Of a DNA stretch of 64,000 nt, positions 1 to 64,000 are shown piece by piece (position 1 is the first letter of the stretch; the number at the start of each line of letters is the position of its first letter). The DNA is taken from positions 1-64,000 of the forward strand of contig MPNL01000006.1 in the NCBI GenBank assembly GCA_002239005.1, in the 5' to 3' direction. Below the pieces are notes generated by a model, which was not told the origin of the DNA, did not search any database, and saw only the letters and a program-made list of their open reading frames with translations. Origin of the DNA: Truepera sp. bin119. GTDB taxonomy: Bacteria > Deinococcota > Deinococci > Deinococcales > Trueperaceae. The translations under genes were made by a program, and so were the position numbers.

Positions 1-14
1 ATGGGGTAGGTGAG

Positions 15-42
15 GCGGGCTGGCTGGGGAGGGCCAGCCCGC
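15..42. terminator. GC-rich stem-loop, possible terminator
   Basis: A perfect 10-bp inverted repeat (GCGGGCTGGC / GCCAGCCCGC) surrounds an 8-base loop. There is no T-run on either side. It may end a transcript entering from the left or the leftward small gene at 361-645. The rest of 43-360 shows no gene I can support; open frames there look like GC-driven chance. Confidence 0.45.
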
Positions 43-360
43 GGCTCGGATGGAATCGGTGCCCCGGAAGCCCGGTGAGGGAGAAACCCCAGGGAAGGTC
101 CGGGTGAGGGTTCCGGCGGCACCGGAGCGGGTGTCGGGTTGGGTTCGGATCCGGCTGCGTGATCTCAAGAGTATTTCCCTCCGCGCCGAGGCGGGTTGCC
201 CCTCCCGGGGACCACTCGACGGTCTTGACCTGTCAGGCGTCCACCTGACTTCATCGGTAGCTGGACACATCAGCGCAGAAGCGGCAGAAAGTTTGGGGTG
301 GTCGGCACCGGGTTCGAACTGGCTGACTCGGGGCAGGTATCTACCCTGGGCGATCGGGAC

Positions 361-645
361 TCAAAACGGGCCCGCGGCGGGGGAGGGACCGCCCCGGGGC
401 GGTCGGGACTCAAAAGGGGCGAGCGGAGGTGCAGGGGAGGGGTGCGCTCTGGAGATTGGGGGTTCGGTGTTGGGAGTGTGCCGGGGGGTCGTCGGTCTCA
501 GTGAGGGGTCGAGTCGGTGCGCCCAGGTAGCGAGCAGCCTTGCCATCCGTGCCCGCGCCATCGAACGGGCGAGCGTCGCGATCCGGGCTTCTTCGTGCAG
601 GCTCTTGAGCTGTTCTAAGGCTACGTCATAGGCCCAGCGGTTCAT
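361..645 (-). CDS. small hypothetical protein, promoter-operator controlled
   Basis: This 94-residue protein is not recognised. Residues 1-48 look helical and rich in Ala, Arg and Met; the rest is rich in Pro, Ser and Arg and probably disordered. The gene is credible because of what precedes it: a very good Shine-Dalgarno (AAGGAGG, 5-6 bases before the ATG) and a near-consensus sigma-70 promoter with a perfect palindrome between -35 and -10 (718-746). The stop lies in a stretch with an imperfect 20-base direct repeat (about 351-371 and 397-417), so the C-terminal tail may have grown by duplication. No membrane segment or signal peptide is apparent. Function unknown; existence as a gene is fairly secure. 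Confidence 0.6.
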   Translation of the reverse strand: MNRWAYDVALEQLKSLHEEARIATLARSMARARMARLLATWAHRLDPSLRPTTPRHTPNTEPPISRAHPSPAPPLAPFESRPPRGGPSPAAGPF

Positions 646-717
646 CGTGACCTCCTTGGAGCGTCGCCTCGGATGAGGCTTTGGCGGGGTTCTCCTAGGC
701 GTTTTCTCACACTTTCA

Positions 718-746
718 ATTATACCTTAATTATTAAGGTGACGCAA
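718..746 (-). promoter_or_regulatory. sigma-70 promoter with 17-bp palindromic operator
   Basis: Reading leftward, the -35 TTGCGT (746-741) and the perfect -10 TATAAT (723-718) are 17 bases apart. The spacer holds ACCTTAAT-A-ATTAAGGT, a perfect 17-bp palindrome at 723-739, in the classic position for a steric repressor. It drives the small gene at 361-645, about 70 bases downstream. The repressor is unknown; none of the window's regulators is an obvious match. Confidence 0.8.
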
Positions 747-949
747 GTCGATTTCGTCACGGGGGAAGGCAAGGTTGGGAGCCCCAGCCGGGCGGTTTCG
801 AGAGCGTAGCCGGGGAGGCAGACTGCGGGACTCGACCCAGGTCGTTCTCGGCCCCTGGAGGGGGACCGAGCCTTGGTGTGGGGTTTCCGCCAGCACCGCA
901 AAGCCGGTCTGTGTTACGGTCGAGATGTCCGACCCGTGGAGGTGGGGAA

Positions 950-1708
950 TTGGGTACTACGAGTAGCACGAGTGGTGGCGCGAGAGCGACAACGGTCGAG
1001 GCACTAAAGTTCATCCTGCGGCAGATCGGGCGCTTCTATAACTCCTCGTCACTGGTAGGAGATAAGCCGTTCTACGAGGTCGAGAGTTTCCCCTGGGTTG
1101 AGAAGATCGAGGCCAACTGGCAGGTCATTCGCGAAGAGCTCGACGAACTCCTCAAGTACCGCGAGCACCTGCCGAACTTTCAGGACATCTCACCGGATCA
1201 GAAGGGGCTCTCGCAAGACGATCACTGGAAGACCTTCTTCTTCTATGCCTACGGCATCAAGGCGGGCAATGACTCCGACTCCTGTCCCCGGACGCTCGAG
1301 CTCCTGCACCAGATCCCCGGTATGAAGACAGCGTTCTTCTCCATCTTCGGCCCCGGCAAGCACCTGCCGCCGCACCGCGGCCCCTACAATGGGGTACTGC
1401 GCTACCACCTGGGCCTCAAGGTTCCCGAACCTCGCGACCAGTGTGGGATCCGCGTCCAGGACGAGGTCCGGCACTGGGAGGAGGGTAAGAGTCTTATCTT
1501 CGATGACACCTACCTTCACGAAGCCTGGAACCACACCGATCAGGACCGGGTGGTGTTGTTCGTAGACTTCGTTCGCCCGATGACCTTCCCCGCCTCGATG
1601 ATGAACTCGGCCCTTATCCAGATCATCGGTCTGTCACCCTTTGTCCTGGGTGCCAAGGGTAACTACACCGCCTGGGAGGAGCGCTTCGAACGGATTGTTA
1701 ACGATTGA
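950..1708 (+). CDS. aspartyl/asparaginyl beta-hydroxylase family dioxygenase
   Basis: The protein belongs to the Asp/Asn beta-hydroxylase family of Fe(II)/2-oxoglutarate oxygenases (relatives include LpxO and AspH). The jelly-roll core shows the metal ligands: an HRGP segment near residue 142 followed by the RYHLGL strand, and a distal HEAWNHT segment near residue 190, then the RVVLFVDFVRP strand. A hydrophobic C-terminal stretch (about 215-235) could touch a membrane. I chose the TTG at 950 because GGAGGT lies 6 bases upstream; an in-frame GTG at 878 would add a poorly conserved leader. The substrate (protein, peptide or lipid A-like acyl chain) cannot be inferred. It stands alone, 320 bases before deoD. 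Confidence 0.8.
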   Translation: MGTTSSTSGGARATTVEALKFILRQIGRFYNSSSLVGDKPFYEVESFPWVEKIEANWQVIREELDELLKYREHLPNFQDISPDQKGLSQDDHWKTFFFYAYGIKAGNDSDSCPRTLELLHQIPGMKTAFFSIFGPGKHLPPHRGPYNGVLRYHLGLKVPEPRDQCGIRVQDEVRHWEEGKSLIFDDTYLHEAWNHTDQDRVVLFVDFVRPMTFPASMMNSALIQIIGLSPFVLGAKGNYTAWEERFERIVND

Positions 1709-1864
1709 GTCGGAGCGTATTGAGACCGCTTAAGCAGTAGGGGCAAATTTGTAGGTGATGGGGGTTCGCGTTGCTGACCTCCTGTATCTGTAACGTCCGT
1801 TCCTACCTCCGAAGGCTGGGCGGGTTGCCAGTCGGCCTGAGGGTAGGTCTTGAGGGGTTATGTT

Positions 1865-2032
1865 GTGAGCGACGTGATACTGTTGCTTGTGAACCGACTC
1901 TGGATGCCGGTGTCCTGTCTGGATGCACTGTTGGACCCAGGGTGCTGGATCACCCTGCGCGGTGTGCTCCCGGACGAGGTTGGCACCGGCCATGGTGGGG
2001 GCAACGCCCTGATCCACCAGGTGGTGACATGA
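1865..2032 (+). CDS. possible small ORF coupled to deoD
   Basis: A 55-codon frame starting at GTG 1865 ends in TGA at 2030-2032, so its stop overlaps the deoD ATG as ATGA. AGGGG lies 7 bases before the GTG. The product has a hydrophobic N-terminal stretch (VILLLVN) and resembles nothing I know. The ATGA junction, common in this genome between real coupled genes, is the only argument; it could equally be a deoD leader. The rest of 1709-1864 shows no gene. Confidence 0.25.
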
Positions 2033-2727
2033 CCATTCACATCGGTGCCGAGCCCGGTGCCATTGCTGAGACGATCCTGCTGCCTGGCGATCCGCTCCGC
2101 GCCCAGTACCTGGCCGAGACCTACCTCGATGACCCTGTCTGCTACAACCGCGTGCGTGGCATGCTCGGTTTCACCGGCAGCTATCGGGGCAGACGTGTAT
2201 CGGTCCAGGGGACAGGTATGGGCATCCCCTCGATCTCGATCTACGTCCACGAACTGATTAACGATTTTGGCGTCAAGAACCTGATCCGGATCGGCACCTG
2301 CGGTGCGCTGCAGCCGCAGATGAAGCTGCGCGACGTGGTATTGGCCATGACCGCCTCGACCAACTCACACACCAACCGACTCCGCTTCGGCGGTCAGGAC
2401 TTTGCGCCGAGTGCCAGCTTCCGGCTGCTCAAGCGCGCCCACGAAGCTGCTGAGGCTAAGGGCATCCCTGTCCACGTCGGCGGGGTCTTCACCAGCGACT
2501 CCTTCTACGACGATCTCGAGGCGTGGAAACGGTACGCTGCCCACGGTGTCCTCGCCGTGGAGATGGAGACCACCGGGCTCTATACCCTGGCCGCGAAGTT
2601 CGGCGTCGAGGCGCTCACCATCCTGACGGTCAGCGACAGCTTGGTGTCCAGGGTTGAAGACTCATCCGAGGTGCGTGAGAGGAGCTACACTCGGATGATG
2701 GAGGTCGCGCTGGAGTTGGCCGACTGA
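2029..2727 (+). CDS. deoD: purine nucleoside phosphorylase DeoD type
   Basis: This protein reversibly phosphorolyses purine (deoxy)nucleosides to base and (deoxy)ribose-1-phosphate. It is 232 residues, close to the usual DeoD length of about 235. The phosphate-binding GDPLRA motif is near residue 20, GTGMGIPS near 63, the ribose-site VEMET near 178 and the catalytic-loop SDS near 203. These are the hexameric (trimer-of-dimers) class hallmarks. The start is fixed by the [11 protein letters not shown]-terminus. It works with phosphopentomutase DeoB, encoded 36 kb away at 37903-39060, in feeding ribose phosphates back into metabolism. Confidence 0.96.
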
Positions 2728-3162
2728 GGGGTTGAGTAGGGTTCCGATATAACCGCCCCCCAGTACACCAGAACCGCCCCCCTCTGTGTCCTAGTCCCTG
2801 GTAGGAGGATATCGATCCCTTCTACCTCCCTCAAGGGTTTTTCCCCTCGATAGCGCTGTCACGAAGCTATACATCAAGGTACCACACCGCTACCGCTCAG
2901 TGGTGGCGGGATTGGGTGGACCGGCGTACTGTTCGCCTCCTCTTGGTCGAACATGGTTGTCTTGGGTGGTAGGACTGGCACTCTACCTTCCTTCCAGCTA
3001 CTAGCCATCGAATCGCTTGGGAATTACATCGAATAATGACCACTTACTCAAAGTAGACGGACCACCCTTGGGAGTGGTCGGTCTAACTGTCTTTATCCTA
3101 GGAAACAGTTTAACAGTTTAATGGGAAAGGTGAAATTTTCCCACAATCCAACGAGCAAGCTC
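2728..3162. other. gene-free AT-richer spacer with hairpins
   Basis: No gene is supported in these 435 bases. There are two copies of ACCGCCCCCC about 22 bases apart near 2750-2785, a GACCAC/GTGGTC stem-loop at 3060-3079, and a TGGGAAA/TTTCCCA stem at about 3122-3142 that may terminate the leftward nuclease gene. Base composition drops from the neighbourhood average toward AT from about 2990 and stays low into the nuclease gene. Confidence 0.4.
3060..3079. terminator. stem-loop between convergent genes
   Basis: GACCAC and GTGGTC form a 6-bp stem around an 8-base loop, in the spacer between rightward deoD and the leftward nuclease gene. There is no clear T-run, so it is only a candidate bidirectional terminator. 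Confidence 0.35.
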
Positions 3163-3699
3163 TCATTCGGTACTAGGACACCCTAGCAGTATCCGTTCGA
3201 GAGCCAATACCTCATAGAGGTCAATCGTCAGGTCGTACTTGCGGCGGATCTCAATAACCTGCTCTGCGAACCAACATTGGTTGATCTCGGGGACCCAGCC
3301 CACGGCGTCGTGGGCCGCTTTCTTTCGATTGAGACTTGCCGGGGCAAAGACCAAGTTATCGGGGTCGTTGCCAAACTCCCGCTTACGGTCTTTCGAAGCC
3401 GCACAAAGCCCGCTATCGTGTGCTTCTGAGAGAGCGATCAAGTGATCTATGTCAATGCCCTCCAAGTCGGGGAACTCCTCGCAGGTGTACGGAGAGGTAG
3501 GCCCCCAGATCTCGATTAACTCGGCTTCGTGCCTCTCCCGCTTGAACGAGTAGTCGTCTCGTTCGTATGGGCTGCAGCGATTCTCGGACGCTACCGTGAG
3601 GCCACGCCAAGAGGTTAGGTCGAGGATTTCCCGAAAATCGACCTGGGCTAGTGCAAAGCTCCACAGGATGAGTACGGCAACAGCAATCAACCTGAACAT
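3163..3699 (-). CDS. secreted HNH-family nuclease (DUF1524-like)
   Basis: The 178-residue protein starts with a signal peptide (positive N-terminus, hydrophobic residues 4-17, then ALAQ). The body carries an HNH fold: DIDHLIALSEAHDSG near 85-98 (the DH pair), FGNDPDNLVFAPASLNRKKAAHD near 110-132 (the N...N...K half), and a following GWVP. This is the pattern of exported DUF1524/GmrSD C-terminal-type nucleases. At least four Cys residues suggest disulfides. It likely cuts extracellular DNA, for nutrition, uptake or competition; which one is unknown. Its DNA is visibly AT-richer than the flanks, which hints at recent acquisition. The ribosome site (GAGGAAG, 12 bases upstream) is suboptimal. Confidence 0.75.
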   Translation of the reverse strand: MFRLIAVAVLILWSFALAQVDFREILDLTSWRGLTVASENRCSPYERDDYSFKRERHEAELIEIWGPTSPYTCEEFPDLEGIDIDHLIALSEAHDSGLCAASKDRKREFGNDPDNLVFAPASLNRKKAAHDAVGWVPEINQCWFAEQVIEIRRKYDLTIDLYEVLALERILLGCPSTE

Positions 3700-3914
3700 G
3701 TCACTATCACTTCCTCGTTTGGGCCTATCTTGAGAGGTCGAGCCAGACTATTCCGAGAACTGCATCATAGAGCGACACATTCAGAAACGCAATCAGCAGT
3801 TAGGGGCTTGAATTGACATCTCTATTTTTGAAGAGTCGGGCTACACTACCCTAGTACTCACACCGATCGCTTCATCCCGGCCCGGATGGCGACGACCACG
3901 GATGTCATGATGGG

Positions 3915-5048
3915 TTGGTGGTTGAGGAACTGGTAACGGCCATCCACGCCCAGCCGCAACGGATGGTCTTGAACTTCGCGGGTGCCGGCTCGCAGGCCCT
4001 GGCCTGGCTGCACGGCCTAAGCGGCTCCTCACGAACCATCCTCGAGGCTACCGACCGTTACACTGCCACCTCGCTGGTCGAGGCGGTGGGGTTCACCCCG
4101 GACCGCTTCACCTCCCTGCAGGTGGCGAAGGCGCTGGCTGAGAACGGGGAGCGGAGGGCCCGCCACCTCGCTAGCGACGAGGGTCCGCTCTTCGGTCTGG
4201 GTTGCACCGCCACCATCGCAACCGACCGGACCAAGCAGGGCGACCACCGCTGTGCGGTCGCGGTTCGTTCCGCCCTGGGGACTGCCGGCTACGAGTTGAC
4301 GCTCACCAAGGGTGCGCGTGATCGCACCGCCGAGGAGGAACTGGTGAGCCTGGTCATCCTCAAGGCGACGGCAGACGCCAAGGGTGTGCTCAACGGCCCT
4401 GAACTGCCGCTCCTCGACGGAGAGCGGTTCACCCAGACCTTCGCTCCCCGCTCACCCTTCGACCGGTTCGCCGCCGGGGAGTTGCCCTGGGTCCTGATCC
4501 GCCCCGAGGACGGCGTTCCCACCACGGGCGGCCCTCCGAAGGGTGTGGCGATCCTCTCAGGCTCGTTCAACCCCCTGCACAGGGGACATCTGGGGCTGGC
4601 ATGGGCTGCGGCGGAGCACCTGGGTTGCAGGGTGCTGTTCGAACTGCCGCTCGTGAATGCTGCCAAGGCGGCCATAAGCCCCTTCGAGGCCTGGCGCCGG
4701 GCGGGCCAGTTCGCGACGGTGGCGCCACTCCTGCTGACCCGCTCCCCCCTCTTCGCCGCCAAGGCCGGGCTCTTTCCGGGTAGCGTCTTCGTGATCGGTA
4801 GCGACACCGCAGTCCGCGTCGTCGACCCGCGCTTCTATGAGGGGGGTCTGGCGGGGGTGCAGGAGGCGCTGGGGGTGGTGCGCAGCTGCGGAGCCCGGTT
4901 CCTGGTGGCCCTCCGGCAGCACCGGGGCCGACTGCTCTCCCTTGGCGACGCTCCCGTTCCCGGCGGATTCGAGGACCTCTTCGAGGAACTACCAGCGGAG
5001 GCGTTCCGGCTGGATCTCAGCTCGAGCGAGATCCGCGAGGGTTGGTAG
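3915..5048 (+). CDS. CinA-like (NMN deamidase-type) / NadD-like nucleotidyltransferase fusion
   Basis: Residues 1-160 follow the CinA C-terminal/PncC plan: a degenerate AESCTGG-like stretch (FAGAGSQ), the GLSGSS segment, the substrate helix and the GLGCTATIATDR strand. Residues about 213-377 are a nucleotidylyltransferase: SGSFNPLHRGH carries the HxGH signature near 222-225, and LSSSEIRE at the C-terminus matches the (S/T)ST.IR motif of NadD. If both halves are active, one could deamidate NMN to NaMN and the other adenylylate it, channelling pyridine-nucleotide salvage. The N-terminal active site is poorly conserved and may be only structural. The start is TTG 3915 or GTG 3918; neither has a strong ribosome site. 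A TACACT box at 3842-3847 may be the -10. Confidence 0.7.
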   Translation: MVVEELVTAIHAQPQRMVLNFAGAGSQALAWLHGLSGSSRTILEATDRYTATSLVEAVGFTPDRFTSLQVAKALAENGERRARHLASDEGPLFGLGCTATIATDRTKQGDHRCAVAVRSALGTAGYELTLTKGARDRTAEEELVSLVILKATADAKGVLNGPELPLLDGERFTQTFAPRSPFDRFAAGELPWVLIRPEDGVPTTGGPPKGVAILSGSFNPLHRGHLGLAWAAAEHLGCRVLFELPLVNAAKAAISPFEAWRRAGQFATVAPLLLTRSPLFAAKAGLFPGSVFVIGSDTAVRVVDPRFYEGGLAGVQEALGVVRSCGARFLVALRQHRGRLLSLGDAPVPGGFEDLFEELPAEAFRLDLSSSEIREGW

Positions 5049-5242
5049 GGGAGCGGTCGGGCCTCGGCTCAGGAAGAGAGTGCCGACACCTCAGGCCCGG
5101 ACGAGGAGTGAGTCTGCAACTCCCCAAACAGCGGACCCGCTACCCGTTCCGCAAGAGAAGCTCTTCAAACACCTTGTCGGCCGCCCGTCATATCCTGGAG
5201 GAGCCGACCTTGAACCCGCCGCTTGGCGCCGGTCAGGCAGCA

Positions 5243-5584
5243 TCAGCGATTCGCGGTCACCTCTTCGGTCCGAAACTCTCTGATGCCTGTCCTGGTTATT
5301 TTCATCATGGCCTCACAGTTCGGGTCCGGGCACATCACCAGGTCGTCGGTCGCCATCCAGTCAGCTTCGTCGGTGACGCGCTGCTTGGCGGGGAGGAGGG
5401 GGAGCACGGCGGCCAGCGCATACAGGCTGAAGGTCTTTCCGTCGGGGATACGGATGTTCTCACCGGAGACCTCGAAGTAGTCGCCGAGGTGGTGGTTGCA
5501 GATCTCCTCGAGCCCCTCCTTCACCGCCACGATCTCGACCTTCAGGTCGTAGAGATAAAAGGTTCTTGGTGCCTTGCCCGTCAT
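5243..5584 (-). CDS. TIGR04076-like conserved protein
   Basis: This 113-residue protein resembles the TIGR04076 family: a YDLKVEIVAVK opening strand, CNHHLGDYFEVSGENIRIPDGKTFSLYALAAVLPLLPA in the middle, and a C-terminal CPDPNCEAMMKITR segment. The two Cys in CPDPNC could bind metal. The molecular role of the family is not established, to my knowledge. Its ATG overlaps the stop of the upstream aldo/keto reductase as ATGA, so the two are translated together and probably act on a shared pathway. I see nothing in 5049-5242. Confidence 0.6.
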   Translation of the reverse strand: MTGKAPRTFYLYDLKVEIVAVKEGLEEICNHHLGDYFEVSGENIRIPDGKTFSLYALAAVLPLLPAKQRVTDEADWMATDDLVMCPDPNCEAMMKITRTGIREFRTEEVTANR

Positions 5585-6597
5585 GCTGACTTGCTGTTGA
5601 GTTCGTAGTTCATGATCCGCCCATGCCTTCCCCCGAGGTCGCGTTCGAGCGCGTAGACCGCGCCGGGAATCTCGCCCAAGGTGGATCGCGCGCTCTCGAT
5701 CCGGTCGAGTTCCCGCCCTGTTAGGGTAACGGTGTCACGCAGGGCGACGTGCCGGTCGAGATGGTCGGTGTTCCTCACGCCGACGATGCAGGCGCGCACC
5801 GCGTCCTGCTCAAGGCAGTAGGCGCTCGCCACGGTGGCGACATCTGTGCCCCGCTGCTCTGCGATGTCGCTCAGCACCTGCAGAAGCCCCTGGAAGGATT
5901 CCCAGTCGCCCATCTCTTCGAGCATCAGCAGGTACTTGGTCAGCGAGCGATTCTCGTAGGGTTCCTGAGGCTCGGGCCTGCTGAGATAGTGATTGGACAG
6001 GAGTCCCCCGGCGACACTTCCGTAGCAGAGGAGGGGGATGCCGTGCGCTTTCCCGAGGGCCGCGAGCCGACCTGCGGGTCTGCGGTCGATGACGGAGTAC
6101 TGTGTCTGGATCGAGGCGACGGGGACGCCGCAGTCGAGGATCTCCTCGGTGCGCTCCACGTCGAAGTTGGTCAGACCGATCTCTGTAATTCTGCCCTGCT
6201 TCTGGAGCTGGCAAAGGGTATCGAGCACCCCGAGGTAGCCGGGTACCCGGTAGTCCCACCAGTGAAACTGCACCAGGTCGAGGCGTTTGGTGCCCAGTCG
6301 CGATAGGGAGCGGTCGATTGCGGCCTCGGTCTGCTCCGGGCTCAGTGTGGGGAGCGTTGTGAGGTCGGGGACGTACTTGGTGTGGATAAACAGCTCTCGG
6401 CTGCTCAGGCCGTTCGCCCGGATGAAGGTCCCGAGCAGCGCCTCGACGCCGGTGTAGATATCGGCGCAGTCGAAAACCCGGAATCCCGCCTCGTAATAGG
6501 CCTCTAAGGCATCGAACGCAGAGCGCCCTCCAGAGTCGCCGTGGCCCTCGGAGAGTTGCCAGCAACCGACGATGATTCGGTCGACGTAGTCGAGCAT
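5581..6597 (-). CDS. aldo/keto reductase
   Basis: A 338-residue NADPH-dependent aldo/keto reductase with a TIM barrel. The catalytic tetrad is recognisable: Asp and Tyr in DCADIYTG (about 41-47), Lys in IHTKYVPD (about 71) and His in QFHWWDY (about 114). The cofactor region includes IPLLCYGSVAGGLLS (about 186-200) and ACIVGVRNTDHLD (about 270). Substrate unknown. The gene appears leaderless: TAGAGT lies exactly 6 bases before the ATG with no Shine-Dalgarno. It is the first gene of a two-gene unit with the TIGR04076-like protein. Confidence 0.9.
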   Translation of the reverse strand: MLDYVDRIIVGCWQLSEGHGDSGGRSAFDALEAYYEAGFRVFDCADIYTGVEALLGTFIRANGLSSRELFIHTKYVPDLTTLPTLSPEQTEAAIDRSLSRLGTKRLDLVQFHWWDYRVPGYLGVLDTLCQLQKQGRITEIGLTNFDVERTEEILDCGVPVASIQTQYSVIDRRPAGRLAALGKAHGIPLLCYGSVAGGLLSNHYLSRPEPQEPYENRSLTKYLLMLEEMGDWESFQGLLQVLSDIAEQRGTDVATVASAYCLEQDAVRACIVGVRNTDHLDRHVALRDTVTLTGRELDRIESARSTLGEIPGAVYALERDLGGRHGRIMNYELNSKSA

Positions 6598-6603
6598 TAA
6601 GGG

Positions 6604-6609
6604 ACTCTA
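6604..6609 (-). promoter_or_regulatory. leaderless -10 box (TAGAGT) of aldo/keto reductase
   Basis: TAGAGT read leftward ends 6 bases before the ATG at 6597, so transcription should begin at or next to the start codon. Confidence 0.6.
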
Positions 6610-6681
6610 CCCGGAAACTTGAGATCACAAGCTGGGCTAAGAGAGTCTGGTATTGGGGAGTCCCAAAGGCGCGTCCGCCCC

Positions 6682-6801
6682 CATGAGTTTCTGCTGGTGC
6701 CGTTCGTCGTCAGCATGCTGAGCGGTTTGGTGTTGTCGGGTGTATTCATCCTGTTTATCCTGCCGACGTTGGTAATGTTTGCCGAGGGGTTCCGGGAATA
6801 G
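6682..6801 (+). pseudogene. possible C-terminal remnant of an RND-type transporter
   Basis: About 40 codons encode a strongly hydrophobic stretch (VSMLSGLVLSGVFILFILPTLV) resembling the last transmembrane helix of RND efflux pumps, which typically read like GGLxxSTLLTLxxxPxLY. Nothing upstream in any frame continues the family, so this would be a stub left by a deletion. It could also be a chance hydrophobic ORF or a small membrane protein. The remaining spacer to 7133 shows no gene. Confidence 0.3.
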
Positions 6802-7120
6802 AGAGTAGGGTCATCAGGGCCGGCTGCGGCTATCAAGGTGCAGGACAGGGCAGCATCTGAGAACGTCCGAATCTGCGTCTCTACCGACAGAGACTTGTCT
6901 CCCTGGAGATCACCTGTGAAATACGTTGGGACGGATAGCCGAGTTGGCTAGAGACGGTGGACCGATCCCACCGGTCCTCACTTCCGGCAGCTTCTTGGAG
7001 CAGATCGTCTTTCAGGTCTTGTGGGGGGCTGATAGGGACGCTCTGCTGTGCAGTGACTCGGACCGATCGTTGTGCATCTCCCCCGAGCGCTCGCGCTACG
7101 GTTCGGCGCTGGTCCTCTGC

Positions 7121-7126
7121 TACACT
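7121..7126 (+). promoter_or_regulatory. leaderless -10 box (TACACT) of aroH
   Basis: TACACT is followed after 7 bases by the aroH ATG, with no Shine-Dalgarno between them. Confidence 0.6.
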
Positions 7127-7133
7127 CGTGGGC

Positions 7134-7514
7134 ATGGAGCCCTATTGGGTGCGAGGAATCCGCGGCGCCACGACGGTCGAGGCTGACGAGAGCGAACTGA
7201 TCCTCGAGGCGACAGAGGAGTTATTGGTCGCCATGCTCGACGCGAACGGTATCGAGTCATACGAGTGTATCGCCGCCATCTTCTTCACTACGACGCCAGA
7301 TCTCGTGAGCGTCTTCCCTGCGGAGGCCGCCCGCCAGCTAGGTATGAACCTTGTGCCCCTCCTATGTAACCAGGAGATACCCGTTCCGGGCAGGTTGACC
7401 CACGTCATCCGGGTGCTGATGCAGGTCAATACCCGTAAGAGGCAGGTCGAGATGAAGCACATCTACCTGCGCCGTGCCAGCAGCCTGCGACCCGACCTCG
7501 TCAGTGCACAGTAA
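7134..7514 (+). CDS. aroH: chorismate mutase, AroH class
   Basis: Converts chorismate to prephenate, the first step to Phe and Tyr. The 126-residue length matches the monofunctional AroH fold (trimeric pseudo-barrel). Diagnostic parts are RGIRGATTVEAD at residues 6-17 (active-site Arg), TTTPDLVSVFPAEAAR near 60-75, the CNQEIPVPG segment, HVIRVLMQVNT with the second Arg near 102, and a closing IYLRRASSLRPDL. The ATG at 7134 is chosen because the family begins just before RGIRGATT and a TACACT box sits 7 bases upstream. The enzyme's substrate comes from the aroC/K/B/Q operon at 44-47 kb. Confidence 0.95.
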   Translation: MEPYWVRGIRGATTVEADESELILEATEELLVAMLDANGIESYECIAAIFFTTTPDLVSVFPAEAARQLGMNLVPLLCNQEIPVPGRLTHVIRVLMQVNTRKRQVEMKHIYLRRASSLRPDLVSAQ

Positions 7515-7541
7515 CTCCCGCTCGCCGCTATAGCGGCGGCT

Positions 7542-8852
7542 CTAGGCACCCGCGAAGGAGAGCGACTCGATCTCGAGCATGGGTGCGCCGATGGCTCCCG
7601 CGGTAAAGTGCCACTCGGATTCGTCACCGACCGCAGACACCCGCTTCAGCAGTTCGAAGAGATTCCCCGAGATCGCGAAGTTCTCGACCGGGTAGCGCTC
7701 ATCTCCCTCGATCTTGATGCCGAACGCCTGAAGAGATAGGTCCCCGGTGATGGGGTTGGCACCGGCGTGAAGGCCCAGCAGGTCGGTGACGAGGACGCCC
7801 TCGACGAGGTCGACCCCCTCCCCGGTTTGGAGCGAGAGATTTGAGAAGCCGACACCGAGGGTGCTTCGGTAGGAGCGGGAGGCGTGCCCGGTATTCTCAT
7901 GGCCAGCCTTCCTGGCCGTATAGCTATTGTGCAGGAAGCTGCGCAGGACGCCGCGTTCGATGAGGGTGACGGCCCGGGCCGGAGTCCCCTCACTGTCGAA
8001 GGGGCGGCTGGCCAGACCGTCGCTGAGCGTGGGGTCGTCCACGAGGGTGATCCGGTCGGAGGCGACCTCCTCTCCGAGCCTGTCGGCGAAGCGACTCTTG
8101 CCCTCGATCAGCGCCTTCCCACTGAGGGCTCTCGTAAGCACCCCGAGCAGCTGGGCCACAACGCGCGGCTCGAGGTAGGCGCGGTAGAGGCCCGTCTTTA
8201 GGGGTCGGGCCCCTAAGTGGCGGGCAGTCGTCTCGATCATCTTCTGGGCCGTGGTCATCGGATCCAGGGCGTGGAACTCCTTCTCGACCGAGATGTCTAC
8301 TCCCTGCTTGATGCTCTCGCCCTCTTGCATGACGAGTGACGAGATCAACCCGGCGAATCCGTTACGGTAGCCCCCCTCAGCCCCGTTCGTGGAGGCCAGC
8401 TCTTCCAACACCTCACGCTCGGTGTAGTGGGTGATCCAGACCTGCTTGGTGCGCTCATCCTCCCGCAGGGCCTGCTCGAGTTCGATCGCCCGCTCCCCCT
8501 TCTCCGCAAGGGGGGCGCTGAGGCCTTCGGAGATGAGGTCCCGGTGGCCTACGGAGCTGCCTTCGGGCAGGAATCCGTCGTCGGCGCTGGACAGTTCCGC
8601 ATTCTCCCGAGCCTCGTGGAGGATCCAGTCGAGCGCCTCCTCGGTCTTCTCCTCGCTGTAGGCGTACCCGAAGCGGCCGCCGACCACGACCCGGATTCCT
8701 ACCCCCCCCTGCGACGCCCGGGTGATCTCGGAGAGGTTGCCACCGAAAGAGTTGAGGGTCAGCTCGCGGGATTCGGTGGCCAGGACCTCCACCTCGAGGC
8801 TCATGGCCCTGGCTCTGGCTAGCAGATAGGCCTTGGCTTCATTGAAGGTCAC
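7542..8852 (-). CDS. tldE: TldE/PmbA family subunit of metalloprotease
   Basis: A 436-residue PmbA/TldE homologue, the inactive partner that forms the TldD/E heterodimer digesting unfolded peptides or modified peptides. The family core is visible: GGVGIRVVVGGRFGYAYSE near 48-66, the VEKEFHALDPMTTAQKMIE region, and the C-terminal NPITGDLSLQAFGIKIE with AISGNLFELLKRV. No HExxH is present, as expected for the TldE half. The GTG start overlaps the tldD stop (GTGA), so subunit synthesis is coupled. It ends 27 bases from aroH, which is transcribed convergently. Confidence 0.9.
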   Translation of the reverse strand: MTFNEAKAYLLARARAMSLEVEVLATESRELTLNSFGGNLSEITRASQGGVGIRVVVGGRFGYAYSEEKTEEALDWILHEARENAELSSADDGFLPEGSSVGHRDLISEGLSAPLAEKGERAIELEQALREDERTKQVWITHYTEREVLEELASTNGAEGGYRNGFAGLISSLVMQEGESIKQGVDISVEKEFHALDPMTTAQKMIETTARHLGARPLKTGLYRAYLEPRVVAQLLGVLTRALSGKALIEGKSRFADRLGEEVASDRITLVDDPTLSDGLASRPFDSEGTPARAVTLIERGVLRSFLHNSYTARKAGHENTGHASRSYRSTLGVGFSNLSLQTGEGVDLVEGVLVTDLLGLHAGANPITGDLSLQAFGIKIEGDERYPVENFAISGNLFELLKRVSAVGDESEWHFTAGAIGAPMLEIESLSFAGA

Positions 8853-10243
8853 GCCTCACCTCCGACCACGATCTCATCGATGAGAAGGTGCGGTTGGCCG
8901 ACCTCGACCGGCAGTGAACCCGAAAGGCTGCCGCACATGCCGGGGGCGGTCTCTAGGTCGGGCGAGACCGCCTGAATGCGCTGGATGGAGTCGGGTCCCT
9001 TGCCGACCAGCATGGCCCCACGCACCGGCTCGGCGACCTCTCCATTGCGGATCATGTAGCCCTCGCGGACCGCAAAGTTGTACTCGCCGGAGCCGGGATA
9101 GACCTGGCCGCCCCCCATGGTCTTGGCGTAGAGCCCCAGTTCGATGCCGGAGAAGAGTTCCTCCTTCGGGGTCTCGCCGGGGGCGATAAAGGTGTTGCGC
9201 ATCCTCGAGGTAGGGGCGAAGGTGTAGTCCTGGCGTCTGCCGGAACCTGTGGGTCGGTAGCCGGTCATGAGCGCGCCCACGCGGTCCACCATGTAGGACT
9301 TGAGGAGGCCCCGCTCGATCAGCACGGTCCGCTCAGTCGGGAGGCCCTCGTCGTCGAATTCCGACGAGCCCCAACCGTGGGGGGTAGTACCGTCGTCGAT
9401 ATAGGTCACGGTGGGGCTCGCGACCTGTTCTCCTAGGAGGTCGGAGAGCGCGGAGGCCTTCTTCGCCACCGAAGTGGTCTCCAGCAGGTGCCCGAGCGCT
9501 TCGTGGAAGATCACCCCCCCGAAGGCGTTGCCGATCACGACCGGCATCGTCCCCGCCGGCGCCCGGCTCCCCTTCAGGTTGGTCATGGCCATCTCCGCAG
9601 CGGTCCTTCCCACCTCGGCGGGGGAGAAGATGTCGAACAGCTCGAGGCCCTTCGATAGTCCGGGGCCGTGCGAGCCGGTCTGAGTGTCGCCGTCTGCGCT
9701 AGCGATCACCATGGCGTTCATCCGGCTCCGTACCCGGCGATCCTCCACCCATAGCCCCTCCGAGTTGGCGATCACCACATCCTGTTCCCACTCGAGATAG
9801 CTCGATTCGACCTGTTTGACCTCGGGTCCGACCCGCGCCCCGCCGTCGAGTTCGAGGAGGCGCTCGAGGCGGTAGCGCTTGGGCTTGGTGTCGAACGGGT
9901 CGGCAGGTTGGTGAAGGCCTTTCACTTGATGCCTTCGGAAGTCGAGGCCGCCGCCACCTCTGGCGTTTACGCTCCCTGCCCTCCCCTTCAGCCTGGCGAG
10001 TGTGTCGGCTAGCTCGACCAGGGATTCCCGGTCGAGATCGTTCGTGTAGGCGTAGACCACATCGGTCCCGTAGAGGAGTCGGAGGCCCGCGCCGTACTGT
10101 ATGCCGCTGGTCGCTTCCTTGACCTCGCGATCGATGATTCGTAGGGTACGCCGGTGCCACCGTTCCAGGTAGAGTTCGGCGAAGTCGGCGCCGTGCGAGC
10201 GGGCCGTGGCGAGAACGGATTCGGCGGTCTTCGTATCGATCAT
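8849..10243 (-). CDS. tldD: TldD family zinc metalloprotease
   Basis: The catalytic partner of TldE, 464 residues. The zinc site is HEALGH within VIFHEALGHLLETTSVAKK near residue 245. Other family marks are SGIQYGAGLRLLYGTDVVYAYTN (about 47-68), the TYIDDGTTPHGWGSSEFDDEGLPTERTVLIE block and RMRNTFIAPGE. Such pairs mature peptide products in some bacteria and probably act as general oligopeptidases. A TAAACT box lies 6 bases before the ATG with no Shine-Dalgarno, so the tldD-tldE message is probably leaderless. Confidence 0.93.
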   Translation of the reverse strand: MIDTKTAESVLATARSHGADFAELYLERWHRRTLRIIDREVKEATSGIQYGAGLRLLYGTDVVYAYTNDLDRESLVELADTLARLKGRAGSVNARGGGGLDFRRHQVKGLHQPADPFDTKPKRYRLERLLELDGGARVGPEVKQVESSYLEWEQDVVIANSEGLWVEDRRVRSRMNAMVIASADGDTQTGSHGPGLSKGLELFDIFSPAEVGRTAAEMAMTNLKGSRAPAGTMPVVIGNAFGGVIFHEALGHLLETTSVAKKASALSDLLGEQVASPTVTYIDDGTTPHGWGSSEFDDEGLPTERTVLIERGLLKSYMVDRVGALMTGYRPTGSGRRQDYTFAPTSRMRNTFIAPGETPKEELFSGIELGLYAKTMGGGQVYPGSGEYNFAVREGYMIRNGEVAEPVRGAMLVGKGPDSIQRIQAVSPDLETAPGMCGSLSGSLPVEVGQPHLLIDEIVVGGEA

Positions 10244-10249
10244 GCTGCC

Positions 10250-10255
10250 AGTTTA
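10250..10255 (-). promoter_or_regulatory. leaderless -10 box (TAAACT) of tldD
   Basis: TAAACT read leftward is separated from the tldD ATG at 10243 by 6 bases, with no ribosome-binding sequence. Confidence 0.6.
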
Positions 10256-10649
10256 ACGGGAAACACCGACGACGGGCGATACCACCTGCATCGCTATATT
10301 GACTGATATTTGGAGTGAGGTGAGTCGGCCCGAGTTCGTCACCGCGAGAGGACTCCCTCATCCGGTGCGTGGCCCCGCTAGGGGTGCTGGCAAGAGTTTG
10401 TTGATTCCCTGTTGCGCCCCCAGCACAAGCGGACTCCTTACTAGCTTCACCAACGCCACCTTAGCTTTCGACTTTACCCAGCCGCTTCGAAGTCCTTTAG
10501 TATACCTGCCGTTCGGCACGCTCTTTGGCGGCTTGGGAGTAAAGGGCCAGTCAGCAGCCCCGGAATACACTTGGCGAAGTGCCCGATACGCGATGCCTTT
10601 CTACATAGGTGGAGTATTGTTATCCTGATATTTATATTCTTTTTTCTTG

Positions 10650-10672
10650 GATCAAGTAGCGAACGACGTAGT
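10650..10672 (-). mobile_element. solo IS end, same terminal repeat as the 51-52 kb element
   Basis: GATCAAGTAGCGAACGACGT matches the right end of the decayed IS at about 52223-52242 with one difference. It lies in an AT-rich patch within 10244-10795 that holds no gene I can support; open frames there look like chance. The simplest reading is an insertion-sequence relic of which only an end is recognisable. Confidence 0.4.
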
Positions 10673-10795
10673 TTGCAGTAACCGCATGACGAACCGGAGA
10701 GGTGTGTATGGGACAGTCAGGGGTAAAGACAAGGGGTGTCAAGCGGCAAAGTCGAGTGCAGAGAGGTATGTGGCGAGGTGCGTGATGGCCTCCAG

Positions 10796-12196
10796 ATGAC
10801 CCCCGAGCTCATGCTCGATCTTGCGCGCAAGGCGGCAGAGCTTGTAGTGGGGCGGATCGAAAGCCTGCCTGGAGAAGATGCCTGGGATGGAGAGTTCCAG
10901 CAGGAGCTCAGGGCCCGGTTGATGGAGGATCCACCCGAGGATGGCCGGCCAGCGGTGGAGGTCATTGAACGGGCCGCGCGCGAGATCCTCCCGGTCGCGG
11001 CGCGGCTGGATCACCCCCGTTGCTTCGCGTTTGTCCCGTCGTCGCCCACTTGGCCTGGGGTGTTGGCCGACTTCATGGCCGCCGGGTACAACATCAACCA
11101 ATGCACTTGGCTGACCGCGAGTGGTCCGAGCCAGCTCGAGTTGGTCGTCATCGACTGGTTCCGGCGCTGGCTCAGCTATCCAGAGAGCGCGGGCGGGCTT
11201 TTGACGAGCGGGGGCTCGGCGGCCGCCGTCGACGCCTTCGTCGCGGCTCGGGAAGCGGCGGGCCACCCCGAGCGCGCAACCGTGTACATGAGCGACCAGA
11301 GCCACAGCGCGCAAAGCCGGGCGGCGATGATCGTCGGCGTTCGGCCGGAGTGCGTACGTATGATTCCGAGCGACGAGCACTTCCGTTTGGATATGGAGGC
11401 ACTCATACGGGCCGTGACCGAGGACCGCGCTGCGGGGTTCAATCCCATGGCAGTGTGCGCCAACGCTGGCGAGGGCAGCACTGGGGCTATCGATCCGCTC
11501 GAAGCGATGGCAGACTACTGTGAGGCGGAAGGCGTCTGGCTGCATGTCGACGCCGCGTACGGCGGCTTTGCGATCATAACCGAGAAGGGCAAAAGACTCT
11601 TGCGCGGGATCGAGCGCGCCGATTCGATCGGGCTAGATGCGCACAAGTGGTTCTTCCAGCCGTATGAGGTTGGCGGCCTTCTGGTGAAGGATGCAAGCAC
11701 GCTTGAGAACGCCTTTGCAGTCCGACCCGATATCCTCCAGGATACGGTGTGGGGTGCGAACCACCCTAACTTTGTGGATCGCGGCTTGCAACTGAGCCGC
11801 TCGGCTCGGGCCTTGAAGATCTGGATGTCGATCCAGACCTTTGGTATGGCTGCGTTCCGGCGGGCAGTGTCGAAGGGGATGGAGTTGGCCTCACGGGCCG
11901 AGGAGTATATCCGGGCGAGTCCGATCCTGGAGATCTTGAACCCGGCGTCGCTGGGGAACGTGTGCTTCCGGGTCAACCCCATGAACACCGACCTCGACGA
12001 GGAAGCCCTGGAGGAGATCAATAGGAGCATTCTCGCTCGCGTCTTTTGGGAAGACCGTGCGCTCATGTCATCGACGCTTCTCCACAAGATGTTTTCGCTC
12101 AGGCTCTGCATCATCAATCACACCACGACCTGGGACGACGTGCGCGAGACACTGGAGGCCGCCGAGCGATTCGGGATGGAGGCGTTAGCTCGTTAA
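10796..12196 (+). CDS. group II PLP-dependent decarboxylase (aromatic L-amino-acid type)
   Basis: A 466-residue member of the aromatic-amino-acid/glutamate/tyrosine decarboxylase superfamily. Marks are GLLTSGGSAAAVDAFVAAR (PLP phosphate site, near 134), the DQSHSA segment whose His stacks on PLP, HVDAAYGGFA near 252 (Asp binding the pyridine N) and DAHKWFFQPYEVG near 280 with the Schiff-base Lys. An aromatic amino acid is the likely substrate, giving a monoamine. That is inferred from general resemblance; ester- or aldehyde-forming relatives look similar. The ATG at 10796 fits family N-termini; in-frame GTGs at 10736 and 10778 are alternatives. Confidence 0.88.
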   Translation: MTPELMLDLARKAAELVVGRIESLPGEDAWDGEFQQELRARLMEDPPEDGRPAVEVIERAAREILPVAARLDHPRCFAFVPSSPTWPGVLADFMAAGYNINQCTWLTASGPSQLELVVIDWFRRWLSYPESAGGLLTSGGSAAAVDAFVAAREAAGHPERATVYMSDQSHSAQSRAAMIVGVRPECVRMIPSDEHFRLDMEALIRAVTEDRAAGFNPMAVCANAGEGSTGAIDPLEAMADYCEAEGVWLHVDAAYGGFAIITEKGKRLLRGIERADSIGLDAHKWFFQPYEVGGLLVKDASTLENAFAVRPDILQDTVWGANHPNFVDRGLQLSRSARALKIWMSIQTFGMAAFRRAVSKGMELASRAEEYIRASPILEILNPASLGNVCFRVNPMNTDLDEEALEEINRSILARVFWEDRALMSSTLLHKMFSLRLCIINHTTTWDDVRETLEAAERFGMEALAR

Positions 12197-12281
12197 ACCA
12201 GATGAGGTTGGGGAGACTACCATGAGCATGAAGTCCATAAAATGGCAAGCTTTGGGGGATTATGCTAGGGCTAGTTGGCAC

Positions 12282-12590
12282 CTTAAACTCTGTGCATGCC
12301 GGAACGGTCATGCAGTCCTCGGCCTGCAAGTCTGGGCGATTGCTATCTAGCTGGTGACAACGAGCCTCAAGGGTGTCAAGCAGTATGGAAGCTGCACAGC
12401 GACCTGGACATCACCCAAGAGTCGGCTTGGCACTTGGCCCACCGGCTGCGTGAGCGACGACAGCTAGCCGCTCATGGGGCTAGTAGAGACCGACACTAAC
12501 TACTTGAGTGGTAAGGAGCGCAACAACCACGAATCCAGGCGGCTCCACGCGGGCCGTGGATCGGTAGAAGACCGACCGCCGTAGTGCCGG
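12282..12590 (+). pseudogene. decayed IS1595-family transposase fragment
   Basis: Conceptual translation across several frames recovers the order of an IS1595-type DDE transposase: VWAIAI, then LVTTSLKGV, WKLHSDLDITQESAWHLAHRLRE, then VETDTNYLSGKERNNHES with HAGRGSVE. Intact relatives read like the WxIAIYL..TSLKGVSSMKLHRDL.ITQKTAW...HRIRE and VEVDETYVGGKE..KH blocks. Stops and at least three frame changes show it is dead. No terminal repeats were found. The rest of 12197-12701 has no gene. Confidence 0.65.
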
Positions 12591-12701
12591 GTCCTGTCCC
12601 CAGTCCTTTGCAGCACCAACCTAGTGGGTGGAGCCACTGCCTTCAGTCAGAACTCGCTCGGCTCTACGGCCTTCTCAGCACCTCTGCAGATCCCGTGACC
12701 T

Positions 12702-13238
12702 CTAGGGTCGCTCCCACTCACACTCCATCATCGACACCAGCCAATTGTCCTCCAGGTACTCGGTTTCGTAGCTGCAACTCCCGGTAACATCGGCGAACTT
12801 ACCGCTGCCGCCCAGGAGCTGCCAACGGCCCTCGCCCCCTTGCCCAGCCCCGATGCCGCCCAGAGTACGCTGCGCCAGCGAGAACAGCTCTTCGCCGGCA
12901 GCGTTAATGGTGACGCACGGTGCCTCGAGCTCCAGCCCCGCTTCATCCTGCTTTGCGTAGACCATGCAGGTCACGCGGCCGTGCTCGCCCGCCACGAACG
13001 GACCGCCGCTGCTCTCAAGGACCGTGCTCGTTCCCTCGAGGGCACCACCGGTGATCGTCTGGCCTGCGAATTCGAAGGTGGTGTAGTTGTGCTGCCAGAC
13101 TCGGATCATCCTGAAGGTACCGGTCTCGGCGATGGCCATCGCTGCCAGAGAGAGGACCACGACCCCGGCTAGCGCCACGGTCAGTGCGGGACGGATTCTT
13201 CGGGTCCACTGCACAGCTTGTAGAACAATCGGTTTCAT
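12702..13238 (-). CDS. exported protein, lipocalin/allene-oxide-cyclase-like barrel
   Basis: The 178-residue protein has an N-terminal signal or anchor (basic residues to 16, hydrophobic 18-37). The remainder is rich in beta-strand and Gly, with a GGSGKFADVTGSCSYE motif near 150. This is typical of secreted beta-barrels that repeat a G(S/T)GKFAGxTG phrase. Three Cys, in VTCMVY, APCVT and GSCSY, plus one near the end (MMECEW) could form disulfides. Function is unknown; the fold is my inference. An AAGGG sequence 5 bases before the ATG serves as ribosome site. It stands alone, and the 195 bases upstream hold no other gene. Confidence 0.6.
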   Translation of the reverse strand: MKPIVLQAVQWTRRIRPALTVALAGVVVLSLAAMAIAETGTFRMIRVWQHNYTTFEFAGQTITGGALEGTSTVLESSGGPFVAGEHGRVTCMVYAKQDEAGLELEAPCVTINAAGEELFSLAQRTLGGIGAGQGGEGRWQLLGGSGKFADVTGSCSYETEYLEDNWLVSMMECEWERP

Positions 13239-13433
13239 AAAAGCCCTTACCCTTCTGGGGGATTTCGAACCGCGAGCTTAGTTCCTCACAGGTCCCGTCC
13301 CTACTGTAGCCTCTTGCCCACCGGCATGCTACCGGTAAGTCGCTAGTGCCCACCCCAGCTTGAGATGCTGCGGTTCCCCTTCGTACCTTGCAAACAGAGT
13401 GGGCTGCCCCGGTCCCAATCGGCCCGCACCAGG

Positions 13434-13718
13434 TCAATCCTCCCACTCTCGAACGGGGACGAGCTCACCGCCGTCGACCACCGCCTGAGTGACCTTGTGT
13501 CCCCGGTTGGTGGTGACCTCAAGGGTGGCTTGGTCCAGAGTCTCGGATCCCACCAGAACCTTGCGGACGAAGTAGCCTCCGGGAGCGGCGCTCATCTCGC
13601 TCGTCTTCGAGAGGCGAACCCGGATGACCTCCCGTTTCTTGCTGGTCAGGACCCTGGCTAGCAGGAAGTTCCCTTCATCCTTGAAATTGGGATTCTGTCG
13701 TCGAAACAGCCCGAACAT
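13434..13718 (-). CDS. conserved small hypothetical protein
   Basis: A 94-residue protein with no family I recognise: mostly alternating beta-strand (LLARVLTSKKREVIRVRLSK, then YFVRKVLVGSETLDQATLEVTTNRGHKV). It reads like a compact soluble domain and has no signal or membrane segment. The start at 13718 is supported by TACAAT exactly 6 bases upstream, making a leaderless message. It is divergent from glycerate 2-kinase; the two -10 boxes overlap by two bases. Confidence 0.65.
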   Translation of the reverse strand: MFGLFRRQNPNFKDEGNFLLARVLTSKKREVIRVRLSKTSEMSAAPGGYFVRKVLVGSETLDQATLEVTTNRGHKVTQAVVDGGELVPVREWED

Positions 13719-13724
13719 GGAGCT

Positions 13725-13730
13725 ATTGTA
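13725..13730 (-). promoter_or_regulatory. leaderless -10 box (TACAAT)
   Basis: TACAAT read leftward, 6 bases before the ATG at 13718. Confidence 0.6.
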
Positions 13731-13785
13731 GCCTAAGCGCATGACTCTGCTTTCCGGGCGGCGGGGGCTCTGCTGTGTCCCCTGA
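13729..13785 (+). promoter_or_regulatory. -10 box and leaderless 14-codon upstream ORF of glycerate kinase
   Basis: TAGCCT at 13729-13734 is followed after 6 bases by an ATG (13741). It opens a 14-codon frame whose TGA (13783-13785) lies just inside the glycerate-kinase coding region, 6 bases past the GTG start at 13775. The arrangement suggests that a leaderless peptide ORF delivers ribosomes to the downstream start. The alternative is that the kinase starts at 13741 and the sequence carries an indel. Confidence 0.4.
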
Positions 13786-15046
13786 CGCCTGTCGGGATCT
13801 CCTTGAGGAGGCGTTCCGGGCCGCCGTGGCTGCTGCAATGCCGGATAACATCCTGGCTCCACACCTTCCCCCCAGGCCCCAGGGAAGATTGATCGTGATC
13901 GGTGTAGGCAAGGCTGCAGCGTCCATGGCCCAGGCGGTCGAGGCGCACTACGGAGATCATGTCGAAGGTGCCGTGATCACTCGCTATGGGCACGCCCTTC
14001 CGACGCACTCGATCGATGTTCTGACGGCAGGCCATCCCGTGCCTGACACGGCGGGGGAGGTGGCGACCGAGCGACTTCTGGGCCTGCTGGCGGGTCTCGG
14101 CGAGGACGACCTGGTCCTGATTCTTCTCTCTGGAGGGGGGTCCACCCTCCTGACCGCACCCGACGGGATCACCCTCGAACAGAAGGCGGACCTTACCCAA
14201 TCCCTCCTCCGCTGCGGAGCCGACATTCACGAGATGAACTGTGTCCGCAAGCACCTCTCTCGGGTCAAGGGTGGTCGCCTGGCAGTTGCCGCCCATCCGG
14301 CTCGCGTTCTCACCCTGGTGATCTCGGATGTGGTCGGTGACGATCTTAGTGTCATCGCCTCAGGCCCTACAGTGGCCGACCCCACCACCTTCGGGAACGC
14401 GCTCGACGTTCTCGACAGATACGGTCTGGTGGCTCCGGAGGCTCGCAGGCGGTTTGTTCAGGGGATACGCGGTGAGTTGCCCGAGACGCTGAAACCCGGT
14501 GATTCTCTGTTCGATAACTGCGAGACGAAGCTCGTCGCAACGAACCAGTTGAGCCTCGAGGCGGCCGCCAACCGATTCGCGGCGGCCGGGGTCCGAGCCC
14601 ATATCCTGAGCGCTGGGGTTACCGGAGAGGCCCGTGTCGCCGGGGGTGTTCACGCCGCTATCGCCAGGCAGGTCCTCACCCGAGGCCAACCCTTCCGACC
14701 CCCCTGCGCCCTCCTCTCGGGGGGTGAGACGACGGTGAGGGTCCGCGGCTGTGGGCGGGGCGGCAGGAACGGAGAGTTCGCTCTCGGGCTGGCCCTCGAC
14801 CTCCCACCCTGCGCCCCCACCTTTGCCCTCGCGGCAGATAGCGACGGTATCGACGGGAGTGAGGGCAACGCTGGGGCCTGGGTCACGCCCGATCTCTTCC
14901 GCACTGTTCCCCGGGACCGCGCGCGCCGACTGCTTGAAGACAACGATAGCTACACCCTGTTCGAGGAGGCAGATCATCTCCTGTTTACGGGGCCGACCCA
15001 TACCAACGTGAACGACCTGCGCTTCGTGCTGATGCTTGATAGTTGA
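13775..15046 (+). CDS. glycerate 2-kinase (DUF4147/MOFRL family)
   Basis: Phosphorylates D-glycerate to 2-phosphoglycerate with ATP, feeding lower glycolysis. At 423 residues it is full length. The N-terminal domain has IVIGVGKAAASMA near 39, GHPVPD near 88 and LLSGGGSTLLTAP near 112. The C-terminal MOFRL domain has LLSGGETTVRVRGCGRGGRNGEFALGLAL near 313-341, AADSDGIDGS near 353 and THTNVNDLRF near the end. The GTG start lacks a clear ribosome site; see the overlapping 14-codon ORF. It is divergent from the small gene at 13434-13718. Confidence 0.9.
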   Translation: MSPDACRDLLEEAFRAAVAAAMPDNILAPHLPPRPQGRLIVIGVGKAAASMAQAVEAHYGDHVEGAVITRYGHALPTHSIDVLTAGHPVPDTAGEVATERLLGLLAGLGEDDLVLILLSGGGSTLLTAPDGITLEQKADLTQSLLRCGADIHEMNCVRKHLSRVKGGRLAVAAHPARVLTLVISDVVGDDLSVIASGPTVADPTTFGNALDVLDRYGLVAPEARRRFVQGIRGELPETLKPGDSLFDNCETKLVATNQLSLEAAANRFAAAGVRAHILSAGVTGEARVAGGVHAAIARQVLTRGQPFRPPCALLSGGETTVRVRGCGRGGRNGEFALGLALDLPPCAPTFALAADSDGIDGSEGNAGAWVTPDLFRTVPRDRARRLLEDNDSYTLFEEADHLLFTGPTHTNVNDLRFVLMLDS

Positions 15047-15081
15047 GCCGGTCCCTTTGGATGGGGAACTATATACTTTGG

Positions 15082-15094
15082 TATATAAGCCCCT
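15082..15094 (+). repeat. direct repeat TATATAAGCCCCT, left copy
   Basis: This 13-base sequence recurs at 16743-16755. AACTATATA also occurs beside each copy (15067-15075 and 16740-16748). The two copies bracket the Cache/zinc-ribbon gene pair. Confidence 0.5.
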
Positions 15095-15123
15095 ATACTT
15101 TGATACCCGAGAGATTTGCCCAA

Positions 15124-15170
15124 GGCGGCGCCGCGAGGGGAAATGCCCATACCCGACACACGGCGCCGCC
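15124..15170. repeat. long-loop GC stem (GGCGGCGCCG/CGGCGCCGCC)
   Basis: A perfect 10-bp inverted repeat with a 27-base loop. Each arm itself contains the palindrome GGCGCC, so arms could also pair between two molecules. It lies downstream of glycerate kinase in the 384-base spacer 15047-15430, which has no gene. Role unknown; it may be a terminator or a small-element remnant. Confidence 0.4.
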
Positions 15171-15298
15171 ACTGGACAGCCTGTAGGGTAACTGTGTCCG
15201 GGCTTGTTCGTCCGAGGCGTTGACCAGGGGAAAGCGGCAGGAGTATCCTGCACTCGACCTACAGTACAGAGCACGGGTAGCTCCCTGATGGTCAGATT

Positions 15299-15326
15299 GA
15301 GCCCGGTGATTGCAGTCACCGGGCTC
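15299..15326. terminator. bidirectional stem-loop terminator
   Basis: A perfect 11-bp stem (GAGCCCGGTGA / TCACCGGGCTC) with a 6-base loop sits between convergent glycerate kinase and the Cache protein gene. There is no T-run, which is usual for strong stems in high-GC genomes. Confidence 0.65.
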
Positions 15327-15430
15327 GTTACCGTCTTACGGGGAAACTACGGCCGGCGACAGGTTCCGGTTAAGCTCCGCTTTCGGGCCGAATCAGGCGA
15401 TTATTTCGCCCTTCGGATACGCCCGGGCGA

Positions 15431-16420
15431 TCAGGGGGAAGAAGGATAGATGCCGGATGTGACTACGAAAACCTGGTCCCGACCTGGCAACCGGAAGCCT
15501 GTGGCGTACGCGATCTTCGGCGAACCGGTCTCCTCGTCGCCCTCCACCGCCGGGTTGTCGAACATGTACTCGACGTAGCCGCCGCCCGCCTCGCCTGCCG
15601 CCAGCAACTCCCGGAGGTAGCGGACGCCGTTTATGTCCTGTCGGTCTATGTCCTCGAACTGCAAGCCCTCGAACCGCAGAGGAAACCCTCCGTGGAAGAG
15701 CGTGTACCCGTCGGTGCTGATAACGAAGACGTAAACCGCGCCCGATTTCCAGTCGCCGCCCTCCTGGCGTAGGGCGTTCTTCGTGTTCCCCAGCTCGCGC
15801 ATGCCCGGCGTCAGCATGGCGTCTCGGTACGCCTTCGCTGCCGCCTTGACGAAGGTGGCCAGCGTCTCCCGGTCCACCACCTCGGCGGCCGTCACCTCAG
15901 GGCGCGGCAGCGGGGTGATTTCAACCGGTACCGTGGACAGGTCCTGCGAGAAGCCTCCGACCACCACCAGCCTCTGTCCGGTCAGACCCGAAGTGTACTG
16001 GACGGAGTAGGCTACCTGATCGGTGTCGTCCCAGCGGTAATCAACAAAGTCGCCGCCCCGCTCGGCTGCGGCGAGCATCTCCTGAACCACCGGTCTGCCG
16101 TACTCATCCTCGATGGCGATCACCAGCTTGTTCTCCGAGGTCGGATCATCGCCGTGAATCAGGACGTTTCCGTTCGGCGTCAGAATCGTCAAGAAGAGGG
16201 AACCCGACTTCCACTGACCCTCGGCCCGAAAGATATCGCGCAGCCGCGCTATCTCCGTGAGCGTCGTGATGCCCTCCAGGTAGTTCTTCGCGCCCTCGAC
16301 AAATGCCCTCAGCGCGGGGCGGTCCGTCACATCATTTGCAGTGATCCGATCGTCTGCATGAACCGACGCGCTCGCCAGCAGGACGAACGCCGAGAACGAC
16401 GCGAGTGCCGCTTTTTTCAT
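15431..16420 (-). CDS. exported tandem-Cache domain protein
   Basis: The 329-residue protein has a classical signal peptide (MKKAALASFSAFVLLASASVHA). Two homologous single-Cache (sCache_2-like) units follow, about 24-165 and 178-325. Each has the helix-rich TAN/TAAEV..R..L..FV.A start, a W-K-S-G core (GQWKSGSLFLTI; GDWKSGAVYVFV), a G-hinge (NGNVLIHGDDP; DGYTLFHGGFP) and a GG(D/Y)(F/V)DY-type strand. Cache units bind small ligands outside the membrane. No transmembrane or signalling domain follows, so this is a free periplasmic or secreted sensor/binding protein. The ATG overlaps the stop of the upstream zinc-ribbon gene (ATGA), and AAGGAG lies 8 bases upstream. Confidence 0.75.
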   Translation of the reverse strand: MKKAALASFSAFVLLASASVHADDRITANDVTDRPALRAFVEGAKNYLEGITTLTEIARLRDIFRAEGQWKSGSLFLTILTPNGNVLIHGDDPTSENKLVIAIEDEYGRPVVQEMLAAAERGGDFVDYRWDDTDQVAYSVQYTSGLTGQRLVVVGGFSQDLSTVPVEITPLPRPEVTAAEVVDRETLATFVKAAAKAYRDAMLTPGMRELGNTKNALRQEGGDWKSGAVYVFVISTDGYTLFHGGFPLRFEGLQFEDIDRQDINGVRYLRELLAAGEAGGGYVEYMFDNPAVEGDEETGSPKIAYATGFRLPGRDQVFVVTSGIYPSSP

Positions 16421-16656
16421 GCTCTTGGCTCCTTCTTGATATCGCCATCCGGCAAATCCTCTGGCACTACCGGAAACCTCTCTGCGAGCATACCCGCGAG
16501 CAGATTTCGGCACAGTGTACACATATCAGGCCCGTCCTCGCTGCTCGGTAGCAGGCGCGACGAGTAGTTTCCGCAGGCTGCCGTGTTGGTTTCCGGCCTG
16601 AGCAGGTGAACCAATCCCGCGCCGCCGCTGGGCGGGATCAAAAACGGCTGCGGCAT
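16417..16656 (-). CDS. small putative zinc-ribbon protein
   Basis: A 79-residue protein with the spacing H-x(13)-CG...CTLCRNLL (VHLLRPETNTAACGNYSSR, then DMCTLCRNLLAGM). The layout is seen in small actinobacterial-type zinc-binding proteins where one His and three Cys hold a zinc ion. Function unknown. The ATG at 16656 has GAGGA just upstream; a GTG at 16728 would add 24 residues. The stop overlaps the ATG of the Cache protein, so expression is coupled. Confidence 0.5.
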   Translation of the reverse strand: MPQPFLIPPSGGAGLVHLLRPETNTAACGNYSSRLLPSSEDGPDMCTLCRNLLAGMLAERFPVVPEDLPDGDIKKEPRA

Positions 16657-16742
16657 GCTTCCTCGGTAACTCATAGGCGGAAGATACGGCCCGTCGGAGT
16701 AGTTGACAACCCTGCCCGGAGCAAGCACGGTGGGTACTCAAC

Positions 16743-16755
16743 TATATAAGCCCCT
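16743..16755 (+). repeat. direct repeat TATATAAGCCCCT, right copy
   Basis: Second copy of the 13-base repeat at 15082-15094, lying just before the Sua5 gene and on the outer side of the Cache/zinc-ribbon pair. Confidence 0.5.
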
Positions 16756-16793
16756 TCGGATGGCCCCCTGGTACTGGTACGCTCTTAAGGGTC

Positions 16794-17753
16794 GTGGGGT
16801 CTATCCTTCCTGCTAACCGGGCCAACATTGAAAGGGCAGCCGACCTGCTAATCCGGGGGCATCTGGTGGCCTTTCCGACCGAGACCGTATACGGCCTGGG
16901 AGCTGTAGCGACGAGACGAGAGGCGGTCCAGCGACTCTTCGAGGCGAAGGGTCGGCCCCCGGACCATCCGGTGATCGTGCACCTGGCTCGGGCTGGGGAG
17001 ATTGATGAGTGGTGCAGCCAGGTGCCCGCTGCCGCCCGCGCCCTGGCCGACGCCTTCATGCCGGGCCCGCTGACCCTCGTTCTCCCGAGGGCGCCGCACG
17101 TCTCCACTGCCCTCACGGGGGGGCAGGAGACTATCGGCCTAAGGGTGCCTTCGCACCCCGTTGCTGCGGAGCTGCTGTCCCTGGTCGGGGGCGGGGTCGC
17201 AGCACCATCAGCGAACCGCTTCGGCCACGTGAGCCCGACCGCAGCGCGTCACGTCGAGGACGATCTCGGCGACTGCGTGGACGCCATCCTCGACGGCGGT
17301 CCTAGCAACGTCGGCCTCGAGTCAACCATCGTCGACCTGAGTGGGGAGAGACCGCGACTCCTTCGGCCCGGCGTTGTGACTGAGGCAGATCTCTGCCAGG
17401 TTCTCGGCCACCCCCCCCTCCCTTCAGGGGGCTCGGCGCCGCGGGTGCCGGGAACCCTCGAACGTCACTACGCTCCATCGACGCCGGCCCGACTGGTCTC
17501 GACAGCAAGGCTGGAGTCGGGCGAACTTGGCCCCGGTCGCTACGGAGTGCTGGCGAGGACGAGTGAGCTGCAGGGCTTCCGCGGCGACTGGTGCGTCATG
17601 CCGAAGGGTCCCTCCGGCTACGGCCGGCAGCTCTATGCCCGGCTCCGCGAGTTCGATCGGAAGGGTCTCTCGGCGATCCTGATCGAGGAGGTGCCGGAGG
17701 CCCCAGAGTGGAGGGCGATTCGGGATAGGCTGGTGCGCGCCACGCGGAGGTAG
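16794..17753 (+). CDS. sua5: L-threonylcarbamoyladenylate synthase (Sua5 type)
   Basis: Makes threonylcarbamoyl-AMP from Thr, bicarbonate and ATP, for the t6A37 modification of ANN-decoding tRNAs. Residues 1-200 are the YrdC domain: LLIRGHLVAFPTETVYGLGA (18-37), FEAKGRPPDHPVIVHLA (51-67), MPGPLTLVLPR near 88, GLRVPSHPVA near 112 and APSANRFGHVSPT near 136. The rest, from VPGTLERHYAP near 217, is the C-terminal Sua5 domain, so this is the long, two-domain version (319 residues). Start is GTG with a possible TACGCT box 10 bases upstream. Confidence 0.95.
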   Translation: MGSILPANRANIERAADLLIRGHLVAFPTETVYGLGAVATRREAVQRLFEAKGRPPDHPVIVHLARAGEIDEWCSQVPAAARALADAFMPGPLTLVLPRAPHVSTALTGGQETIGLRVPSHPVAAELLSLVGGGVAAPSANRFGHVSPTAARHVEDDLGDCVDAILDGGPSNVGLESTIVDLSGERPRLLRPGVVTEADLCQVLGHPPLPSGGSAPRVPGTLERHYAPSTPARLVSTARLESGELGPGRYGVLARTSELQGFRGDWCVMPKGPSGYGRQLYARLREFDRKGLSAILIEEVPEAPEWRAIRDRLVRATRR

Positions 17754-18062
17754 TGGTGGACGATCAGATCTGCTAGGTTGTCCCCGCATACCGAACCCCC
17801 GAGCGGATGGCCACCTTTGCGCGGGGAGCGAAACATTCGGTGTCGTCGTCGCCGGGACCGGAGGGGCGGCACATCTGCGAAGACCTGAACCGAGTTGCCG
17901 ACTTGATTTTTCCTGATTCGGGATGCTAAACTAGCTAGGTTTGTGGCCCCCCTGGCTTGCAACGATGAGTCCGGGGGTTGGTTTGCGTCTAGAGGGCACA
18001 TTATTCAGTGGCCCTCCTGCTAGGGTTCATCCGCTAAGACTTTAGCCGAGATCTGAAAGAGA
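17754..18062 (+). promoter_or_regulatory. str operon promoter and leader region
   Basis: A promoter (-35 TTGATT at 17913-17918, 18-base spacer, -10 TAAACT at 17937-17942) precedes rpsL. The 115-base leader contains GAGGGCAC/GTGGCCCTC (about 17991-18016), a stem with one bulge that might regulate the operon. No gene is seen in the remainder of the spacer. Confidence 0.65.
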
Positions 18063-18461
18063 GTGATTACGCTGCCGACTGTAAATCAGCTACTACGTAA
18101 GGGGCGCAGGAAGCTTCCCAAGAAGAACAAAACCCCGGCCTTGAAGGGCAGCCCGCAGCGCCGTGGGGTCTGCACGGCGGTCAAGACCCAGACCCCGAAA
18201 AAGCCCAATTCGGCGCTTCGGAAAATCGCCCGGGTTCGGCTCTCGAGCGGCTATGAGGTGACCGCCTACATCCCAGGCGAGAAGCACAATCTGCAAGAGC
18301 ACTCGGTGGTGCTCATCCGCGGTGGGAGGGTTAAGGATCTCCCCGGAGTGCGCTACCACATCGTCCGTGGGGCGCTCGACGCTCAGGGAGTGGACATAGG
18401 TCGCTTCGTGCAGAGGAACCAGGGTCGGAGCAAGTACGGCACCAAGAAGCCGAAGGGATGA
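18063..18461 (+). CDS. rpsL: 30S ribosomal protein S12
   Basis: S12 lies at the decoding centre and monitors codon-anticodon pairing. All signature segments are present: [44 protein letters not shown] and the [13 protein letters not shown] loop. The two lysines classically mutated in streptomycin resistance (KTPALK and [10 protein letters not shown]) are unaltered. There is a short insertion before [11 protein letters not shown] relative to Thermus. The start is GTG, giving an N-terminus four residues longer than the usual MPT. First gene of the superoperon. Confidence 0.97.
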
Positions 18462-18469
18462 GGGCCTAG

Positions 18470-18940
18470 ATGGCACGCAGGAGAAGGGCCGAAATCCGGA
18501 AACTCGATCCAGATCTCGTCTACAGCGATACCACGGTCACAGCCTTCATCAACAAGCTGATGCGCGATGGCAAAAAGAACCTGGCTAGGCAGATATTCTA
18601 TAGTGCCTGCCGCCTCATCCAGGAGCGCAGCGGTCAGGAGCCTCTGAAGGTGTTCCGGCAGGCCCTAGAGAATGTCCGGCCTCGGATCGAGGTCAAGAGC
18701 CGCCGAGTTGGGGGCTCCACCTATCAGGTTCCCGTCGAGGTGGCTCCGCGCCGGGCGCAGTCGCTCACCCTTCGGTGGTTGGTTGCCGCCTCCGATGCTC
18801 GTCCCGAACGTACCGCAGTTGGGCGGGTTGCAGGTGAGCTACTGGACGCCTCTGGTGGGCGCGGCGGCGCGGTCAAGAAACGCGAGGATGTCGAGCGGAT
18901 GGCGGAGGCCAACCGGGCCTACGCCCACTACCGCTGGTGA
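18470..18940 (+). CDS. rpsG: 30S ribosomal protein S7
   Basis: S7 nucleates assembly of the 30S head and contacts E-site tRNA. The 156 residues match the family length; [47 protein letters not shown] and the closing [21 protein letters not shown] are all typical. It follows rpsL by 8 bases. A stem-loop with T-tract follows before fusA, so expression of the elongation-factor genes may be set separately. Confidence 0.97.
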
Positions 18941-18962
18941 AGGAGAAAGGGGAATCCCTTCG

Positions 18963-18996
18963 CGCCTGCTAGCTGGGAAGGCCGGCAGGCGTTTTT
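18963..18996 (+). terminator. stem-loop with T-tract between rpsG and fusA
   Basis: CGCCTGC (18963-18969) pairs with GCAGGCG (18985-18991) and is followed directly by TTTTT. The fusA ATG is only 13 bases beyond. This is a textbook intrinsic terminator shape inside an otherwise continuous operon, so it is probably partial and adjusts the ratio of S12/S7 to EF-G/EF-Tu. Confidence 0.65.
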
Positions 18997-19008
18997 CGGG
19001 AGCACGGT

Positions 19009-21081
19009 ATGCTAACCCAGACCAAGGTCGATCTCGGCAAGACCCGTAACATCGGGATCGCAGCCCACATCGACGCTGGCAAGACGACGCTCACAGAGCG
19101 GATTCTCTACTATACGGGTCGGATTCACAAGATCGGCGAGACCCACGATGGCGCGGCCCAGATGGACTGGATGGCCCAGGAGAAGGAGCGGGGTATCACC
19201 ATCACCTCGGCTGTGACCCAGACCTTCTGGGACGACACGCGGATCAATATCATCGATACACCAGGTCACGTCGACTTCACCATGGAGGTGGAGCGCTCGA
19301 TGCGGGTCCTCGATGCGGCGATCGCTGTATTCGACGCTAGTCAGGGTGTCGAGCCGCAGTCCGAGACCATCTGGCGTCAGGCGGATAGATACCGGGTCCC
19401 ACGGATCGCGTTCGCAAACAAGATGGACAAGACCGGTGCCGACTTTCAATTGGTTCTAGACTCGATGAGTGAGCGGCTCGGCGCGAACGCCGTTCCGATT
19501 CAGTGGCCCATCGGTGCAGAGACCGACTTCGTCGGTCTCATCGACCTGGTTGACCGGAAGGCGTACTTCTTCAACGACGACCTCGGCCTCGATGTCGTCG
19601 TCAGCGACATCCCGCCCGAACATGCGGAGCTAGCTGAGGAGAAACGGTCGTTGATGATCGAGAAGCTGGCCGACGTCGGTGACGAGATCGCCCTGCTCTA
19701 CCTCGAGGGTGAGGACATCCCCGTCGACTTGATCCAGGAGGTCCTGCGAAAGGGGACGGTGGAGCTTAAGATCTTCCCGGTCCTTGCGGGCTCGGCCCTC
19801 AGGAACAAGGGCGTGCAGCGCGTACTCGACGCTGTGACCCTCTATCTCCCGAGTCCACTCGACATCCCTGCCATCCGGGGCGTGATTCCCGGGAGCGGTG
19901 AGGAGGGGGTGCGGCCAGCCGATGAGGAGAGTCCAGCCGCCGCACTGGCCTTCAAGATCATGACCGACCCCTATGTCGGGCGGCTCACCTTCGTGCGGGT
20001 CTACTCCGGCGTTCTGAAGTCCGGTTCCTATATCTACAACGTCTCGCAGGGCAAACGGGAGCGGATCGGGCGACTCATGAAGATGCACGCCAACCACCGC
20101 GAGGAGGTCGATCAGATCGGCGCTGGCGACCTCGGCGCGATTATCGGGTTCAAGGATACCACCACGGGCAACACGCTGACCGATCCCAATCACCCCATCA
20201 CGCTCGAGACCATTGAGGTGCCGGAACCGGTCATCACCGTGGCCATAGAGCCGACCTCGAAGGCCGATCAGGATAAGCTCTCTTCAGGGCTCACCAAGCT
20301 TACTGAGGAGGACCCCACCTTCCGGGTCGAGACCGACGCAGAGACCGGCCAGACGAAGATCTCGGGGATGGGCGAGCTTCACCTTGAGATCATCGTCGAT
20401 CGCCTCCGGCGTGAGTTCAACGTCAACGCCAACGTCGGCGCCCCCCAGGTGGCCTACCGCGAGACCATTACCCGGTCGGTCGATGTCGAGGGTAGGTTCG
20501 TTCGGCAGACCGGGGGTCGCGGACAGTACGGTCATGTGAAAATCACCGCCGTGCCCCTTGCCCGGGGTGCGGGCTTCGAGTTCGAGAACAGCGTCGTGGG
20601 TGGGACCGTGCCGCGGGACTATATTCCGGCCGTGCAGAAGGGTGTTGAGGCGGCGCTACAGAACGGCCCCCTGTTGGGCTTTCCGATCGTCGACTTGAAA
20701 GTCACACTCTATGACGGCTCCTACCACGAGGTGGACTCCTCCGAGATGGCCTTCAAGATCGCTGCTTCGATGGCAGTTCGCGAAGTCATGGCCCAGGGGG
20801 CTGCATCTGTCCTCGAGCCGGTTATGCGGGTCGAGGTAGTCACCCCCGAGCGGTACATGGGTGACGTGATCGGTAACCTCAATGCCCGGCGCGGTCGGAT
20901 CCAGAGCATGGAGCCGCGCGGCACCACTCAGGTCGTGAACGCCTATGTTCCACTGTCGGAGATGTTCGGATACGCCACCGACCTGCGCAGTCTGAGCCAG
21001 GGCCGCGCAACCTTCTCAATGTTTCTCGATCATTACGCGGCGGTTCCTAAGAATATCCAGCGGGAGCTGGTAAAGCACTAG
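19009..21081 (+). CDS. fusA: elongation factor G
   Basis: The translocation GTPase, 690 residues and complete. G1 AHIDAGKTT (about 17-25), the switch [10 protein letters not shown]3 DTPGHVDF (about 82-89) and G4 NKMD (about 136-139) are intact. Domain II-V landmarks include [18 protein letters not shown] near 457 and the GGRGQYGHV loop near 503. Typical bacterial EF-G; it sits between rpsG and tuf, as in Thermus and Deinococcus. Confidence 0.98.
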
Positions 21082-21101
21082 AAGGAGTCTGGAGGAGAGC
21101 C

Positions 21102-22319
21102 ATGGCGAAGGCGACGTTTGAACGGACCAAGCCACACGTTAACGTAGGGACGATCGGGCATGTTGATCATGGGAAGACGACACTAACGGCGGCGATCACC
21201 TTTGCTGCTGCTGCGGCAGATCCGAGTGTTGAGACCCAGAGCTATGATCAGATCGATAAGGCGCCTGAAGAGAAGGCCCGCGGGATCACCATCAACACTG
21301 CCCATGTCGAGTACCAGACCGGGAGCCGGCACTATAGCCATGTCGACTGTCCCGGCCATGCCGATTACGTGAAGAACATGATCACTGGAGCCGCCCAGAT
21401 GGATGGAGCGGTCCTGGTGGTGAGCGCTGCCGATGGGCCGATGCCGCAAACGCGGGAGCACATCCTGCTCGGTCGCCAGGTGGGCGTTCCCTACATCGTG
21501 GTGTTCATGAACAAAGAGGACATGGTGGATGACGAAGAGCTGTTGGAACTTGTGGAGCTAGAGGTACGCGAACTCTTATCGAGGTACGAGTTTCCCGGGG
21601 ACGATATTCCGGTGATCCGGGGAAGCGCACTGAAAGCGCTGGACGCTCTGAACGCGAATCCGAACATGCAGCGCGGGGAAGATGAGTGGGTTGATCGGAT
21701 CTGGGAGCTTCTGGATGCGATCGATAACTACGTACCCACTCCGGAGCGGGATGTGGACAAGCCGTTCTTGCTGCCGGTCGAGGATGTGTTCACGATCACG
21801 GGTCGGGGGACAGTTGCGACGGGACGGGTAGAGCGGGGAACGGTGAACACGGGGGAAGAGGTGGAGATCGTCGGTTTGAGGGAGACCACCAAGAGCGTAG
21901 TGACGGGTGTAGAGATGCACCGGAAGACGCTGGGTCAGGGGATAGCCGGTGACAATGTCGGGGTGTTGTTGCGAGGTGTGGCCCGGGATGAGATCGAGCG
22001 TGGCCAAGTGCTGGCGAAGCCGGGTTCGATCACACCGCACACCGAGTTCAGGGGGAGAGTATACGTGCTGAGCAAGGAGGAGGGGGGTCGTCACAGCGCG
22101 TTTTTCTCAGGCTACCGACCGCAGTTCTACTTCCGCACTACCGACGTGACCGGGATAGTGACGCTGCCCGCCGATGTGGAGATGGTGATGCCTGGGGACA
22201 CGGTGGAGTTGTCGGTCAGTCTGATCAAGCCGATCGCGATGGAGGAAGGGTTACGCTTCGCAATTCGTGAGGGTGGTCGTACTGTCGGTGCCGGTGTCGT
22301 TACCCAAGTCGCTAAGTAG
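21102..22319 (+). CDS. tuf: elongation factor Tu
   Basis: Delivers aminoacyl-tRNA to the ribosome as EF-Tu-GTP. G1 GHVDHGKTT (19-27), [14 protein letters not shown] and NKED (in place of the common NK(V/C)D; still N-K-x-D) are present. The Thermus-type insertion with [23 protein letters not shown] (about 187-209) is kept and points to Deinococcota. A GGAGAG ribosome site precedes the ATG. Codons such as TTG, GGG and ACG appear more used here than in fusA, which may reflect exchange with a second tuf copy outside this window. Confidence 0.98.
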
Positions 22320-22321
22320 CT

Positions 22322-22642
22322 ATGGCGACACCCAAGATCAGGATCAAGCTTAAAGCGTTCGATCACCGCAGCCTCGACAGCTCCGCCAGCAAGATCGTGG
22401 AAACGGTCCGTCGCACAGGGGCCAAAGTCGCGGGCCCGGTTCCCCTTCCTACCCGCATCCGCCGCTTCTGTGTGTTGCGCAGCCCGTTTACCGATAAGGA
22501 CAGCCGCGAGCATTTCGAGATTCGGACCCACAACCGGCTGATCGATATTAAATCGCCCACCAAGAGTACTATCGATAGCCTCATGCACCTCGATCTGCCT
22601 ACCGGAGTCGATATCGAGATCAAGACGGTCGGAGGTAGGTAA
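22322..22642 (+). CDS. rpsJ: 30S ribosomal protein S10
   Basis: S10 (NusE) is part of the 30S head and of antitermination complexes. It is 106 residues with [25 protein letters not shown] and the [39 protein letters not shown] loop. It begins 2 bases after tuf and its TAA overlaps the rplC ATG (TAATG), joining the str and S10 operons with no room for a promoter. Confidence 0.97.
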
Positions 22643-23283
22643 TGAAGGGGATTTTGGGTACCAAGATTGGGATGACCCAGGTCTGGCGGGATGAAAAGCT
22701 CGTCCCGGTCACCGTCGTTCTGGCCGGTCCCTGTCCCGTAGTGCAGCGCAAGACCTCTGAGACGGACGGCTATAACTCGGTTCAGCTCGGCTGGATCGAG
22801 AAGAGCGCAAAGGCCGCCTCAAAGCCGGAGTTGGGTCATGTTGGGAGAGCAGGGGTGGCTCCCCAACGGCATCTGGTCGAGTTTCGCGACTACCTCCCCG
22901 AGGAGGATACCGTCACCGTGGATATCTTCGTAGAGGGTCAGAAGGTCGATGTGACCGGAATCAGCAAGGGTCGAGGGACAGCAGGGGTGGTGAAGCGCTG
23001 GGGCTTCTCTGGAATGCCGGCCAGCCACGGTACCAAGAAAAAGCACCGCCACCCCGGCTCAATCGGGCAGCGCAAGAGCCCTGCCCGGGTCTACAAGGGG
23101 AAAAGGATGGCAGGCCACCTCGGTGCCGAAGCCGCTACCACCATTGGGCACGAACTCGTCGAGATCCGCAAAGATGACAACCTCCTCCTGATCAAGGGCT
23201 CGGTTCCGGGCCCGAATGGCGGGCTGCTGGTGGTGAAGGACTCTACAAGGAAGGTGACCCGATGGCCGTCACTCTCGACGTAA
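22642..23283 (+). CDS. rplC: 50S ribosomal protein L3
   Basis: Early-assembly 50S protein reaching the peptidyl transferase centre. The 213 residues open with the family [15 protein letters not shown] and contain [21 protein letters not shown] and the [23 protein letters not shown] segment (site of Gln methylation in E. coli). The 3' end overlaps rplD by 22 bases. Confidence 0.97.
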
Positions 23284-23852
23284 TCGGAAGTGCCCGCAAG
23301 GTAACCCTCGACCTCCCCGAGCCGAAGGCATCCGTCCTGCACGAGGTGGTCACCTGGCAGCTCTCGAAACGCCGTCGCGGAACGGCGTCGACGAAGACCC
23401 GCAGCGAGGTGGTGGGTTCCACCGCCAAGATCTATCCCCAGAAAGGGACCGGCCGAGCCCGCCACGGCTCGCGCAAGGCTCCCATCTTTGTCGGGGGAGG
23501 GGCTACCTTCGGGCCCCGGCCGCGCGATTACGGCTATACGCTGCCGAAGAAGGTGCGCCGCCTCGGCCTAAGCATGGCGCTGGCATCCCGGGCGAACGAG
23601 GGCAGATTGACCTTGGTCGAGTCGTTCAACATCGGAGGTAAGACCAAGGAGTTCGTCCGCTGGGCCGAGGAGAACGGCTTCGTAGGAGGGGAGCGTGTCC
23701 TGCTGGTGACGGATGACGACCTCGCCCGCAGGGCCGCTCGGAACCTCTCTTGGGTGAGCGTGCTGAAGGGCGCGGGTCTCAATGTGTACGACATCCTCCG
23801 CCACGACCATGTCATCGCCGACGCGTCGCTGTTCCAGGAGGAGCGGCCGTGA
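23262..23852 (+). CDS. rplD: 50S ribosomal protein L4
   Basis: Lines the nascent-peptide exit tunnel. 196 residues, with [45 protein letters not shown] (about 39-83) forming the tunnel loop, and a normal globular C-terminus ending [15 protein letters not shown]. The ATG lies inside the end of rplC, and the TGA overlaps the GTG of rplW, so translation is coupled on both sides. L4 autoregulation of this operon is known in E. coli but no leader structure is visible here. Confidence 0.97.
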
Positions 23853-24136
23853 ACCCCCACGACCTTATTCTGGCCCCGGTCCTCAGTGAGAAGGCTGTCG
23901 AGGCCATCAGCGAAGGAAAGTACGTCTTCTACGTTCACCCGACCGCCAATCGAACCCAGATCAAGGATGCGGTAGAGGTCGTCTTCGGCGTGGACGTTGT
24001 CAAGATCAACCTGATCCGCCTGCGCGGCAAGGAGAAGAGCTTGGGACGGTATAGCGGGCGCCGACCGAAGCGCAAGAAGGCTATCGTCACACTTGAGCCC
24101 GGGCAACGGATCCAGGAACTCGAAGGCCTTACCTGA
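23849..24136 (+). CDS. rplW: 50S ribosomal protein L23
   Basis: L23 sits at the tunnel exit and is the docking site for trigger factor and SRP. The GTG start at 23849 (GTGA overlap with rplD) gives 95 residues beginning [16 protein letters not shown], the family opening. The central loop (RGKEKSLGRYSGRRPKRKKAIVTL) is normal. Confidence 0.95.
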   Translation: MNPHDLILAPVLSEKAVEAISEGKYVFYVHPTANRTQIKDAVEVVFGVDVVKINLIRLRGKEKSLGRYSGRRPKRKKAIVTLEPGQRIQELEGLT

Positions 24137-24145
24137 GGGGGGAGC

Positions 24146-24982
24146 ATGCCTACCAAACGATACCGACCCTACACGCCCTCCCGCCGCTACATGACCACCT
24201 CGGATTTTGCCGAGATCACCCGCCGGGAGCCCGAAAAGTCTCTCCTCGAGCCGATGCGAAAAAGAGGGGGCAGGAATAACCGTGGACGTATCACCTCCCG
24301 CTTTCGCGGGGGGGGGCACAAGCGCCGCTACCGGAGGATCGACTTCCGCCGCCGAGACAAGGAGGGGGTCCCCGCTAGGGTCGCCTCGATCGAGTACGAT
24401 CCCAACCGTAGCGCCAGCATCGCCCTATTACACTACTTCGATGGCGAGAAGCGCTATATCCTCGCCCCCGAGCGTCTCGGCGTCGGCACCAGGGTGGTCA
24501 GCGGCCCCGATGCAGAGCCCACCGTAGGCAACGCCATGCCCATCCGCTTTATCCCTGTCGGTTCCGTCGTTCACGCTGTCGAGTTGGTGCCCGGTAAGGG
24601 GGCACAGCTCGCCCGGGGCGCCGGATCCGGCATTCAGATCCAGGGGCGTGACGGCAACTACGTGACTATTCGCCTCCCTTCGGGCGAGCTTCGCCGCATC
24701 CATGGGGAGTGCTACGCGACCCTCGGAACGGTAGGTAACGCCGAACACAAGAACGTTGTGCTCGGCAAAGCCGGCCGCAAGCGCTGGTTGGGGAGGAAGC
24801 CGCACCAGCGCGGACGTGCCATGAATCCGGTCGACCACCCACATGGAGGTGGTGAGGGTCGGAGCACGGGGGGCAGGCCTCCCGTGAGTCCGTGGGGTCA
24901 GCAGGCCAAGGGGCTTAAGACCCGCAGCCAGCGCAAGACCAGCAGCAAGTTCATCGTCCGCCGTCGGAAGGGGAGTCGCTGA
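24146..24982 (+). CDS. rplB: 50S ribosomal protein L2
   Basis: Primary 23S rRNA binder needed for subunit association and peptidyl transfer. 278 residues with [16 protein letters not shown] near 52, [17 protein letters not shown] near 74 and the conserved C-terminal [25 protein letters not shown] near 224, which includes the essential His. The stop overlaps the rpsS ATG by one base. Confidence 0.97.
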
Positions 24983-25251
24983 TGGCCCGTAGCCTGAAGA
25001 AGGGGCCGTTCATCGACGAGCACCTGCTTCGCAAGATCGACGCAGCCAACGAGTCGGGTGATCGCAGGGTGATCCGCACCTGGAGCCGGCGCAGCACCAT
25101 CGTTCCGGAGATGGTGGGGCACACTATCGGCGTCTACAACGGTAAGCAACACGTCCCTGTCTTCATCCAGGAGACGATGGTCGGTCACAAGCTCGGTGAG
25201 TTCTCACCGACGCGGACCTTCCGCGGGCACAGTGGAAACAGGAGGGAGTAG
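24982..25251 (+). CDS. rpsS: 30S ribosomal protein S19
   Basis: Head protein contacting S13 and the A-site finger. 89 residues: [19 protein letters not shown] start, [24 protein letters not shown] middle, and [18 protein letters not shown] end. One-base overlap with rplB; three bases before rplV. Confidence 0.97.
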
Positions 25252-25254
25252 ATC

Positions 25255-25593
25255 GTGGAAGCCAGAGCCACGCTGCGCACGCTTCGTGTGACACCCCAAA
25301 AGACGAGGCTCGTCGCAGATCTGATCCGCGGCAAGGAGGTAGGCGTGGCTGAGAGTATCCTCACTTACACCAGCCGGCGCTCGGCCCGACCGCTGCTCAA
25401 GTTGCTACGCAGTGCCAAGGCCAACGCCGTGAACAACCACGATATGTTCGAAGAGAGCCTATTCGTGTCAAGGGTCGAGGTAGGTGACGGGCCGACTCTG
25501 AAGCGCTATCTTCCGAGGGCACGTGGGCGCGCGGATCTACTGCGCAAGCGCACCTGTCATATCACGATTGCCCTGGAGGAACGCCGTGGGTAA
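25255..25593 (+). CDS. rplV: 50S ribosomal protein L22
   Basis: Tunnel protein, 112 residues, GTG start. LRVTPQKTRLVADLIRGKEV and the KRYLPRARGRADLLRKRTCHI hairpin (macrolide-resistance hotspot) are present and unaltered in outline. The final codons overlap the GTG of rpsC by 8 bases. Confidence 0.96.
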   Translation: MEARATLRTLRVTPQKTRLVADLIRGKEVGVAESILTYTSRRSARPLLKLLRSAKANAVNNHDMFEESLFVSRVEVGDGPTLKRYLPRARGRADLLRKRTCHITIALEERRG

Positions 25594-26335
25594 TAAAGTC
25601 AACCCGGTCGGCTTTCGCCTCGGTGTGAACAAGGAACCCTCGGCTCGCTGGTACGCCAACAAGAAGGCCTACCCGAAACTGCTGGGTGAAGATGAGCTCA
25701 TCCGGGTAATGATCCTCAAGGATGTCGGCCACGCCGGGATCGCCCGGGTCGAGATCGAGCGGGCTGCCCACAATATCAACATTACTATTCACACGGCTAG
25801 GCCGGGTGTGGTGATCGGGCGTGGTGGGGAGTCCATCAAGGCCCTCAGGGCGGAGCTCGACCGTCGCATCGGCGGCACTATCGCTGTCAATGTTCAGGAG
25901 GTGCCCAACGCCAATACCAGCAGCCCGCTGATCGCACAGCGGATCGCCGAGCAATTGGTTCGCCGCTTCGCCTTCCGCAGGGCTATGAAGCAGGCGGTGC
26001 AGAGGACGATGGAGTCGGGAGCGATGGGTGTGAAGATCCGCTGTTCCGGTCGCCTCGGGGGTACCGAGCAGGCGAGATCTGAGTGGTATTCGGATGGACG
26101 AGTGCCGTTGCAGACCCTCCGGGCCAACATCGACTACGGCACCGCGGAGGCGAAGACCACCTACGGTATCGTCGGAGTCAAAGCCTGGGTCTTCCACGGA
26201 GAAATTGTGGGGGATCGTCAGCGCAGGGCGGCCGTCCTGCCGCGGGAGCGCAGGGATGACGATCGCCGCCGCCGGCCTCAGGCCCGGCGCCGTGGCCGCC
26301 GAAACGAGCGACCGCGAGTTCGAGGGGGCCGGTAG
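25586..26335 (+). CDS. rpsC: 30S ribosomal protein S3
   Basis: Part of the mRNA entry channel with helicase activity. 249 residues from GTG 25586 (the N-terminus [26 protein letters not shown] fixes the start). The KH domain ([17 protein letters not shown] near 64) and the [33 protein letters not shown] block are normal. The C-terminal 40 residues are an Arg-rich, probably disordered tail longer than the core fold requires. Confidence 0.96.
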
Positions 26336-26337
26336 AC

Positions 26338-26763
26338 ATGCTGCTACCCAAGCGCTTCAAGTACCGCAAGCAGATGCGTGGTCGGATGAAGGGCGCCACC
26401 AAGGGTGGTGGCTATGTGGCTTTTGGCGACTTCGGTCTCGTCACACTCGACCCGGGCTGGATTCGGTCGAACCAGATCGAGGCTTGCCGCGTCGCGATGA
26501 GCCGCCACTTCCGCCGCGGGGGGAAGATCTACATCCGCATCTTCCCAGACAAGCCCATCACCAAGAAGCCCCAGGAAGTGCGGATGGGGAAGGGGAAGGG
26601 CGCAGTCGAGTACTGGGTCAGCGTGGTCAAGCCCGGTCGTATTCTCTTCGAGGTCGCCAACGTGACCGAAGAGCAGGCCAGAGAAGCCTTCCGGCTGGCC
26701 GGCCACAAGCTCCCTGTCCGAACTCGAATGGTGAAACGAGAGGTCTACGATGAGGCCCAATGA
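26338..26763 (+). CDS. rplP: 50S ribosomal protein L16
   Basis: Binds near the A-site of the peptidyl transferase centre. 141 residues: [19 protein letters not shown] start, the [33 protein letters not shown] segment with the conserved Arg region hydroxylated in E. coli, and a [11 protein letters not shown] end. Overlaps rpmC by 14 bases. Confidence 0.97.
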
Positions 26764-26941
26764 GATCCGGAACCTCGACGACGACGAGATCATAGATGAG
26801 GTGGACAGGCGCCGCCAGGAGTTGCGCGAGTTGCGCTTCCAGGCTGCGGTTGGCCAGTCGAGCAACCCACGCCGGATCCGAATCGCCAGGAGGGAGATCG
26901 CCCGGCTTCTGACCATCGCCAGGGAGAAGGCCGGAGGTTAG
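26750..26941 (+). CDS. rpmC: 50S ribosomal protein L29
   Basis: Two-helix protein next to L23 at the tunnel exit. 63 residues; helix 1 ([33 protein letters not shown]) and helix 2 ([22 protein letters not shown]) follow the family. The ATG lies in the end of rplP, and rpsQ begins 2 bases after the stop. Confidence 0.95.
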
Positions 26942-26943
26942 CC

Positions 26944-27189
26944 ATGAACAGAGTCCTGCAGGGACAGGTCGTTAGCGACAAGGCTGACAAGACAGTGGTT
27001 GTCCGGGTCGAGCGGCGCTTCAAGCACCCGCTCTACGGCAAGGTTGTGACGGTGTCGAAGAGGTATATGGTCCATGATGAGGAGAACGCTTATGGTGAGG
27101 GGGATACCGTGGAGATCGCCTCCTGCCGGCCGATCAGCCGAGGGAAGCGCTTCAGGGTGACGCGCCTAGTCGAGAAGGCCCTCGGATAG
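26944..27189 (+). CDS. rpsQ: 30S ribosomal protein S17
   Basis: OB-fold assembly protein of the 30S body, 81 residues. [33 protein letters not shown] and [29 protein letters not shown] are standard. No Thermus-type long C-terminal helix is present; the protein stops soon after [10 protein letters not shown]. Confidence 0.96.
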
Positions 27190-27198
27190 GGGGCTGGC

Positions 27199-27567
27199 GT
27201 GATTCGGCAGGAGAGCTATCTTGAGGTGGCCGACAACTCTGGGGCCAGGAGGATCCAGTGCATCCGAGTCCTGGGAACCGGACAGCAGTTCGTCGGTTCG
27301 ATCGGGGATATCATCGTGGCTTCGGTGAAGGATGCCATTCCACGTGCTGGAATCAAGAAGGGGGAGGTGGTTCGGGCGGTTATCGTTCGCACCAGGAAGG
27401 AGACCAACCGCCCCGATGGCTCCTCAATCCGCTTCGATAGCAACGCGGCGGTGATCCTCAACAACCAGAACGAGCCGCGCGGGACCCGCGTCTTCGGCCC
27501 TGTCGCTCGCGAGTTGCGTGACAGGCGGTTCATGCGCATCGTGTCCCTAGCCCCGGAGGTCCTCTAA
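27199..27567 (+). CDS. rplN: 50S ribosomal protein L14
   Basis: Interface protein forming bridge B8. 122 residues from [28 protein letters not shown] start, [32 protein letters not shown] middle, [13 protein letters not shown] end. One-base overlap with rplX (TAATG). Confidence 0.97.
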
Positions 27568-27890
27568 TGGCCAAGATCAGGCTCCGTAAAGGAGACCGCG
27601 TCCGGGTTATGTCGGGTCGCAACAAGGGTGCTGAAGGTCGGATCCTGGCGATCCTTCGCAACGGGGAGCAGGTCATCATCGAGGGTGTCAACCTCATTCG
27701 CCGGACCCTCAAGCCGACACAGCAGAACCCGAGGGGCGGATTCACCGATCAGGAGGCCCCTATTCACGCCACCAACGTTCAACTTCTCGACCCGCAGACC
27801 GGTGAACCCTCCCGGATCGGCTACACCTTCCTCGAGACCGGAGAGAAGGTCCGGGTGAGCCGTAAGAGCGGGGCGCAACTCACCGAGTAA
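27567..27890 (+). CDS. rplX: 50S ribosomal protein L24
   Basis: Assembly initiator of the 50S. 107 residues with the KOW motif ([23 protein letters not shown]) at the N-terminus and [35 protein letters not shown] after it. Coupled to rplN. Confidence 0.96.
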
Positions 27891-27900
27891 GGGAGAAGGT

Positions 27901-28449
27901 ATGGCGCAGGCCACACTACCGGTCAAGGAACTCTACAAGAGTATCGTGCCGACTATGAAGGAACGGCACGGCTACAGCAATGTCATGGCTGTTCCGAAGG
28001 TCGAGAAGATCGTTCTCAACATGGGAGTGGGTGAGGCGCGCGAAGATTCGAAGGTCCTCGTGCGGGCTTCCAAGGAACTGTCTCAGATCACCCTTCAACG
28101 GCCTGTGATCACCAAGGCCAAGAAGTCGGTGTCGAATTTCAAGATCCGCGCTGGCATGCAGGTCGGCCTGAAGGTCACGCTCCGGGGCCTCCGCATGTGG
28201 GCGTTTCTCGACAAACTTATCCATGTGACACTACCCCGGGTCCGGGATTTCCGGGGCCTTAGCGTGAACAGCTTCGATGGCCGTGGCAACTACAGCCTCG
28301 GTCTCAAGGAACAGCTCGTATTCCCCGAGATCAGCTACGATCAGGTGGACGCCACTCGGGGTTTCGACGTGACGATCGTAACTAATGCCAAGACCGACGA
28401 GGAGGCCCGCACCCTCCTTGAGCTTCTAGGTATGCCGTTCAGGGCGTAG
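27901..28449 (+). CDS. rplE: 50S ribosomal protein L5
   Basis: Holds 5S rRNA in the central protuberance and contacts P-site tRNA. 182 residues: [28 protein letters not shown], the [21 protein letters not shown] strand pair and [30 protein letters not shown] are canonical. A GGGAGAAGG ribosome site precedes the ATG. Confidence 0.97.
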
Positions 28450-28456
28450 GAGGAAC

Positions 28457-28642
28457 ATGGCAAGGAAGGCGCTTATCGCCAAGGCAAAGCGCGAGCCGAA
28501 ATTCTCGACCCGGCGGCTGAACCGCTGTCAGCGTTGTGGCCGGGCGCGGGCCTACATGCGCGACTTTGGGCTGTGCCGCATCTGCATGCGAGAGATGGCC
28601 CACAGGGGGTATCTGCCGGGCGTGACCAAGGCGAGTTGGTAG
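28457..28642 (+). CDS. rpsN: 30S ribosomal protein S14, zinc-binding type
   Basis: The short (61-residue) zinc form of S14: [20 protein letters not shown] gives the C-x2-C-x12-C-x2-C ligand set. This class is usual in Thermus and Deinococcus and in many Gram-positives. It lies between rplE and rpsH as expected. Confidence 0.97.
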
Positions 28643-28703
28643 AGGAACTAAGGAGTCGAGGTTCGGTGCGGTTTGCGCTGAGGCTTTGCGGAGGGATAAG
28701 ACG

Positions 28704-29099
28704 ATGTTGACAGATCCGATTGCGGACATGCTGACCCGGATACGGAACGCTGTGGCGATCACCGCGACGAGTGTGGATGTGCCCGCCAGTAATTTCAAGA
28801 GGGCCCTCGCTGAACTGCTTGTCCGTGAGGGGTATCTTAAAGGGGTTGATGGGGTCGGCGAGGGGGTTGAGAGAATCCTCCGGATCCGGCTGAAGTATGG
28901 TCCAAAACGGACGCCCGTGATCCATTCGATCCAGCGCACCTCCAAACCGGGCCGCCGGGCCTACGCGAAGGCCAAGGGTGTCCCGGTAGTCCGGGGGGGG
29001 CTCGGGATGGCAGTCATCTCGACCTCGCAGGGTCTTAAGGCAGACCGCGATGCTCGCCGCATGAATATCGGCGGTGAGGTCATCTGTGAGGTGTGGTGA
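28704..29099 (+). CDS. rpsH: 30S ribosomal protein S8
   Basis: Central-domain assembly protein and, in E. coli, the spc operon repressor. The ATG at 28704 (GGAGGG 8 bases upstream) gives 131 residues: LTDPIADMLTRIRNA start, RTSKPGRRAYAKAKGVPVVRGGLGMAVISTSQG near the C-terminal domain, ending GGEVICEVW. Its TGA overlaps the rplF ATG by one base. Confidence 0.96.
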   Translation: MLTDPIADMLTRIRNAVAITATSVDVPASNFKRALAELLVREGYLKGVDGVGEGVERILRIRLKYGPKRTPVIHSIQRTSKPGRRAYAKAKGVPVVRGGLGMAVISTSQGLKADRDARRMNIGGEVICEVW

Positions 29100-29641
29100 T
29101 GTCGCGGATCGGCAGGGCTCCCATCGACCTGCTAGAAGGGGTCGAGGTCACCGTGGAACCGGGCAGGGTGAGGGTCGAGGGGCCCAAGGGGACACTTCAG
29201 ATTGCGGTGAGCCCCCGACTCACCGTTGAGGAACAGGACGGTCAACTGGTCGTGAAACGACCCAGCGACCAGCGAAGTGACCGGGCCCAGCAAGGATTGG
29301 CCCGCAGCCTCATCGCCAATGCCGTCACCGGCGTAACTGAGGGGTTCATGCGGAACCTGGAGATTCGCGGGGTCGGTTATCGCTGTGCACTGCAGGGGCG
29401 TCGGCTCGAGCTGATCGTGGGGTTCTCCCACACGGTGATGATCGATCCCCCTGAGGGGATCACTATCGAGGCGCCAAGTCAGACCAAGATCACCGTCTCT
29501 GGCATCGACAAGCAGAAGGTCGGGCAGGTCGCCGCCAACATTCGGAGCGTCCGACCGCCGGACTCGTACCATGGCAAGGGTGTCCGCTACGAGGGTGAGT
29601 CTGTGCGCCTCAAGCCCGGCAAGGCTGCGGTTGCCAGATAG
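29099..29641 (+). CDS. rplF: 50S ribosomal protein L6
   Basis: Two-domain protein near the factor-binding site. 180 residues from ATG 29099: SRIGRAPIDLLEGVEVTVEPGRVRVEGPKGTL start, VTEGFMRNLEIRGVGYRC middle, and the C-terminal SGIDKQKVGQVAANIRSVRPPDSYHGKGVRYEGE motif. A GTG 6 bases earlier is possible but less likely. Confidence 0.96.
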   Translation: MSRIGRAPIDLLEGVEVTVEPGRVRVEGPKGTLQIAVSPRLTVEEQDGQLVVKRPSDQRSDRAQQGLARSLIANAVTGVTEGFMRNLEIRGVGYRCALQGRRLELIVGFSHTVMIDPPEGITIEAPSQTKITVSGIDKQKVGQVAANIRSVRPPDSYHGKGVRYEGESVRLKPGKAAVAR

Positions 29642-29653
29642 GGAGCGGAGCAC

Positions 29654-30004
29654 ATGAACAGAAGAAGGACCCAACGGGAACGCCGTGCGCTGAGAACTCG
29701 TCGCCGTATTCGCCAACCTGTCGACAACGGTCGACTCCGCGTCAGCGTGTTTCGCAGCTCCCGCTACATCTATGCCCAGGTCATCGACGACAGCACCGGT
29801 ACCACAGTAGCGGAGGCTAATAGCAGAGGTATGGACATCACCGGAAACAAGATCGATCAGGCCTTCAAGGTGGGCAGGGCCCTAGCCGAGCGCGCCAAGG
29901 AGGCAGGGGTGGGGAGCGTGGTGTTCGACCGTGGCTCCTACCGCTACCACGGTCGAGTGAAGGCCCTGGCCGATGGTGCACGTGGGGGAGGCCTGGATTT
30001 CTGA
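29654..30004 (+). CDS. rplR: 50S ribosomal protein L18
   Basis: 5S rRNA-binding protein, 116 residues. [34 protein letters not shown] and the [29 protein letters not shown]-terminus are typical. GGAGCGGAG precedes the ATG. One-base overlap with rpsE. Confidence 0.97.
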
Positions 30005-30477
30005 TGGCTGAGACCAATTTTGAAGATAAGGTTATCTTCATCCGCCGGACTGCCAAGACATATAAGGGCGGTCGTCGCTTCCGCTTTGGTGCCATGGTGG
30101 TCATCGGCGACCGCAATGGACGGGTCGGTGTCGGCCTCGGGAAGGCTAAGGAGGTTCCGCTCGCGGTCCAGAAAGGCCAGTACATCGCGCGGCGTAACCT
30201 GATCGAGGTGCCGATTGAGGAGCCTGGGACTGTACCCCACGAGGTGCTTGGGGAGCACGGCTCTAGTCGGGTGATGCTTAAACCTGCCGGGGCCGGAACC
30301 GGAGTGATTGCAGGCAGCGTGCCGCGGGCGATCGTGGAGCTCGCTGGCTATCAGAACCTGCTCACCAAAGAGTTGGGTTCTCGCAACCAGACCAACGTCG
30401 CTTATGCGGTGATGAACGGCCTTGAGCAGCTCAGAACTTTCAGGGAGGCCAAGATGGAACGCGAGGCGGCAAGGTGA
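30004..30477 (+). CDS. rpsE: 30S ribosomal protein S5
   Basis: Contributes to decoding fidelity and mRNA helicase activity. 157 residues: [52 protein letters not shown], with the [40 protein letters not shown]-terminal domain. Its TGA overlaps the GTG of rpmD. Confidence 0.97.
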
Positions 30478-30650
30478 GGGCAACCCTGAAGCGGAGCCTT
30501 ATCGGTATCCGCAGGGATCACAAGGCTACGGTCTATGCTCTGGGTTTCCGCAAGCGGGGTCAGACCCGTGAACTGGCCGATACGCCAGATGTGCGCGGCA
30601 TGGTGAATAAGGTGGCCTACCTGCTCGGTATTGAAGGTGGGGAGCGATGA
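30474..30650 (+). CDS. rpmD: 50S ribosomal protein L30
   Basis: A 58-residue protein beginning at GTG 30474 (GTGA overlap with rpsE) and ending in TGA 30648-30650, overlapping the rplO ATG (ATGA). The sequence ([19 protein letters not shown], then [30 protein letters not shown]) is a clear L30. Confidence 0.95.
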
Positions 30651-31105
30651 GACTGAATGAACTGAAGCCGCCCCCCGGCTCGAAGAAGAAGAGGCGCAGA
30701 CTTGCTCGCGGAAGAGGCTCCGGGCGGGGGGGGACTGCTGGCCGTGGCCACAAGGGCCAGAAGAGCCGCAGCGGATTCAGCGCCGGCGCGGGTTGGGAGG
30801 GGGGGCGCTCGCGGCTGATCATGCGCCTCCCAAAGCGCGGATTTAGCCGCGCGAAGGAGCCGGTACAGATCGTCAATCTTCGCGACCTCAACCGGCTTGA
30901 GGCTGGTGCTACCGTGACCCCTGAAAGCCTCGTTGCCGCCGGGCTCGTTCGTAAGGCGGAGCGCGCCATCAAGATCCTTGGTGACGGTGAGCTCTTGGTC
31001 AAAGGTCTCGTCGTTAGAATCGGCGCGATCAGCAAGGGTGCCGCAGCCGCGATCACCGCCACGGGCGGTAGGGTGTCCGGTGTGGTGGATGAGGAACAGA
31101 CCTGA
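30647..31105 (+). CDS. rplO: 50S ribosomal protein L15
   Basis: Late-assembly 50S protein, 152 residues. The extended Gly/Arg/Lys-rich N-terminal arm (KKKRRRLARGRGSGRGGTAGRGHKGQKSRSG) threads through 23S rRNA; PKRGFSR and the GAISKGAAAAITATGGRV C-terminal domain are standard. Coupled to rpmD and to secY (one-base overlap). Confidence 0.97.
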   Translation: MRLNELKPPPGSKKKRRRLARGRGSGRGGTAGRGHKGQKSRSGFSAGAGWEGGRSRLIMRLPKRGFSRAKEPVQIVNLRDLNRLEAGATVTPESLVAAGLVRKAERAIKILGDGELLVKGLVVRIGAISKGAAAAITATGGRVSGVVDEEQT

Positions 31106-32424
31106 TGCTGGCAGCCTTTCGCAATGCGATGGTCATTCCCGACTTGCGGGCGAAGCTGCTGGTTACGATCGGCCTACTGGCGGTCTATAGGCTGATGGTG
31201 TTCATCCCTACCCCGGGGATCGATATAGATCGGCTTCAGGCGGGCAACTTCGGCCAGGGCGACATCTTCACCCTGCTCAACTTCATCTCCGGGGGCAATT
31301 TCGAGGTGTTCTCCATCGCGGCCCTCGGGGTGATCCCGTTCATTACTGCGAGCATCATCTTCCAACTGCTGACCGCTACCTACCCGCCACTCGAGAAGCT
31401 CTCGAAGGAGGGCGAGGAGGGCCGGCGGAAGATCACCCAGTACACTCGCTACGCAGCCACCATCCTCGGCGGGGTCCAGGCCCTGTTTCTTGCCATCGCA
31501 CTGCTCGGTCCCAGCGGCGCCCTCAAGCTCGGCTGGAACAACGACCCCTTCTTCTGGTTCATCGTGGTCGTTACCCAGGTCGCGGGTATCTCGGTGGTGA
31601 TGTGGCTGGGTGAGAAGATCAGTGAGTTTGGGGTCGGTAATGGCATCTCGCTCATCATCTACGCAGGGATCGTTGCCGCCTTTCCCAACGCCATCGCGCG
31701 GCAGTTCACCCTCATCAGCCAAGGCGAAGCCAACATCTTCGGACTGATTATCTTCTTCGCACTGCTGATCCTCGCTGTGGCTGGCATGGTTCTCGTCCAG
31801 CAGGCCGAGCGGCGGATCCCTGTCCAGTATGCTCGCAAGGTGGTGGGTAGGAAGGTGCTGGGGGGCCAGACGACCTACATCCCGCTGCGCCTGAATGCCG
31901 CAGGTGTAATCCCGATCATCTTTGCGGTCTCGATTATCATTCTTCCCCAGACTCTTATCGGATCTTTCCCTACCATTCTCTGGCTTCAGTCGATCGGGGC
32001 TTGGTTCAATCCCGCCCAGTGGCAGGGGTTGGTGACCAGCACCCTGTTGATCATGATCTTCACCTATTTCTACACCCAAATCTCGTTCGACCCGCGGCGG
32101 ATCAGCGAGAACCTCCGAGAGTATGGAGGGTTCGTTCCGGGGGTTCGACCCGGCCAGCCGACCACCGAGCACCTCACCCGCATTACCGGCCGCATCACCC
32201 TCTGGGGAGCTCTCTTTCTCGGGGCGGTCAACGCACTGCCGCAGACGCTCGCGTGGATCACCCAGACTGGACAGCTCTCATTCGTCTTCTCGGGGATCGG
32301 CCTGCTGATCATGGTCGGAGTGGCGCTCGATACTCTGCGCCAACTCGAGTCCCAGTTGATGATGAGGCACTATGAGGGCTTTGTCAGCAAGGGGCGTATC
32401 CGTGGGCGGGGGAGACGGTTCTGA
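31105..32424 (+). CDS. secY: preprotein translocase subunit SecY
   Basis: Channel subunit of the Sec translocon in the inner membrane. 439 residues with ten predicted transmembrane segments. Landmarks include the plug/TM2 region FNFISGGNFEVFSIAALGVIPFITASIIFQLL (about 53-84), GEKISEFGVGNGISLIIYAGI (about 171-191), QQAERRIPVQYARKVVG (about 232) and the cytoplasmic loop RRISENLREYGGFVPGVRPGQPTTEHL (about 331-357). Embedded in the spc operon; overlaps adk by one base. Confidence 0.98.
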   Translation: MLAAFRNAMVIPDLRAKLLVTIGLLAVYRLMVFIPTPGIDIDRLQAGNFGQGDIFTLLNFISGGNFEVFSIAALGVIPFITASIIFQLLTATYPPLEKLSKEGEEGRRKITQYTRYAATILGGVQALFLAIALLGPSGALKLGWNNDPFFWFIVVVTQVAGISVVMWLGEKISEFGVGNGISLIIYAGIVAAFPNAIARQFTLISQGEANIFGLIIFFALLILAVAGMVLVQQAERRIPVQYARKVVGRKVLGGQTTYIPLRLNAAGVIPIIFAVSIIILPQTLIGSFPTILWLQSIGAWFNPAQWQGLVTSTLLIMIFTYFYTQISFDPRRISENLREYGGFVPGVRPGQPTTEHLTRITGRITLWGALFLGAVNALPQTLAWITQTGQLSFVFSGIGLLIMVGVALDTLRQLESQLMMRHYEGFVSKGRIRGRGRRF

Positions 32425-32993
32425 TGAGCGGCTGCGAGGTCGTTCTGTTGATGGGTCCTCCAGGGGCTGGCAAGGGTACGCAGGCGACCCGCCTTGCGAA
32501 GGAGAGGGCTCTGAAGAAGCTTTCGACCGGAGACATCCTCCGAGCCAACGTTGCTGCGGGGACGGAGCTCGGCTGCCGGGCCAGCAGCATCATGGATGTG
32601 GGTGAGTTGGTCCCCGACGACCTCATCGTGGCTATGGTCCGTAACGAACTGGAATCCATGGAGTCTCTCCGGGTACTCCTAGACGGCTTTCCCAGAACCC
32701 CGGGGCAGGCCGACGCCCTCGATGCGATCTTGGCCGAGCATGGGATCAGCCTTGGGGCCGTGCTCCTGCTCGAGGTGGAGGACGAGGAGTTGGTGCGACG
32801 CCTGTTGCTGCGGGCCCGCGAGCAGGGTAGGAGTGACGACACCGAAGAGGTGATTAGGGAGCGGATGAGAGTCTACCGACGCGATACAGAGCCGCTGATC
32901 AAGTATTACCGGGGGGGCGGGAAGTTCCATCGGGTCGATGGCAACGGTGACATCGACGAGATCCACCGGCGCATCGAGGGGATCTTGTCATGA
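32424..32993 (+). CDS. adk: adenylate kinase
   Basis: Equilibrates ATP + AMP with 2 ADP. 189 residues, the short-LID form lacking the zinc finger-like insert. P-loop GPPGAGKGTQ (10-19), KKLSTGDILRANVAAGTELG (NMP site, about 32-51), LDGFPRTPGQADAL (about 87-100) and the RRDTEPLIKYY helix are present. Between secY and map, as in Thermus and Deinococcus; ATGA overlap with map. Confidence 0.97.
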   Translation: MSGCEVVLLMGPPGAGKGTQATRLAKERALKKLSTGDILRANVAAGTELGCRASSIMDVGELVPDDLIVAMVRNELESMESLRVLLDGFPRTPGQADALDAILAEHGISLGAVLLLEVEDEELVRRLLLRAREQGRSDDTEEVIRERMRVYRRDTEPLIKYYRGGGKFHRVDGNGDIDEIHRRIEGILS

Positions 32994-33778
32994 TGATCAA
33001 GCGTCGCCGAGAACTTGAGATCATGGCCGAGGCTGCTGCCATTAACCGCGAGGCCTTGGAGGCTGTGGAGGCGGCTATCGCCCCGGGCGTGACCACTGCC
33101 GAGTTGAATACCATCGCCGAAGATGCTATCGTCTCGCGGGGCGGAAGGCCCGCAAACAAGGGCTACCGCGGGTTCCCGACGACCCTGTGCACCTCTGTGA
33201 ACGAAGTGGTGGTGCACGGGATGCCTAGTAATCGCCCCTTGGTGGAGGGCGATATAGTCTCGGTCGATATCGGGACCTTCTACCGGGGCTACGCTGCCGA
33301 TATGGCCGGGACCTATCCGGTAGGCACGATCTCCCCGGAAGCGAGCCGCTTGCTCCGGACGACCGAACGGGCACTCTATACGGGGATCGGGGCTGCTCTG
33401 GTGGGGAACAGACTCGGAGATGTCTCGGCGGCTATCCAGGTTGAGGTGGAGGCGGCCGGTTTCTGGGTTGTGCGCGAGTTCGTCGGCCACGGCATCGGGC
33501 GCGACTACCACGAGACTCCCGAGTTGCCCAATTTCGGTCGAGTGGGTACCGGGCCCCGCCTTCGTCCAGGACTCGTGCTCGCCATCGAGCCGATGGTCAC
33601 CGAGCGGCCCACCTCAGTGCAGGTCCTCGAGGATAACTGGACCGCCCCTACGGTCGACGGGAGTCTCGCAGCGCACTTCGAGCACACCGTCGCGATCACT
33701 GAGGAGGGACCGTGGGTGCTCACGGGCCGTGAGGCGCCGCGGCCCATTGCGCGAGGAGGGGGTGCGCATGGCGCGTAG
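32990..33778 (+). CDS. map: methionine aminopeptidase type I
   Basis: Removes the initiator Met from nascent proteins. 262 residues. Metal ligands are recognisable: [18 protein letters not shown] (two Asp, about 88-105), [11 protein letters not shown] (His, about 167-177), AIEPM (Glu, about 201) and [12 protein letters not shown] (Glu, about 228-239). [19 protein letters not shown] carries the substrate His. The last 11 bases overlap infA. Confidence 0.97.
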
Positions 33779-34064
33779 ACGCTCGGGACCAGGCAGGAGC
33801 GCGGGAAGGAAGAGAGGACCAAAACCTCGCAAGGAGGCTCACGCTGAAGAGACAAACCAGGAGACCATTCGCACTGAAGGGATAATCCTGGAGGCGCGGC
33901 CTAACACCACCTTCTTGGTACAGCTCGACGCTGGACCCGAGATCCTGGCCCATGTTGGGGGCAAGATGCGTCGCAACTATATTCGCATCCTCCCAGGGGA
34001 TCGCGTGGTGGTGGAGATCAGCACCTATGACCCCGAGAAGGGGCGAATTGTCTACCGGAGGTAA
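33768..34064 (+). CDS. infA: translation initiation factor IF-1 with basic N-terminal extension
   Basis: The OB-fold (about residues 32-98: [58 protein letters not shown]) is a normal IF-1. It is preceded by about 30 extra residues, very rich in Arg, Lys and Gly. The usual length is about 72; this is 98. The start is firm because GAGGAGG sits close upstream of ATG 33768 and no other start codon occurs before the OB-fold. The tail could contact rRNA. It overlaps map by 11 bases. Confidence 0.94.
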
Positions 34065-34073
34065 GGGGATAGC

Positions 34074-34190
34074 ATGAAGGTACGTGCGTCCGTTAAGCCC
34101 ATGTGCGACAAGTGCCGCGTGATTCGCCGGCACGGCAGAGTGTATGTAATCTGCTCCGTGAACCCAAAACACAAACAGAGGCAGGGATAG
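34074..34190 (+). CDS. rpmJ: 50S ribosomal protein L36, zinc-binding
   Basis: A 38-residue protein ([20 protein letters not shown] start, [18 protein letters not shown] end). The C-x2-C-x12-C-x4-H ligands of the zinc (C+) form are kept. Sits between infA and rpsM. Confidence 0.96.
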
Positions 34191-34193
34191 AAA

Positions 34194-34574
34194 ATGGCAC
34201 GAATTGCAGGTGTCGACCTTCCCCGGGAAAAGCGCGTTGAGCATGCGCTGCCCTATATCTACGGCATCGGTCTAACCCGTTCCCGAATTATTCTCGAGAG
34301 GGCGGGGATTAATCCCGATGTCCGGGTGAAGGATTTAGCCGAAACCGAAGTCTCCGTGATTCGAGGTATTGTGGAGGGTGAGTATAAGATCGAAGGCGAC
34401 CTGCGCCGTGAGGTGCAACTCAACATCAAGCGTCTGATGGATATCGGTTCCTACCGAGGTCTCCGGCACCGCCGAGGCCTCCCCGTTCGCGGGCAATCCA
34501 CCAAGACCAACGCCCGCACCCGGAAGGGACCACGCCGCACCGTTGCAGGCAAGAAGCGGGCACCGAAGAAATAA
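34194..34574 (+). CDS. rpsM: 30S ribosomal protein S13
   Basis: Head protein contacting P-site tRNA and forming bridges B1a/b. 126 residues: [31 protein letters not shown] start, [33 protein letters not shown] middle, basic [22 protein letters not shown] tail. Precedes rpsK by 14 bases. Confidence 0.97.
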
Positions 34575-34588
34575 GATGGGGAGTGCTT

Positions 34589-34984
34589 ATGGCGAAGACA
34601 ACCAAGGGTAGTAAGACCCGCAGGCGGGTCAGGCGTAACCTCGCAGAGGGCAAGGTCTACATCCATGCCAGCTACAACAACACCATCGTGACCATCACCG
34701 ATATGGATGGGAATCCGGTGGCCTGGTCGTCCTCCGGCTCGATCGGCTATAAGGGGTCGAAGAAGGGTACACCCTACGCTGCCCAACTCGCCGCTGCCGA
34801 CGCCACACGTAAAGCCCAGAATATGGGGGTCAGCCAGCTCGACATCGTGATCCGCGGCACCGGATCCGGGCGAGAGCAGGCCATCCGCTCCATCCAGGCG
34901 ATGGGTATCAACGTGCGGTCGATCGTCGACGACACCCCCGCGCCCCACAACGGCTGCCGCCTGCGCAAGCGGAAGCGCCCCTAA
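34589..34984 (+). CDS. rpsK: 30S ribosomal protein S11
   Basis: Platform protein around the E-site. 131 residues from ATG 34589, with [49 protein letters not shown] and [40 protein letters not shown] site lies 5 bases upstream. Confidence 0.97.
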
Positions 34985-34992
34985 GGAGAGAC

Positions 34993-35610
34993 ATGGGTCG
35001 GTACAGAGGACCTGCCGTCAAGATTAGCCGGCGTGAGGGGATCAACCTCTCGGAGACGCCAAAAGTGCAGCGCTACATGGAGCGCCATCCCTACCCGCCT
35101 GGCCACCACGGTCAGCGCCGTCGTCGCAGGCCTAGCGACTATGGGATCCGGCTACGCGAAAAGCAGAAGCTCCGCTTCTACTACAATATGAGTGAGAAGC
35201 AGTTCCGCAACCTGTTTGTAGAGGCTACGCGCATGAGGGGTGCTACGGGAGAGGTATTCTTACAGCTCCTTGAGTCTCGCCTCGACAATGTCGTGTATCG
35301 GCTCGGGCTTGCTCACACCCGCCGACAGGCGCGGCAGTTCGTGAGCCATAGCCACATCGTAGTGAACGGCCGCCGAGTGAACATCCCTTCGTATCGGGTC
35401 GATCCGGGGGATGTGATCGAAGTCAGGCAGCGGAGCAAGGATAATCCCCACATCAGGGCCAGCGTCGAGGGGCGGCGCCGCGGGAAACTCAATCCCTGGC
35501 TCGAGTTCGACAGCGAGGCCCTGAAGGGCCGGTTCCTGCACCGGCCTGCCCGCGAGGACCTGATGGTGCCTGTGAACGAACTTCAGGTCATCGAGTACTA
35601 CTCACGGTAG
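34993..35610 (+). CDS. rpsD: 30S ribosomal protein S4
   Basis: Primary 16S binder and fidelity protein. 205 residues. The N-terminal region lacks the four-Cys zinc motif (the stretch reads [15 protein letters not shown]), so this is the zinc-free form. The S4 RNA-binding domain is [57 protein letters not shown] (about 92-148). Ends [12 protein letters not shown]. Confidence 0.97.
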
Positions 35611-35621
35611 GCGCGGAGGAT

Positions 35622-36572
35622 ATGGATCAGTTGCAAATCATCTCTGAATTCAAGGCGACGGTTGCTGATCGCTACGGAGAATTCGTGGTCGAGCCGCTGG
35701 CCCGAGGTTATGGGGTCACATTGGGAAGCCCCCTGCGCCGGATCATGCTCTCCTCGATCCCAGGCACCGCGGTGACGAGTGTCTACATTGAGGACGTGCT
35801 GCACGAGTTCTCTACCATCAAAGGGGTCAGAGAGGATGTCATGCAGATCATCCTCAACCTCAAGGAGCTGGTAGTCAAGCTCCACGATGATGAGCCGATC
35901 ACCCTGACCTTACGGGCTGAGGAGGAGGGCAAGGTCACCGCCGCTGACTTCGATGTGCCGGCCTCGGCCGAGATCATCGATACCGATCTCTATATAGCCA
36001 CCCTGGCCAAGGGAGGCAGGCTTGTCATGGAGATTCGGGTGGAACCTGGCGTCGGCTACGTGCCGGCTGAGATTCATGGGACCAGGGATCGGATCAACTC
36101 GATCCCTGTCGACGCGGTATTCACGCCTGTCCGGAGGGTCGCCTACCGTATCGAAGACACCCGTGTAGGGCAGAGGACCGACCTTGACCGCCTCGTCCTG
36201 CGCGTATGGACCGACGGTAGCGTCGGACCTCGTTCCGCCCTCGATCAGGCGGTAGAGATTCTCCGCAACCAGCTTTCGGTGTTTAACAGCGAGGTCGTCA
36301 GCAAGGCCGAGGAGGCACTTCCTGTCATAACGATTCCGACCCGTATCCAGGAGGAGGTCCCCGAGATGAACGAGCAGGTGCAGATGAGCCTCGAGAGCCT
36401 CGAGCTCTCGAGGCGCGTCCTGCACTCACTTCAGGAGGAGGGAATCGACTCGGTCAACGCCCTGCTGGCCCTCTCCGAGCGTGATCTCAAGAAGGTTGGC
36501 GGTGTTGGTGAGAAGTCGCTCGAGGAGATCAAGGAGCGCCTGGTTGCCTGCGGGCTCAGGCTCAAGGAGTGA
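35622..36572 (+). CDS. rpoA: RNA polymerase alpha subunit
   Basis: Assembly platform of RNA polymerase. 316 residues. The N-terminal domain shows FVVEPLARGYGVTLGSPLRRIMLSSIPGTAVTSVYI (about 21-56) and the dimer helices. The C-terminal domain (about 240-316) shows ISLELSRRV-like helix SLESLELSRRVLHSLQEEGIDSVNALLALSERDL and the helix-hairpin-helix GGVGEKSLEEIKERL. The residues that contact UP elements are not exactly those of E. coli. It lies between rpsD and rplQ. Confidence 0.98.
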   Translation: MDQLQIISEFKATVADRYGEFVVEPLARGYGVTLGSPLRRIMLSSIPGTAVTSVYIEDVLHEFSTIKGVREDVMQIILNLKELVVKLHDDEPITLTLRAEEEGKVTAADFDVPASAEIIDTDLYIATLAKGGRLVMEIRVEPGVGYVPAEIHGTRDRINSIPVDAVFTPVRRVAYRIEDTRVGQRTDLDRLVLRVWTDGSVGPRSALDQAVEILRNQLSVFNSEVVSKAEEALPVITIPTRIQEEVPEMNEQVQMSLESLELSRRVLHSLQEEGIDSVNALLALSERDLKKVGGVGEKSLEEIKERLVACGLRLKE

Positions 36573-36575
36573 CGA

Positions 36576-36935
36576 ATGAGACACCTCTCCCGCGGACGGA
36601 AGCTAAACCGTAGCAGCAGTCACCGCATCGCTCTTGCTCGGAGTCAGGCCACGGCACTCTTCCGCCACGGTCGAATCAAGACGACATTGACCAAGGCGAA
36701 GAATCTTCAGCCCTTCGTTGAGAGGCTGATCACGACCGCCCGGGGTGGCGACCTCCACGCCCGCAGGCTCGTGGCTCGCGACGTTCACGATAAGGAGGTC
36801 CTCCGTACCCTGATGGACGAAATCGCCCCACGATATGCTGAGCGAAATGGCGGCTATACCCGCATCTACCGACTTACCAACCGTCGGGGAGACGATGTTC
36901 AGGAGGCGCTGATCGAACTGGTGAACGACCAGTAG
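36576..36935 (+). CDS. rplQ: 50S ribosomal protein L17
   Basis: Last gene of the superoperon, 119 residues. [56 protein letters not shown] is canonical, and [25 protein letters not shown] ends it. It is convergent with ppk2 10 bases away. ACTGGT/ACCAGT at the very 3' end forms a small stem over the stop codon and may help end transcription. Confidence 0.97.
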
Positions 36936-36945
36936 CGGGCACCCG

Positions 36946-37836
36946 TTACCAGTCGTCGCCTTCGTAGATCTGCTCCTTAGGCCCGACGATCCTCGTGTCC
37001 AGGGTACCGATCGCCTCGGTATCCCGATTGGGGTAGGAGAGGTTGAGCAGGATGTGGCGCATGCAATTCAAGCGGGCCCGCTTCTTGTCGTCCGATCGGA
37101 TCACTGTCCAGGGTGCCGTCTTCGTGTCGGTCGCCATGAACATCGCCTTCTTCACCTGGGTGTAGTCATCCCACCTCCCCAGCGATTCCAGGTCGACCGG
37201 GCTGAGCTTCCACTGCTTCAGGCGATCGTTCGCCCGTGACAGGAAGCGGCGGATCTGCTCCTCGCGACTGACCGAGAACCAGAACTTGAACAGATGGAAG
37301 TCGTTCTCGACCAGCATCGACTCGACTAGCGGTACCTCCCGGAGGAAGCTGTGGTGCTCAGAGTCGGTGCAGAACCCCATGACGGGCTCCACCACGGCGC
37401 GGTTATACCAGGACCGATCGAGGAATACGATTTCGCCCCTGGTCGGCAAGTGGGCGACGTAGCGCTGGAAGTACCATTGGCCCCGCTCCGTCTCCGTCGG
37501 CTTCTCCAACGCCACGAGCCTGGCACCGCGGGGGTTGAGATGCTCCATCAGACGCTTGATGGTGCCGCCCTTCCCAGCGGCGTCGCGTCCTTCGAAGATC
37601 ATCAGAATCCGCTGGCCTGTCTCCTTCACCCAACGCTGCATCTTCAGAAGTTCGACCTGGAGGTCTTGCTTGAGCCGTTCATACTCCTTCCTCGGCATCT
37701 TGGTCCGGTAAGGATAGGAGTCCGCCAGGATGTCTTGCTTCGTCGCTTTGGCGAGCCGCTTCCGGATGGCCTTGGGAACTGTGGTTACCGGGACCAAGAC
37801 ACCGGCGTCGGAAGGTAGGGGATCCTTCGTACGCAC
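36946..37836 (-). CDS. ppk2: polyphosphate kinase 2
   Basis: PPK2-family enzyme that interconverts polyphosphate and NDP/NTP (or NMP/NDP). 296 residues. Walker A-like GRDAAGKGGTIKRLMEHLNPRG (about 83-104), FLDRSWYNRAVVEPVMGF Walker B region (about 137-155), and the lid helices KFWFSVSREEQIRRFLSRANDRLKQWKLSPVDLES. The long form of one domain suggests class I (NDP-phosphorylating), but this cannot be fixed by eye. The start is GTG with AAGGAGA 5 bases upstream. Confidence 0.93.
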   Translation of the reverse strand: MRTKDPLPSDAGVLVPVTTVPKAIRKRLAKATKQDILADSYPYRTKMPRKEYERLKQDLQVELLKMQRWVKETGQRILMIFEGRDAAGKGGTIKRLMEHLNPRGARLVALEKPTETERGQWYFQRYVAHLPTRGEIVFLDRSWYNRAVVEPVMGFCTDSEHHSFLREVPLVESMLVENDFHLFKFWFSVSREEQIRRFLSRANDRLKQWKLSPVDLESLGRWDDYTQVKKAMFMATDTKTAPWTVIRSDDKKRARLNCMRHILLNLSYPNRDTEAIGTLDTRIVGPKEQIYEGDDW

Positions 37837-37902
37837 CGACTTCTCCTTAATTAGATTTGCGCCTGTGCGCTCTGTAGGGATTCTACCAGTTCGAAACCCT
37901 CA

Positions 37903-39060
37903 TCACCAGAGCAGCTCACCGAAGCTCTCGCCCGCGCCGGACCAACGGATACCCAGCAGGTTGGCGACGGTGGCTCCTAGGTCAGCGAAGCTCGCGCGCG
38001 TCCCCAGGTCGCGGGGGACGATCTTCGGGCTGTACGCCAGTAGGAGTCCGTATTCGCGCGTGTGGTCGCTGCCGACCCACGTCGGGTCGTTGCCGTGGTC
38101 CGAGGCGAAGAGCAGTACATCGTCTCCGCGGAGGGCTCCTAGGAGTTCGGGCAGTCGCTCGTCCACCTCTGCTAGAGCTCGAGCATACCCCTCAGGATCG
38201 CGCCGATGCCCGTAGAGCGAGTCGAACTCGACTAGGTTGGTGAACACTAGACCGGACTGCCGCTCCCGTATCGCCTCGACGGTCCGATCGACCCCGTCCA
38301 TGTTGCTCTTCGACGCGACCTCGCGGGTGAACCCTTGGTGACTGTAGATATCAGGAATCTTGCCGATTCCGACGACCTCGTGTCCAGACGCCTTGAGGGC
38401 GTCGAGCACGGTCTCGTGCGGGGGTCTGAGGGAGTAATCTCGGCGCGCCGTCCCGATGCGGACAAAGCTTCCCGGTTCGCCCTCGAAGGGTCGGGCGATG
38501 ACGCGCGCCACCGCATACTCGCCCTGGAGGATCTCGCGGGCTGCCTCGCACCAGGTGTAGAGAGTTGTGAGTGGTACTACCCCTGTGTGACTGGCGACCT
38601 GGAAGACGCTGTCGGCGCTGGTGTAGACGATGGGATTGCCACTCTCGAGGTGGGCCGAGCCTAGCTCCTCGATGATGACGGTACCTGACGCAGGTCTGTT
38701 GCCCAGATGCCCCCGGCCGGTGGCGGCGTCGAACGCCTCCATGACTGCATCTGGGAAGTGAGCAAAGGTCCTGAAGGCGTACTCCAGGATCACCCCCGTA
38801 AACTCCCAGTGCCCCGTTGTCGTGTCCTTTCCGGGGGAGCGCTCTGCCATGCGGCCGAAGGCCCCCGACGGGGTTGCAACCTTCGGAACGCTGCTCACTC
38901 CGGCGATGCAGCCGAGGCCGAGTCGGGCGAAGTTCGGTAGCTCCACCCCGGTCGCCTGCAGGGTGTGGTCGAGAGTATGTGCCTTGGCATCTCCGAAGTC
39001 CGGGGCGTCCGGCAGGGCACCGAGCCCAACCGAATCGAGGACGAGGACGGTGACGGTCAT
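37903..39060 (-). CDS. deoB: phosphopentomutase
   Basis: Interconverts (deoxy)ribose-1- and 5-phosphate, the step after DeoD. 385 residues of the alkaline-phosphatase superfamily. [24 protein letters not shown] (6-29) supplies the first metal ligands; [14 protein letters not shown] (about 76-89) holds the phosphorylated Thr; [18 protein letters not shown] (about 276-293) and [21 protein letters not shown] (about 317-337) complete the two-Mn site. TATACT lies 5 bases before the ATG, so the message should be leaderless; it is divergent from tilS. Confidence 0.96.
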
Positions 39061-39065
39061 GGGGC

Positions 39066-39071
39066 AGTATA
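39066..39071 (-). promoter_or_regulatory. leaderless -10 box (TATACT) of deoB
   Basis: TATACT read leftward, 5 bases before the deoB ATG at 39060. Confidence 0.65.
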
Positions 39072-39091
39072 CGCAGCGCTGCTGGAGTGGA

Positions 39092-39097
39092 GATAAT
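39092..39097 (+). promoter_or_regulatory. leaderless -10 box (GATAAT) of tilS-tadA
   Basis: GATAAT is followed after 6 bases by the GTG at 39104. Together with the deoB box this makes a compact divergent promoter pair of about 43 bases between start codons. Confidence 0.55.
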
Positions 39098-39103
39098 GGG
39101 GCT

Positions 39104-40750
39104 GTGTCATCGAACGAGAGCGTCCCCGAACAGGTCCTCGCAGGCCTCAGGGCAGCGGGTTGGAGTGGCGAACCGCTACTGGTAGCTGTCTCAGGGGGGG
39201 TGGACTCGCTGGCTATGCTTCACGCCCTGGCTGCGGCTGGCCTCAGGCCGACCGTAGCGCATTTCGATCATGGGCTCCGTGACGATTCGGGAGAGGATGC
39301 TCGCTTTGTGGTCGGGCAGGCCCGCGTCCTCGGCCTCGACAGCGTTGTGGAGAGAGCCGATGTTCAACGGGTGGCTAGTGAGAAGGGGTGGAACCTCGAG
39401 GAGGCCGCCCGCACCCTGCGCTATTCGTTCCTTCACCGGTCGGCCGAGGGCCTCGGTGGTGGGCTCATTGCGGTCGGCCACACGGTGGATGATCAGGCCG
39501 AGACAGTGCTCCTCCAGCTGTTTCGGGGCACGGCCTATCCGGTCGGCATGCGGCCCCGGCGGGGCCGCGTCTTGCGTCCTCTGCTGCTCTGTACCCGTGC
39601 GGAACTCGAGGACTATCTCAAGGGGCTCGGTCTGGTGCCCACCGAAGATCCTAGCAACGCCGATCGGGAACGGTCGCGCGCCTGGGTCCGCCATGAGATT
39701 CTGCCCCAGCTCAAGGCCAGATTCCCCGGTGTCGTGAGGCGTCTGGTGGAGCTGGCTGCCGTTCAACAGGGCCTCCGCTCCGATATAAGGGGCCGGGCCG
39801 ACGCCCTCCGCGATGCCCGGGGGGTAGCCGTTGAGGACCTCCAGAGGGCAAGCCTGGCGTTGCGTAGAGAGATGGTGGCCTCCCTGCTGAAGGCCGCTGG
39901 CGCTCCCGTCTCCTTCGTACGTGTGGAGGAGATCCTAGCTGCCCTCGACGACGGTGCTGCCCGCTTCCAGATAGATCCAGAGCGCATTCTGCGTCTCTCT
40001 TACGGACGCCTCGAGCTCATTCCGACAGTTGGGAGGCGCCCCCCTACGGTGAGGGTCGAGGGACCCGCTGAGTTGCCCCCCGGCCTGTCCCCATCGCTGC
40101 TGGACGATCGCCGGGATCTAGTCCTCCGCGGGCGCCTCCCTGGCGATTCTATCTGGCTGCCGGGAGGTACCAAGAAACTCGCTCGCTGGCTTATCGACCG
40201 TAAGGTCCCTCGTGAGGGACGCGATACCTTGCGTGTCCTCGCCTCCGGGTCGGAGGTGCTGTGGGTCGAGGGGGTGGGGTCCGCCGTGGGGGTGGAACTT
40301 GCAGACCCGGATCGGGGATATATGGGGCGTGCCCTCGAGCTGGCGCAGTGCGGGGCGGAGCTCGGCGAACTCCCGGTAGGGGCGGTGGTCGTCGTGGGGG
40401 GTGAGGTGATGGGTGAGGCTCATAACGAGACAGAGGCGCGGCGCGATCCGACTGCCCACGCCGAGATCCTCGCACTGCGCTCGGCCGGCCTGGCGCTGGG
40501 TGACTGGCGTCTCGGTGATGCGACCCTCTATGTCACCCTCGAACCCTGCCCCATGTGCTTCGGGGCCGCTCTCCAGGCCCACCTCAGGTGTCTCGTCTTC
40601 GGTGCTGCCAACCGACGCGAGGGCGCGCTCGGCGGCGTCACCGACCTAGGCCACCATCCCTGGAAGCGCTCCCTGGAGGTCCGTGGCGGCGTTCTCGCAC
40701 AACGGAGTGCAGCCCTCCTGCGTACCTTCTTTGAGGGGAGGAGGTGCTGA
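39104..40750 (+). CDS. tilS-tadA: fused tRNA(Ile)-lysidine synthetase / tRNA adenosine deaminase
   Basis: One 548-residue chain carries two wobble-base (position 34) modifying enzymes. Residues 1-395 are TilS: the PP-loop SGGVDS (30-35), [17 protein letters not shown] near 55-71, [18 protein letters not shown] near 126-143 and a C-terminal domain near 320-395 with [11 protein letters not shown]. Residues about 406-548 are Tad[25 protein letters not shown], the zinc/catalytic HAE (452-454), and EPCPMC with Cys 482 and 485. TilS makes lysidine in tRNA-Ile(CAU); TadA makes inosine in tRNA-Arg(ACG). GTG start; no stop or frameshift at the junction. Confidence 0.93.
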
Positions 40751-40848
40751 GTTCGCCCGGTGCTGCCTTGGGGCACACTTCTGAGTCGGGCTGTCGGCTG
40801 GATGGGATATCTGTCTCGGCTTGCCCTCGGAAGTGGGGTCGGCTTCGG

Positions 40849-40854
40849 TACAAT
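40849..40854 (+). promoter_or_regulatory. leaderless -10 box (TACAAT) of lepA
   Basis: TACAAT, 6 bases before the lepA GTG at 40861, with no Shine-Dalgarno. Confidence 0.65.
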
Positions 40855-40860
40855 GGTGGC

Positions 40861-42648
40861 GTGGAGATTCGTAACTTCTCCATCATCGCCCACGTCGACC
40901 ACGGCAAATCCACTTTGGCCGATCGGATCCTTGAGCTTACCGAGGGTGTCGCCGAGCGCGGTCGGCGTGATCAGATGCTCGATACCCTGGAACTTGAACG
41001 CGAACGGGGTATCACAATCAAGGCGACCCCGATGCGCCTTTACTACAGGGCAAAGGACGGCTGTCGCTACCTCTTCAACCTCATTGATACCCCCGGCCAC
41101 ATCGACTTCAGCTACGAGGTCTCCCGCTCCCTGCGTGCCTGCGAAGGGGTTCTCTTGGTCATCGACGCAAGCCAGGGGGTAGAGGCCCAGACCATCCAGA
41201 ACAGCTTCCTTGCGATCGATAACGGTCTCGAGATCCTGCCCATAGTCAACAAGATCGATCTACCCAACGCAGATCTGGCCGGGACGGTTGCAGAACTCGA
41301 AGGGGTGGTGGGCGTTCCTGGCGATAACGCCGTCGCCGTCTCTGCCAAGACCGGGGAGAATGTGGAGGCTGTCCTTGAGGCGATTGTGGAGCACCTCCCC
41401 GCCCCCGGTGGCGATCTCTCGGCTCCGTTCCGGGCGCTCATCTTCGACGCCGTGTACGACAGCTATCAGGGGGTGATACCGTTCCTGCGGGTGTTCGACG
41501 GCACCGTGGAAAAGGGTGATGAGATCTTCATCGCCAGCACGGGCAAGCGCTTCGAGGTGGATCGCGTGGGGGTGTTCAGACCCGACCTGATAGTCACCGA
41601 TCGTCTTGTCCCCGGCGAGGTGGGCTGGCTCACCGCCTCGATAAAGGAGATCGGCGATACCCAGATCGGCGACACCGTGACCCATAGCTCGCGACCGATC
41701 CCCAACCCGATTCCAGGATTCAGACCGGCCCAGCCCGTCGTGTTCAGCGGACTCTACCCGACCGACTCTGAGGACTACCCGAGACTTCGCGATGCGCTCG
41801 AGAAGCTGAGTCTAAACGACGCCGCGTTCACCTTCGAACCGGAGACTAGTGAAGCGCTCGGGTTCGGGTTCCGCTGCGGTTTCCTTGGGCTCCTGCACGC
41901 CGATATCGTTCAGGCTCGGCTCGAGCGCGAATTCGACCTCGGGCTGATCGCGACCGCCCCCGCAGTCGTCTATCAGATCCGCACGACAGATGGGCGGGTC
42001 TCACGCATCCAGAATCCGGCTGAGTTCCCACCGTCCGACCGGACGGAGTCGATCTCCGAGCCGTGGGTGCGGCTGAGCGTCTACCTCCCAGAGGATTACG
42101 TGGGCGGGGTGATGGGTCTGCTTCAGGAGCGGCGGGGGGAGATGGCGGATATGGTCTATCACGACCGGCGTGTCGAGCTGCGCTACCAGGTCCCATTTGG
42201 GGAGATCCTCTATGACTTCCACGACCGCCTGAAGAGCCTCACGAGGGGCTACGCGAGCATGGATTATGAGTTCATGGAGGATCGGCCGGCTGCCCTCGTG
42301 AAGGTCGATATTCTGGTCAATGAGGAGCGTGTAGACGCTCTGAGCGTCATCGCGCATCGGGAGAAGGCCTATGAGGTCGGGCGCAGGATTGTAGACCGGA
42401 TGGCGGCCGTGATTCCCCGGCAGATGTTCGCTGTACCGATCCAAGCCACGATCGGTGGGAAGGTCCTGGCCCGCGCGACGGTTCGACCATTTCGTAAGGA
42501 CGTGACAGCGAAGTGCTACGGGGGCGACATTACCCGTAAGCGCAAGCTGCTTGAGAAGCAGAAGAGGGGCAAGGCCCGTATGAAGCTGCTTGGTGCCGTG
42601 GAGGTTCCGCAAGAGGCGTTCCTAGCGGTGTTGTCCGGGGACGAATGA
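40861..42648 (+). CDS. lepA: elongation factor 4 (LepA)
   Basis: Ribosome-associated GTPase that can back-translocate or aid initiation. 595 residues from GTG 40861. G1 AHVDHGKST (9-17), [17 protein letters not shown] and NKID are intact. LepA-specific parts include [31 protein letters not shown] near 395-425 and the C-terminal [25 protein letters not shown] near 545-569. The start is supported by alignment to [11 protein letters not shown] and by the leaderless box. It follows tilS-tadA by 110 bases. Confidence 0.97.
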
Positions 42649-43108
42649 CCTTGGCCCCCCCGAAACGGCCTGAGGGGGCAGATGGCGATCGTCATCGCCG
42701 GCCCCTCACCCCCTTCCAAGCCCGGGACTCGGCCTAGTGCTCCCTGCCGGCACTGGGAACCTCTGCCCTCCACTCGCGGGGGCGTGGTCGAGCCCGCCTT
42801 CGGGTAGCGCGGAAGAGTCCGTCTCGACCCTGATACTCGTTCGGCGATTTGCCCATAGTGAGAAAGAGTAGTGAGGTCAGGAGACCGTTACGGTCTGGGA
42901 GCTATGGCCCTCGTTGAGCTCCGGGAGATGCTGCGTTAATCTGGTGCACCGGCCTCCTTGATGAGGGTGTCTGCCATGGGAGCTGGTTGAACCGCCCTGG
43001 CTCTCCTCGGCTCGGTGGCCTGCGGCGGGGTCGGGGTGTCCTCTGAGTGCTGGGGCGGTCCCTGTATCCTTGACACCTAGAGGTCCGGCCTGAAACGATG
43101 CCCCTAGC
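42649..43108. other. gene-free spacer with terminator
   Basis: I see no coding region in these 460 bases; in particular no scpA precedes scpB. A GCCCCC/GGGGGC stem at 42654-42679 just after lepA looks like its terminator. Confidence 0.5.
42654..42679 (+). terminator. stem-loop after lepA
   Basis: GCCCCC (42654-42659) pairs with GGGGGC (42674-42679) across a 14-base loop, 6 bases past the lepA stop. No T-run. Confidence 0.5.
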
Positions 43109-43630
43109 GTGCGTGACCGTGCCCTTGTCCTCGCTGCCCTCGTTACCGCTGGGCGCCCGCTAGCTATTAAGGAGTTGGGGAAGCTACTCAGTGGGCAGGC
43201 GGCGGCGCGCCGCTCTCTCGAGGCGGTCCGGACCCTCCTTGTGGAGGAGGAGTTGGGACTCGAACTTGAGGAGGTGGCCGGGGGATTCCGGTTGGTGGTC
43301 GCCCCCGCCATCGTCCCCGATCTAGTGGATCTTCTCTCTCCCGCACCCCTGCCTCGTCTTTCGGAGGCGGCGCTGGAGACCCTTGCCTTGGTCGCCTACC
43401 GGCAGCCCGTGACTCGGGGCGAACTCGAGGCCATCCGGGGAGCCTCCTGTCAGTCCACCCTCGATACCCTCTCAGAGCGAGAGTTGATTCGCGTTACGGG
43501 TCGTAAGGATGTCGTTGGACGGCCCATGCTCTACGGAACCACCGACCGCTTCCTGTTAGAGTTCGGCCTGAATTCATTGGGGGATCTACCTGCGCTCAGT
43601 GAGGGGGAGCAGGGCTTCCTTCGCAGCTAA
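43109..43630 (+). CDS. scpB: segregation and condensation protein B
   Basis: ScpB binds ScpA and Smc to form the bacterial condensin complex. The 173-residue protein has two winged-helix domains: residues 1-70 (LAALVTAGRPLAIKELGKLL) and 85-165 (LSEAALETLALVAYRQPVTRGELEAIRGAS followed by LSERELIRVTGRKDVVGRPMLYGTTDRFLLEFGL, the diagnostic block). GTG start without a strong ribosome site. ScpA is not adjacent, which is unusual because scpA and scpB often sit together. Confidence 0.92.
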   Translation: MRDRALVLAALVTAGRPLAIKELGKLLSGQAAARRSLEAVRTLLVEEELGLELEEVAGGFRLVVAPAIVPDLVDLLSPAPLPRLSEAALETLALVAYRQPVTRGELEAIRGASCQSTLDTLSERELIRVTGRKDVVGRPMLYGTTDRFLLEFGLNSLGDLPALSEGEQGFLRS

Positions 43631-44168
43631 TGGATCCCGGGTATCTGTAGTGGGCATGTGCCTCAGGAGCGGATCCACTGTCCGAGGTCGTAGGTAAAGA
43701 GTTGCGGCTTGAGGTAGATGAAACGCGGATTCAAGGGGGCTAGTGGGAGGATGGCTGCGGTACTGAAGCTAGGTCGTCGAATCGGTTGAGAACATCCCTC
43801 GCAGTGGTCGCATCGACACGGCGGTTGCTGAAGGCGGGCTAAAGCGGTACGCGCCGGCCGCGTGTCCTCTCCTCGTCGCCAGCTTTCAGCGGTCGGTCGG
43901 TGATGGAGGACTTGTCTTACAAGGGGGGCGATTTTCCCCTCTCCCTAGCCACTCCGTCCCTTCTAAACCTCGAAACCATTACACCTCCAGGACGCGTTAT
44001 GAGCACAATTTGTGGCCGATTGCCATCGAACCTTGCAGCTTTGCGCTAAGTCTCGAGTGAGTTCAACTTTCCCAATGTGAAGTGAGTGAGATGACGGCTC
44101 CACGCCGTTTCGCTAGCGGCTGGAAGCGGCCACGCCGACATCATCACTCCCCTGAGGGGACGCTACCC
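43631..44168. other. gene-free spacer
   Basis: 538 bases without a supported gene. On the minus strand a short open stretch near 43750-43670 would encode a plausible protein tail (LNPRFIYLKPQLFTYDLGQW), which may be a remnant, but no family is recognised. Composition becomes AT-richer at about 43970-44095. Confidence 0.35.
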
Positions 44169-44612
44169 TTATTGGCAGGGGGTGTCGACCCGCTCGCTTA
44201 AGGTGAGGAGCGCCGCCTGGTAGCTCGTTGGACCGAAACCCGCTATGGTTCCTAGGCAGACGGCCGAGATCAGACTACGGTGGCGGAAGGGCTCTCTGGC
44301 ATGTACGTTGGAGAGGTGAACCTCAACTACCGGAATGTCGATGCCTGCTATCGCGTCCCGGAGAGGCACCGAGGTGTGTGTGAGGCCTCCGGCGTTGAGA
44401 ATGACGGCCCGGAAGCCGTCGCTCTCGGCGCGGTGTAGCCAGTCGATCAACTGGCCCTCGAAATTGCTCTGCCGCGAGACCACGGTGAGGCCGAGGTCCT
44501 CTCCCCAGGCCTCGCACTTTGCTTCGAGTTCCTCGAGGGTTCCCTCCCCATAGACCTCAGGCTCGCGTAGCCCTAACAGGTTGAGGTTCGGACCATTCAA
44601 CACCAGGATCAC
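44169..44612 (-). CDS. aroQ: 3-dehydroquinate dehydratase type II
   Basis: Third step of the shikimate pathway. 147 residues from GTG 44612, with GGAGGT 6 bases upstream; the stop of aroB overlaps the start (GTGA). NGPNLNLLGLREPEVYG (6-22) includes the catalytic Tyr, SNFEGQLIDWLH near 50 the Asn/Glu, LNAGGLTHTSVPLRDAI near 73-89 the His, and VEVHLSNVHAREPFRHRS near 95-112 the second His region. Last gene of aroC-aroK-aroB-aroQ. Confidence 0.95.
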   Translation of the reverse strand: MILVLNGPNLNLLGLREPEVYGEGTLEELEAKCEAWGEDLGLTVVSRQSNFEGQLIDWLHRAESDGFRAVILNAGGLTHTSVPLRDAIAGIDIPVVEVHLSNVHAREPFRHRSLISAVCLGTIAGFGPTSYQAALLTLSERVDTPCQ

Positions 44613-45670
44613 GACAGCACCTCCAACAGGTCCTTCCAGGCTTGCCGGAGCTCGGCCTCGTCGACATCTCGGGCGATCATGGGTTCCGCCTCCCTTTTGA
44701 GAAGCACGAAGCGTCGCTCGGACCCGACCCGCTTCTTGTCTCGGTCGATGTAGGGGAGGAGCTCCGCGAAGTCGTTGTGTGGAAGCGGTCTGGGGGAGAG
44801 CCACTCGCAGAGTTTGAGCAGGTCTGCGGTCGGGTCATACCAACCTCTATTGCGCCCGAGCAATCCGGCGAACAGAAGCCCATAGGTGACCGCCTCACCG
44901 TGGCGAAGACTATGATTGCTGGCCGCCTCAATCGCGTGGCCTAGCGTATGTCCTAGGTTGAGAAAGGCCCGACGGCTCGCCTCGTGGACATCCTCAGCAA
45001 CCACCTCTGCCTTCACCTTGACCGAGGCTCCGATCAGCTCGACAAGCCGAGTTTCGTCGGCTAGGTCGTTCAGGGCACCGGAGAGGACGGCACGACACAG
45101 AGAGGGGTCGGCCAGCAGGCCGTGCTTGAAGAGTTCGACGGCCCCGTCGCGGAAGAGCGGGATGGGCAGGGTCGCTAGGGTCTGGACATCCATCACAACC
45201 CCCTTCGGCTGCCAGAAGGCCCCCACGAGGTTCTTGCCCTCTGGAAGGTTGACAGCCGTTTTGCCGCCGATGCTGGCATCCACCATGGCAAGAAGCGTTG
45301 TCGGTGCAAGGTAGAGGGGTACTCCGCGCATAAAGCTCGAGGCGACGAAACCAGCCAGATCGCTGACGATTCCGCCGCCGAGCGCAAGTATCGCCGACCT
45401 CCGGTCGAACCCATCCCGCACGAGCGAACGGTGAAGCTTGGTAAAGGTGGCGAGGCTCTTGCTCTCCTCTCCTGCCTCGACGGTGTAGGTGGCGATCCGC
45501 TTACCCGCCTGCTCGATGATCCGACGAACGGGCTGCAGGTGGTGTGGGGCCACGCCGGAATCGGAAATTAGCGCAACCTCAGCCTCGTCGATGATAGCTG
45601 AGAGCCGCTCTAGGGCACCCGCCTCGATCCAGACGGGGTAGGGGGGACAGACCCTAATCTCAAGCCTCAC
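44609..45670 (-). CDS. aroB: 3-dehydroquinate synthase
   Basis: Second shikimate step; NAD- and metal-dependent cyclisation of DAHP. 353 residues. ALGGGIVSDLAGFVASSFMRGVPLYLAPTTLLAMVDASIGGKTAVNLPEGKNLVGAFWQPKGV (about 96-158) contains the NAD and substrate site. Metal ligands are Glu in DGAVELFKHGLL and His in LNLGHTLGHAIEAAS and HGEAVTYG. Overlaps aroK by 4 bases. Confidence 0.97.
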   Translation of the reverse strand: MRLEIRVCPPYPVWIEAGALERLSAIIDEAEVALISDSGVAPHHLQPVRRIIEQAGKRIATYTVEAGEESKSLATFTKLHRSLVRDGFDRRSAILALGGGIVSDLAGFVASSFMRGVPLYLAPTTLLAMVDASIGGKTAVNLPEGKNLVGAFWQPKGVVMDVQTLATLPIPLFRDGAVELFKHGLLADPSLCRAVLSGALNDLADETRLVELIGASVKVKAEVVAEDVHEASRRAFLNLGHTLGHAIEAASNHSLRHGEAVTYGLLFAGLLGRNRGWYDPTADLLKLCEWLSPRPLPHNDFAELLPYIDRDKKRVGSERRFVLLKREAEPMIARDVDEAELRQAWKDLLEVLS

Positions 45671-46221
45671 GCCTGCTGTGCCTTCCAGTCCATCAGCTTC
45701 TCGATGATCTCTTCGATCACCTCCCGAGAGGCTCGGCCATCGGTCGATACGCTGATCGTGGAGACCGCTTCGTAGGCGGCCCTGCGCGCATCCAAGAGGG
45801 TCCGGATCCTCGCCTGTGGGTCCGCAACTTCGAGCAGCGGCCTTCGCTGTCGCCGGGTCCGTTTGAGGATCGTCTCTGGACTTGCCCAGAGGACGACCAC
45901 CGGCCCACGGCTCGTGAGGAGGTCGCGATTCACCTTCCGGGTGACGGTACCGCCGCCGGTCGAGATCACGACCTCATCCAGCTTCAGGCAGCGGCGCACG
46001 ATTTCGGTCTCGTAGTCTCGGAATACCTCCTCGCCGTAGAACTCGAAGATCTCGGCGACCCGCATGCAGCTTACGCGTTCGATTACCCGGTCGGTATCTA
46101 TGAATGTCAGGCTGAGACGGCGCGAAAGCTCCCATCCTGCTCTGCTCTTGCCGGTGCCCATGAATCCGGCTATCGCAACCCAGGTTACCGGTCGCTTCTC
46201 AGGCAATATGCGGTGAGACAT
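45667..46221 (-). CDS. aroK: shikimate kinase
   Basis: Fifth shikimate step. 184 residues from ATG 46221 (GAGGA 4-5 bases upstream, within the aroC tail). P-loop GFMGTGKSRAG (about 20-30), substrate-binding DTDRVIE and YGEEVFRDYETEIV, and ISTGGGTVTRKVNRDLL (Walker B/GGG motif) are clear. The lid region RTRRQRRPLL is normal. Confidence 0.95.
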   Translation of the reverse strand: MSHRILPEKRPVTWVAIAGFMGTGKSRAGWELSRRLSLTFIDTDRVIERVSCMRVAEIFEFYGEEVFRDYETEIVRRCLKLDEVVISTGGGTVTRKVNRDLLTSRGPVVVLWASPETILKRTRRQRRPLLEVADPQARIRTLLDARRAAYEAVSTISVSTDGRASREVIEEIIEKLMDWKAQQA

Positions 46222-46228
46222 GGGATCC

Positions 46229-47383
46229 TCAGAAGGTGCTGACGTAGGTACGATAGGTCTTTGCCCGCTCCCTGATCTCAGCCATCGTGTCAGCCCCGAA
46301 CTTTTCCAGGACGCTGTCAGCGAGAACGAGGGCACACATCGCCAGCAAGACTACCGAGGCTGCCGGCACCGCCGTGGTGTCGGAGCGCTCGCGTGCGGCG
46401 TCTGTGGGTTGGCGGGTGACGACGTCCACCGTGGGAAGAGGTTTCATGAGGGTGGCAATCGGTTTCATCGCCGCGCGGACCACAAGCTCTTCACCGGTGG
46501 TGATTCCGGCCTCGAGACCCCCGGAGCGATTGGTCTTCCGGAAGTAGCCGGTGTCATTCCTATAGATGGCGTCGTGGACATCGCTCCCGGCGCGAAGGGC
46601 GTTACTCCACCCATCTCCGATCTCGACCCCCTTCATCGCCTGGATGCTCATGGCCGCTTGGGCGAGTCGCCCGTCGAGTTTCCTGTCCCACTGCGTGTGG
46701 CTGCCGAGACCCACAGGCACTCCCCGAAAGCGGGCCTCAATGATCCCGCCTAAGGTGTCTCCCTCGACCTTGGCCAGATCGATCCTGTCAAGGATGGCCT
46801 CCTCCGCCGCTGGGTCGAGACTGCGGATCGGACTCTCGTCGAGGCGGTCCAGGGCATCCCAATCCATCCCGCCATCGCAGGCGATTCCCGCGAGGTTTAC
46901 GACGCGTGCGCAACCCTCAATGTCGATCGCATCGAGGAGGCGGAGGGCGACAGCCCCCGCTGCGACGCGACTGGCCGTCTCTCGAGCCGAGGCCCGCTCG
47001 AGAACATCCCGGAGGTCCTTGTGGTTGTACTTGATCCCTCCTGCAAGATCTGCGTGGCCCGGTCTGGCCTCGGTAAGCGCCCTCGAGCGCGGCTCGTTTC
47101 CGGGCTCGGGTGCCATCACCGAGGCCCAGTTGCGCCAGTCCCGGTTCTCGATGCGGATCGACAGCGGAGCACCGGTGGTGCGACCCGCGCGGACGCCTGC
47201 CAGAAGCTCGGCACGGTCCGACTCGATCACCATGCGTTTGCCGCGGCCGTAACCCCCCTGTCTTCTGCGGAGCCAAGGGTCGATGTGGTCTGGAGCGACG
47301 AGGTCGAGCCCGGCGGGTACGCCATCGAGAAGCACGGTGAGTGAGGGACCGTGTGATTCCCCAGCGGAAAGGAATCTGAGCAT
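46229..47383 (-). CDS. aroC: chorismate synthase
   Basis: Final shikimate step, FMN-dependent. 384 residues. SAGESHGPSLTVLLDGVPAGL (6-26), RRQGGYGRGKRMVIESD (about 40-56), RPGHADLAGGIKYNHKDLRDVLERASARETASRVAAGA (about 107-144) and the KTNRSGGLEAGITTGEELVVRAAMKPI block (about 286-312) are all diagnostic. Starts the aro operon; TAGGCT lies 6 bases before the ATG (leaderless). Confidence 0.97.
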   Translation of the reverse strand: MLRFLSAGESHGPSLTVLLDGVPAGLDLVAPDHIDPWLRRRQGGYGRGKRMVIESDRAELLAGVRAGRTTGAPLSIRIENRDWRNWASVMAPEPGNEPRSRALTEARPGHADLAGGIKYNHKDLRDVLERASARETASRVAAGAVALRLLDAIDIEGCARVVNLAGIACDGGMDWDALDRLDESPIRSLDPAAEEAILDRIDLAKVEGDTLGGIIEARFRGVPVGLGSHTQWDRKLDGRLAQAAMSIQAMKGVEIGDGWSNALRAGSDVHDAIYRNDTGYFRKTNRSGGLEAGITTGEELVVRAAMKPIATLMKPLPTVDVVTRQPTDAARERSDTTAVPAASVVLLAMCALVLADSVLEKFGADTMAEIRERAKTYRTYVSTF

Positions 47384-47389
47384 CGTCCT

Positions 47390-47395
47390 AGCCTA
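47390..47395 (-). promoter_or_regulatory. leaderless -10 box (TAGGCT) of aroC operon
   Basis: TAGGCT read leftward, 6 bases before the aroC ATG at 47383. Confidence 0.55.
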
Positions 47396-47586
47396 GCACG
47401 CACCCCAGAGACTGGGCTCCCCACTTCTCTTGTGAAGGCATTTGGAGGAGGTTGGACTTCCCGGTCGACGATCAGCCCCCTCACAGGCGCCTCTCTATTT
47501 CGACCCTGTGCTGTTCAAGCCTGAACCGTCAGGGGTAGTGTGCGGAGCGTACCTGGCTCAGCTTGTGTTCTCATGCAGGTCGCTCT

Positions 47587-47606
47587 AGGGGCGTTGAAGT
47601 GCCCCT
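47587..47606 (-). terminator. stem-loop downstream of ftsH
   Basis: AGGGGC/GCCCCT with an 8-base loop lies between the ftsH stop and the aroC promoter; probably ends the ftsH message. The remaining spacer (47396-47746) shows no gene. Confidence 0.5.
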
Positions 47607-47746
47607 TGTGGTGTGTCGCTTGGGAGGACCATCTAGATGTGAGTTGCCAGGGTGGGGGTGGCTCTTATGCAGGATACTAGTCAGGGTTCGGTGCAGGCTC
47701 TTCTTCGGCCCTCCTCAGCCTTAGCGACGTTTCGGGGAACCGGAAG

Positions 47747-49651
47747 TCAGCTCGGATTTGGCATCATTCCCGACGGGAGTTGGGGCTCTTGGAGCTGTTC
47801 GTCCTGGGTTCTAGGGCGCTTGGCTGGCGCCACTTCCGGGATCTCGATCGGGGCTTCGTCCAGAGGCTTTGGAAGCTCGCCACCCTGCATGAGAATGTCG
47901 AACTCGTCCGCGTGAAGGGTCTCCCTTTCGAGGAGGACCTCAACGATCGTGTCGAGCACCTCCTGGTTTTCCTTGAGGAGGAGGCGGATCCGTGAGTACT
48001 GTTCGTCGATGATGGTTTTGACCTCGGAGTCGATGACCTTGGCTGTCTCCTCGCTGTAGGTCCGGGTGCCCTCATACTCCCCGAGATAGGAGTCGCCCCC
48101 GCTCGCTAGGGCGATCTTGCCAAGCGTTTCGCTCATGCCCCAACGAGTCACCATCCTACGGGCGATGTCCGTGGCCTGCCGGAAATCGTTCTGAGCCCCC
48201 GTCGTTACGTCTCCAAAAGAGATCTCCTCAGTCGCCCGGCCCGCTAGGGCGACACCGATAGAATCGAGTAGAGCCAGCTTGGTGGCCGACATACGATCCT
48301 CGTCCGGGAATTGCATAACGTATCCCATAGCGCGGCCTCGTGGCACGATCGTGATCTTGTGCACCGGGTCGGCGTGCTCGAGTAGGTGGGCAGCCAGGGC
48401 ATGCCCGGCCTCGTGGTAGGCCACGATCCTCTTCTCCCGATCGCTTATGACCCGGCTGCGGCGCTCTGGACCCATCAAGACCCTATCAGCAGCCTCGTCG
48501 AGGTCTTCGGGATTGATTTCGCGCTGGTTCTTGCGAGCCGCGACCAGAGCAGCCTCGTTGAGGAGGTTCTCGAGATCTGCGCCGACGAATCCAGGGGTTC
48601 TTTTGGCCACCCTCCTCAGGTTTACTCTGCGGGATAGCAGCTTACCGCGGGCGTGGATCCCGAGGATCGCCTCCCGACCGCGCACGTCAGGGGCGTCAAC
48701 CACGACCTGCCGGTCGAACCGGCCGGGGCGCAGCAGGGCGGGATCGAGGACATCCGGTCGATTGGTTGCAGCCACGATGATGATGTCGTGTTGTGACTCG
48801 AAGCCGTCCATCTCGACGAGGAGGGCATTCAGGGTCTGCTCTCTCTCATCGTTACCGCCGTTCACGCTCAGTCCTCTTCGCCGTCCCACGGCATCGATTT
48901 CGTCGATGAAGACTATGCAGGGGGTGTTCTTCTTCGCGGTTTCGAACAGGTCCCTGACCCGGGCTGCACCGACACCCACGAACATCTCCACGAAGTCCGA
49001 ACCGGAGATGCTGAAAAACGGAACCTGCGCCTCGCCGGCGACCGCCTTGGCGAGGTGGGTCTTGCCCGATCCTGGCGGTCCCATCATCAGCACCCCGTGT
49101 GGGATCCGGGCGCCTAGGGCGTGGAACTTCCCGGGGTCTTTCAGGAAATCGACGACCTCCTGCAGATCGTCCTTGGCCTCCTCAACTCCGGCAACGTCCC
49201 TAAACAGGGTGTTGCTGTTCTCTTCTGTTACGAGCCTGGCCCGACTCTTCCCGAAGGAGACGGTGCCGTCTCCTCCGGACCTAACCCCCCGCATCAGGTA
49301 GATTAGGAAGCCCACCATCAGCAGGACAGGGAGGAGATAGAGTGCCAGGTTGCCCCAGTTCTGCCCCGGCGGCAATGCCTCAACGTCGGCGCCGTGAGCA
49401 CCGAAGGTTGTCAGATCATCTGGTGGGTTGGCAAGGTGGGTGACGAACCGCTCGCCGACGTGGGGAATGACAAGGAGCTTGGTCCCCTTGACCTGGATGC
49501 TCGAGATGCGACCGGCTTCGAGCTGTTCCTGGAAATAGGTGTAGCTTCGAACCTCACCTCGGGAGCGCCCACCACTCTGCGAGGCGATGAATACGACCAG
49601 ACCGATAATAACGATGGCAATCAGGAATCCTCGGTATGGCACCCGCCCCAT
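47747..49651 (-). CDS. ftsH: ATP-dependent zinc metalloprotease FtsH
   Basis: Membrane-anchored AAA+ protease for membrane-protein and regulator turnover. 634 residues. TM1 at 6-24 and TM2 near 104-122 flank a short periplasmic domain. Walker [10 protein letters not shown] near 192-200, Walker [10 protein letters not shown] near 245, the SRH, and zinc motif HEAGH near 415-419 are present. The C-terminal tail is acidic and Pro-rich. TAGACT 5 bases before the ATG suggests a leaderless message. Confidence 0.97.
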
Positions 49652-49656
49652 GCATT

Positions 49657-49662
49657 AGTCTA
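49657..49662 (-). promoter_or_regulatory. leaderless -10 box (TAGACT) of ftsH
   Basis: TAGACT read leftward, 5 bases before the ftsH ATG at 49651. Confidence 0.55.
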
Positions 49663-49711
49663 CCCCGTCCAGAATCAGCCGTGTGTGACCTGATGTTGTG
49701 TCGCCGGGTCG

Positions 49712-51046
49712 TCAGACGACAGGTCGAGCCAGGTCGTTAAAGCGAACGTGGGCGTTGTGGAATTGGAGATCGCAGGCCCCCACGGGGCCGTTCCGCTGCT
49801 TCCCAATGATGATCTCGGCGATCCCCTGCTTTTCCGACTGAGGGTCGTAGTACTCTTCTCGGTAGATGAACATCACGAGGTCGGCATCCTGCTCGATAGC
49901 TCCGCTCTCGCGGAGGTCCGAGAGCATCGGACGCTTGTTGGGTCGGCTCTCGACTGCCCGAGAGAGTTGGCTTAGCACGAGGACCGGAGTGTCGAGTTCG
50001 CGAGCGAGGGCCTTTAGACCCCTGGAGATGGCGCTGATCTCCTGTTGGCGATTCTCGCCGAATCCGCCACGCCCACCCCCACTCATGAGCTGGAGGTAGT
50101 CGATGATGATAAGGCCCAGTTCGTATTCTGACATGAGCCTTCTGGCCCGCGACCGCAACTCCATAGCCGTCATGTCTGCTGCGTCGTCGACGTAGATCTG
50201 CGCGTCCGATATCTTCCCGGCGGCCTCAGCTAGGCGTTGGTAGTCCCGATCCGATAGCTGCCCGTTCCGAACCCTGCTCATGTCGACCCTGGCTTCGGAG
50301 CAGAGCATGCGCGTCACCAGCTGTAATCCCGACATCTCGAGTGAGAAGATGCCCACCGCCTGCTTCTCCCGGAGTGCGACGTTCAGGGCAATTGTCAGGG
50401 CGAGTGCCGTCTTGCCCATACTGGGCCGAGCTGCCAGGACATTCAGACTGCTCGGTTGAAGGCCCGCGGTCAGACTGTCGAGTTCTTTAAACCCGGTTCT
50501 CAGACCGGAGATGGGGTCGGGGTTGTCGAACAGCTCGTTTATGTGGGCGAAGGTATCTTTCACCAGGATCGGCATGCCCTCGAACGCGTGGCTCCGTTTG
50601 GAGCTGGAGAGTTCGAAGATGCTCGACTCGGCTCGGTCGAGTACCTGTTCGATCGGGCTGGACTGATCGTAGGCGATCTGCATGATGTGGCCGCTGGCCG
50701 CGATGAGGTCTCGGAGAGTAGCCTTCTCGAGGACGATCCGGGCGTAGTTTTCAGCGTACGCTGCGGTCGGCACGCTGTCCGCGAGGCCGATGAGATAGGG
50801 AACGCTGCCGACGGTCTCGAGCTCCCCCGTCTGCCTCAACTCCTCGGTGAGGGTGACCAAGTCGATGGGCTCGCCCCGCTGGGCGAGACGATCCATGGCC
50901 CGGAAGATCTTGCGATGCCCCTCCTTGTAGAAGTGGTCGGCGCCGATAGTGCCTTCTATAGCTCCGAATGCTTCGTTGTCGAGCAGGATGCTCCCAAGAA
51001 CGCTCTGCTCAGCCTCGAGGTTTTGAGGGGGGGTGCGAGCTTCCAC
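49712..51046 (-). CDS. dnaB: replicative DNA helicase DnaB
   Basis: Hexameric fork helicase, 444 residues. The N-terminal primase-interaction domain (PPQNLEAEQSVLGSILLDNEAFG, 6-28) is followed by the RecA-like domain: Walker A ARPSMGKTALAL near 206, IIIDYLQLMSGGGRGG Walker B near 313, and the arginine-finger/GSG region SQLSRAVESRPNKRPMLSDLRESGAIEQDADLVMFIYREEYY near 360-400. No intein. Starts at GTG with TACAAT 7 bases upstream (leaderless). Confidence 0.97.
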   Translation of the reverse strand: MEARTPPQNLEAEQSVLGSILLDNEAFGAIEGTIGADHFYKEGHRKIFRAMDRLAQRGEPIDLVTLTEELRQTGELETVGSVPYLIGLADSVPTAAYAENYARIVLEKATLRDLIAASGHIMQIAYDQSSPIEQVLDRAESSIFELSSSKRSHAFEGMPILVKDTFAHINELFDNPDPISGLRTGFKELDSLTAGLQPSSLNVLAARPSMGKTALALTIALNVALREKQAVGIFSLEMSGLQLVTRMLCSEARVDMSRVRNGQLSDRDYQRLAEAAGKISDAQIYVDDAADMTAMELRSRARRLMSEYELGLIIIDYLQLMSGGGRGGFGENRQQEISAISRGLKALARELDTPVLVLSQLSRAVESRPNKRPMLSDLRESGAIEQDADLVMFIYREEYYDPQSEKQGIAEIIIGKQRNGPVGACDLQFHNAHVRFNDLARPVV

Positions 51047-51053
51047 GCCTACT

Positions 51054-51059
51054 ATTGTA
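51054..51059 (-). promoter_or_regulatory. leaderless -10 box (TACAAT) of dnaB
   Basis: TACAAT read leftward, 7 bases before the dnaB GTG at 51046. Confidence 0.65.
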
Positions 51060-51261
51060 CGCGACCTTTGATTCGAGATAGGACGGGGGGTCCACCAGGG
51101 TCAGGAGCAGCGAGTTAGATAGGACTGTGTGATCGATCTTCTGACCGTAGATCTGGGTATGGAGTCTATGCATAAGCCTTATTACGTCGTTTGCTACCCG
51201 AATAACACCCCCGAATGGAGCAGATTGAAGGCAGCGATCTTGAGGTTTACCCGCGTTCAAA

Positions 51262-51611
51262 GTCGGACTCTACGGGTGAGCGACAGAAACGTCTTTACTT
51301 GCGCCGCCTGAAGGGTCAGTGACCTTACCAAAGTGCTGAAGCTCGATTCGACTCGCTAAGGACGGACTCTACGGGTCCGAGCTCGAGCAAGGGACTTCGT
51401 CCACACCTCATCACCCCAAGGACGGACAAGAACGGCTTCGTTGGAGCTCCGGGTCATGTTTGATCGCTTCGGTGTCGGCACGCCTGTGCCGATATAGGCT
51501 TTGTCTCCTAGAATCCACCCCTCTTCCAACCCCAAGGACGGACTCTCCGGGTCAGTCAGTTCTCGAGCCAGCCAAGAACGGACTCACAAGCGGACTCGTT
51601 GGGTCCGGGTC
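51262..51611 (+). repeat. cluster of CGGACTCTACGGGTC-like repeats
   Basis: Copies at 51262-51277, 51358-51377 and 51532-51553 share CGGACTCT(A/C)CGGGT, mostly preceded by AAGGA. Partial copies occur at about 51418 and 51573-51611. An inverted copy (GACCCGAAGAGTCCGTC) is at about 52129-52145. Spacings of roughly 96, 174 and 40 are irregular, so this is not a CRISPR array. The cluster begins exactly where transposase similarity stops. Confidence 0.6.
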
Positions 51612-52127
51612 ACATCAGGATGATTCGCTGCTGCAAAGGCCCATCTTGCGAATAATCCCTCGAGGTTAATTAGGGCGTGCAGTTTGAAGCCGAATACCAT
51701 CCCCATGGTGCCAAACCCCTTCCTGGCCTCAGGAAACCTCGACCAGGACGAGCGTTTCCCCTTAGCTACCGATGGTGGTTTGCTGTCGATCAGATGAACC
51801 CGGTCAGCTGTCAGGTGGATCCGGTTAGCTGGTAGCACCGATAGAGCGAGCTCAGCCAGTAGCCTCTCGGCATTCCGCAAGATCCGGTGGTAGCGGGTGT
51901 AGTGGGGTAGTTTGGGAAACAGTTCACTGAAGAGTTGGTTGACGATCCAGTACCAGGTACTCTCATATCCAGCGAATCCGACCTTCGGTTGGGCAAGGAT
52001 CTCACCTACGACTGCAATAGTCAAGAGTTCCAAGAGTTCGCTGTAGCTCGCTTTCTGGGCAGGTTGCTGGGGCAGGATGTCCTGGCAGGGCTTGAGCCAG
52101 TCGTCAATGTAGACAAATACTGTGACC
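51584..52127 (-). pseudogene. truncated DDE transposase (IS982/IS4-like)
   Basis: Reading leftward, the frame opens near 52127 (VFVYIDDWLKPCQDILPQQ) and runs through SELLELLTIAVVGEILAQ, FPKLPHYTRYHRILRNAERLLAEL, the DDE Asp in LIDSKP, and FGFKLHALINLEGLFARWAFAAANHPDVT. It ends abruptly at 51584 in repeat-derived sequence. Intact relatives continue for about 120 more residues carrying the remaining catalytic acids, so this copy cannot be active. Confidence 0.65.
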
Positions 52128-52561
52128 CGAAGAGTCCGTCTGTCTGGAACAGGTCTTCTGGCTTATACTGGTAACGGGGATGGGGAATCATGGAAACAAC
52201 CATCCCCCTTTCTATACCTGCAGATCAAGTAGCAAACGACGTTATTATGTTGCTTAACAGGTCCAGGATCTGGGGCTCTTGAACACTATCCTGAAAAGAT
52301 CATTATTGAGTGAGGGTGAGGACCTCCACCCGGCGCCTGACGTCATGAACGCGTAAGCTGGGTTTTGGAATGGGGCTAACGCCTTATAGCGACTCGTGAT
52401 TTGCCTCTAATATTGCCGCTGGCGTCGAGAGACATTAGGCTGAGCTTGGATAAAGAGATCGGCCTAGGCAACTGGGGATAGGGTGTGCTAAAGGCCTTCT
52501 TTGGGCGGCGCGGGATTGCTGGGGAATTCGAAGTGGTCGCTAGGGTACATTCCCGGTAGTG

Positions 52562-52567
52562 TAGCCT
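52562..52567 (+). promoter_or_regulatory. leaderless -10 box (TAGCCT) before small gene and prmA
   Basis: TAGCCT, 6 bases before the GTG at 52574, after an in-frame stop. This supports that GTG as the true start. Confidence 0.5.
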
Positions 52568-52573
52568 TCAGAT

Positions 52574-52795
52574 GTGATCTGGAATCAGGTCGATATCTCT
52601 GTCAAGAACGGAATAGTGCAGGCGGTACCCGCCTATCTCGCGGAGACCATGATTATGATGGCGATTCGCGCCTTTCACAGGGCATTTCTGGTCTCCGCGA
52701 TCTGCACTGAGGATGTTGTGGGCGAGAGCAAATGGCTCGGCTTCGAGGTCGTCACCCGGGATGGGAAGATCCTAGGTGTTGCCGGAGTGTCATGA
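52574..52795 (+). CDS. small hypothetical protein coupled to prmA
   Basis: A 73-residue protein, not recognised. It has a hydrophobic amphipathic middle (AYLAETMIMMAIRAFHRAFLVSAIC) and a strand-like end (WLGFEVVTRDGKILGVAGVS). Its TGA overlaps the prmA ATG (ATGA) and it starts at a leaderless-type GTG, so it is probably a real, co-translated gene. The spacer 52243-52561 holds nothing I can identify. Confidence 0.5.
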   Translation: MIWNQVDISVKNGIVQAVPAYLAETMIMMAIRAFHRAFLVSAICTEDVVGESKWLGFEVVTRDGKILGVAGVS

Positions 52796-53574
52796 TTGCG
52801 GCCTTTCGCCTCAGCGGGTCGCTAGATGCGGAAGACATCCGCTTCGATGTGTTGTGGCAGCGGGGTTGTCTTGGCCTTCAGCAGGACGGAGAAGAGGTCA
52901 TTGCCTACTTCCAACATCGGGTGGACCTCCCTATCGCAGGGCGTTGGGATGATCTTCCCGAGATCGACTACCTCGAAGCCTACCGGCACTCTCTCAGTCC
53001 CGTTCGTCTGGAGCGCCTCGTTATCGCCCCCACTCACCGGCGGGTCGTCGTACGCGCCGGTCAGAGACCTCTCTGGCTCGATCCAGGAAGGGCGTTCGGG
53101 ACTGGGCACCACGAGACCACCAGGATGGCTCTGCGGGCGCTGGAGTCGCTCGATCTCGTCGGAAGTCGCGTCCTCGACATCGGCTCTGGATCGGGCATCC
53201 TCACCATCGCAGCCGATCTGCTCGGTGCCTCCTGTGCCCATGGCGTCGACACCGATCCAGTTGCGGTCTCGGTGGCTGAGGAGAATGCGGTCATGAACGC
53301 CAGCAGAGCCACGTTCGAGGTGGGGAGCCTTCCCCTAATCGGGTGCACCCCCCCCTTTGATGTGGTAGTTGGCAATCTATATGCCGAACTCCACTGCAAT
53401 CTCATGCCCCACTACCCGGGGGTTCTGGCACCTGGGGGGAAGCTCCTGCTCACGGGAATCCTGGGGGAGTACTCCAGTCTCGTGGTCGACATACTGCCCC
53501 AAGAATTGGAACTCTTGAACGTGAGGGTCGATTCCCAGTGGGTTCTCCTTGAGATCGGAGAGCGCTTGGGGTGA
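52792..53574 (+). CDS. prmA: ribosomal protein L11 methyltransferase
   Basis: SAM-dependent trimethylation of L11. 260 residues. The N-terminal domain (1-90) is short; the methyltransferase fold has LDPGRAFGTGHHETTRMALRAL (about 97-118), motif I VLDIGSGSGILTIAADLLGA (about 128-147), GVDTDPVAVSVAEENAVMN, and the NPPF-like motif as VVGNLYAELHCNLMPHY near 195. The GTGHH segment is the PrmA hallmark. The ATG overlaps the preceding small gene. Confidence 0.9.
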   Translation: MIAAFRLSGSLDAEDIRFDVLWQRGCLGLQQDGEEVIAYFQHRVDLPIAGRWDDLPEIDYLEAYRHSLSPVRLERLVIAPTHRRVVVRAGQRPLWLDPGRAFGTGHHETTRMALRALESLDLVGSRVLDIGSGSGILTIAADLLGASCAHGVDTDPVAVSVAEENAVMNASRATFEVGSLPLIGCTPPFDVVVGNLYAELHCNLMPHYPGVLAPGGKLLLTGILGEYSSLVVDILPQELELLNVRVDSQWVLLEIGERLG

Positions 53575-53813
53575 AGGTGGCCAGGCCGGTCTCGGCCCCA
53601 CTCGCGTGTAGCGAAAGCTGGAAAGGGGCCCCATCCCTTTGAAGCGCTCCTGTCCTGTTGATCACGCCATACCTCCTGGACCCCTGGAATCTCCGGGGTA
53701 GCTAATTCCTTTGGATCGACCTCCAGACTCGTAATGCCGGTCGAGGGGTTCCAAACATCCTTGGCTGTGACTGCGTTCACCCTTCACGGGCTCCGGTGAT
53801 CTAAGGCCAAGGC
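53575..53813. other. gene-free spacer before MITE-like element
   Basis: No gene is supported. With the element at 53814-53943 and the terminator at 54016-54050 it fills 53575-54167 between prmA and the leftward cytochrome gene. Confidence 0.4.
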
Positions 53814-53943
53814 GTTTATCCCGTTCTCGTACGTAAAAGCTGAACGCTGGATGCCAGTCCAGCGTTCATAATTTGTGGACTAGCTATCACGTCAATATCT
53901 AAGGTGTTTCTAGGCCGATTTTACGTACGGCAACGGGATAAAC
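53814..53943. mobile_element. 130-bp MITE-like element with 25-bp terminal inverted repeats
   Basis: The left end (53814-53838, starting GTTTATCCCGTT and ending CGTACGTAAAA) and the right end (53919-53943) are inverted copies over 25 bases with two mismatches. Inside is a second perfect inverted repeat, TGAACGCTGG/CCAGCGTTCA at 53841-53868, so the element can fold into a cruciform. CCAAGGC flanks both sides (about 53807-53813 and 53945-53951), consistent with a target duplication. It has no coding capacity. Confidence 0.7.
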
Positions 53944-54015
53944 ACCAAGGCCAAAACACTGTTTGCGACGACTGTCCTTCATCAGCGATGCTTTGAGGAC
54001 CCTTAACCATGACAC

Positions 54016-54050
54016 GGCCCCGACGCCGCGTAAGGTGCGGTGTCGGGGCC
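54016..54050. terminator. strong 14-bp stem-loop
   Basis: GGCCCCGACGCCGC pairs with GCGGTGTCGGGGCC (one G-U) around a 7-base loop, between convergent prmA and the cytochrome gene. Likely a bidirectional terminator, without T-run. Confidence 0.65.
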
Positions 54051-54167
54051 AATGGATCATCACAGTGTGGGATGGGTACAGGTGATGGGCTTGCTGCTAC
54101 CCTCGGATAGCGCGTCTGGAGTCAGGTCCGGTACTAGGTGAGGCTTACGGGTTCCAGCCCTCCTCGC

Positions 54168-54635
54168 TTAGGGGCGGCTCTGGTAGAGGTTGAAGACGAA
54201 GTCGTTGTCGGCCGCGCCGGCGTGGCAGCCGGAACACATATTCTCGGTGCCGAGGTCCTGGCCCGCGAACCCGCCATCTGGCTGGCGGTCGTAAAGGCTG
54301 TAGTGCCAGACCCCATCCCGCTTCTCCATCAGGTAGAGGCGATCCACCATGCGGCTTTCGGGATCGTTGCGCTCCTTGAGGACTAGGGCGCCATCGGGGA
54401 AGGGGTTCCAGCCGCCGCCTTCACGGGCCAGAAGAGACAGCGTCATGTGATCGAGGTTGACATAGATGTCCTTGGCTGGCGGGTGGACCCCACTCGGGTT
54501 GTCCACTACCTTGTTGATGTTGAGCCGAGTCCAGCTGTAGTAGTCGTCGAGCTCCTCAGGCAGCCCCGGCGTGACCGCGAATGCCAGGCCGGTCACCATG
54601 AGCACGGATACTAATACTGTCCATCGCTTCCTCAT
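54168..54635 (-). CDS. exported cytochrome P460-like c-type haem protein
   Basis: 155 residues with a signal peptide (RKRWTVLVSVLMVTGLAFA) and a single haem c site CSGCH near 133-137, close to the C-terminus, followed by AGAADNDFVF. That layout, together with a WTRLNINKVVDNPSGVHP opening and an MEKRDGVWHYSLYD strand, fits the cytochrome P460/c'-beta family. Members handle hydroxylamine, NO or other small nitrogen compounds. The exact substrate is unknown. A consensus AAGGAGGT sits 6 bases before the ATG. It is divergent from blaI; the shared upstream region holds the BlaI-type operator. Confidence 0.72.
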   Translation of the reverse strand: MRKRWTVLVSVLMVTGLAFAVTPGLPEELDDYYSWTRLNINKVVDNPSGVHPPAKDIYVNLDHMTLSLLAREGGGWNPFPDGALVLKERNDPESRMVDRLYLMEKRDGVWHYSLYDRQPDGGFAGQDLGTENMCSGCHAGAADNDFVFNLYQSRP

Positions 54636-54798
54636 CTGTAGACCTCCTTGTCTCTCACTTAATCTCTCAGGACATCTTATCAGATCTGACGGTCTAGGGG
54701 CATATACGATTCACACCATCCTTCAGCCAAGGGGAAGGGCTTTGCGGCGCGGTCACGAGCCGTCGCGCCGTCGTCCGCTCGGACGGGTTCGTGGAGAC

Positions 54799-54828
54799 TT
54801 GACAAAGGTATGCTAATTTTTTAGCATA
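54799..54828 (+). promoter_or_regulatory. blaI promoter with overlapping palindromic operator
   Basis: -35 TTGACA (54799-54804), 17-base spacer, -10 TAGCAT (54822-54827). The perfect inverted repeat TATGCTAA-TTTT-TTAGCATA (54809-54828) covers the spacer and -10, so bound repressor would block RNA polymerase. It sits 20 bases before the blaI ATG, which predicts autoregulation. Confidence 0.8.
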
Positions 54829-54847
54829 GGGAGTCGAAAGGAACCCA

Positions 54848-55228
54848 ATGACCCGATCGCTCAACCTGCTCAGCCGCCGCGAACGGCAGATGATGAATAT
54901 CATCTACCGCTTGGGTGAGGCGAGTGCCAAGGAGGTGCGGGAGGGGCTCGCCGATCCCCCTAGCTACTCGGCAGTCCGGGCTACGCTCCGCCTGCTTGAA
55001 GGGAAGGGCTACCTGGAACACCGACAGGACAGCGCCCGCTACTTGTACCGGCCTACACTAGCTCGCGATACCGCCCGCGTCGGCGCCCTGAGCAGCCTGC
55101 TTCAGACCTTCTTCGAGGGATCTGCCGAGCAGGTGGTGGTGACCCTGCTGTCGGAGGCAGAGCTCTCCGAAGCCGAGCTCGACCGCCTCTCCGAGCTGAT
55201 CGATCAGGCCCGCCGGGAGGGGCGCTGA
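54848..55228 (+). CDS. BlaI/MecI/CopY family transcriptional repressor
   Basis: 126 residues. The N-terminal winged helix (LLSRRERQMMNIIYRLGEASAKEVREGLADPPSYSAVRATLRLLEGKGYLEHRQDSARYLYRP, 7-69) is typical of BlaI/MecI; the C-terminal helices (about 85-126) would dimerise. Family repressors are inactivated by cleavage when the partner M56 protease senses a signal. The ATG of the partner gene overlaps its stop by one base. Controlled genes probably include this operon and perhaps the divergent cytochrome. Confidence 0.92.
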   Translation: MTRSLNLLSRRERQMMNIIYRLGEASAKEVREGLADPPSYSAVRATLRLLEGKGYLEHRQDSARYLYRPTLARDTARVGALSSLLQTFFEGSAEQVVVTLLSEAELSEAELDRLSELIDQARREGR

Positions 55229-56517
55229 TGCTCCTTATCGACACCGCCCTCAAGGGCACGGCCCTGCTGTCGATGGTCGCCCTGCTGTCGATTGTGGCGG
55301 GCCATGCCTCCGCCGCCCAACGCCACCGCCTCTGGGTCTTGGGCCTGGTCGGACTTCTGCTCCTACCGCTGCTGGCTCTGGCGCTGCCTGGGCGTGGCCT
55401 GCCCTTGGCACTCCCTGCGTGGCTGACTCTGTCTCCTCAGGAGGTTCATTCCCAGCTTGGGGGTGGCCCCTTGGCGCTGATATCCACCCAGAGCGGCGAC
55501 CAGGCCTCAACGGTCGCGCCCCTTCTGCGCGCGGCTCTGCAACTCCTGCCGTGGTTGTGGGTGACAGGTTCGCTGATCCTGTTTGTTCGCCTTCTGGTCT
55601 CGCTGGGGCGGCTTCGCCACCTCGCCCGCCGGGCTGAACCGGTGCTGGGTCCAGACTGGAAGTCCCTGACCGTCGAGGTCGCCAGCTGGCTGGATGTGAA
55701 GCAGCCGGTCCGGCTTCTCCTGGGCCGGGTGGGTACCCCGTTTACCTGGGGCTGGCGGAGGCCGGTCCTGCTACTCCCTGTCGAGGCCACCCGCTGGTCC
55801 GAATCCCTGCGTCGGCAGGTGCTGCTCCACGAACTGGCCCACGTTCGCCGTGGGGATTGGATCTGGCAGTTGGTCGCCGCGCTGGCGACAGCCATCCACT
55901 GGTTCAATCCGCTGGCATGGTTGGCGCTCCGGCGCCTGCGCCTCGAGAGCGAGCGCGCTGGTGACGCCGCTGTGGTCGAGGCGGGAACGCAACCTTCGAG
56001 CTACGCCCGAACCCTGGTGGAGGTGGCTAGGGGGCGGTTCCGACCGGGCGCTCCCGGCCTGGCCAACCCTATGGCCCGGCAGTCGCAGCTCGCCCTCCGG
56101 GTGGTATCGCTGCTCGCCTTCGAGGGGCGGAGGGCGGCTCCGCGCTGGCTTCCTCCGACCCTGGCAGTGCTCGCTCTGGCGACCATCGGTCTGCTGGCAT
56201 CGGTGCGGGTAGAGGCGGCGCCGCTGGTGCAGGCTGAGGCGATCGCAGAGCGGCCTTCGACCTACTCTGAAGGGCCGCTGGAGTTAGACTGTCCCCTCCC
56301 GCTACTAGCCTGTGACAGCTGGCTCCTGCCCCGCTCCGATGGCTCGGGCATTCTCATCGCAGTCTTCCATCCAGAGACCCCGGGCAAGTTGGCTGTCCTG
56401 GTGATTGAGGAGATTCTGGCCCCCGAGGCCCAACTTTTGCGGGCGTTGTATGGGCGTCCGGCAGAGTCGGGATTCGAGGTACCGGAGTGGGTGCTGACCC
56501 TGGAGTATGGCCTATGA
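55228..56517 (+). CDS. M56 (BlaR1/MecR1-type) membrane metalloprotease
   Basis: 429 residues. Several transmembrane segments (about 15-40, 44-62, 110-126, 305-325) surround a cytoplasmic zinc domain with HELAH at 201-205 (LLHELAHVRRGDW) and a downstream ESERAGDAAVV that supplies the third ligand. The C-terminal region after the last membrane segment (about 330-429) is not a penicillin-binding sensor domain, so beta-lactams need not be the signal. It probably cleaves the BlaI-type repressor when triggered from outside. Confidence 0.85.
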   Translation: MLLIDTALKGTALLSMVALLSIVAGHASAAQRHRLWVLGLVGLLLLPLLALALPGRGLPLALPAWLTLSPQEVHSQLGGGPLALISTQSGDQASTVAPLLRAALQLLPWLWVTGSLILFVRLLVSLGRLRHLARRAEPVLGPDWKSLTVEVASWLDVKQPVRLLLGRVGTPFTWGWRRPVLLLPVEATRWSESLRRQVLLHELAHVRRGDWIWQLVAALATAIHWFNPLAWLALRRLRLESERAGDAAVVEAGTQPSSYARTLVEVARGRFRPGAPGLANPMARQSQLALRVVSLLAFEGRRAAPRWLPPTLAVLALATIGLLASVRVEAAPLVQAEAIAERPSTYSEGPLELDCPLPLLACDSWLLPRSDGSGILIAVFHPETPGKLAVLVIEEILAPEAQLLRALYGRPAESGFEVPEWVLTLEYGL

Positions 56518-56658
56518 TCCGCGCTCCTCCTGACTGACCTGCATGTCCAGTCCACCTCCTCGACGAAGGGCCGAAGGCGCTTCGACAGGGGGGGCCGTCC
56601 CCAGCTTCCGAGCCTAGTCGATGTCTAGAACACCGCGCGAGCGGGAAAGGAGTACGAG

Positions 56659-58060
56659 ATGAAGAGAGCCCTTGTGACCCTGATGCTGGCGACCCTCGTT
56701 GTTGGGGGCCTAGCGATCACGCAGGGGGTTGCCCCCATCGATGAGCCCCGGGCGCTGCTTGAAGATGAGCGTAACACCGTGGAGATCGTTCGTGAGTTCA
56801 GCCCCAGCGTTGTAGCCGTCACTGTGATGGCACCGATTCGTCGGGGAGACTTCCGCTTCCGGCTTCCCTTCGACTTCCTCCCCGAAGACCTCCGTGAAAG
56901 GCTCGAGCGTCTCCCCGATGGGGGTTTCCACTTCGACGTCCTCCCCCTCCCCGAGGGCGAATCGGGTGAGGACTTCTCTTTCGAAGACCTCCCCGAAGAC
57001 CTCCGTGAAAGGCTCGAGCGTCTCCCCGATGGGGGCTTCCGCTTCGACTTCGGGTGGCCGTTCGGATCCGAGCCCCGTCGGCGGGGGAGTGGCAGCGGAT
57101 TTGTGATCGACGAGCAGGGCCGCCTGGTGACGAACTACCACGTGGTCCAATCCGCCCTCCTGCCCAGATCGAGCGAGTTGCTCGAGGGTGCCGAGATCAG
57201 CGTCAGCTTCCCTGGGGGGGACGGAGTTCGGGTGCGGTTCCCGGGGGGGGGAGGAGCCGGTGCAGGTCGGGGTGGTGGGTGTCAATCCATCGTTCGATCT
57301 TGCGCTTCTCGAGCCACTCGACGGTTCGCAGCTTGAGGGGACCTCACCGCTGGTGCTGGGCGACTCGGATCTGGTCGAAGTCGGCCAGAAAGCTGTCGCC
57401 ATCGGTAACCCCTTCGGCCTCGCCTCTACCGTCACCACGGGTATCGTTTCGGCGGTGGGGCGTACCCTCCCGTCGGTCGGGCAGGTTCCCATCCCGATGA
57501 TCCAGACCGACGCCATCGTCAATCCCGGTAACTCTGGCGGCCCGCTGCTGAACTCCAGCGGCGAGGTGGTCGGCATCAATACTGCCATTGTTCCTGGTCG
57601 CAGCGGCACCTCGTTCGCCGGTGTGGGTTTCGCCATCCCCAGCAACCTGCTGCGCCGGAGCCTCGATGAGCTCCTGGCGGGCGGTTTCACTGAAGTCTTT
57701 GAGACCCGTCCCCGCATCGGCATCACGGTCCGCAATCTGCTGAGCTACCCCGAGGCTGTGCGCCAGAGCCTGCACCTGCCCGACGAGGGCGTGATGGTGG
57801 TCGAGGTCCAGGCGGGCGGTCCGGGTGAGGTCGTGGGCCTACGCGGCGCGAGCTTTACCGTGAACGTCGATGGCCAAGAGTTCCCCGCAGGCGGAGACGC
57901 TATCATCGCGGTCGACGGCGAGTCTGTCCAGAGCGCTAGCGATTTGCAGGAGGTGTTGTTCTCTCACGAGCCGGGCGATACCGTGACCCTCGCTGTGGTT
58001 CGCGACGGCGAGCAGGTCGAGATCTCCGTTACCCTTGAGATCGTACCTAGGGAGGGGTGA
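56659..58060 (+). pseudogene. HtrA/DegP-like trypsin-fold protease, frameshifted
   Basis: Residues 1-20 form a signal sequence or anchor. The trypsin-fold protease follows: GSGSGFVIDEQGRLVTNYHVV with His 161, Asp in NPSFDLALL, and Ser in VNPGNSGGPLL, then a PDZ-like domain in the last 100 residues. The frame changes inside a run of nine G (57243-57251): eight G would give one continuous 466-residue protein; as written, translation ends at 57336. A 60-base segment (56878-56937) is repeated at 56989-57048, duplicating PEDLRERLERLPDGGF. Whether the break is real or a base-calling slip cannot be told here. Confidence 0.85.
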
Positions 58061-58074
58061 AGCTCCTCGTTTCA

Positions 58075-58130
58075 GGGGCGGAGGCAACTTGCCTCTGCCC
58101 CTCCGCCCCCGGCTCCCGAGCCGGGGGCGG
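58075..58130 (+). terminator. double stem-loop terminator after htrA
   Basis: Two hairpins in series: GGGGC-GAGGC/GCCTC-GCCCC at 58075-58101 and a perfect 13-bp stem with a 2-base loop (CCGCCCCCGGCTC / GAGCCGGGGGCGG) at 58103-58130. They separate htrA from the flavin reductase gene. Confidence 0.7.
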
Positions 58131-58169
58131 GACTTTGGCAGCTATTGACCGCCTAGGGGAGGGTGGGTC

Positions 58170-58175
58170 TACACT
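58170..58175 (+). promoter_or_regulatory. leaderless -10 box (TACACT) of flavin reductase gene
   Basis: TACACT, 5 bases before the ATG at 58181. Confidence 0.6.
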
Positions 58176-58180
58176 TGACC

Positions 58181-58660
58181 ATGATCGAGCCACGGGAGTT
58201 TCGAAACGCCCTGGGGCGCTTTGCTACGGGCGTCTCCGTAGTAACGATGTGCGAAGGCGACGCGACCCATGGCCTCACCGTTAACGCCTTCATGTCGGCT
58301 TCGCTCGCGCCCCCTCTGGTCGCTGTTGGTATCGATCGACAGGCCAACGCCCACCAGACGCTCCTAGCGAGCGACCGCTACGGCGTCTCGGTCCTCAGGA
58401 ACGATCAGGAGTCCCTGTCCAACCACTTCGCCGGCCGACCCACACCCGGTGTCGAGGAGCCGTTCGTCGAGGTCGACGGCTTTCCACTGCTCAAAGGGGC
58501 TCTGGTGCACCTCATCTGCCGCATCGTGGCCGCTCACGAGACCGGGGACCACACTCTGTTCATCGGCTGCGTCGAGTACCTCGACTATGGCGAGGGTGCC
58601 CCCCTCCTCTATTACGCCGGACAGTACGCTCGGGCCAGCGAACGCAAACTCTCGGAGTAG
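58181..58660 (+). CDS. flavin reductase-like domain protein
   Basis: 159 residues of the FMN-binding split-barrel flavin reductase family (HpaC/DIM6 group). FRNALGRFATGVSVVTMCEGDATHGLTVNAFMSASLAPPLVAVGIDR (5-50) is the conserved core, with YGVSVLRNDQESLSNHFAG (about 66-84) next and a C-terminal LYYAGQYARAS. Such proteins reduce FMN with NAD(P)H for partner monooxygenases or act alone. No monooxygenase is adjacent. The ATG follows a leaderless -10 box. Confidence 0.88.
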   Translation: MIEPREFRNALGRFATGVSVVTMCEGDATHGLTVNAFMSASLAPPLVAVGIDRQANAHQTLLASDRYGVSVLRNDQESLSNHFAGRPTPGVEEPFVEVDGFPLLKGALVHLICRIVAAHETGDHTLFIGCVEYLDYGEGAPLLYYAGQYARASERKLSE

Positions 58661-59576
58661 GGGCGGATCGACCGCCCTCGCCGGGGCTCTTCATCACGCC
58701 ACGATTCCAGGTAAGGGCTACGACCGGGGTGCGGTCGGAGGTGTCGTGGAGGCGCCTCTTGGTCGCATGCTCGTCTAAGCGAGGTCGGCCCTTCGCTCGA
58801 GGCGCCGGTCGTGGTGGGCGACAGCACCGCCAAGCGACTCGCCGCGACCGGTATGGTGGTCGAGTTAACCAGCACCTGGCTGGCCTCGCCTCTTGGTGGT
58901 CACTACTAGTGGCTCGTGCAGCGAAAGGGGCGGGTCGGTTGGAGGAGACCTAGGTGAGGGAGATTCGCAGGGCGGCATTGAGGTTGCTGGGATCACCTAC
59001 CAGGGCGCCGGGGTGGCTGCTGGCCGGCGCCGAAGGCTATGATCGCTACCACGTTGGCCCCGCTGCTCGGCGGCGGCCTTTCGAAGCTGGCCTCGGTGCC
59101 CGGGCCTTGAGCGGGGTGCGCTCGAGGGGCAGGCCGGTCTGGTTAGGGGCGTTGAGGACAAGGACGACCGCGACCCCGAGAGCGGCTCCCGGGCCGGGAT
59201 CGTCGGCATAGAGTTGGACCTCACCCAGGGTGGCCAGATCGAGATCGTCGGTCTGGATCAGTTCCTCGACCTCAACATCTCCGCCGGACGCTAGGATATC
59301 GTCCACGGCTTCAACTGCCCGCATCGGACTCAAGCAGGTCGGGCCACCTCCTGCGGGACGGCACCCTCAGCCACCTCCGTATGCGAATCCCTTTTCGACC
59401 GGCACACTCCTCTTCAGTGCGGACGGCGAGAGCCAAAGCCTGTCCCCAGGGTTCGGCTAGGTTCAGAGGATCGCTTGGGCGATGTGGTGGTACGTTGCGA
59501 GGACAGCCTCGACGACCGGTGTGCTCAACGGGGCCAGTCGGCCGCTGTGGGTTTCGCCACAGCGTATCGCGAATCC
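58661..59576. other. degenerate gene-poor stretch
   Basis: No intact gene is supported. On the minus strand 59333-59046 encodes a plausible fragment (EVEELIQTDDLDLATLGEVQLYADDPG, then ALGVAVVLVLNAP) and a later frame near 59010-58955 ends in GALVGDPSNLNAALRISLT, as if a decayed exported-protein gene. AGGAGGT lies near 59350. I do not recognise the family. Confidence 0.3.
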
Positions 59577-59605
59577 TTACATGGTTGGTAACAGTGCTGT
59601 ATACT
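59577..59605 (+). promoter_or_regulatory. sigma-70 promoter of the helicase gene
   Basis: -35 TTACAT (59577-59582), 17-base spacer, -10 TATACT (59600-59605). It leaves a leader of about 60-65 bases before the ATG at 59675, unlike the many leaderless genes here. Confidence 0.6.
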
Positions 59606-59674
59606 TTAGCCTGCTATCTGGTAATCCGGCTGAGAGTGCGACTTGGCTGCAGGTAAGCCGAGGAAGGACTCTTC

Positions 59675-60943
59675 ATGCATTTCACAGACTTCGGTCTCCA
59701 CCCGCGGGTGGCGTCGGGCATCGGCGTCGCTGGCTACGAGAACCCCACCCCTATCCAGGAGAAAGCCATCCCGCTAATGATGGCCGGCCGCGACGTGATG
59801 GGCTTGGCCCAGACCGGAACGGGCAAGACCGCCGCCTTTGCCCTGCCTATCCTTCACCACCTCGTGCGCGGCCGGCGCGGCCGGGTGCGGGCACTCGTCG
59901 TCGCTCCGACCCGCGAACTGGCCGAGCAGATTCACGACACCTTCCGCACCCTCGGCCGGGCGACCGGCTTGCGGAGCGCGACCGTCTATGGCGGCGTCGG
60001 AATGAATCCGCAGATCCAGGCTCTCGGCGGCCGTGCGGAGATCATCGTGGCCTGCCCGGGCCGCCTGCTCGACCACCTTCAACAGTCCAATGCTGACCTC
60101 TCCAGTGTCGAGATCCTGGTCCTCGACGAGGCCGATCACATGTTCGACATGGGCTTCCTGCCCGATGTCCGGCGTATCCTTCGCCAACTCCCGTCGGAGC
60201 GGCAGACGCTGATGTTCTCGGCGACCATGCCACCCGACATCCGCAGCTTGGCCCGCGACGCCCTGCGCGACTCGACCATTGTCCAGATCGGCCACATCGC
60301 CCCAGCGGAGACCGTCTCCCACGCCATCTATCCCGTGGAACAGCATCAGAAGACCGCCATTATCAAACACCTGCTTGGGCAGTTCGACCCCCAGGCTACC
60401 CTGGTGTTCACCCGCACCAAGCATGGAGCCAAGCGCTTGGCTCAGCAACTTGACCGCGTCGGCCATCTCGCTGTCTCTCTGCAAGGCAACATGTCGCAGA
60501 ACAAGCGGCAGCAGGCACTCGACGGGTTCCGCCAAGGCCGCTACCGGATCCTGGTCGCCACCGATATCGCTGCCCGAGGCATCGACGTGATCAGGGTCTC
60601 GCACGTCGTCAACTACGACATGCCAACGACTGCGGATGCTTACACCCACAGGATCGGCCGCACCGGCCGGGCCGAGCGCAAAGGTGAGGCCCTCTCCCTG
60701 ATCACCCGTGACGATGAGGATATGGTCCGCACCATTGAACGTATGCTGGGCAAACCTCTCAGGCGAGTCCGTGCGGAGGGCTTCGACTACCGTGCCCCTG
60801 ACCCTGACTCCAGAGGACCGACCGAGTTCGCCAGAAGCCCGCGCCCGCAGCGAGGTCGCGGTGCCCCCCTGGTGCAGAACGGTTCCAGCAGGAAGGGGGG
60901 GGCGCGCCAGCGTCACAGGAGCCGGAGGGGGCGGCGGGGCTAG
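59675..60943 (+). CDS. DEAD-box RNA helicase, RhlE-type
   Basis: 422 residues. Q-motif FTDFGLHPRVASGIGVAGYENPTPIQ (3-28), Walker A AQTGTGKTAA (45-54), PTRELAEQ, VACPGRLLD, DEAD with LDEADHMFDMGFLPD (about 148-163), SAT, and in domain 2 LVFTRTKHGAKRLAQQL, ATDIAARGID and HRIGRTGRAER are intact. The last 60 residues are a basic Arg/Gly/Ser-rich tail typical of RhlE, likely binding RNA. The AAGGA ribosome site lies 6-7 bases upstream. Family roles are ribosome assembly and cold tolerance. Confidence 0.94.
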   Translation: MHFTDFGLHPRVASGIGVAGYENPTPIQEKAIPLMMAGRDVMGLAQTGTGKTAAFALPILHHLVRGRRGRVRALVVAPTRELAEQIHDTFRTLGRATGLRSATVYGGVGMNPQIQALGGRAEIIVACPGRLLDHLQQSNADLSSVEILVLDEADHMFDMGFLPDVRRILRQLPSERQTLMFSATMPPDIRSLARDALRDSTIVQIGHIAPAETVSHAIYPVEQHQKTAIIKHLLGQFDPQATLVFTRTKHGAKRLAQQLDRVGHLAVSLQGNMSQNKRQQALDGFRQGRYRILVATDIAARGIDVIRVSHVVNYDMPTTADAYTHRIGRTGRAERKGEALSLITRDDEDMVRTIERMLGKPLRRVRAEGFDYRAPDPDSRGPTEFARSPRPQRGRGAPLVQNGSSRKGGARQRHRSRRGRRG

Positions 60944-61251
60944 GGTTGCCGAGAGATTCCCTGAGTCAACCCCTTAGAACCCTCATCGACCCGCAGCAAC
61001 CTCGCCCGAACGAGGTCGCCGGGCGGTCGCTGATCATAATCGATCCTCTCTGATGGGGCTTGGCCCCCACGAAGAGGGTGTGGAGGAGGGGCGAGGGTGC
61101 GTCAGTTACGGGCGCTGACGGGTCCGTCGCTGGCTGCGACGCAGGTGCGTACCCTCCCGGCGGACGCCGTAGGCGAGCCTGCAGGGCCTCTTGGAACTGC
61201 TCCTTGGTTGGTGGTGTCCGGGTCGGTTGCGACCGAGGGGGCGACAAGGGG
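60944..61251. other. gene-poor spacer
   Basis: No gene is firmly supported. A leftward frame from a TTG at 61247 begins with a plausible helix (TKEQFQEALQARLRR), but the rest is low in quality. Confidence 0.3.
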
Positions 61252-61360
61252 GAGGCTCCCCACCGGGGTGAGGGTAATGGCCTGTAACTGGAACGAGACG
61301 GCCGCCATCCATGCCGACCTCAAGAGGCTCCCCACCGGGGTGAGGGTAATGGCCTGTAAC
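61252..61360. CRISPR. two-repeat CRISPR-like unit
   Basis: A 37-base sequence starting GAGGCTCCCC and ending CCTGTAAC is present exactly twice (61252-61288 and 61324-61360), separated by a unique 35-base spacer (61289-61323). The repeat has an internal near-palindrome, CCCC-A-CCGGGG. Size, identity and spacing fit a one-spacer CRISPR. No third repeat, leader or cas gene is seen in the window. A simple local duplication is the alternative. Confidence 0.5.
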
Positions 61361-61570
61361 CGCTAGGCGACCGCTCGATGATCGGTGCCTGGGAAGCTTC
61401 CGTTCGCCGGACCGCTTCGAGCGTGAGGGCTTTCGGCAGGACCTCCCGGTTCGGGAAGTGTCTGTGCCCGCCCGCCACCCGCGGCGACCTCCTCGGGGGC
61501 GCACCGGGGTTCCGCGACGGTACCGAGTCCGCGGCATCTTGCAAAATCTGGGATCGACTGTTGTAACCTG

Positions 61571-62317
61571 ATGCGTGAGACACAGGTTCTAGGCGCGGTG
61601 CGTGATGCAATGGAGGGGATGGGTGGTCTCTTTCCCGACATGGCGAACCGGGTGTTGGAGGTCCACCGCAGGCTTGTAGATCACTATGGGGTGTGGAGAT
61701 GGATACAGCGGCGCGAGCCCATGCACGAGCTGATTTCTACCATGCTCTCTCACCGCACCACCGAGGCCGACGAGGCCCGAGCCTACGCTCGAATGCGCGA
61801 GCGCTTTCCCACCTGGGAGGCGGTCCGCGACGCCCCCGTAGACGAATTGATCGAGGCCATCTCGCCAGCGAGATTCCCCAGCACTAAGGCACCCAACATC
61901 CAGAAAGCACTTGCCACGATCATTGAGGAGCGCGGCGAGGCCTCCATCGACTTCCTAACCGACCTTGCACCTGAGGAGGGTCTGGCCTGGCTTCTCCGGC
62001 GGCCCGGGGTAGGGGTGAAGACCGCCTCCCTGGTTCTGCTCTTCTGCTTCGGCAAGCCGCTGCTGCCGGTGGACACCCACGTGCACCGGGTGAGCCAGCG
62101 GGTGGGACTGATCGGGCCAAAGGTCGGCTCCGACACCGCCCACCGGATCCTGCTCGCGCTGCTGCCGAACGACCGGCACACACTCTACGCCTTCCACGTC
62201 AACACCCTCAGGCACGGCCAGCGGGTGTGCGTTTGGGGGGAGCCCAACTGTGACCGCTGCCGGCTTACAGACCTGTGCGACTGGTATAGGCAGAACCGGG
62301 CGCGGGGTCGCCCCTGA
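61571..62317 (+). CDS. nth: endonuclease III-like DNA glycosylase/AP lyase
   Basis: 248 residues of the HhH-GPD family for oxidised-pyrimidine repair. The helix-hairpin-helix LLRRPGVGVKTASLVLLF (about 137-154) includes the catalytic Lys; PVDTHVHRVSQRVGL (about 160-174) the catalytic Asp. The iron-sulfur loop CVWGEPNCDRCRLTDLC (about 218-234) has C-x6-C-x2-C-x5-C spacing. The 35 residues before the fold are an extra N-terminal segment. The lineage can have several Nth paralogues, so the exact subgroup is open. Near endonuclease IV. Confidence 0.85.
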   Translation: MRETQVLGAVRDAMEGMGGLFPDMANRVLEVHRRLVDHYGVWRWIQRREPMHELISTMLSHRTTEADEARAYARMRERFPTWEAVRDAPVDELIEAISPARFPSTKAPNIQKALATIIEERGEASIDFLTDLAPEEGLAWLLRRPGVGVKTASLVLLFCFGKPLLPVDTHVHRVSQRVGLIGPKVGSDTAHRILLALLPNDRHTLYAFHVNTLRHGQRVCVWGEPNCDRCRLTDLCDWYRQNRARGRP

Positions 62318-62490
62318 CTGCAGCAGAGCCTTTCCGCTTCGCCCGCCCCCAAAATTCTTCCGATTGCAGGGCTCGTTAGGTGTGGAGGGGGTATCCTCAC
62401 CCCTCGACGGCTTTGTAGACGAGCAGTCTGCCGGTCAGCAGCGCCCGCGCAACCTCCTCGCTGTCTCGCTTGAGGTGCTCGAGCGAGATA

Positions 62491-62973
62491 TCAGGGGATG
62501 ACGCGGCCGTGCCCAGCCATGCGCCGGTAGAGCGTGGTTTGGCCGCTGTGGTAGCTCTCGTGCCAGACAAGAAACTCAAATCGGGCGCCCACCGTCGACC
62601 CGCCGGACTCGCGCTCCAGATCGGCTTCTGTGAGTCTGGCTGCAGCTTGCTCGATGAGCGGCTGGGTCGCCTTGTAGGCCTCGATAAGCTCAGTGAGCGG
62701 CTCGGCATCCCCCGCTGTGGCCGCAGTCGAGCCTTTGCCATAGCGCTTTCCCCGCTCCTCACTCCAGGGGGCCTCCGTGCCGAGGGTGCGCAGGATGCCG
62801 CAGCGGGAGTGGGTCAAGTGTCCCATCAGCCAGTTGAGGTGGCTGCCCCCCTGCATGTACGGGATCAGGCTCTGCTCGTGGCTGACGTCCTTGAGGTTTT
62901 TCAGGATCACGCTGAAGTTGCGGTCGATCACCTTGAGGTAGGTACTTGTGATCGGAGCAGCAGTCTGGGTCAT
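62491..62973 (-). CDS. DinB-like four-helix protein
   Basis: 160 residues of the DinB/YfiT-like metalloprotein fold. The probable metal His are in GSHLNWLMGHLTHSR (about 55-69) and in EFLVWHESYHSGQ (about 134-146). The best-known members are bacillithiol or mycothiol transferases, but many have unknown function. GGGAGGT lies 6 bases before the ATG. It is followed by a 170-base spacer and convergent with the EndoIII-like gene. Confidence 0.75.
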   Translation of the reverse strand: MTQTAAPITSTYLKVIDRNFSVILKNLKDVSHEQSLIPYMQGGSHLNWLMGHLTHSRCGILRTLGTEAPWSEERGKRYGKGSTAATAGDAEPLTELIEAYKATQPLIEQAAARLTEADLERESGGSTVGARFEFLVWHESYHSGQTTLYRRMAGHGRVIP

Positions 62974-63031
62974 GGACGAACCTCCCGGCTGGGTTGGTCT
63001 CACGGTATCAGTTCGTGCCGCCGACCGATGT

Positions 63032-63886
63032 TCAGTTGGGGGGGTCGAGGCCGCGCAGTGTTTCGAGGTCGCGGCGGTGGCCCTCGCCTTCGTCGCCGAG
63101 GGGTGTTTCCAGGATCATGGGCAACGTCCGTAGGCGGGGGTCGTGCACGATCCGGGCGAAGAACTCGGGACCGATCTCCCCGGTGGCGATGGAGGCGTGG
63201 CGGTCCTTGTGTGCTCCCAACGGGAACTTTGAGTCGTTCAGGTGGATAGCCTCGAGCCGCTCTAGCCCGACCGCCTGGTCGATCGCCTCGAGCAGCGCCT
63301 CGTAGCCGGCGTCGTCGCGTAGGTCGTAGCCGGCGGCGAAGGCGTGACACGAGTCGAGGCAGACCCCGAGGCGCTGCGGCTCGTCGACTAGTCCGACGAT
63401 GCGCCCTAGCTGCTCGAAGCGGCTGCCCAGCACCGTGCCTTGCCCAGCGGTGTTCTCGAGCAGTACCCGGGCCGACAGGTCGGACCGCCCGGCGAAGGCC
63501 TCATCGAGGGAGCGGGCGACCCCCTCGAGCCCCTCGTCCTCGCCAGCGTCTAGGTGTGCCCCGGGGTGTAGTACCAGCCCGGGGATGCCTAGGAGGCTGC
63601 AGCGCTCCAACTCGTCTATGAGCGCCAGCCTTGACTTCCGAAGTGTCTCCTCGTCGGTGCTGCACAGGTTGATCAGGTACGAAGCGTGGGCTACGACAGG
63701 GACGGGGTCGGCCTCGTGGGCGGATCGAAAGCGCGCGACCGCCTCCTCGGCAAGCGGCTTTGCGCTCCACCGATTGGCATTCTTCACGAAGATTTGTAGG
63801 GCGTCGCAGCCGATCTCGCGGCCACGGGTGAAGGCCTTGTCCACACCTCCGGCGACGGATACGTGAGCCCCCAAGGGTGCAGTCAT
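63032..63886 (-). CDS. nfo: endonuclease IV
   Basis: AP endonuclease of base-excision repair with a three-zinc TIM barrel. 284 residues from ATG 63886. GAHVSVAGGVDKAFTRGREIGCDALQIFVKN (7-37), VVAHASYLINL (about 65), LGIPGLVLHPGAHL (about 97), ARVLLENTAGQGTVLG (about 137-152), GVCLDSCHAFAAGYD (about 173-187) and IHLNDSKFPLGAHKDRHASIATGEIG (about 212-237) cover the zinc ligands. TACACT lies 7 bases before the ATG (leaderless). Confidence 0.95.
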   Translation of the reverse strand: MTAPLGAHVSVAGGVDKAFTRGREIGCDALQIFVKNANRWSAKPLAEEAVARFRSAHEADPVPVVAHASYLINLCSTDEETLRKSRLALIDELERCSLLGIPGLVLHPGAHLDAGEDEGLEGVARSLDEAFAGRSDLSARVLLENTAGQGTVLGSRFEQLGRIVGLVDEPQRLGVCLDSCHAFAAGYDLRDDAGYEALLEAIDQAVGLERLEAIHLNDSKFPLGAHKDRHASIATGEIGPEFFARIVHDPRLRTLPMILETPLGDEGEGHRRDLETLRGLDPPN

Positions 63887-63893
63887 GGGGAAG

Positions 63894-63899
63894 AGTGTA
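63894..63899 (-). promoter_or_regulatory. leaderless -10 box (TACACT) of nfo
   Basis: TACACT read leftward, 7 bases before the nfo ATG at 63886. Confidence 0.6.
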
Positions 63900-63928
63900 A
63901 CCTGTGACCTTGCCCCCGTCGTCGCACT

Positions 63929-63965
63929 CCCGATCAAGGATCGGTTTGTAGAATCCTTGATCGGG
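63929..63965. terminator. 13-bp stem-loop upstream of nfo
   Basis: CCCGATCAAGGAT and ATCCTTGATCGGG pair perfectly across an 11-base loop, followed by TCCTCTCTCTT on the plus strand. It probably ends a transcript coming from beyond the right edge before the nfo promoter. Confidence 0.6.
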
Positions 63966-64000
63966 TCCTCTCTCTTACCTGGGGATGCCCTCTAAACGCA

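Follow-up and report, generated by a model that had tools for sequence, protein, structure and literature searches.

In Truepera sp. bin119, two identical direct repeats separated by a single segment of spacer size lie between the genes for a DEAD-box helicase and an endonuclease III-like protein. Is this unit a small orphan CRISPR array, as its shape suggests, or was it made in another way? The initial annotation of the window (the whole stretch of 64,000 nt that was analysed, positions 1 to 64,000 of contig MPNL01000006.1) had noted that the dimensions are those of CRISPR arrays and had offered a satellite array served in trans, a relic or a young array. Our analysis points to a different origin. 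With a probability of roughly 84%, the unit is the scar of off-target CRISPR adaptation, in which a prespacer from the host's own DNA was integrated by Cas1-Cas2, most likely of type I-C, at an intergenic site. The unit is not a satellite array. It is best explained as the work of a CRISPR integrase whose genes lie in another part of the genome, and to that extent the CRISPR dimensions, the young array and the action in trans of the earlier reading lead in the right direction.

Structure and setting of the unit

The unit, its neighbours and the CRISPR arrays of the genome are listed in Table 1. The unit consists of 37, 35 and 37 nt, exactly, with no slack at the boundaries. The two 37-nt copies have different neighbouring bases at each end (G/A before, T/C after), so the length of the repeat is exactly 37 nt. 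The initial annotation had described two identical 37-base repeats around 35 bases, and these are exact at 61252-61360; its placement of the unit between a helicase and an EndoIII-like gene is borne out by the Pfam domains of the two neighbours.

Table 1. The repeat unit, its flanking genes and the CRISPR arrays of the genome. Positions refer to the window; arrays are located by contig.
Feature	Location	Strand	Description
Upstream neighbour, DEAD-box helicase gene	59675..60943	+	ORF; Pfam DEAD and Helicase_C
Repeat copy 1	61252..61288	+	37-nt target-site duplication (proposed); same 37-mer as copy 2
Insert ("spacer")	61289..61323	+	35 nt; exact copy, sense strand of a class I methyltransferase gene
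Repeat copy 2	61324..61360	+	37-nt target-site duplication (proposed); same 37-mer as copy 1
Downstream neighbour, HhH-GPD (endonuclease III-like) gene	61571..62317	+	ORF; Pfam HhH-GPD
I-C array	C82		Repeat 37 nt, 44 copies; spacers 34-37 nt, mode 35 (17/43)
I-G array	C4		Repeat 36 nt, 35 copies; spacers 35-38 nt, mode 36 (17/34)
I-D array	C41		Repeat 28 nt, 43 exact or near copies; spacers 36-41 nt, mode 37
I-E array	C85		Repeat 28-29 nt, constant period 61, 54 copies

Direct repeats were counted in DNA of the same genome from which the excluded array intervals had been removed. In 157,501 bases there are four exact repeats of at least 20 nt at spacings of 40-120, the unit included; the other three have spacings of 111, 108 and 102. 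The scan for further scars covered 215,475 bases, made up of the window and other stretches of the genome, and gave two exact repeats of at least 18 nt at spacings of 50-90, namely the unit and a repeat of 20 nt at a spacing of 56. The repeat pair of the unit exceeds chance.

The 37-mer folds no better than shuffled sequences (z-score -0.44, as compared to -3.35 for the I-C repeat of the same genome). The internal near-palindrome to which attention had been drawn is weak on this measure, and the argument from a hairpin was dropped. No known structured RNA was found at the site with Rfam (E up to 0.1). Elsewhere in the window, a gene that was labelled protease-like from its sequence (56659-58060) is split into two overlapping frames, 56659-57336 and 57188-58060. 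This is an apparent frameshift, and the gene has a 48-nt exact repeat inside, at 56877 and 56988.

Origin of the insert

Comparison of the 109-bp unit with its own genome returned the unit itself and one other place, C58:46130-46164 on the minus strand, where 35 of 35 bases are identical. The match takes in exactly the whole spacer and does not extend into either repeat. The spacer had been called unique, which was wrong. The donor ORF on contig C58 is 280 aa long with methyltransferase domains, and the other ORFs around it, read by eye, look like chromosomal housekeeping genes. The tetranucleotide profile of this contig correlates with that of the window at 0.978 (0.981-0.991 for the quarters of the window), so the contig is unlikely to have been mis-binned. 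Relatives of the donor gene at E ≤1e-30 are present in two of 38 other genomes of the family.

Phages and plasmids had been proposed as the place to look for the source of the spacer, and no convincing match was found among phages, plasmids or viral contigs (best phage E 0.1, best plasmid E 0.08, no exact match in viral contigs). On these searches and the 35/35 match to the chromosome, a foreign spacer was rejected. At neither junction do the donor bases beside the match have anything in common with the repeat. The donor flanks on C58 are ATG and AGT, unlike the TTC PAM of type I-C. In the available portions of the sources, TTC is the PAM motif of a type I-C system (PMC8406640) and is used in substrates (PMC6519985).

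CRISPR-Cas systems of the genome and the array interpretation

A Cas1 search of the genome located four loci, for which PADLOC assigned the system types I-C, I-G, I-D and I-E. The I-C gene set is complete (cas3, cas5, cas8c, cas7, cas4, cas1 and cas2, all full ORFs), and its adaptation genes cas4, cas1 and cas2 appear intact as ORFs. The I-G locus encodes a Cas4-Cas1 fusion, Cas2 and Cas8g; the I-D locus Cas10d, Cas3d and Cas5d; and the I-E locus Cas3e, Cas8e, Cas7e and Cas1e. The same search found no cas1 beside the unit or anywhere on the contig of the window. The statement that the window contains no cas gene stands for cas1, the gene that the scan covered.

The I-C and I-E arrays each have one unit with a noisy near-duplicate alongside (L010 4628-4768 and L013 12950-13100, respectively). 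The near-duplicates are changed in both repeat and spacer, mostly towards G/C, and resemble assembly noise. A variant I-G repeat pair of two copies with one spacer (L011:1953-2060, contig C4) is located across the cas genes from the main I-G array, at a distance of about 9 kb. Contig C28 carries two degenerate I-C repeat pieces (27155-27186 and 27823-27858, L099), isolated, about 670 nt apart and without an array; they flank a 127-aa ORF and could be what is left of an array or regulatory elements that resemble the repeat.

The 37-mer of the unit matches none of the array repeats of its own genome. The initial annotation had looked to the rest of the genome for the same repeat beside cas genes; it was not found there, which counts against an array. 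With up to three mismatches allowed, the 37-mer occurs in one of 111 genomes of the phylum, its own, in exactly two copies, and a satellite array with a common repeat was rejected on this ground. The genuine I-C repeat, taken as a control, is likewise present in just one of the 111 genomes (44 copies), so the rarity of the 37-mer is a weaker control than it appears. Likeness to the I-C leader, the only leader compared, amounts to 2 of the last 20 bases beside the unit in either orientation.

A relic or young orphan array would belong to a CRISPR family that has the 37-mer as its repeat, and its spacer would target the host by chance. The repeat-spacer-repeat geometry and the spacer length do suit a type I array, and canonical arrays do carry self-targeting spacers, among them the I-E array of this genome (33/33). 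Such a family would, however, be represented in the 111 genomes of the phylum by two repeat copies in a single genome (with the caution that the I-C repeat is equally restricted), and its array would have no likeness to the I-C leader, no strong hairpin and no phage- or plasmid-like spacer. We regard this explanation as very unlikely.

Candidate integrase and target site

Among the four systems, only I-C pairs a 37-nt repeat with a modal spacer of 35 nt, and the 37-nt duplication of the unit is unlike the repeat lengths of I-G (36), I-D (28) and I-E (28-29). Length is the main argument for I-C as the integrase.

Likeness of the site to the native repeats was assessed by two kinds of test on the four repeats. 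In register, 18 of the 37 positions of the site agree with the I-C repeat, a score that is reached by 681 of 254,626 non-array 37-mers of the genome (0.0027) and by 0.00475 of shuffles; like the I-C repeat, the site starts with G and ends with C. In gapped alignment, the corresponding fractions are 0.0015 for the I-D repeat, 0.16 for I-E, 0.18 for I-C and 0.43 for I-G. As two kinds of test were tried on four repeats, neither the likeness to I-C nor that to I-D is strong, and the resemblance to native repeats appears modest and not exclusive to I-C. I-D as the integrase, which the gapped likeness would favour, was set aside because the I-D duplication is 28 nt; the likeness stays as counter-evidence to I-C. 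On the attacked strands, G is present at both borders of the site, while the I-D duplication does not have G at both.

A second misplaced insertion and other self matches

The first unit of the I-D array (L012:11564-11658, contig C41) contains a 39-nt exact copy of a sequence on contig C45, located between exact 28-nt duplications. The donor ORF on C45 is one that we take to be cytochrome c oxidase subunit I. The 28-nt copies start 10 nt inside the first repeat and extend 10 nt into the first spacer, and this off-register insert lies in the one outlying interval of the array (104). Upon removal of the 39-nt insert and one 28-nt copy, a perfect 28-nt I-D repeat and a 37-nt spacer, the modal length, are restored. 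The duplication has the length of the local repeat though it is out of register, which fits an integrase that measures length. This second misplacement supports the reading of the unit as off-target integration.

Other matches of array DNA to the genome were also collected. None of the 43 I-C spacers matches the genome; the two matches of the I-C array are the degenerate repeat pieces on C28, and a PAM could not be drawn from them since they are not spacers. The 34 I-G spacers gave nothing but the short repeat pair near their own locus. The I-D array also has an 89% match to contig C24, beside a transposase-like ORF. Unit 43 of 53 in the I-E array (L013) matches the chromosome at 33 of 33 bases (C33:103648), within an ORF that is presumably acyl-CoA dehydrogenase-like; the last repeat position of this unit is T, where 49 of the 53 units have C. 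Three exact self-derived inserts were found altogether. Two of the three are misplaced, one outside the arrays and one off-register in the I-D array, and in the third, in the I-E array, the repeat position that derives from the PAM is T, the less frequent base.

Repair of a staggered break could also leave a duplication around a templated insert. Filling-in of the break would produce a tandem duplication of 37 bp, and the 35-bp filler would be copied from another locus; microhomology is not required for this. Break repair does not, however, predict that the duplication has the length of an array repeat and the insert the modal length of a spacer, nor does it predict the like coincidence (28 and 39) at the I-D array, and we consider it highly improbable. 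An assembly artefact or chimeric read is scarcely credible: although the evidence comes from one metagenome-like assembly of 91 contigs, and noise in other parts of it is suggested by the near-duplicate units of the I-C and I-E arrays, the unit itself is clean, an artefact would need two independent precise junctions without common bases together with a perfect 37-nt duplication of CRISPR length, and the I-D insertion follows the same logic.

Proposed event

Under off-target adaptation, a 35-bp prespacer would have been cut from the methyltransferase gene on the host's own chromosome, and the donor flanks suggest that it was not trimmed at the usual PAM. Cas1-Cas2, most likely of type I-C, would then have inserted it at an intergenic site that is partly repeat-like. 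Staggered strand attacks 37 bp apart would have led to duplication of 37 bp of the site, and the outcome would be a repeat-spacer-repeat geometry where no repeat had existed before. We infer both Cas1-Cas2 as the agent and which of the four integrases acted.

The unit is probably inert now, as the donor site has no PAM-like TTC and the unit has neither a leader nor a hairpin like those of I-C. This would account for the toleration of a self spacer. A relative with an empty site was not found: in a search with 221 bases, the site is absent from 60 relatives, and the 37-mer is absent from the 110 other genomes of the phylum, so there is no single-copy site among these. The EndoIII-like gene led to 80 distant loci in relatives (best protein identity 68%), which are of no use for an empty site.

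Implications

The evidence for misplaced integration, as cited in the parts of the literature available, comes mostly from overexpression or in vitro experiments. A scar with an exact duplication length, a donor and a candidate integrase, together with the second case in the I-D array, would indicate what natural events look like. It provides a search rule: a spacer-sized insert of self DNA between exact duplicates that are as long as an array repeat. With this rule, one could count how often off-target and autoimmune adaptation occurs in nature. Caution is needed, as array finders may call such scars orphan arrays. More tentatively, off-site and off-register integration might act as a natural sink for self DNA, although we think this rather doubtful. 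If it were true, readable traces of autoimmune acquisition would persist in lineages with several CRISPR systems only in places where the spacer is unusable, and these traces would serve as starting points for new arrays.

Comparison with known systems

Off-target integration by Cas1-Cas2 in vivo was reportedly described by Nivala et al. in 2018. The unit is like these events in its spacer-sized insert, its non-CRISPR site and its duplication of repeat length. It differs from them in that it occurs in a natural genome without overexpression, is probably of type I-C and has a donor gene identified within the same genome. Yersinia pestis and Sulfolobus islandicus are said to have been put forward by Nivala et al. 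as hosts of natural cases. Overexpression of Cas1-Cas2 results in integrations in non-array regions of the genome, according to the accessible text of a paper that cites Nivala (PMC11788318).

The available portion of PMC6895254 describes non-CRISPR integration in vitro by the type II-A Cas1-Cas2 of S. thermophilus, with a preference for G at the attacked base. In the same portion, a ruler places the second attack at a fixed distance, and the duplication keeps the repeat length. The site of the unit, with G at both attacked borders, is like these off-targets; as far as that portion goes, they are likely half-site products obtained in vitro (PMC6895254), whereas the unit represents full-site integration into a chromosome.

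Ectopic spacer acquisition inside the arrays of S. thermophilus, as given in the accessible parts of PMC7999890 and PMC8047081, is similar in that integration occurs away from the leader-proximal repeat. The ectopic events described there use real repeats and are in register, whereas the unit lies outside arrays and the I-D insert is offset by 10 nt.

Self-targeting spacers, like the insert, come from the host chromosome. The sections of the review PMC6990116 that were available state that they are tolerated where targeting is ineffective, with no apparent PAM or with mutated repeats. Toleration in the present case is likely to result instead from the position outside, or out of register with, a functional array. 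A partial search of the literature, limited to the portions of the sources available, gave no natural off-target integration by type I-C. Off-target integration is already known in kind, and the unit would add a further member.
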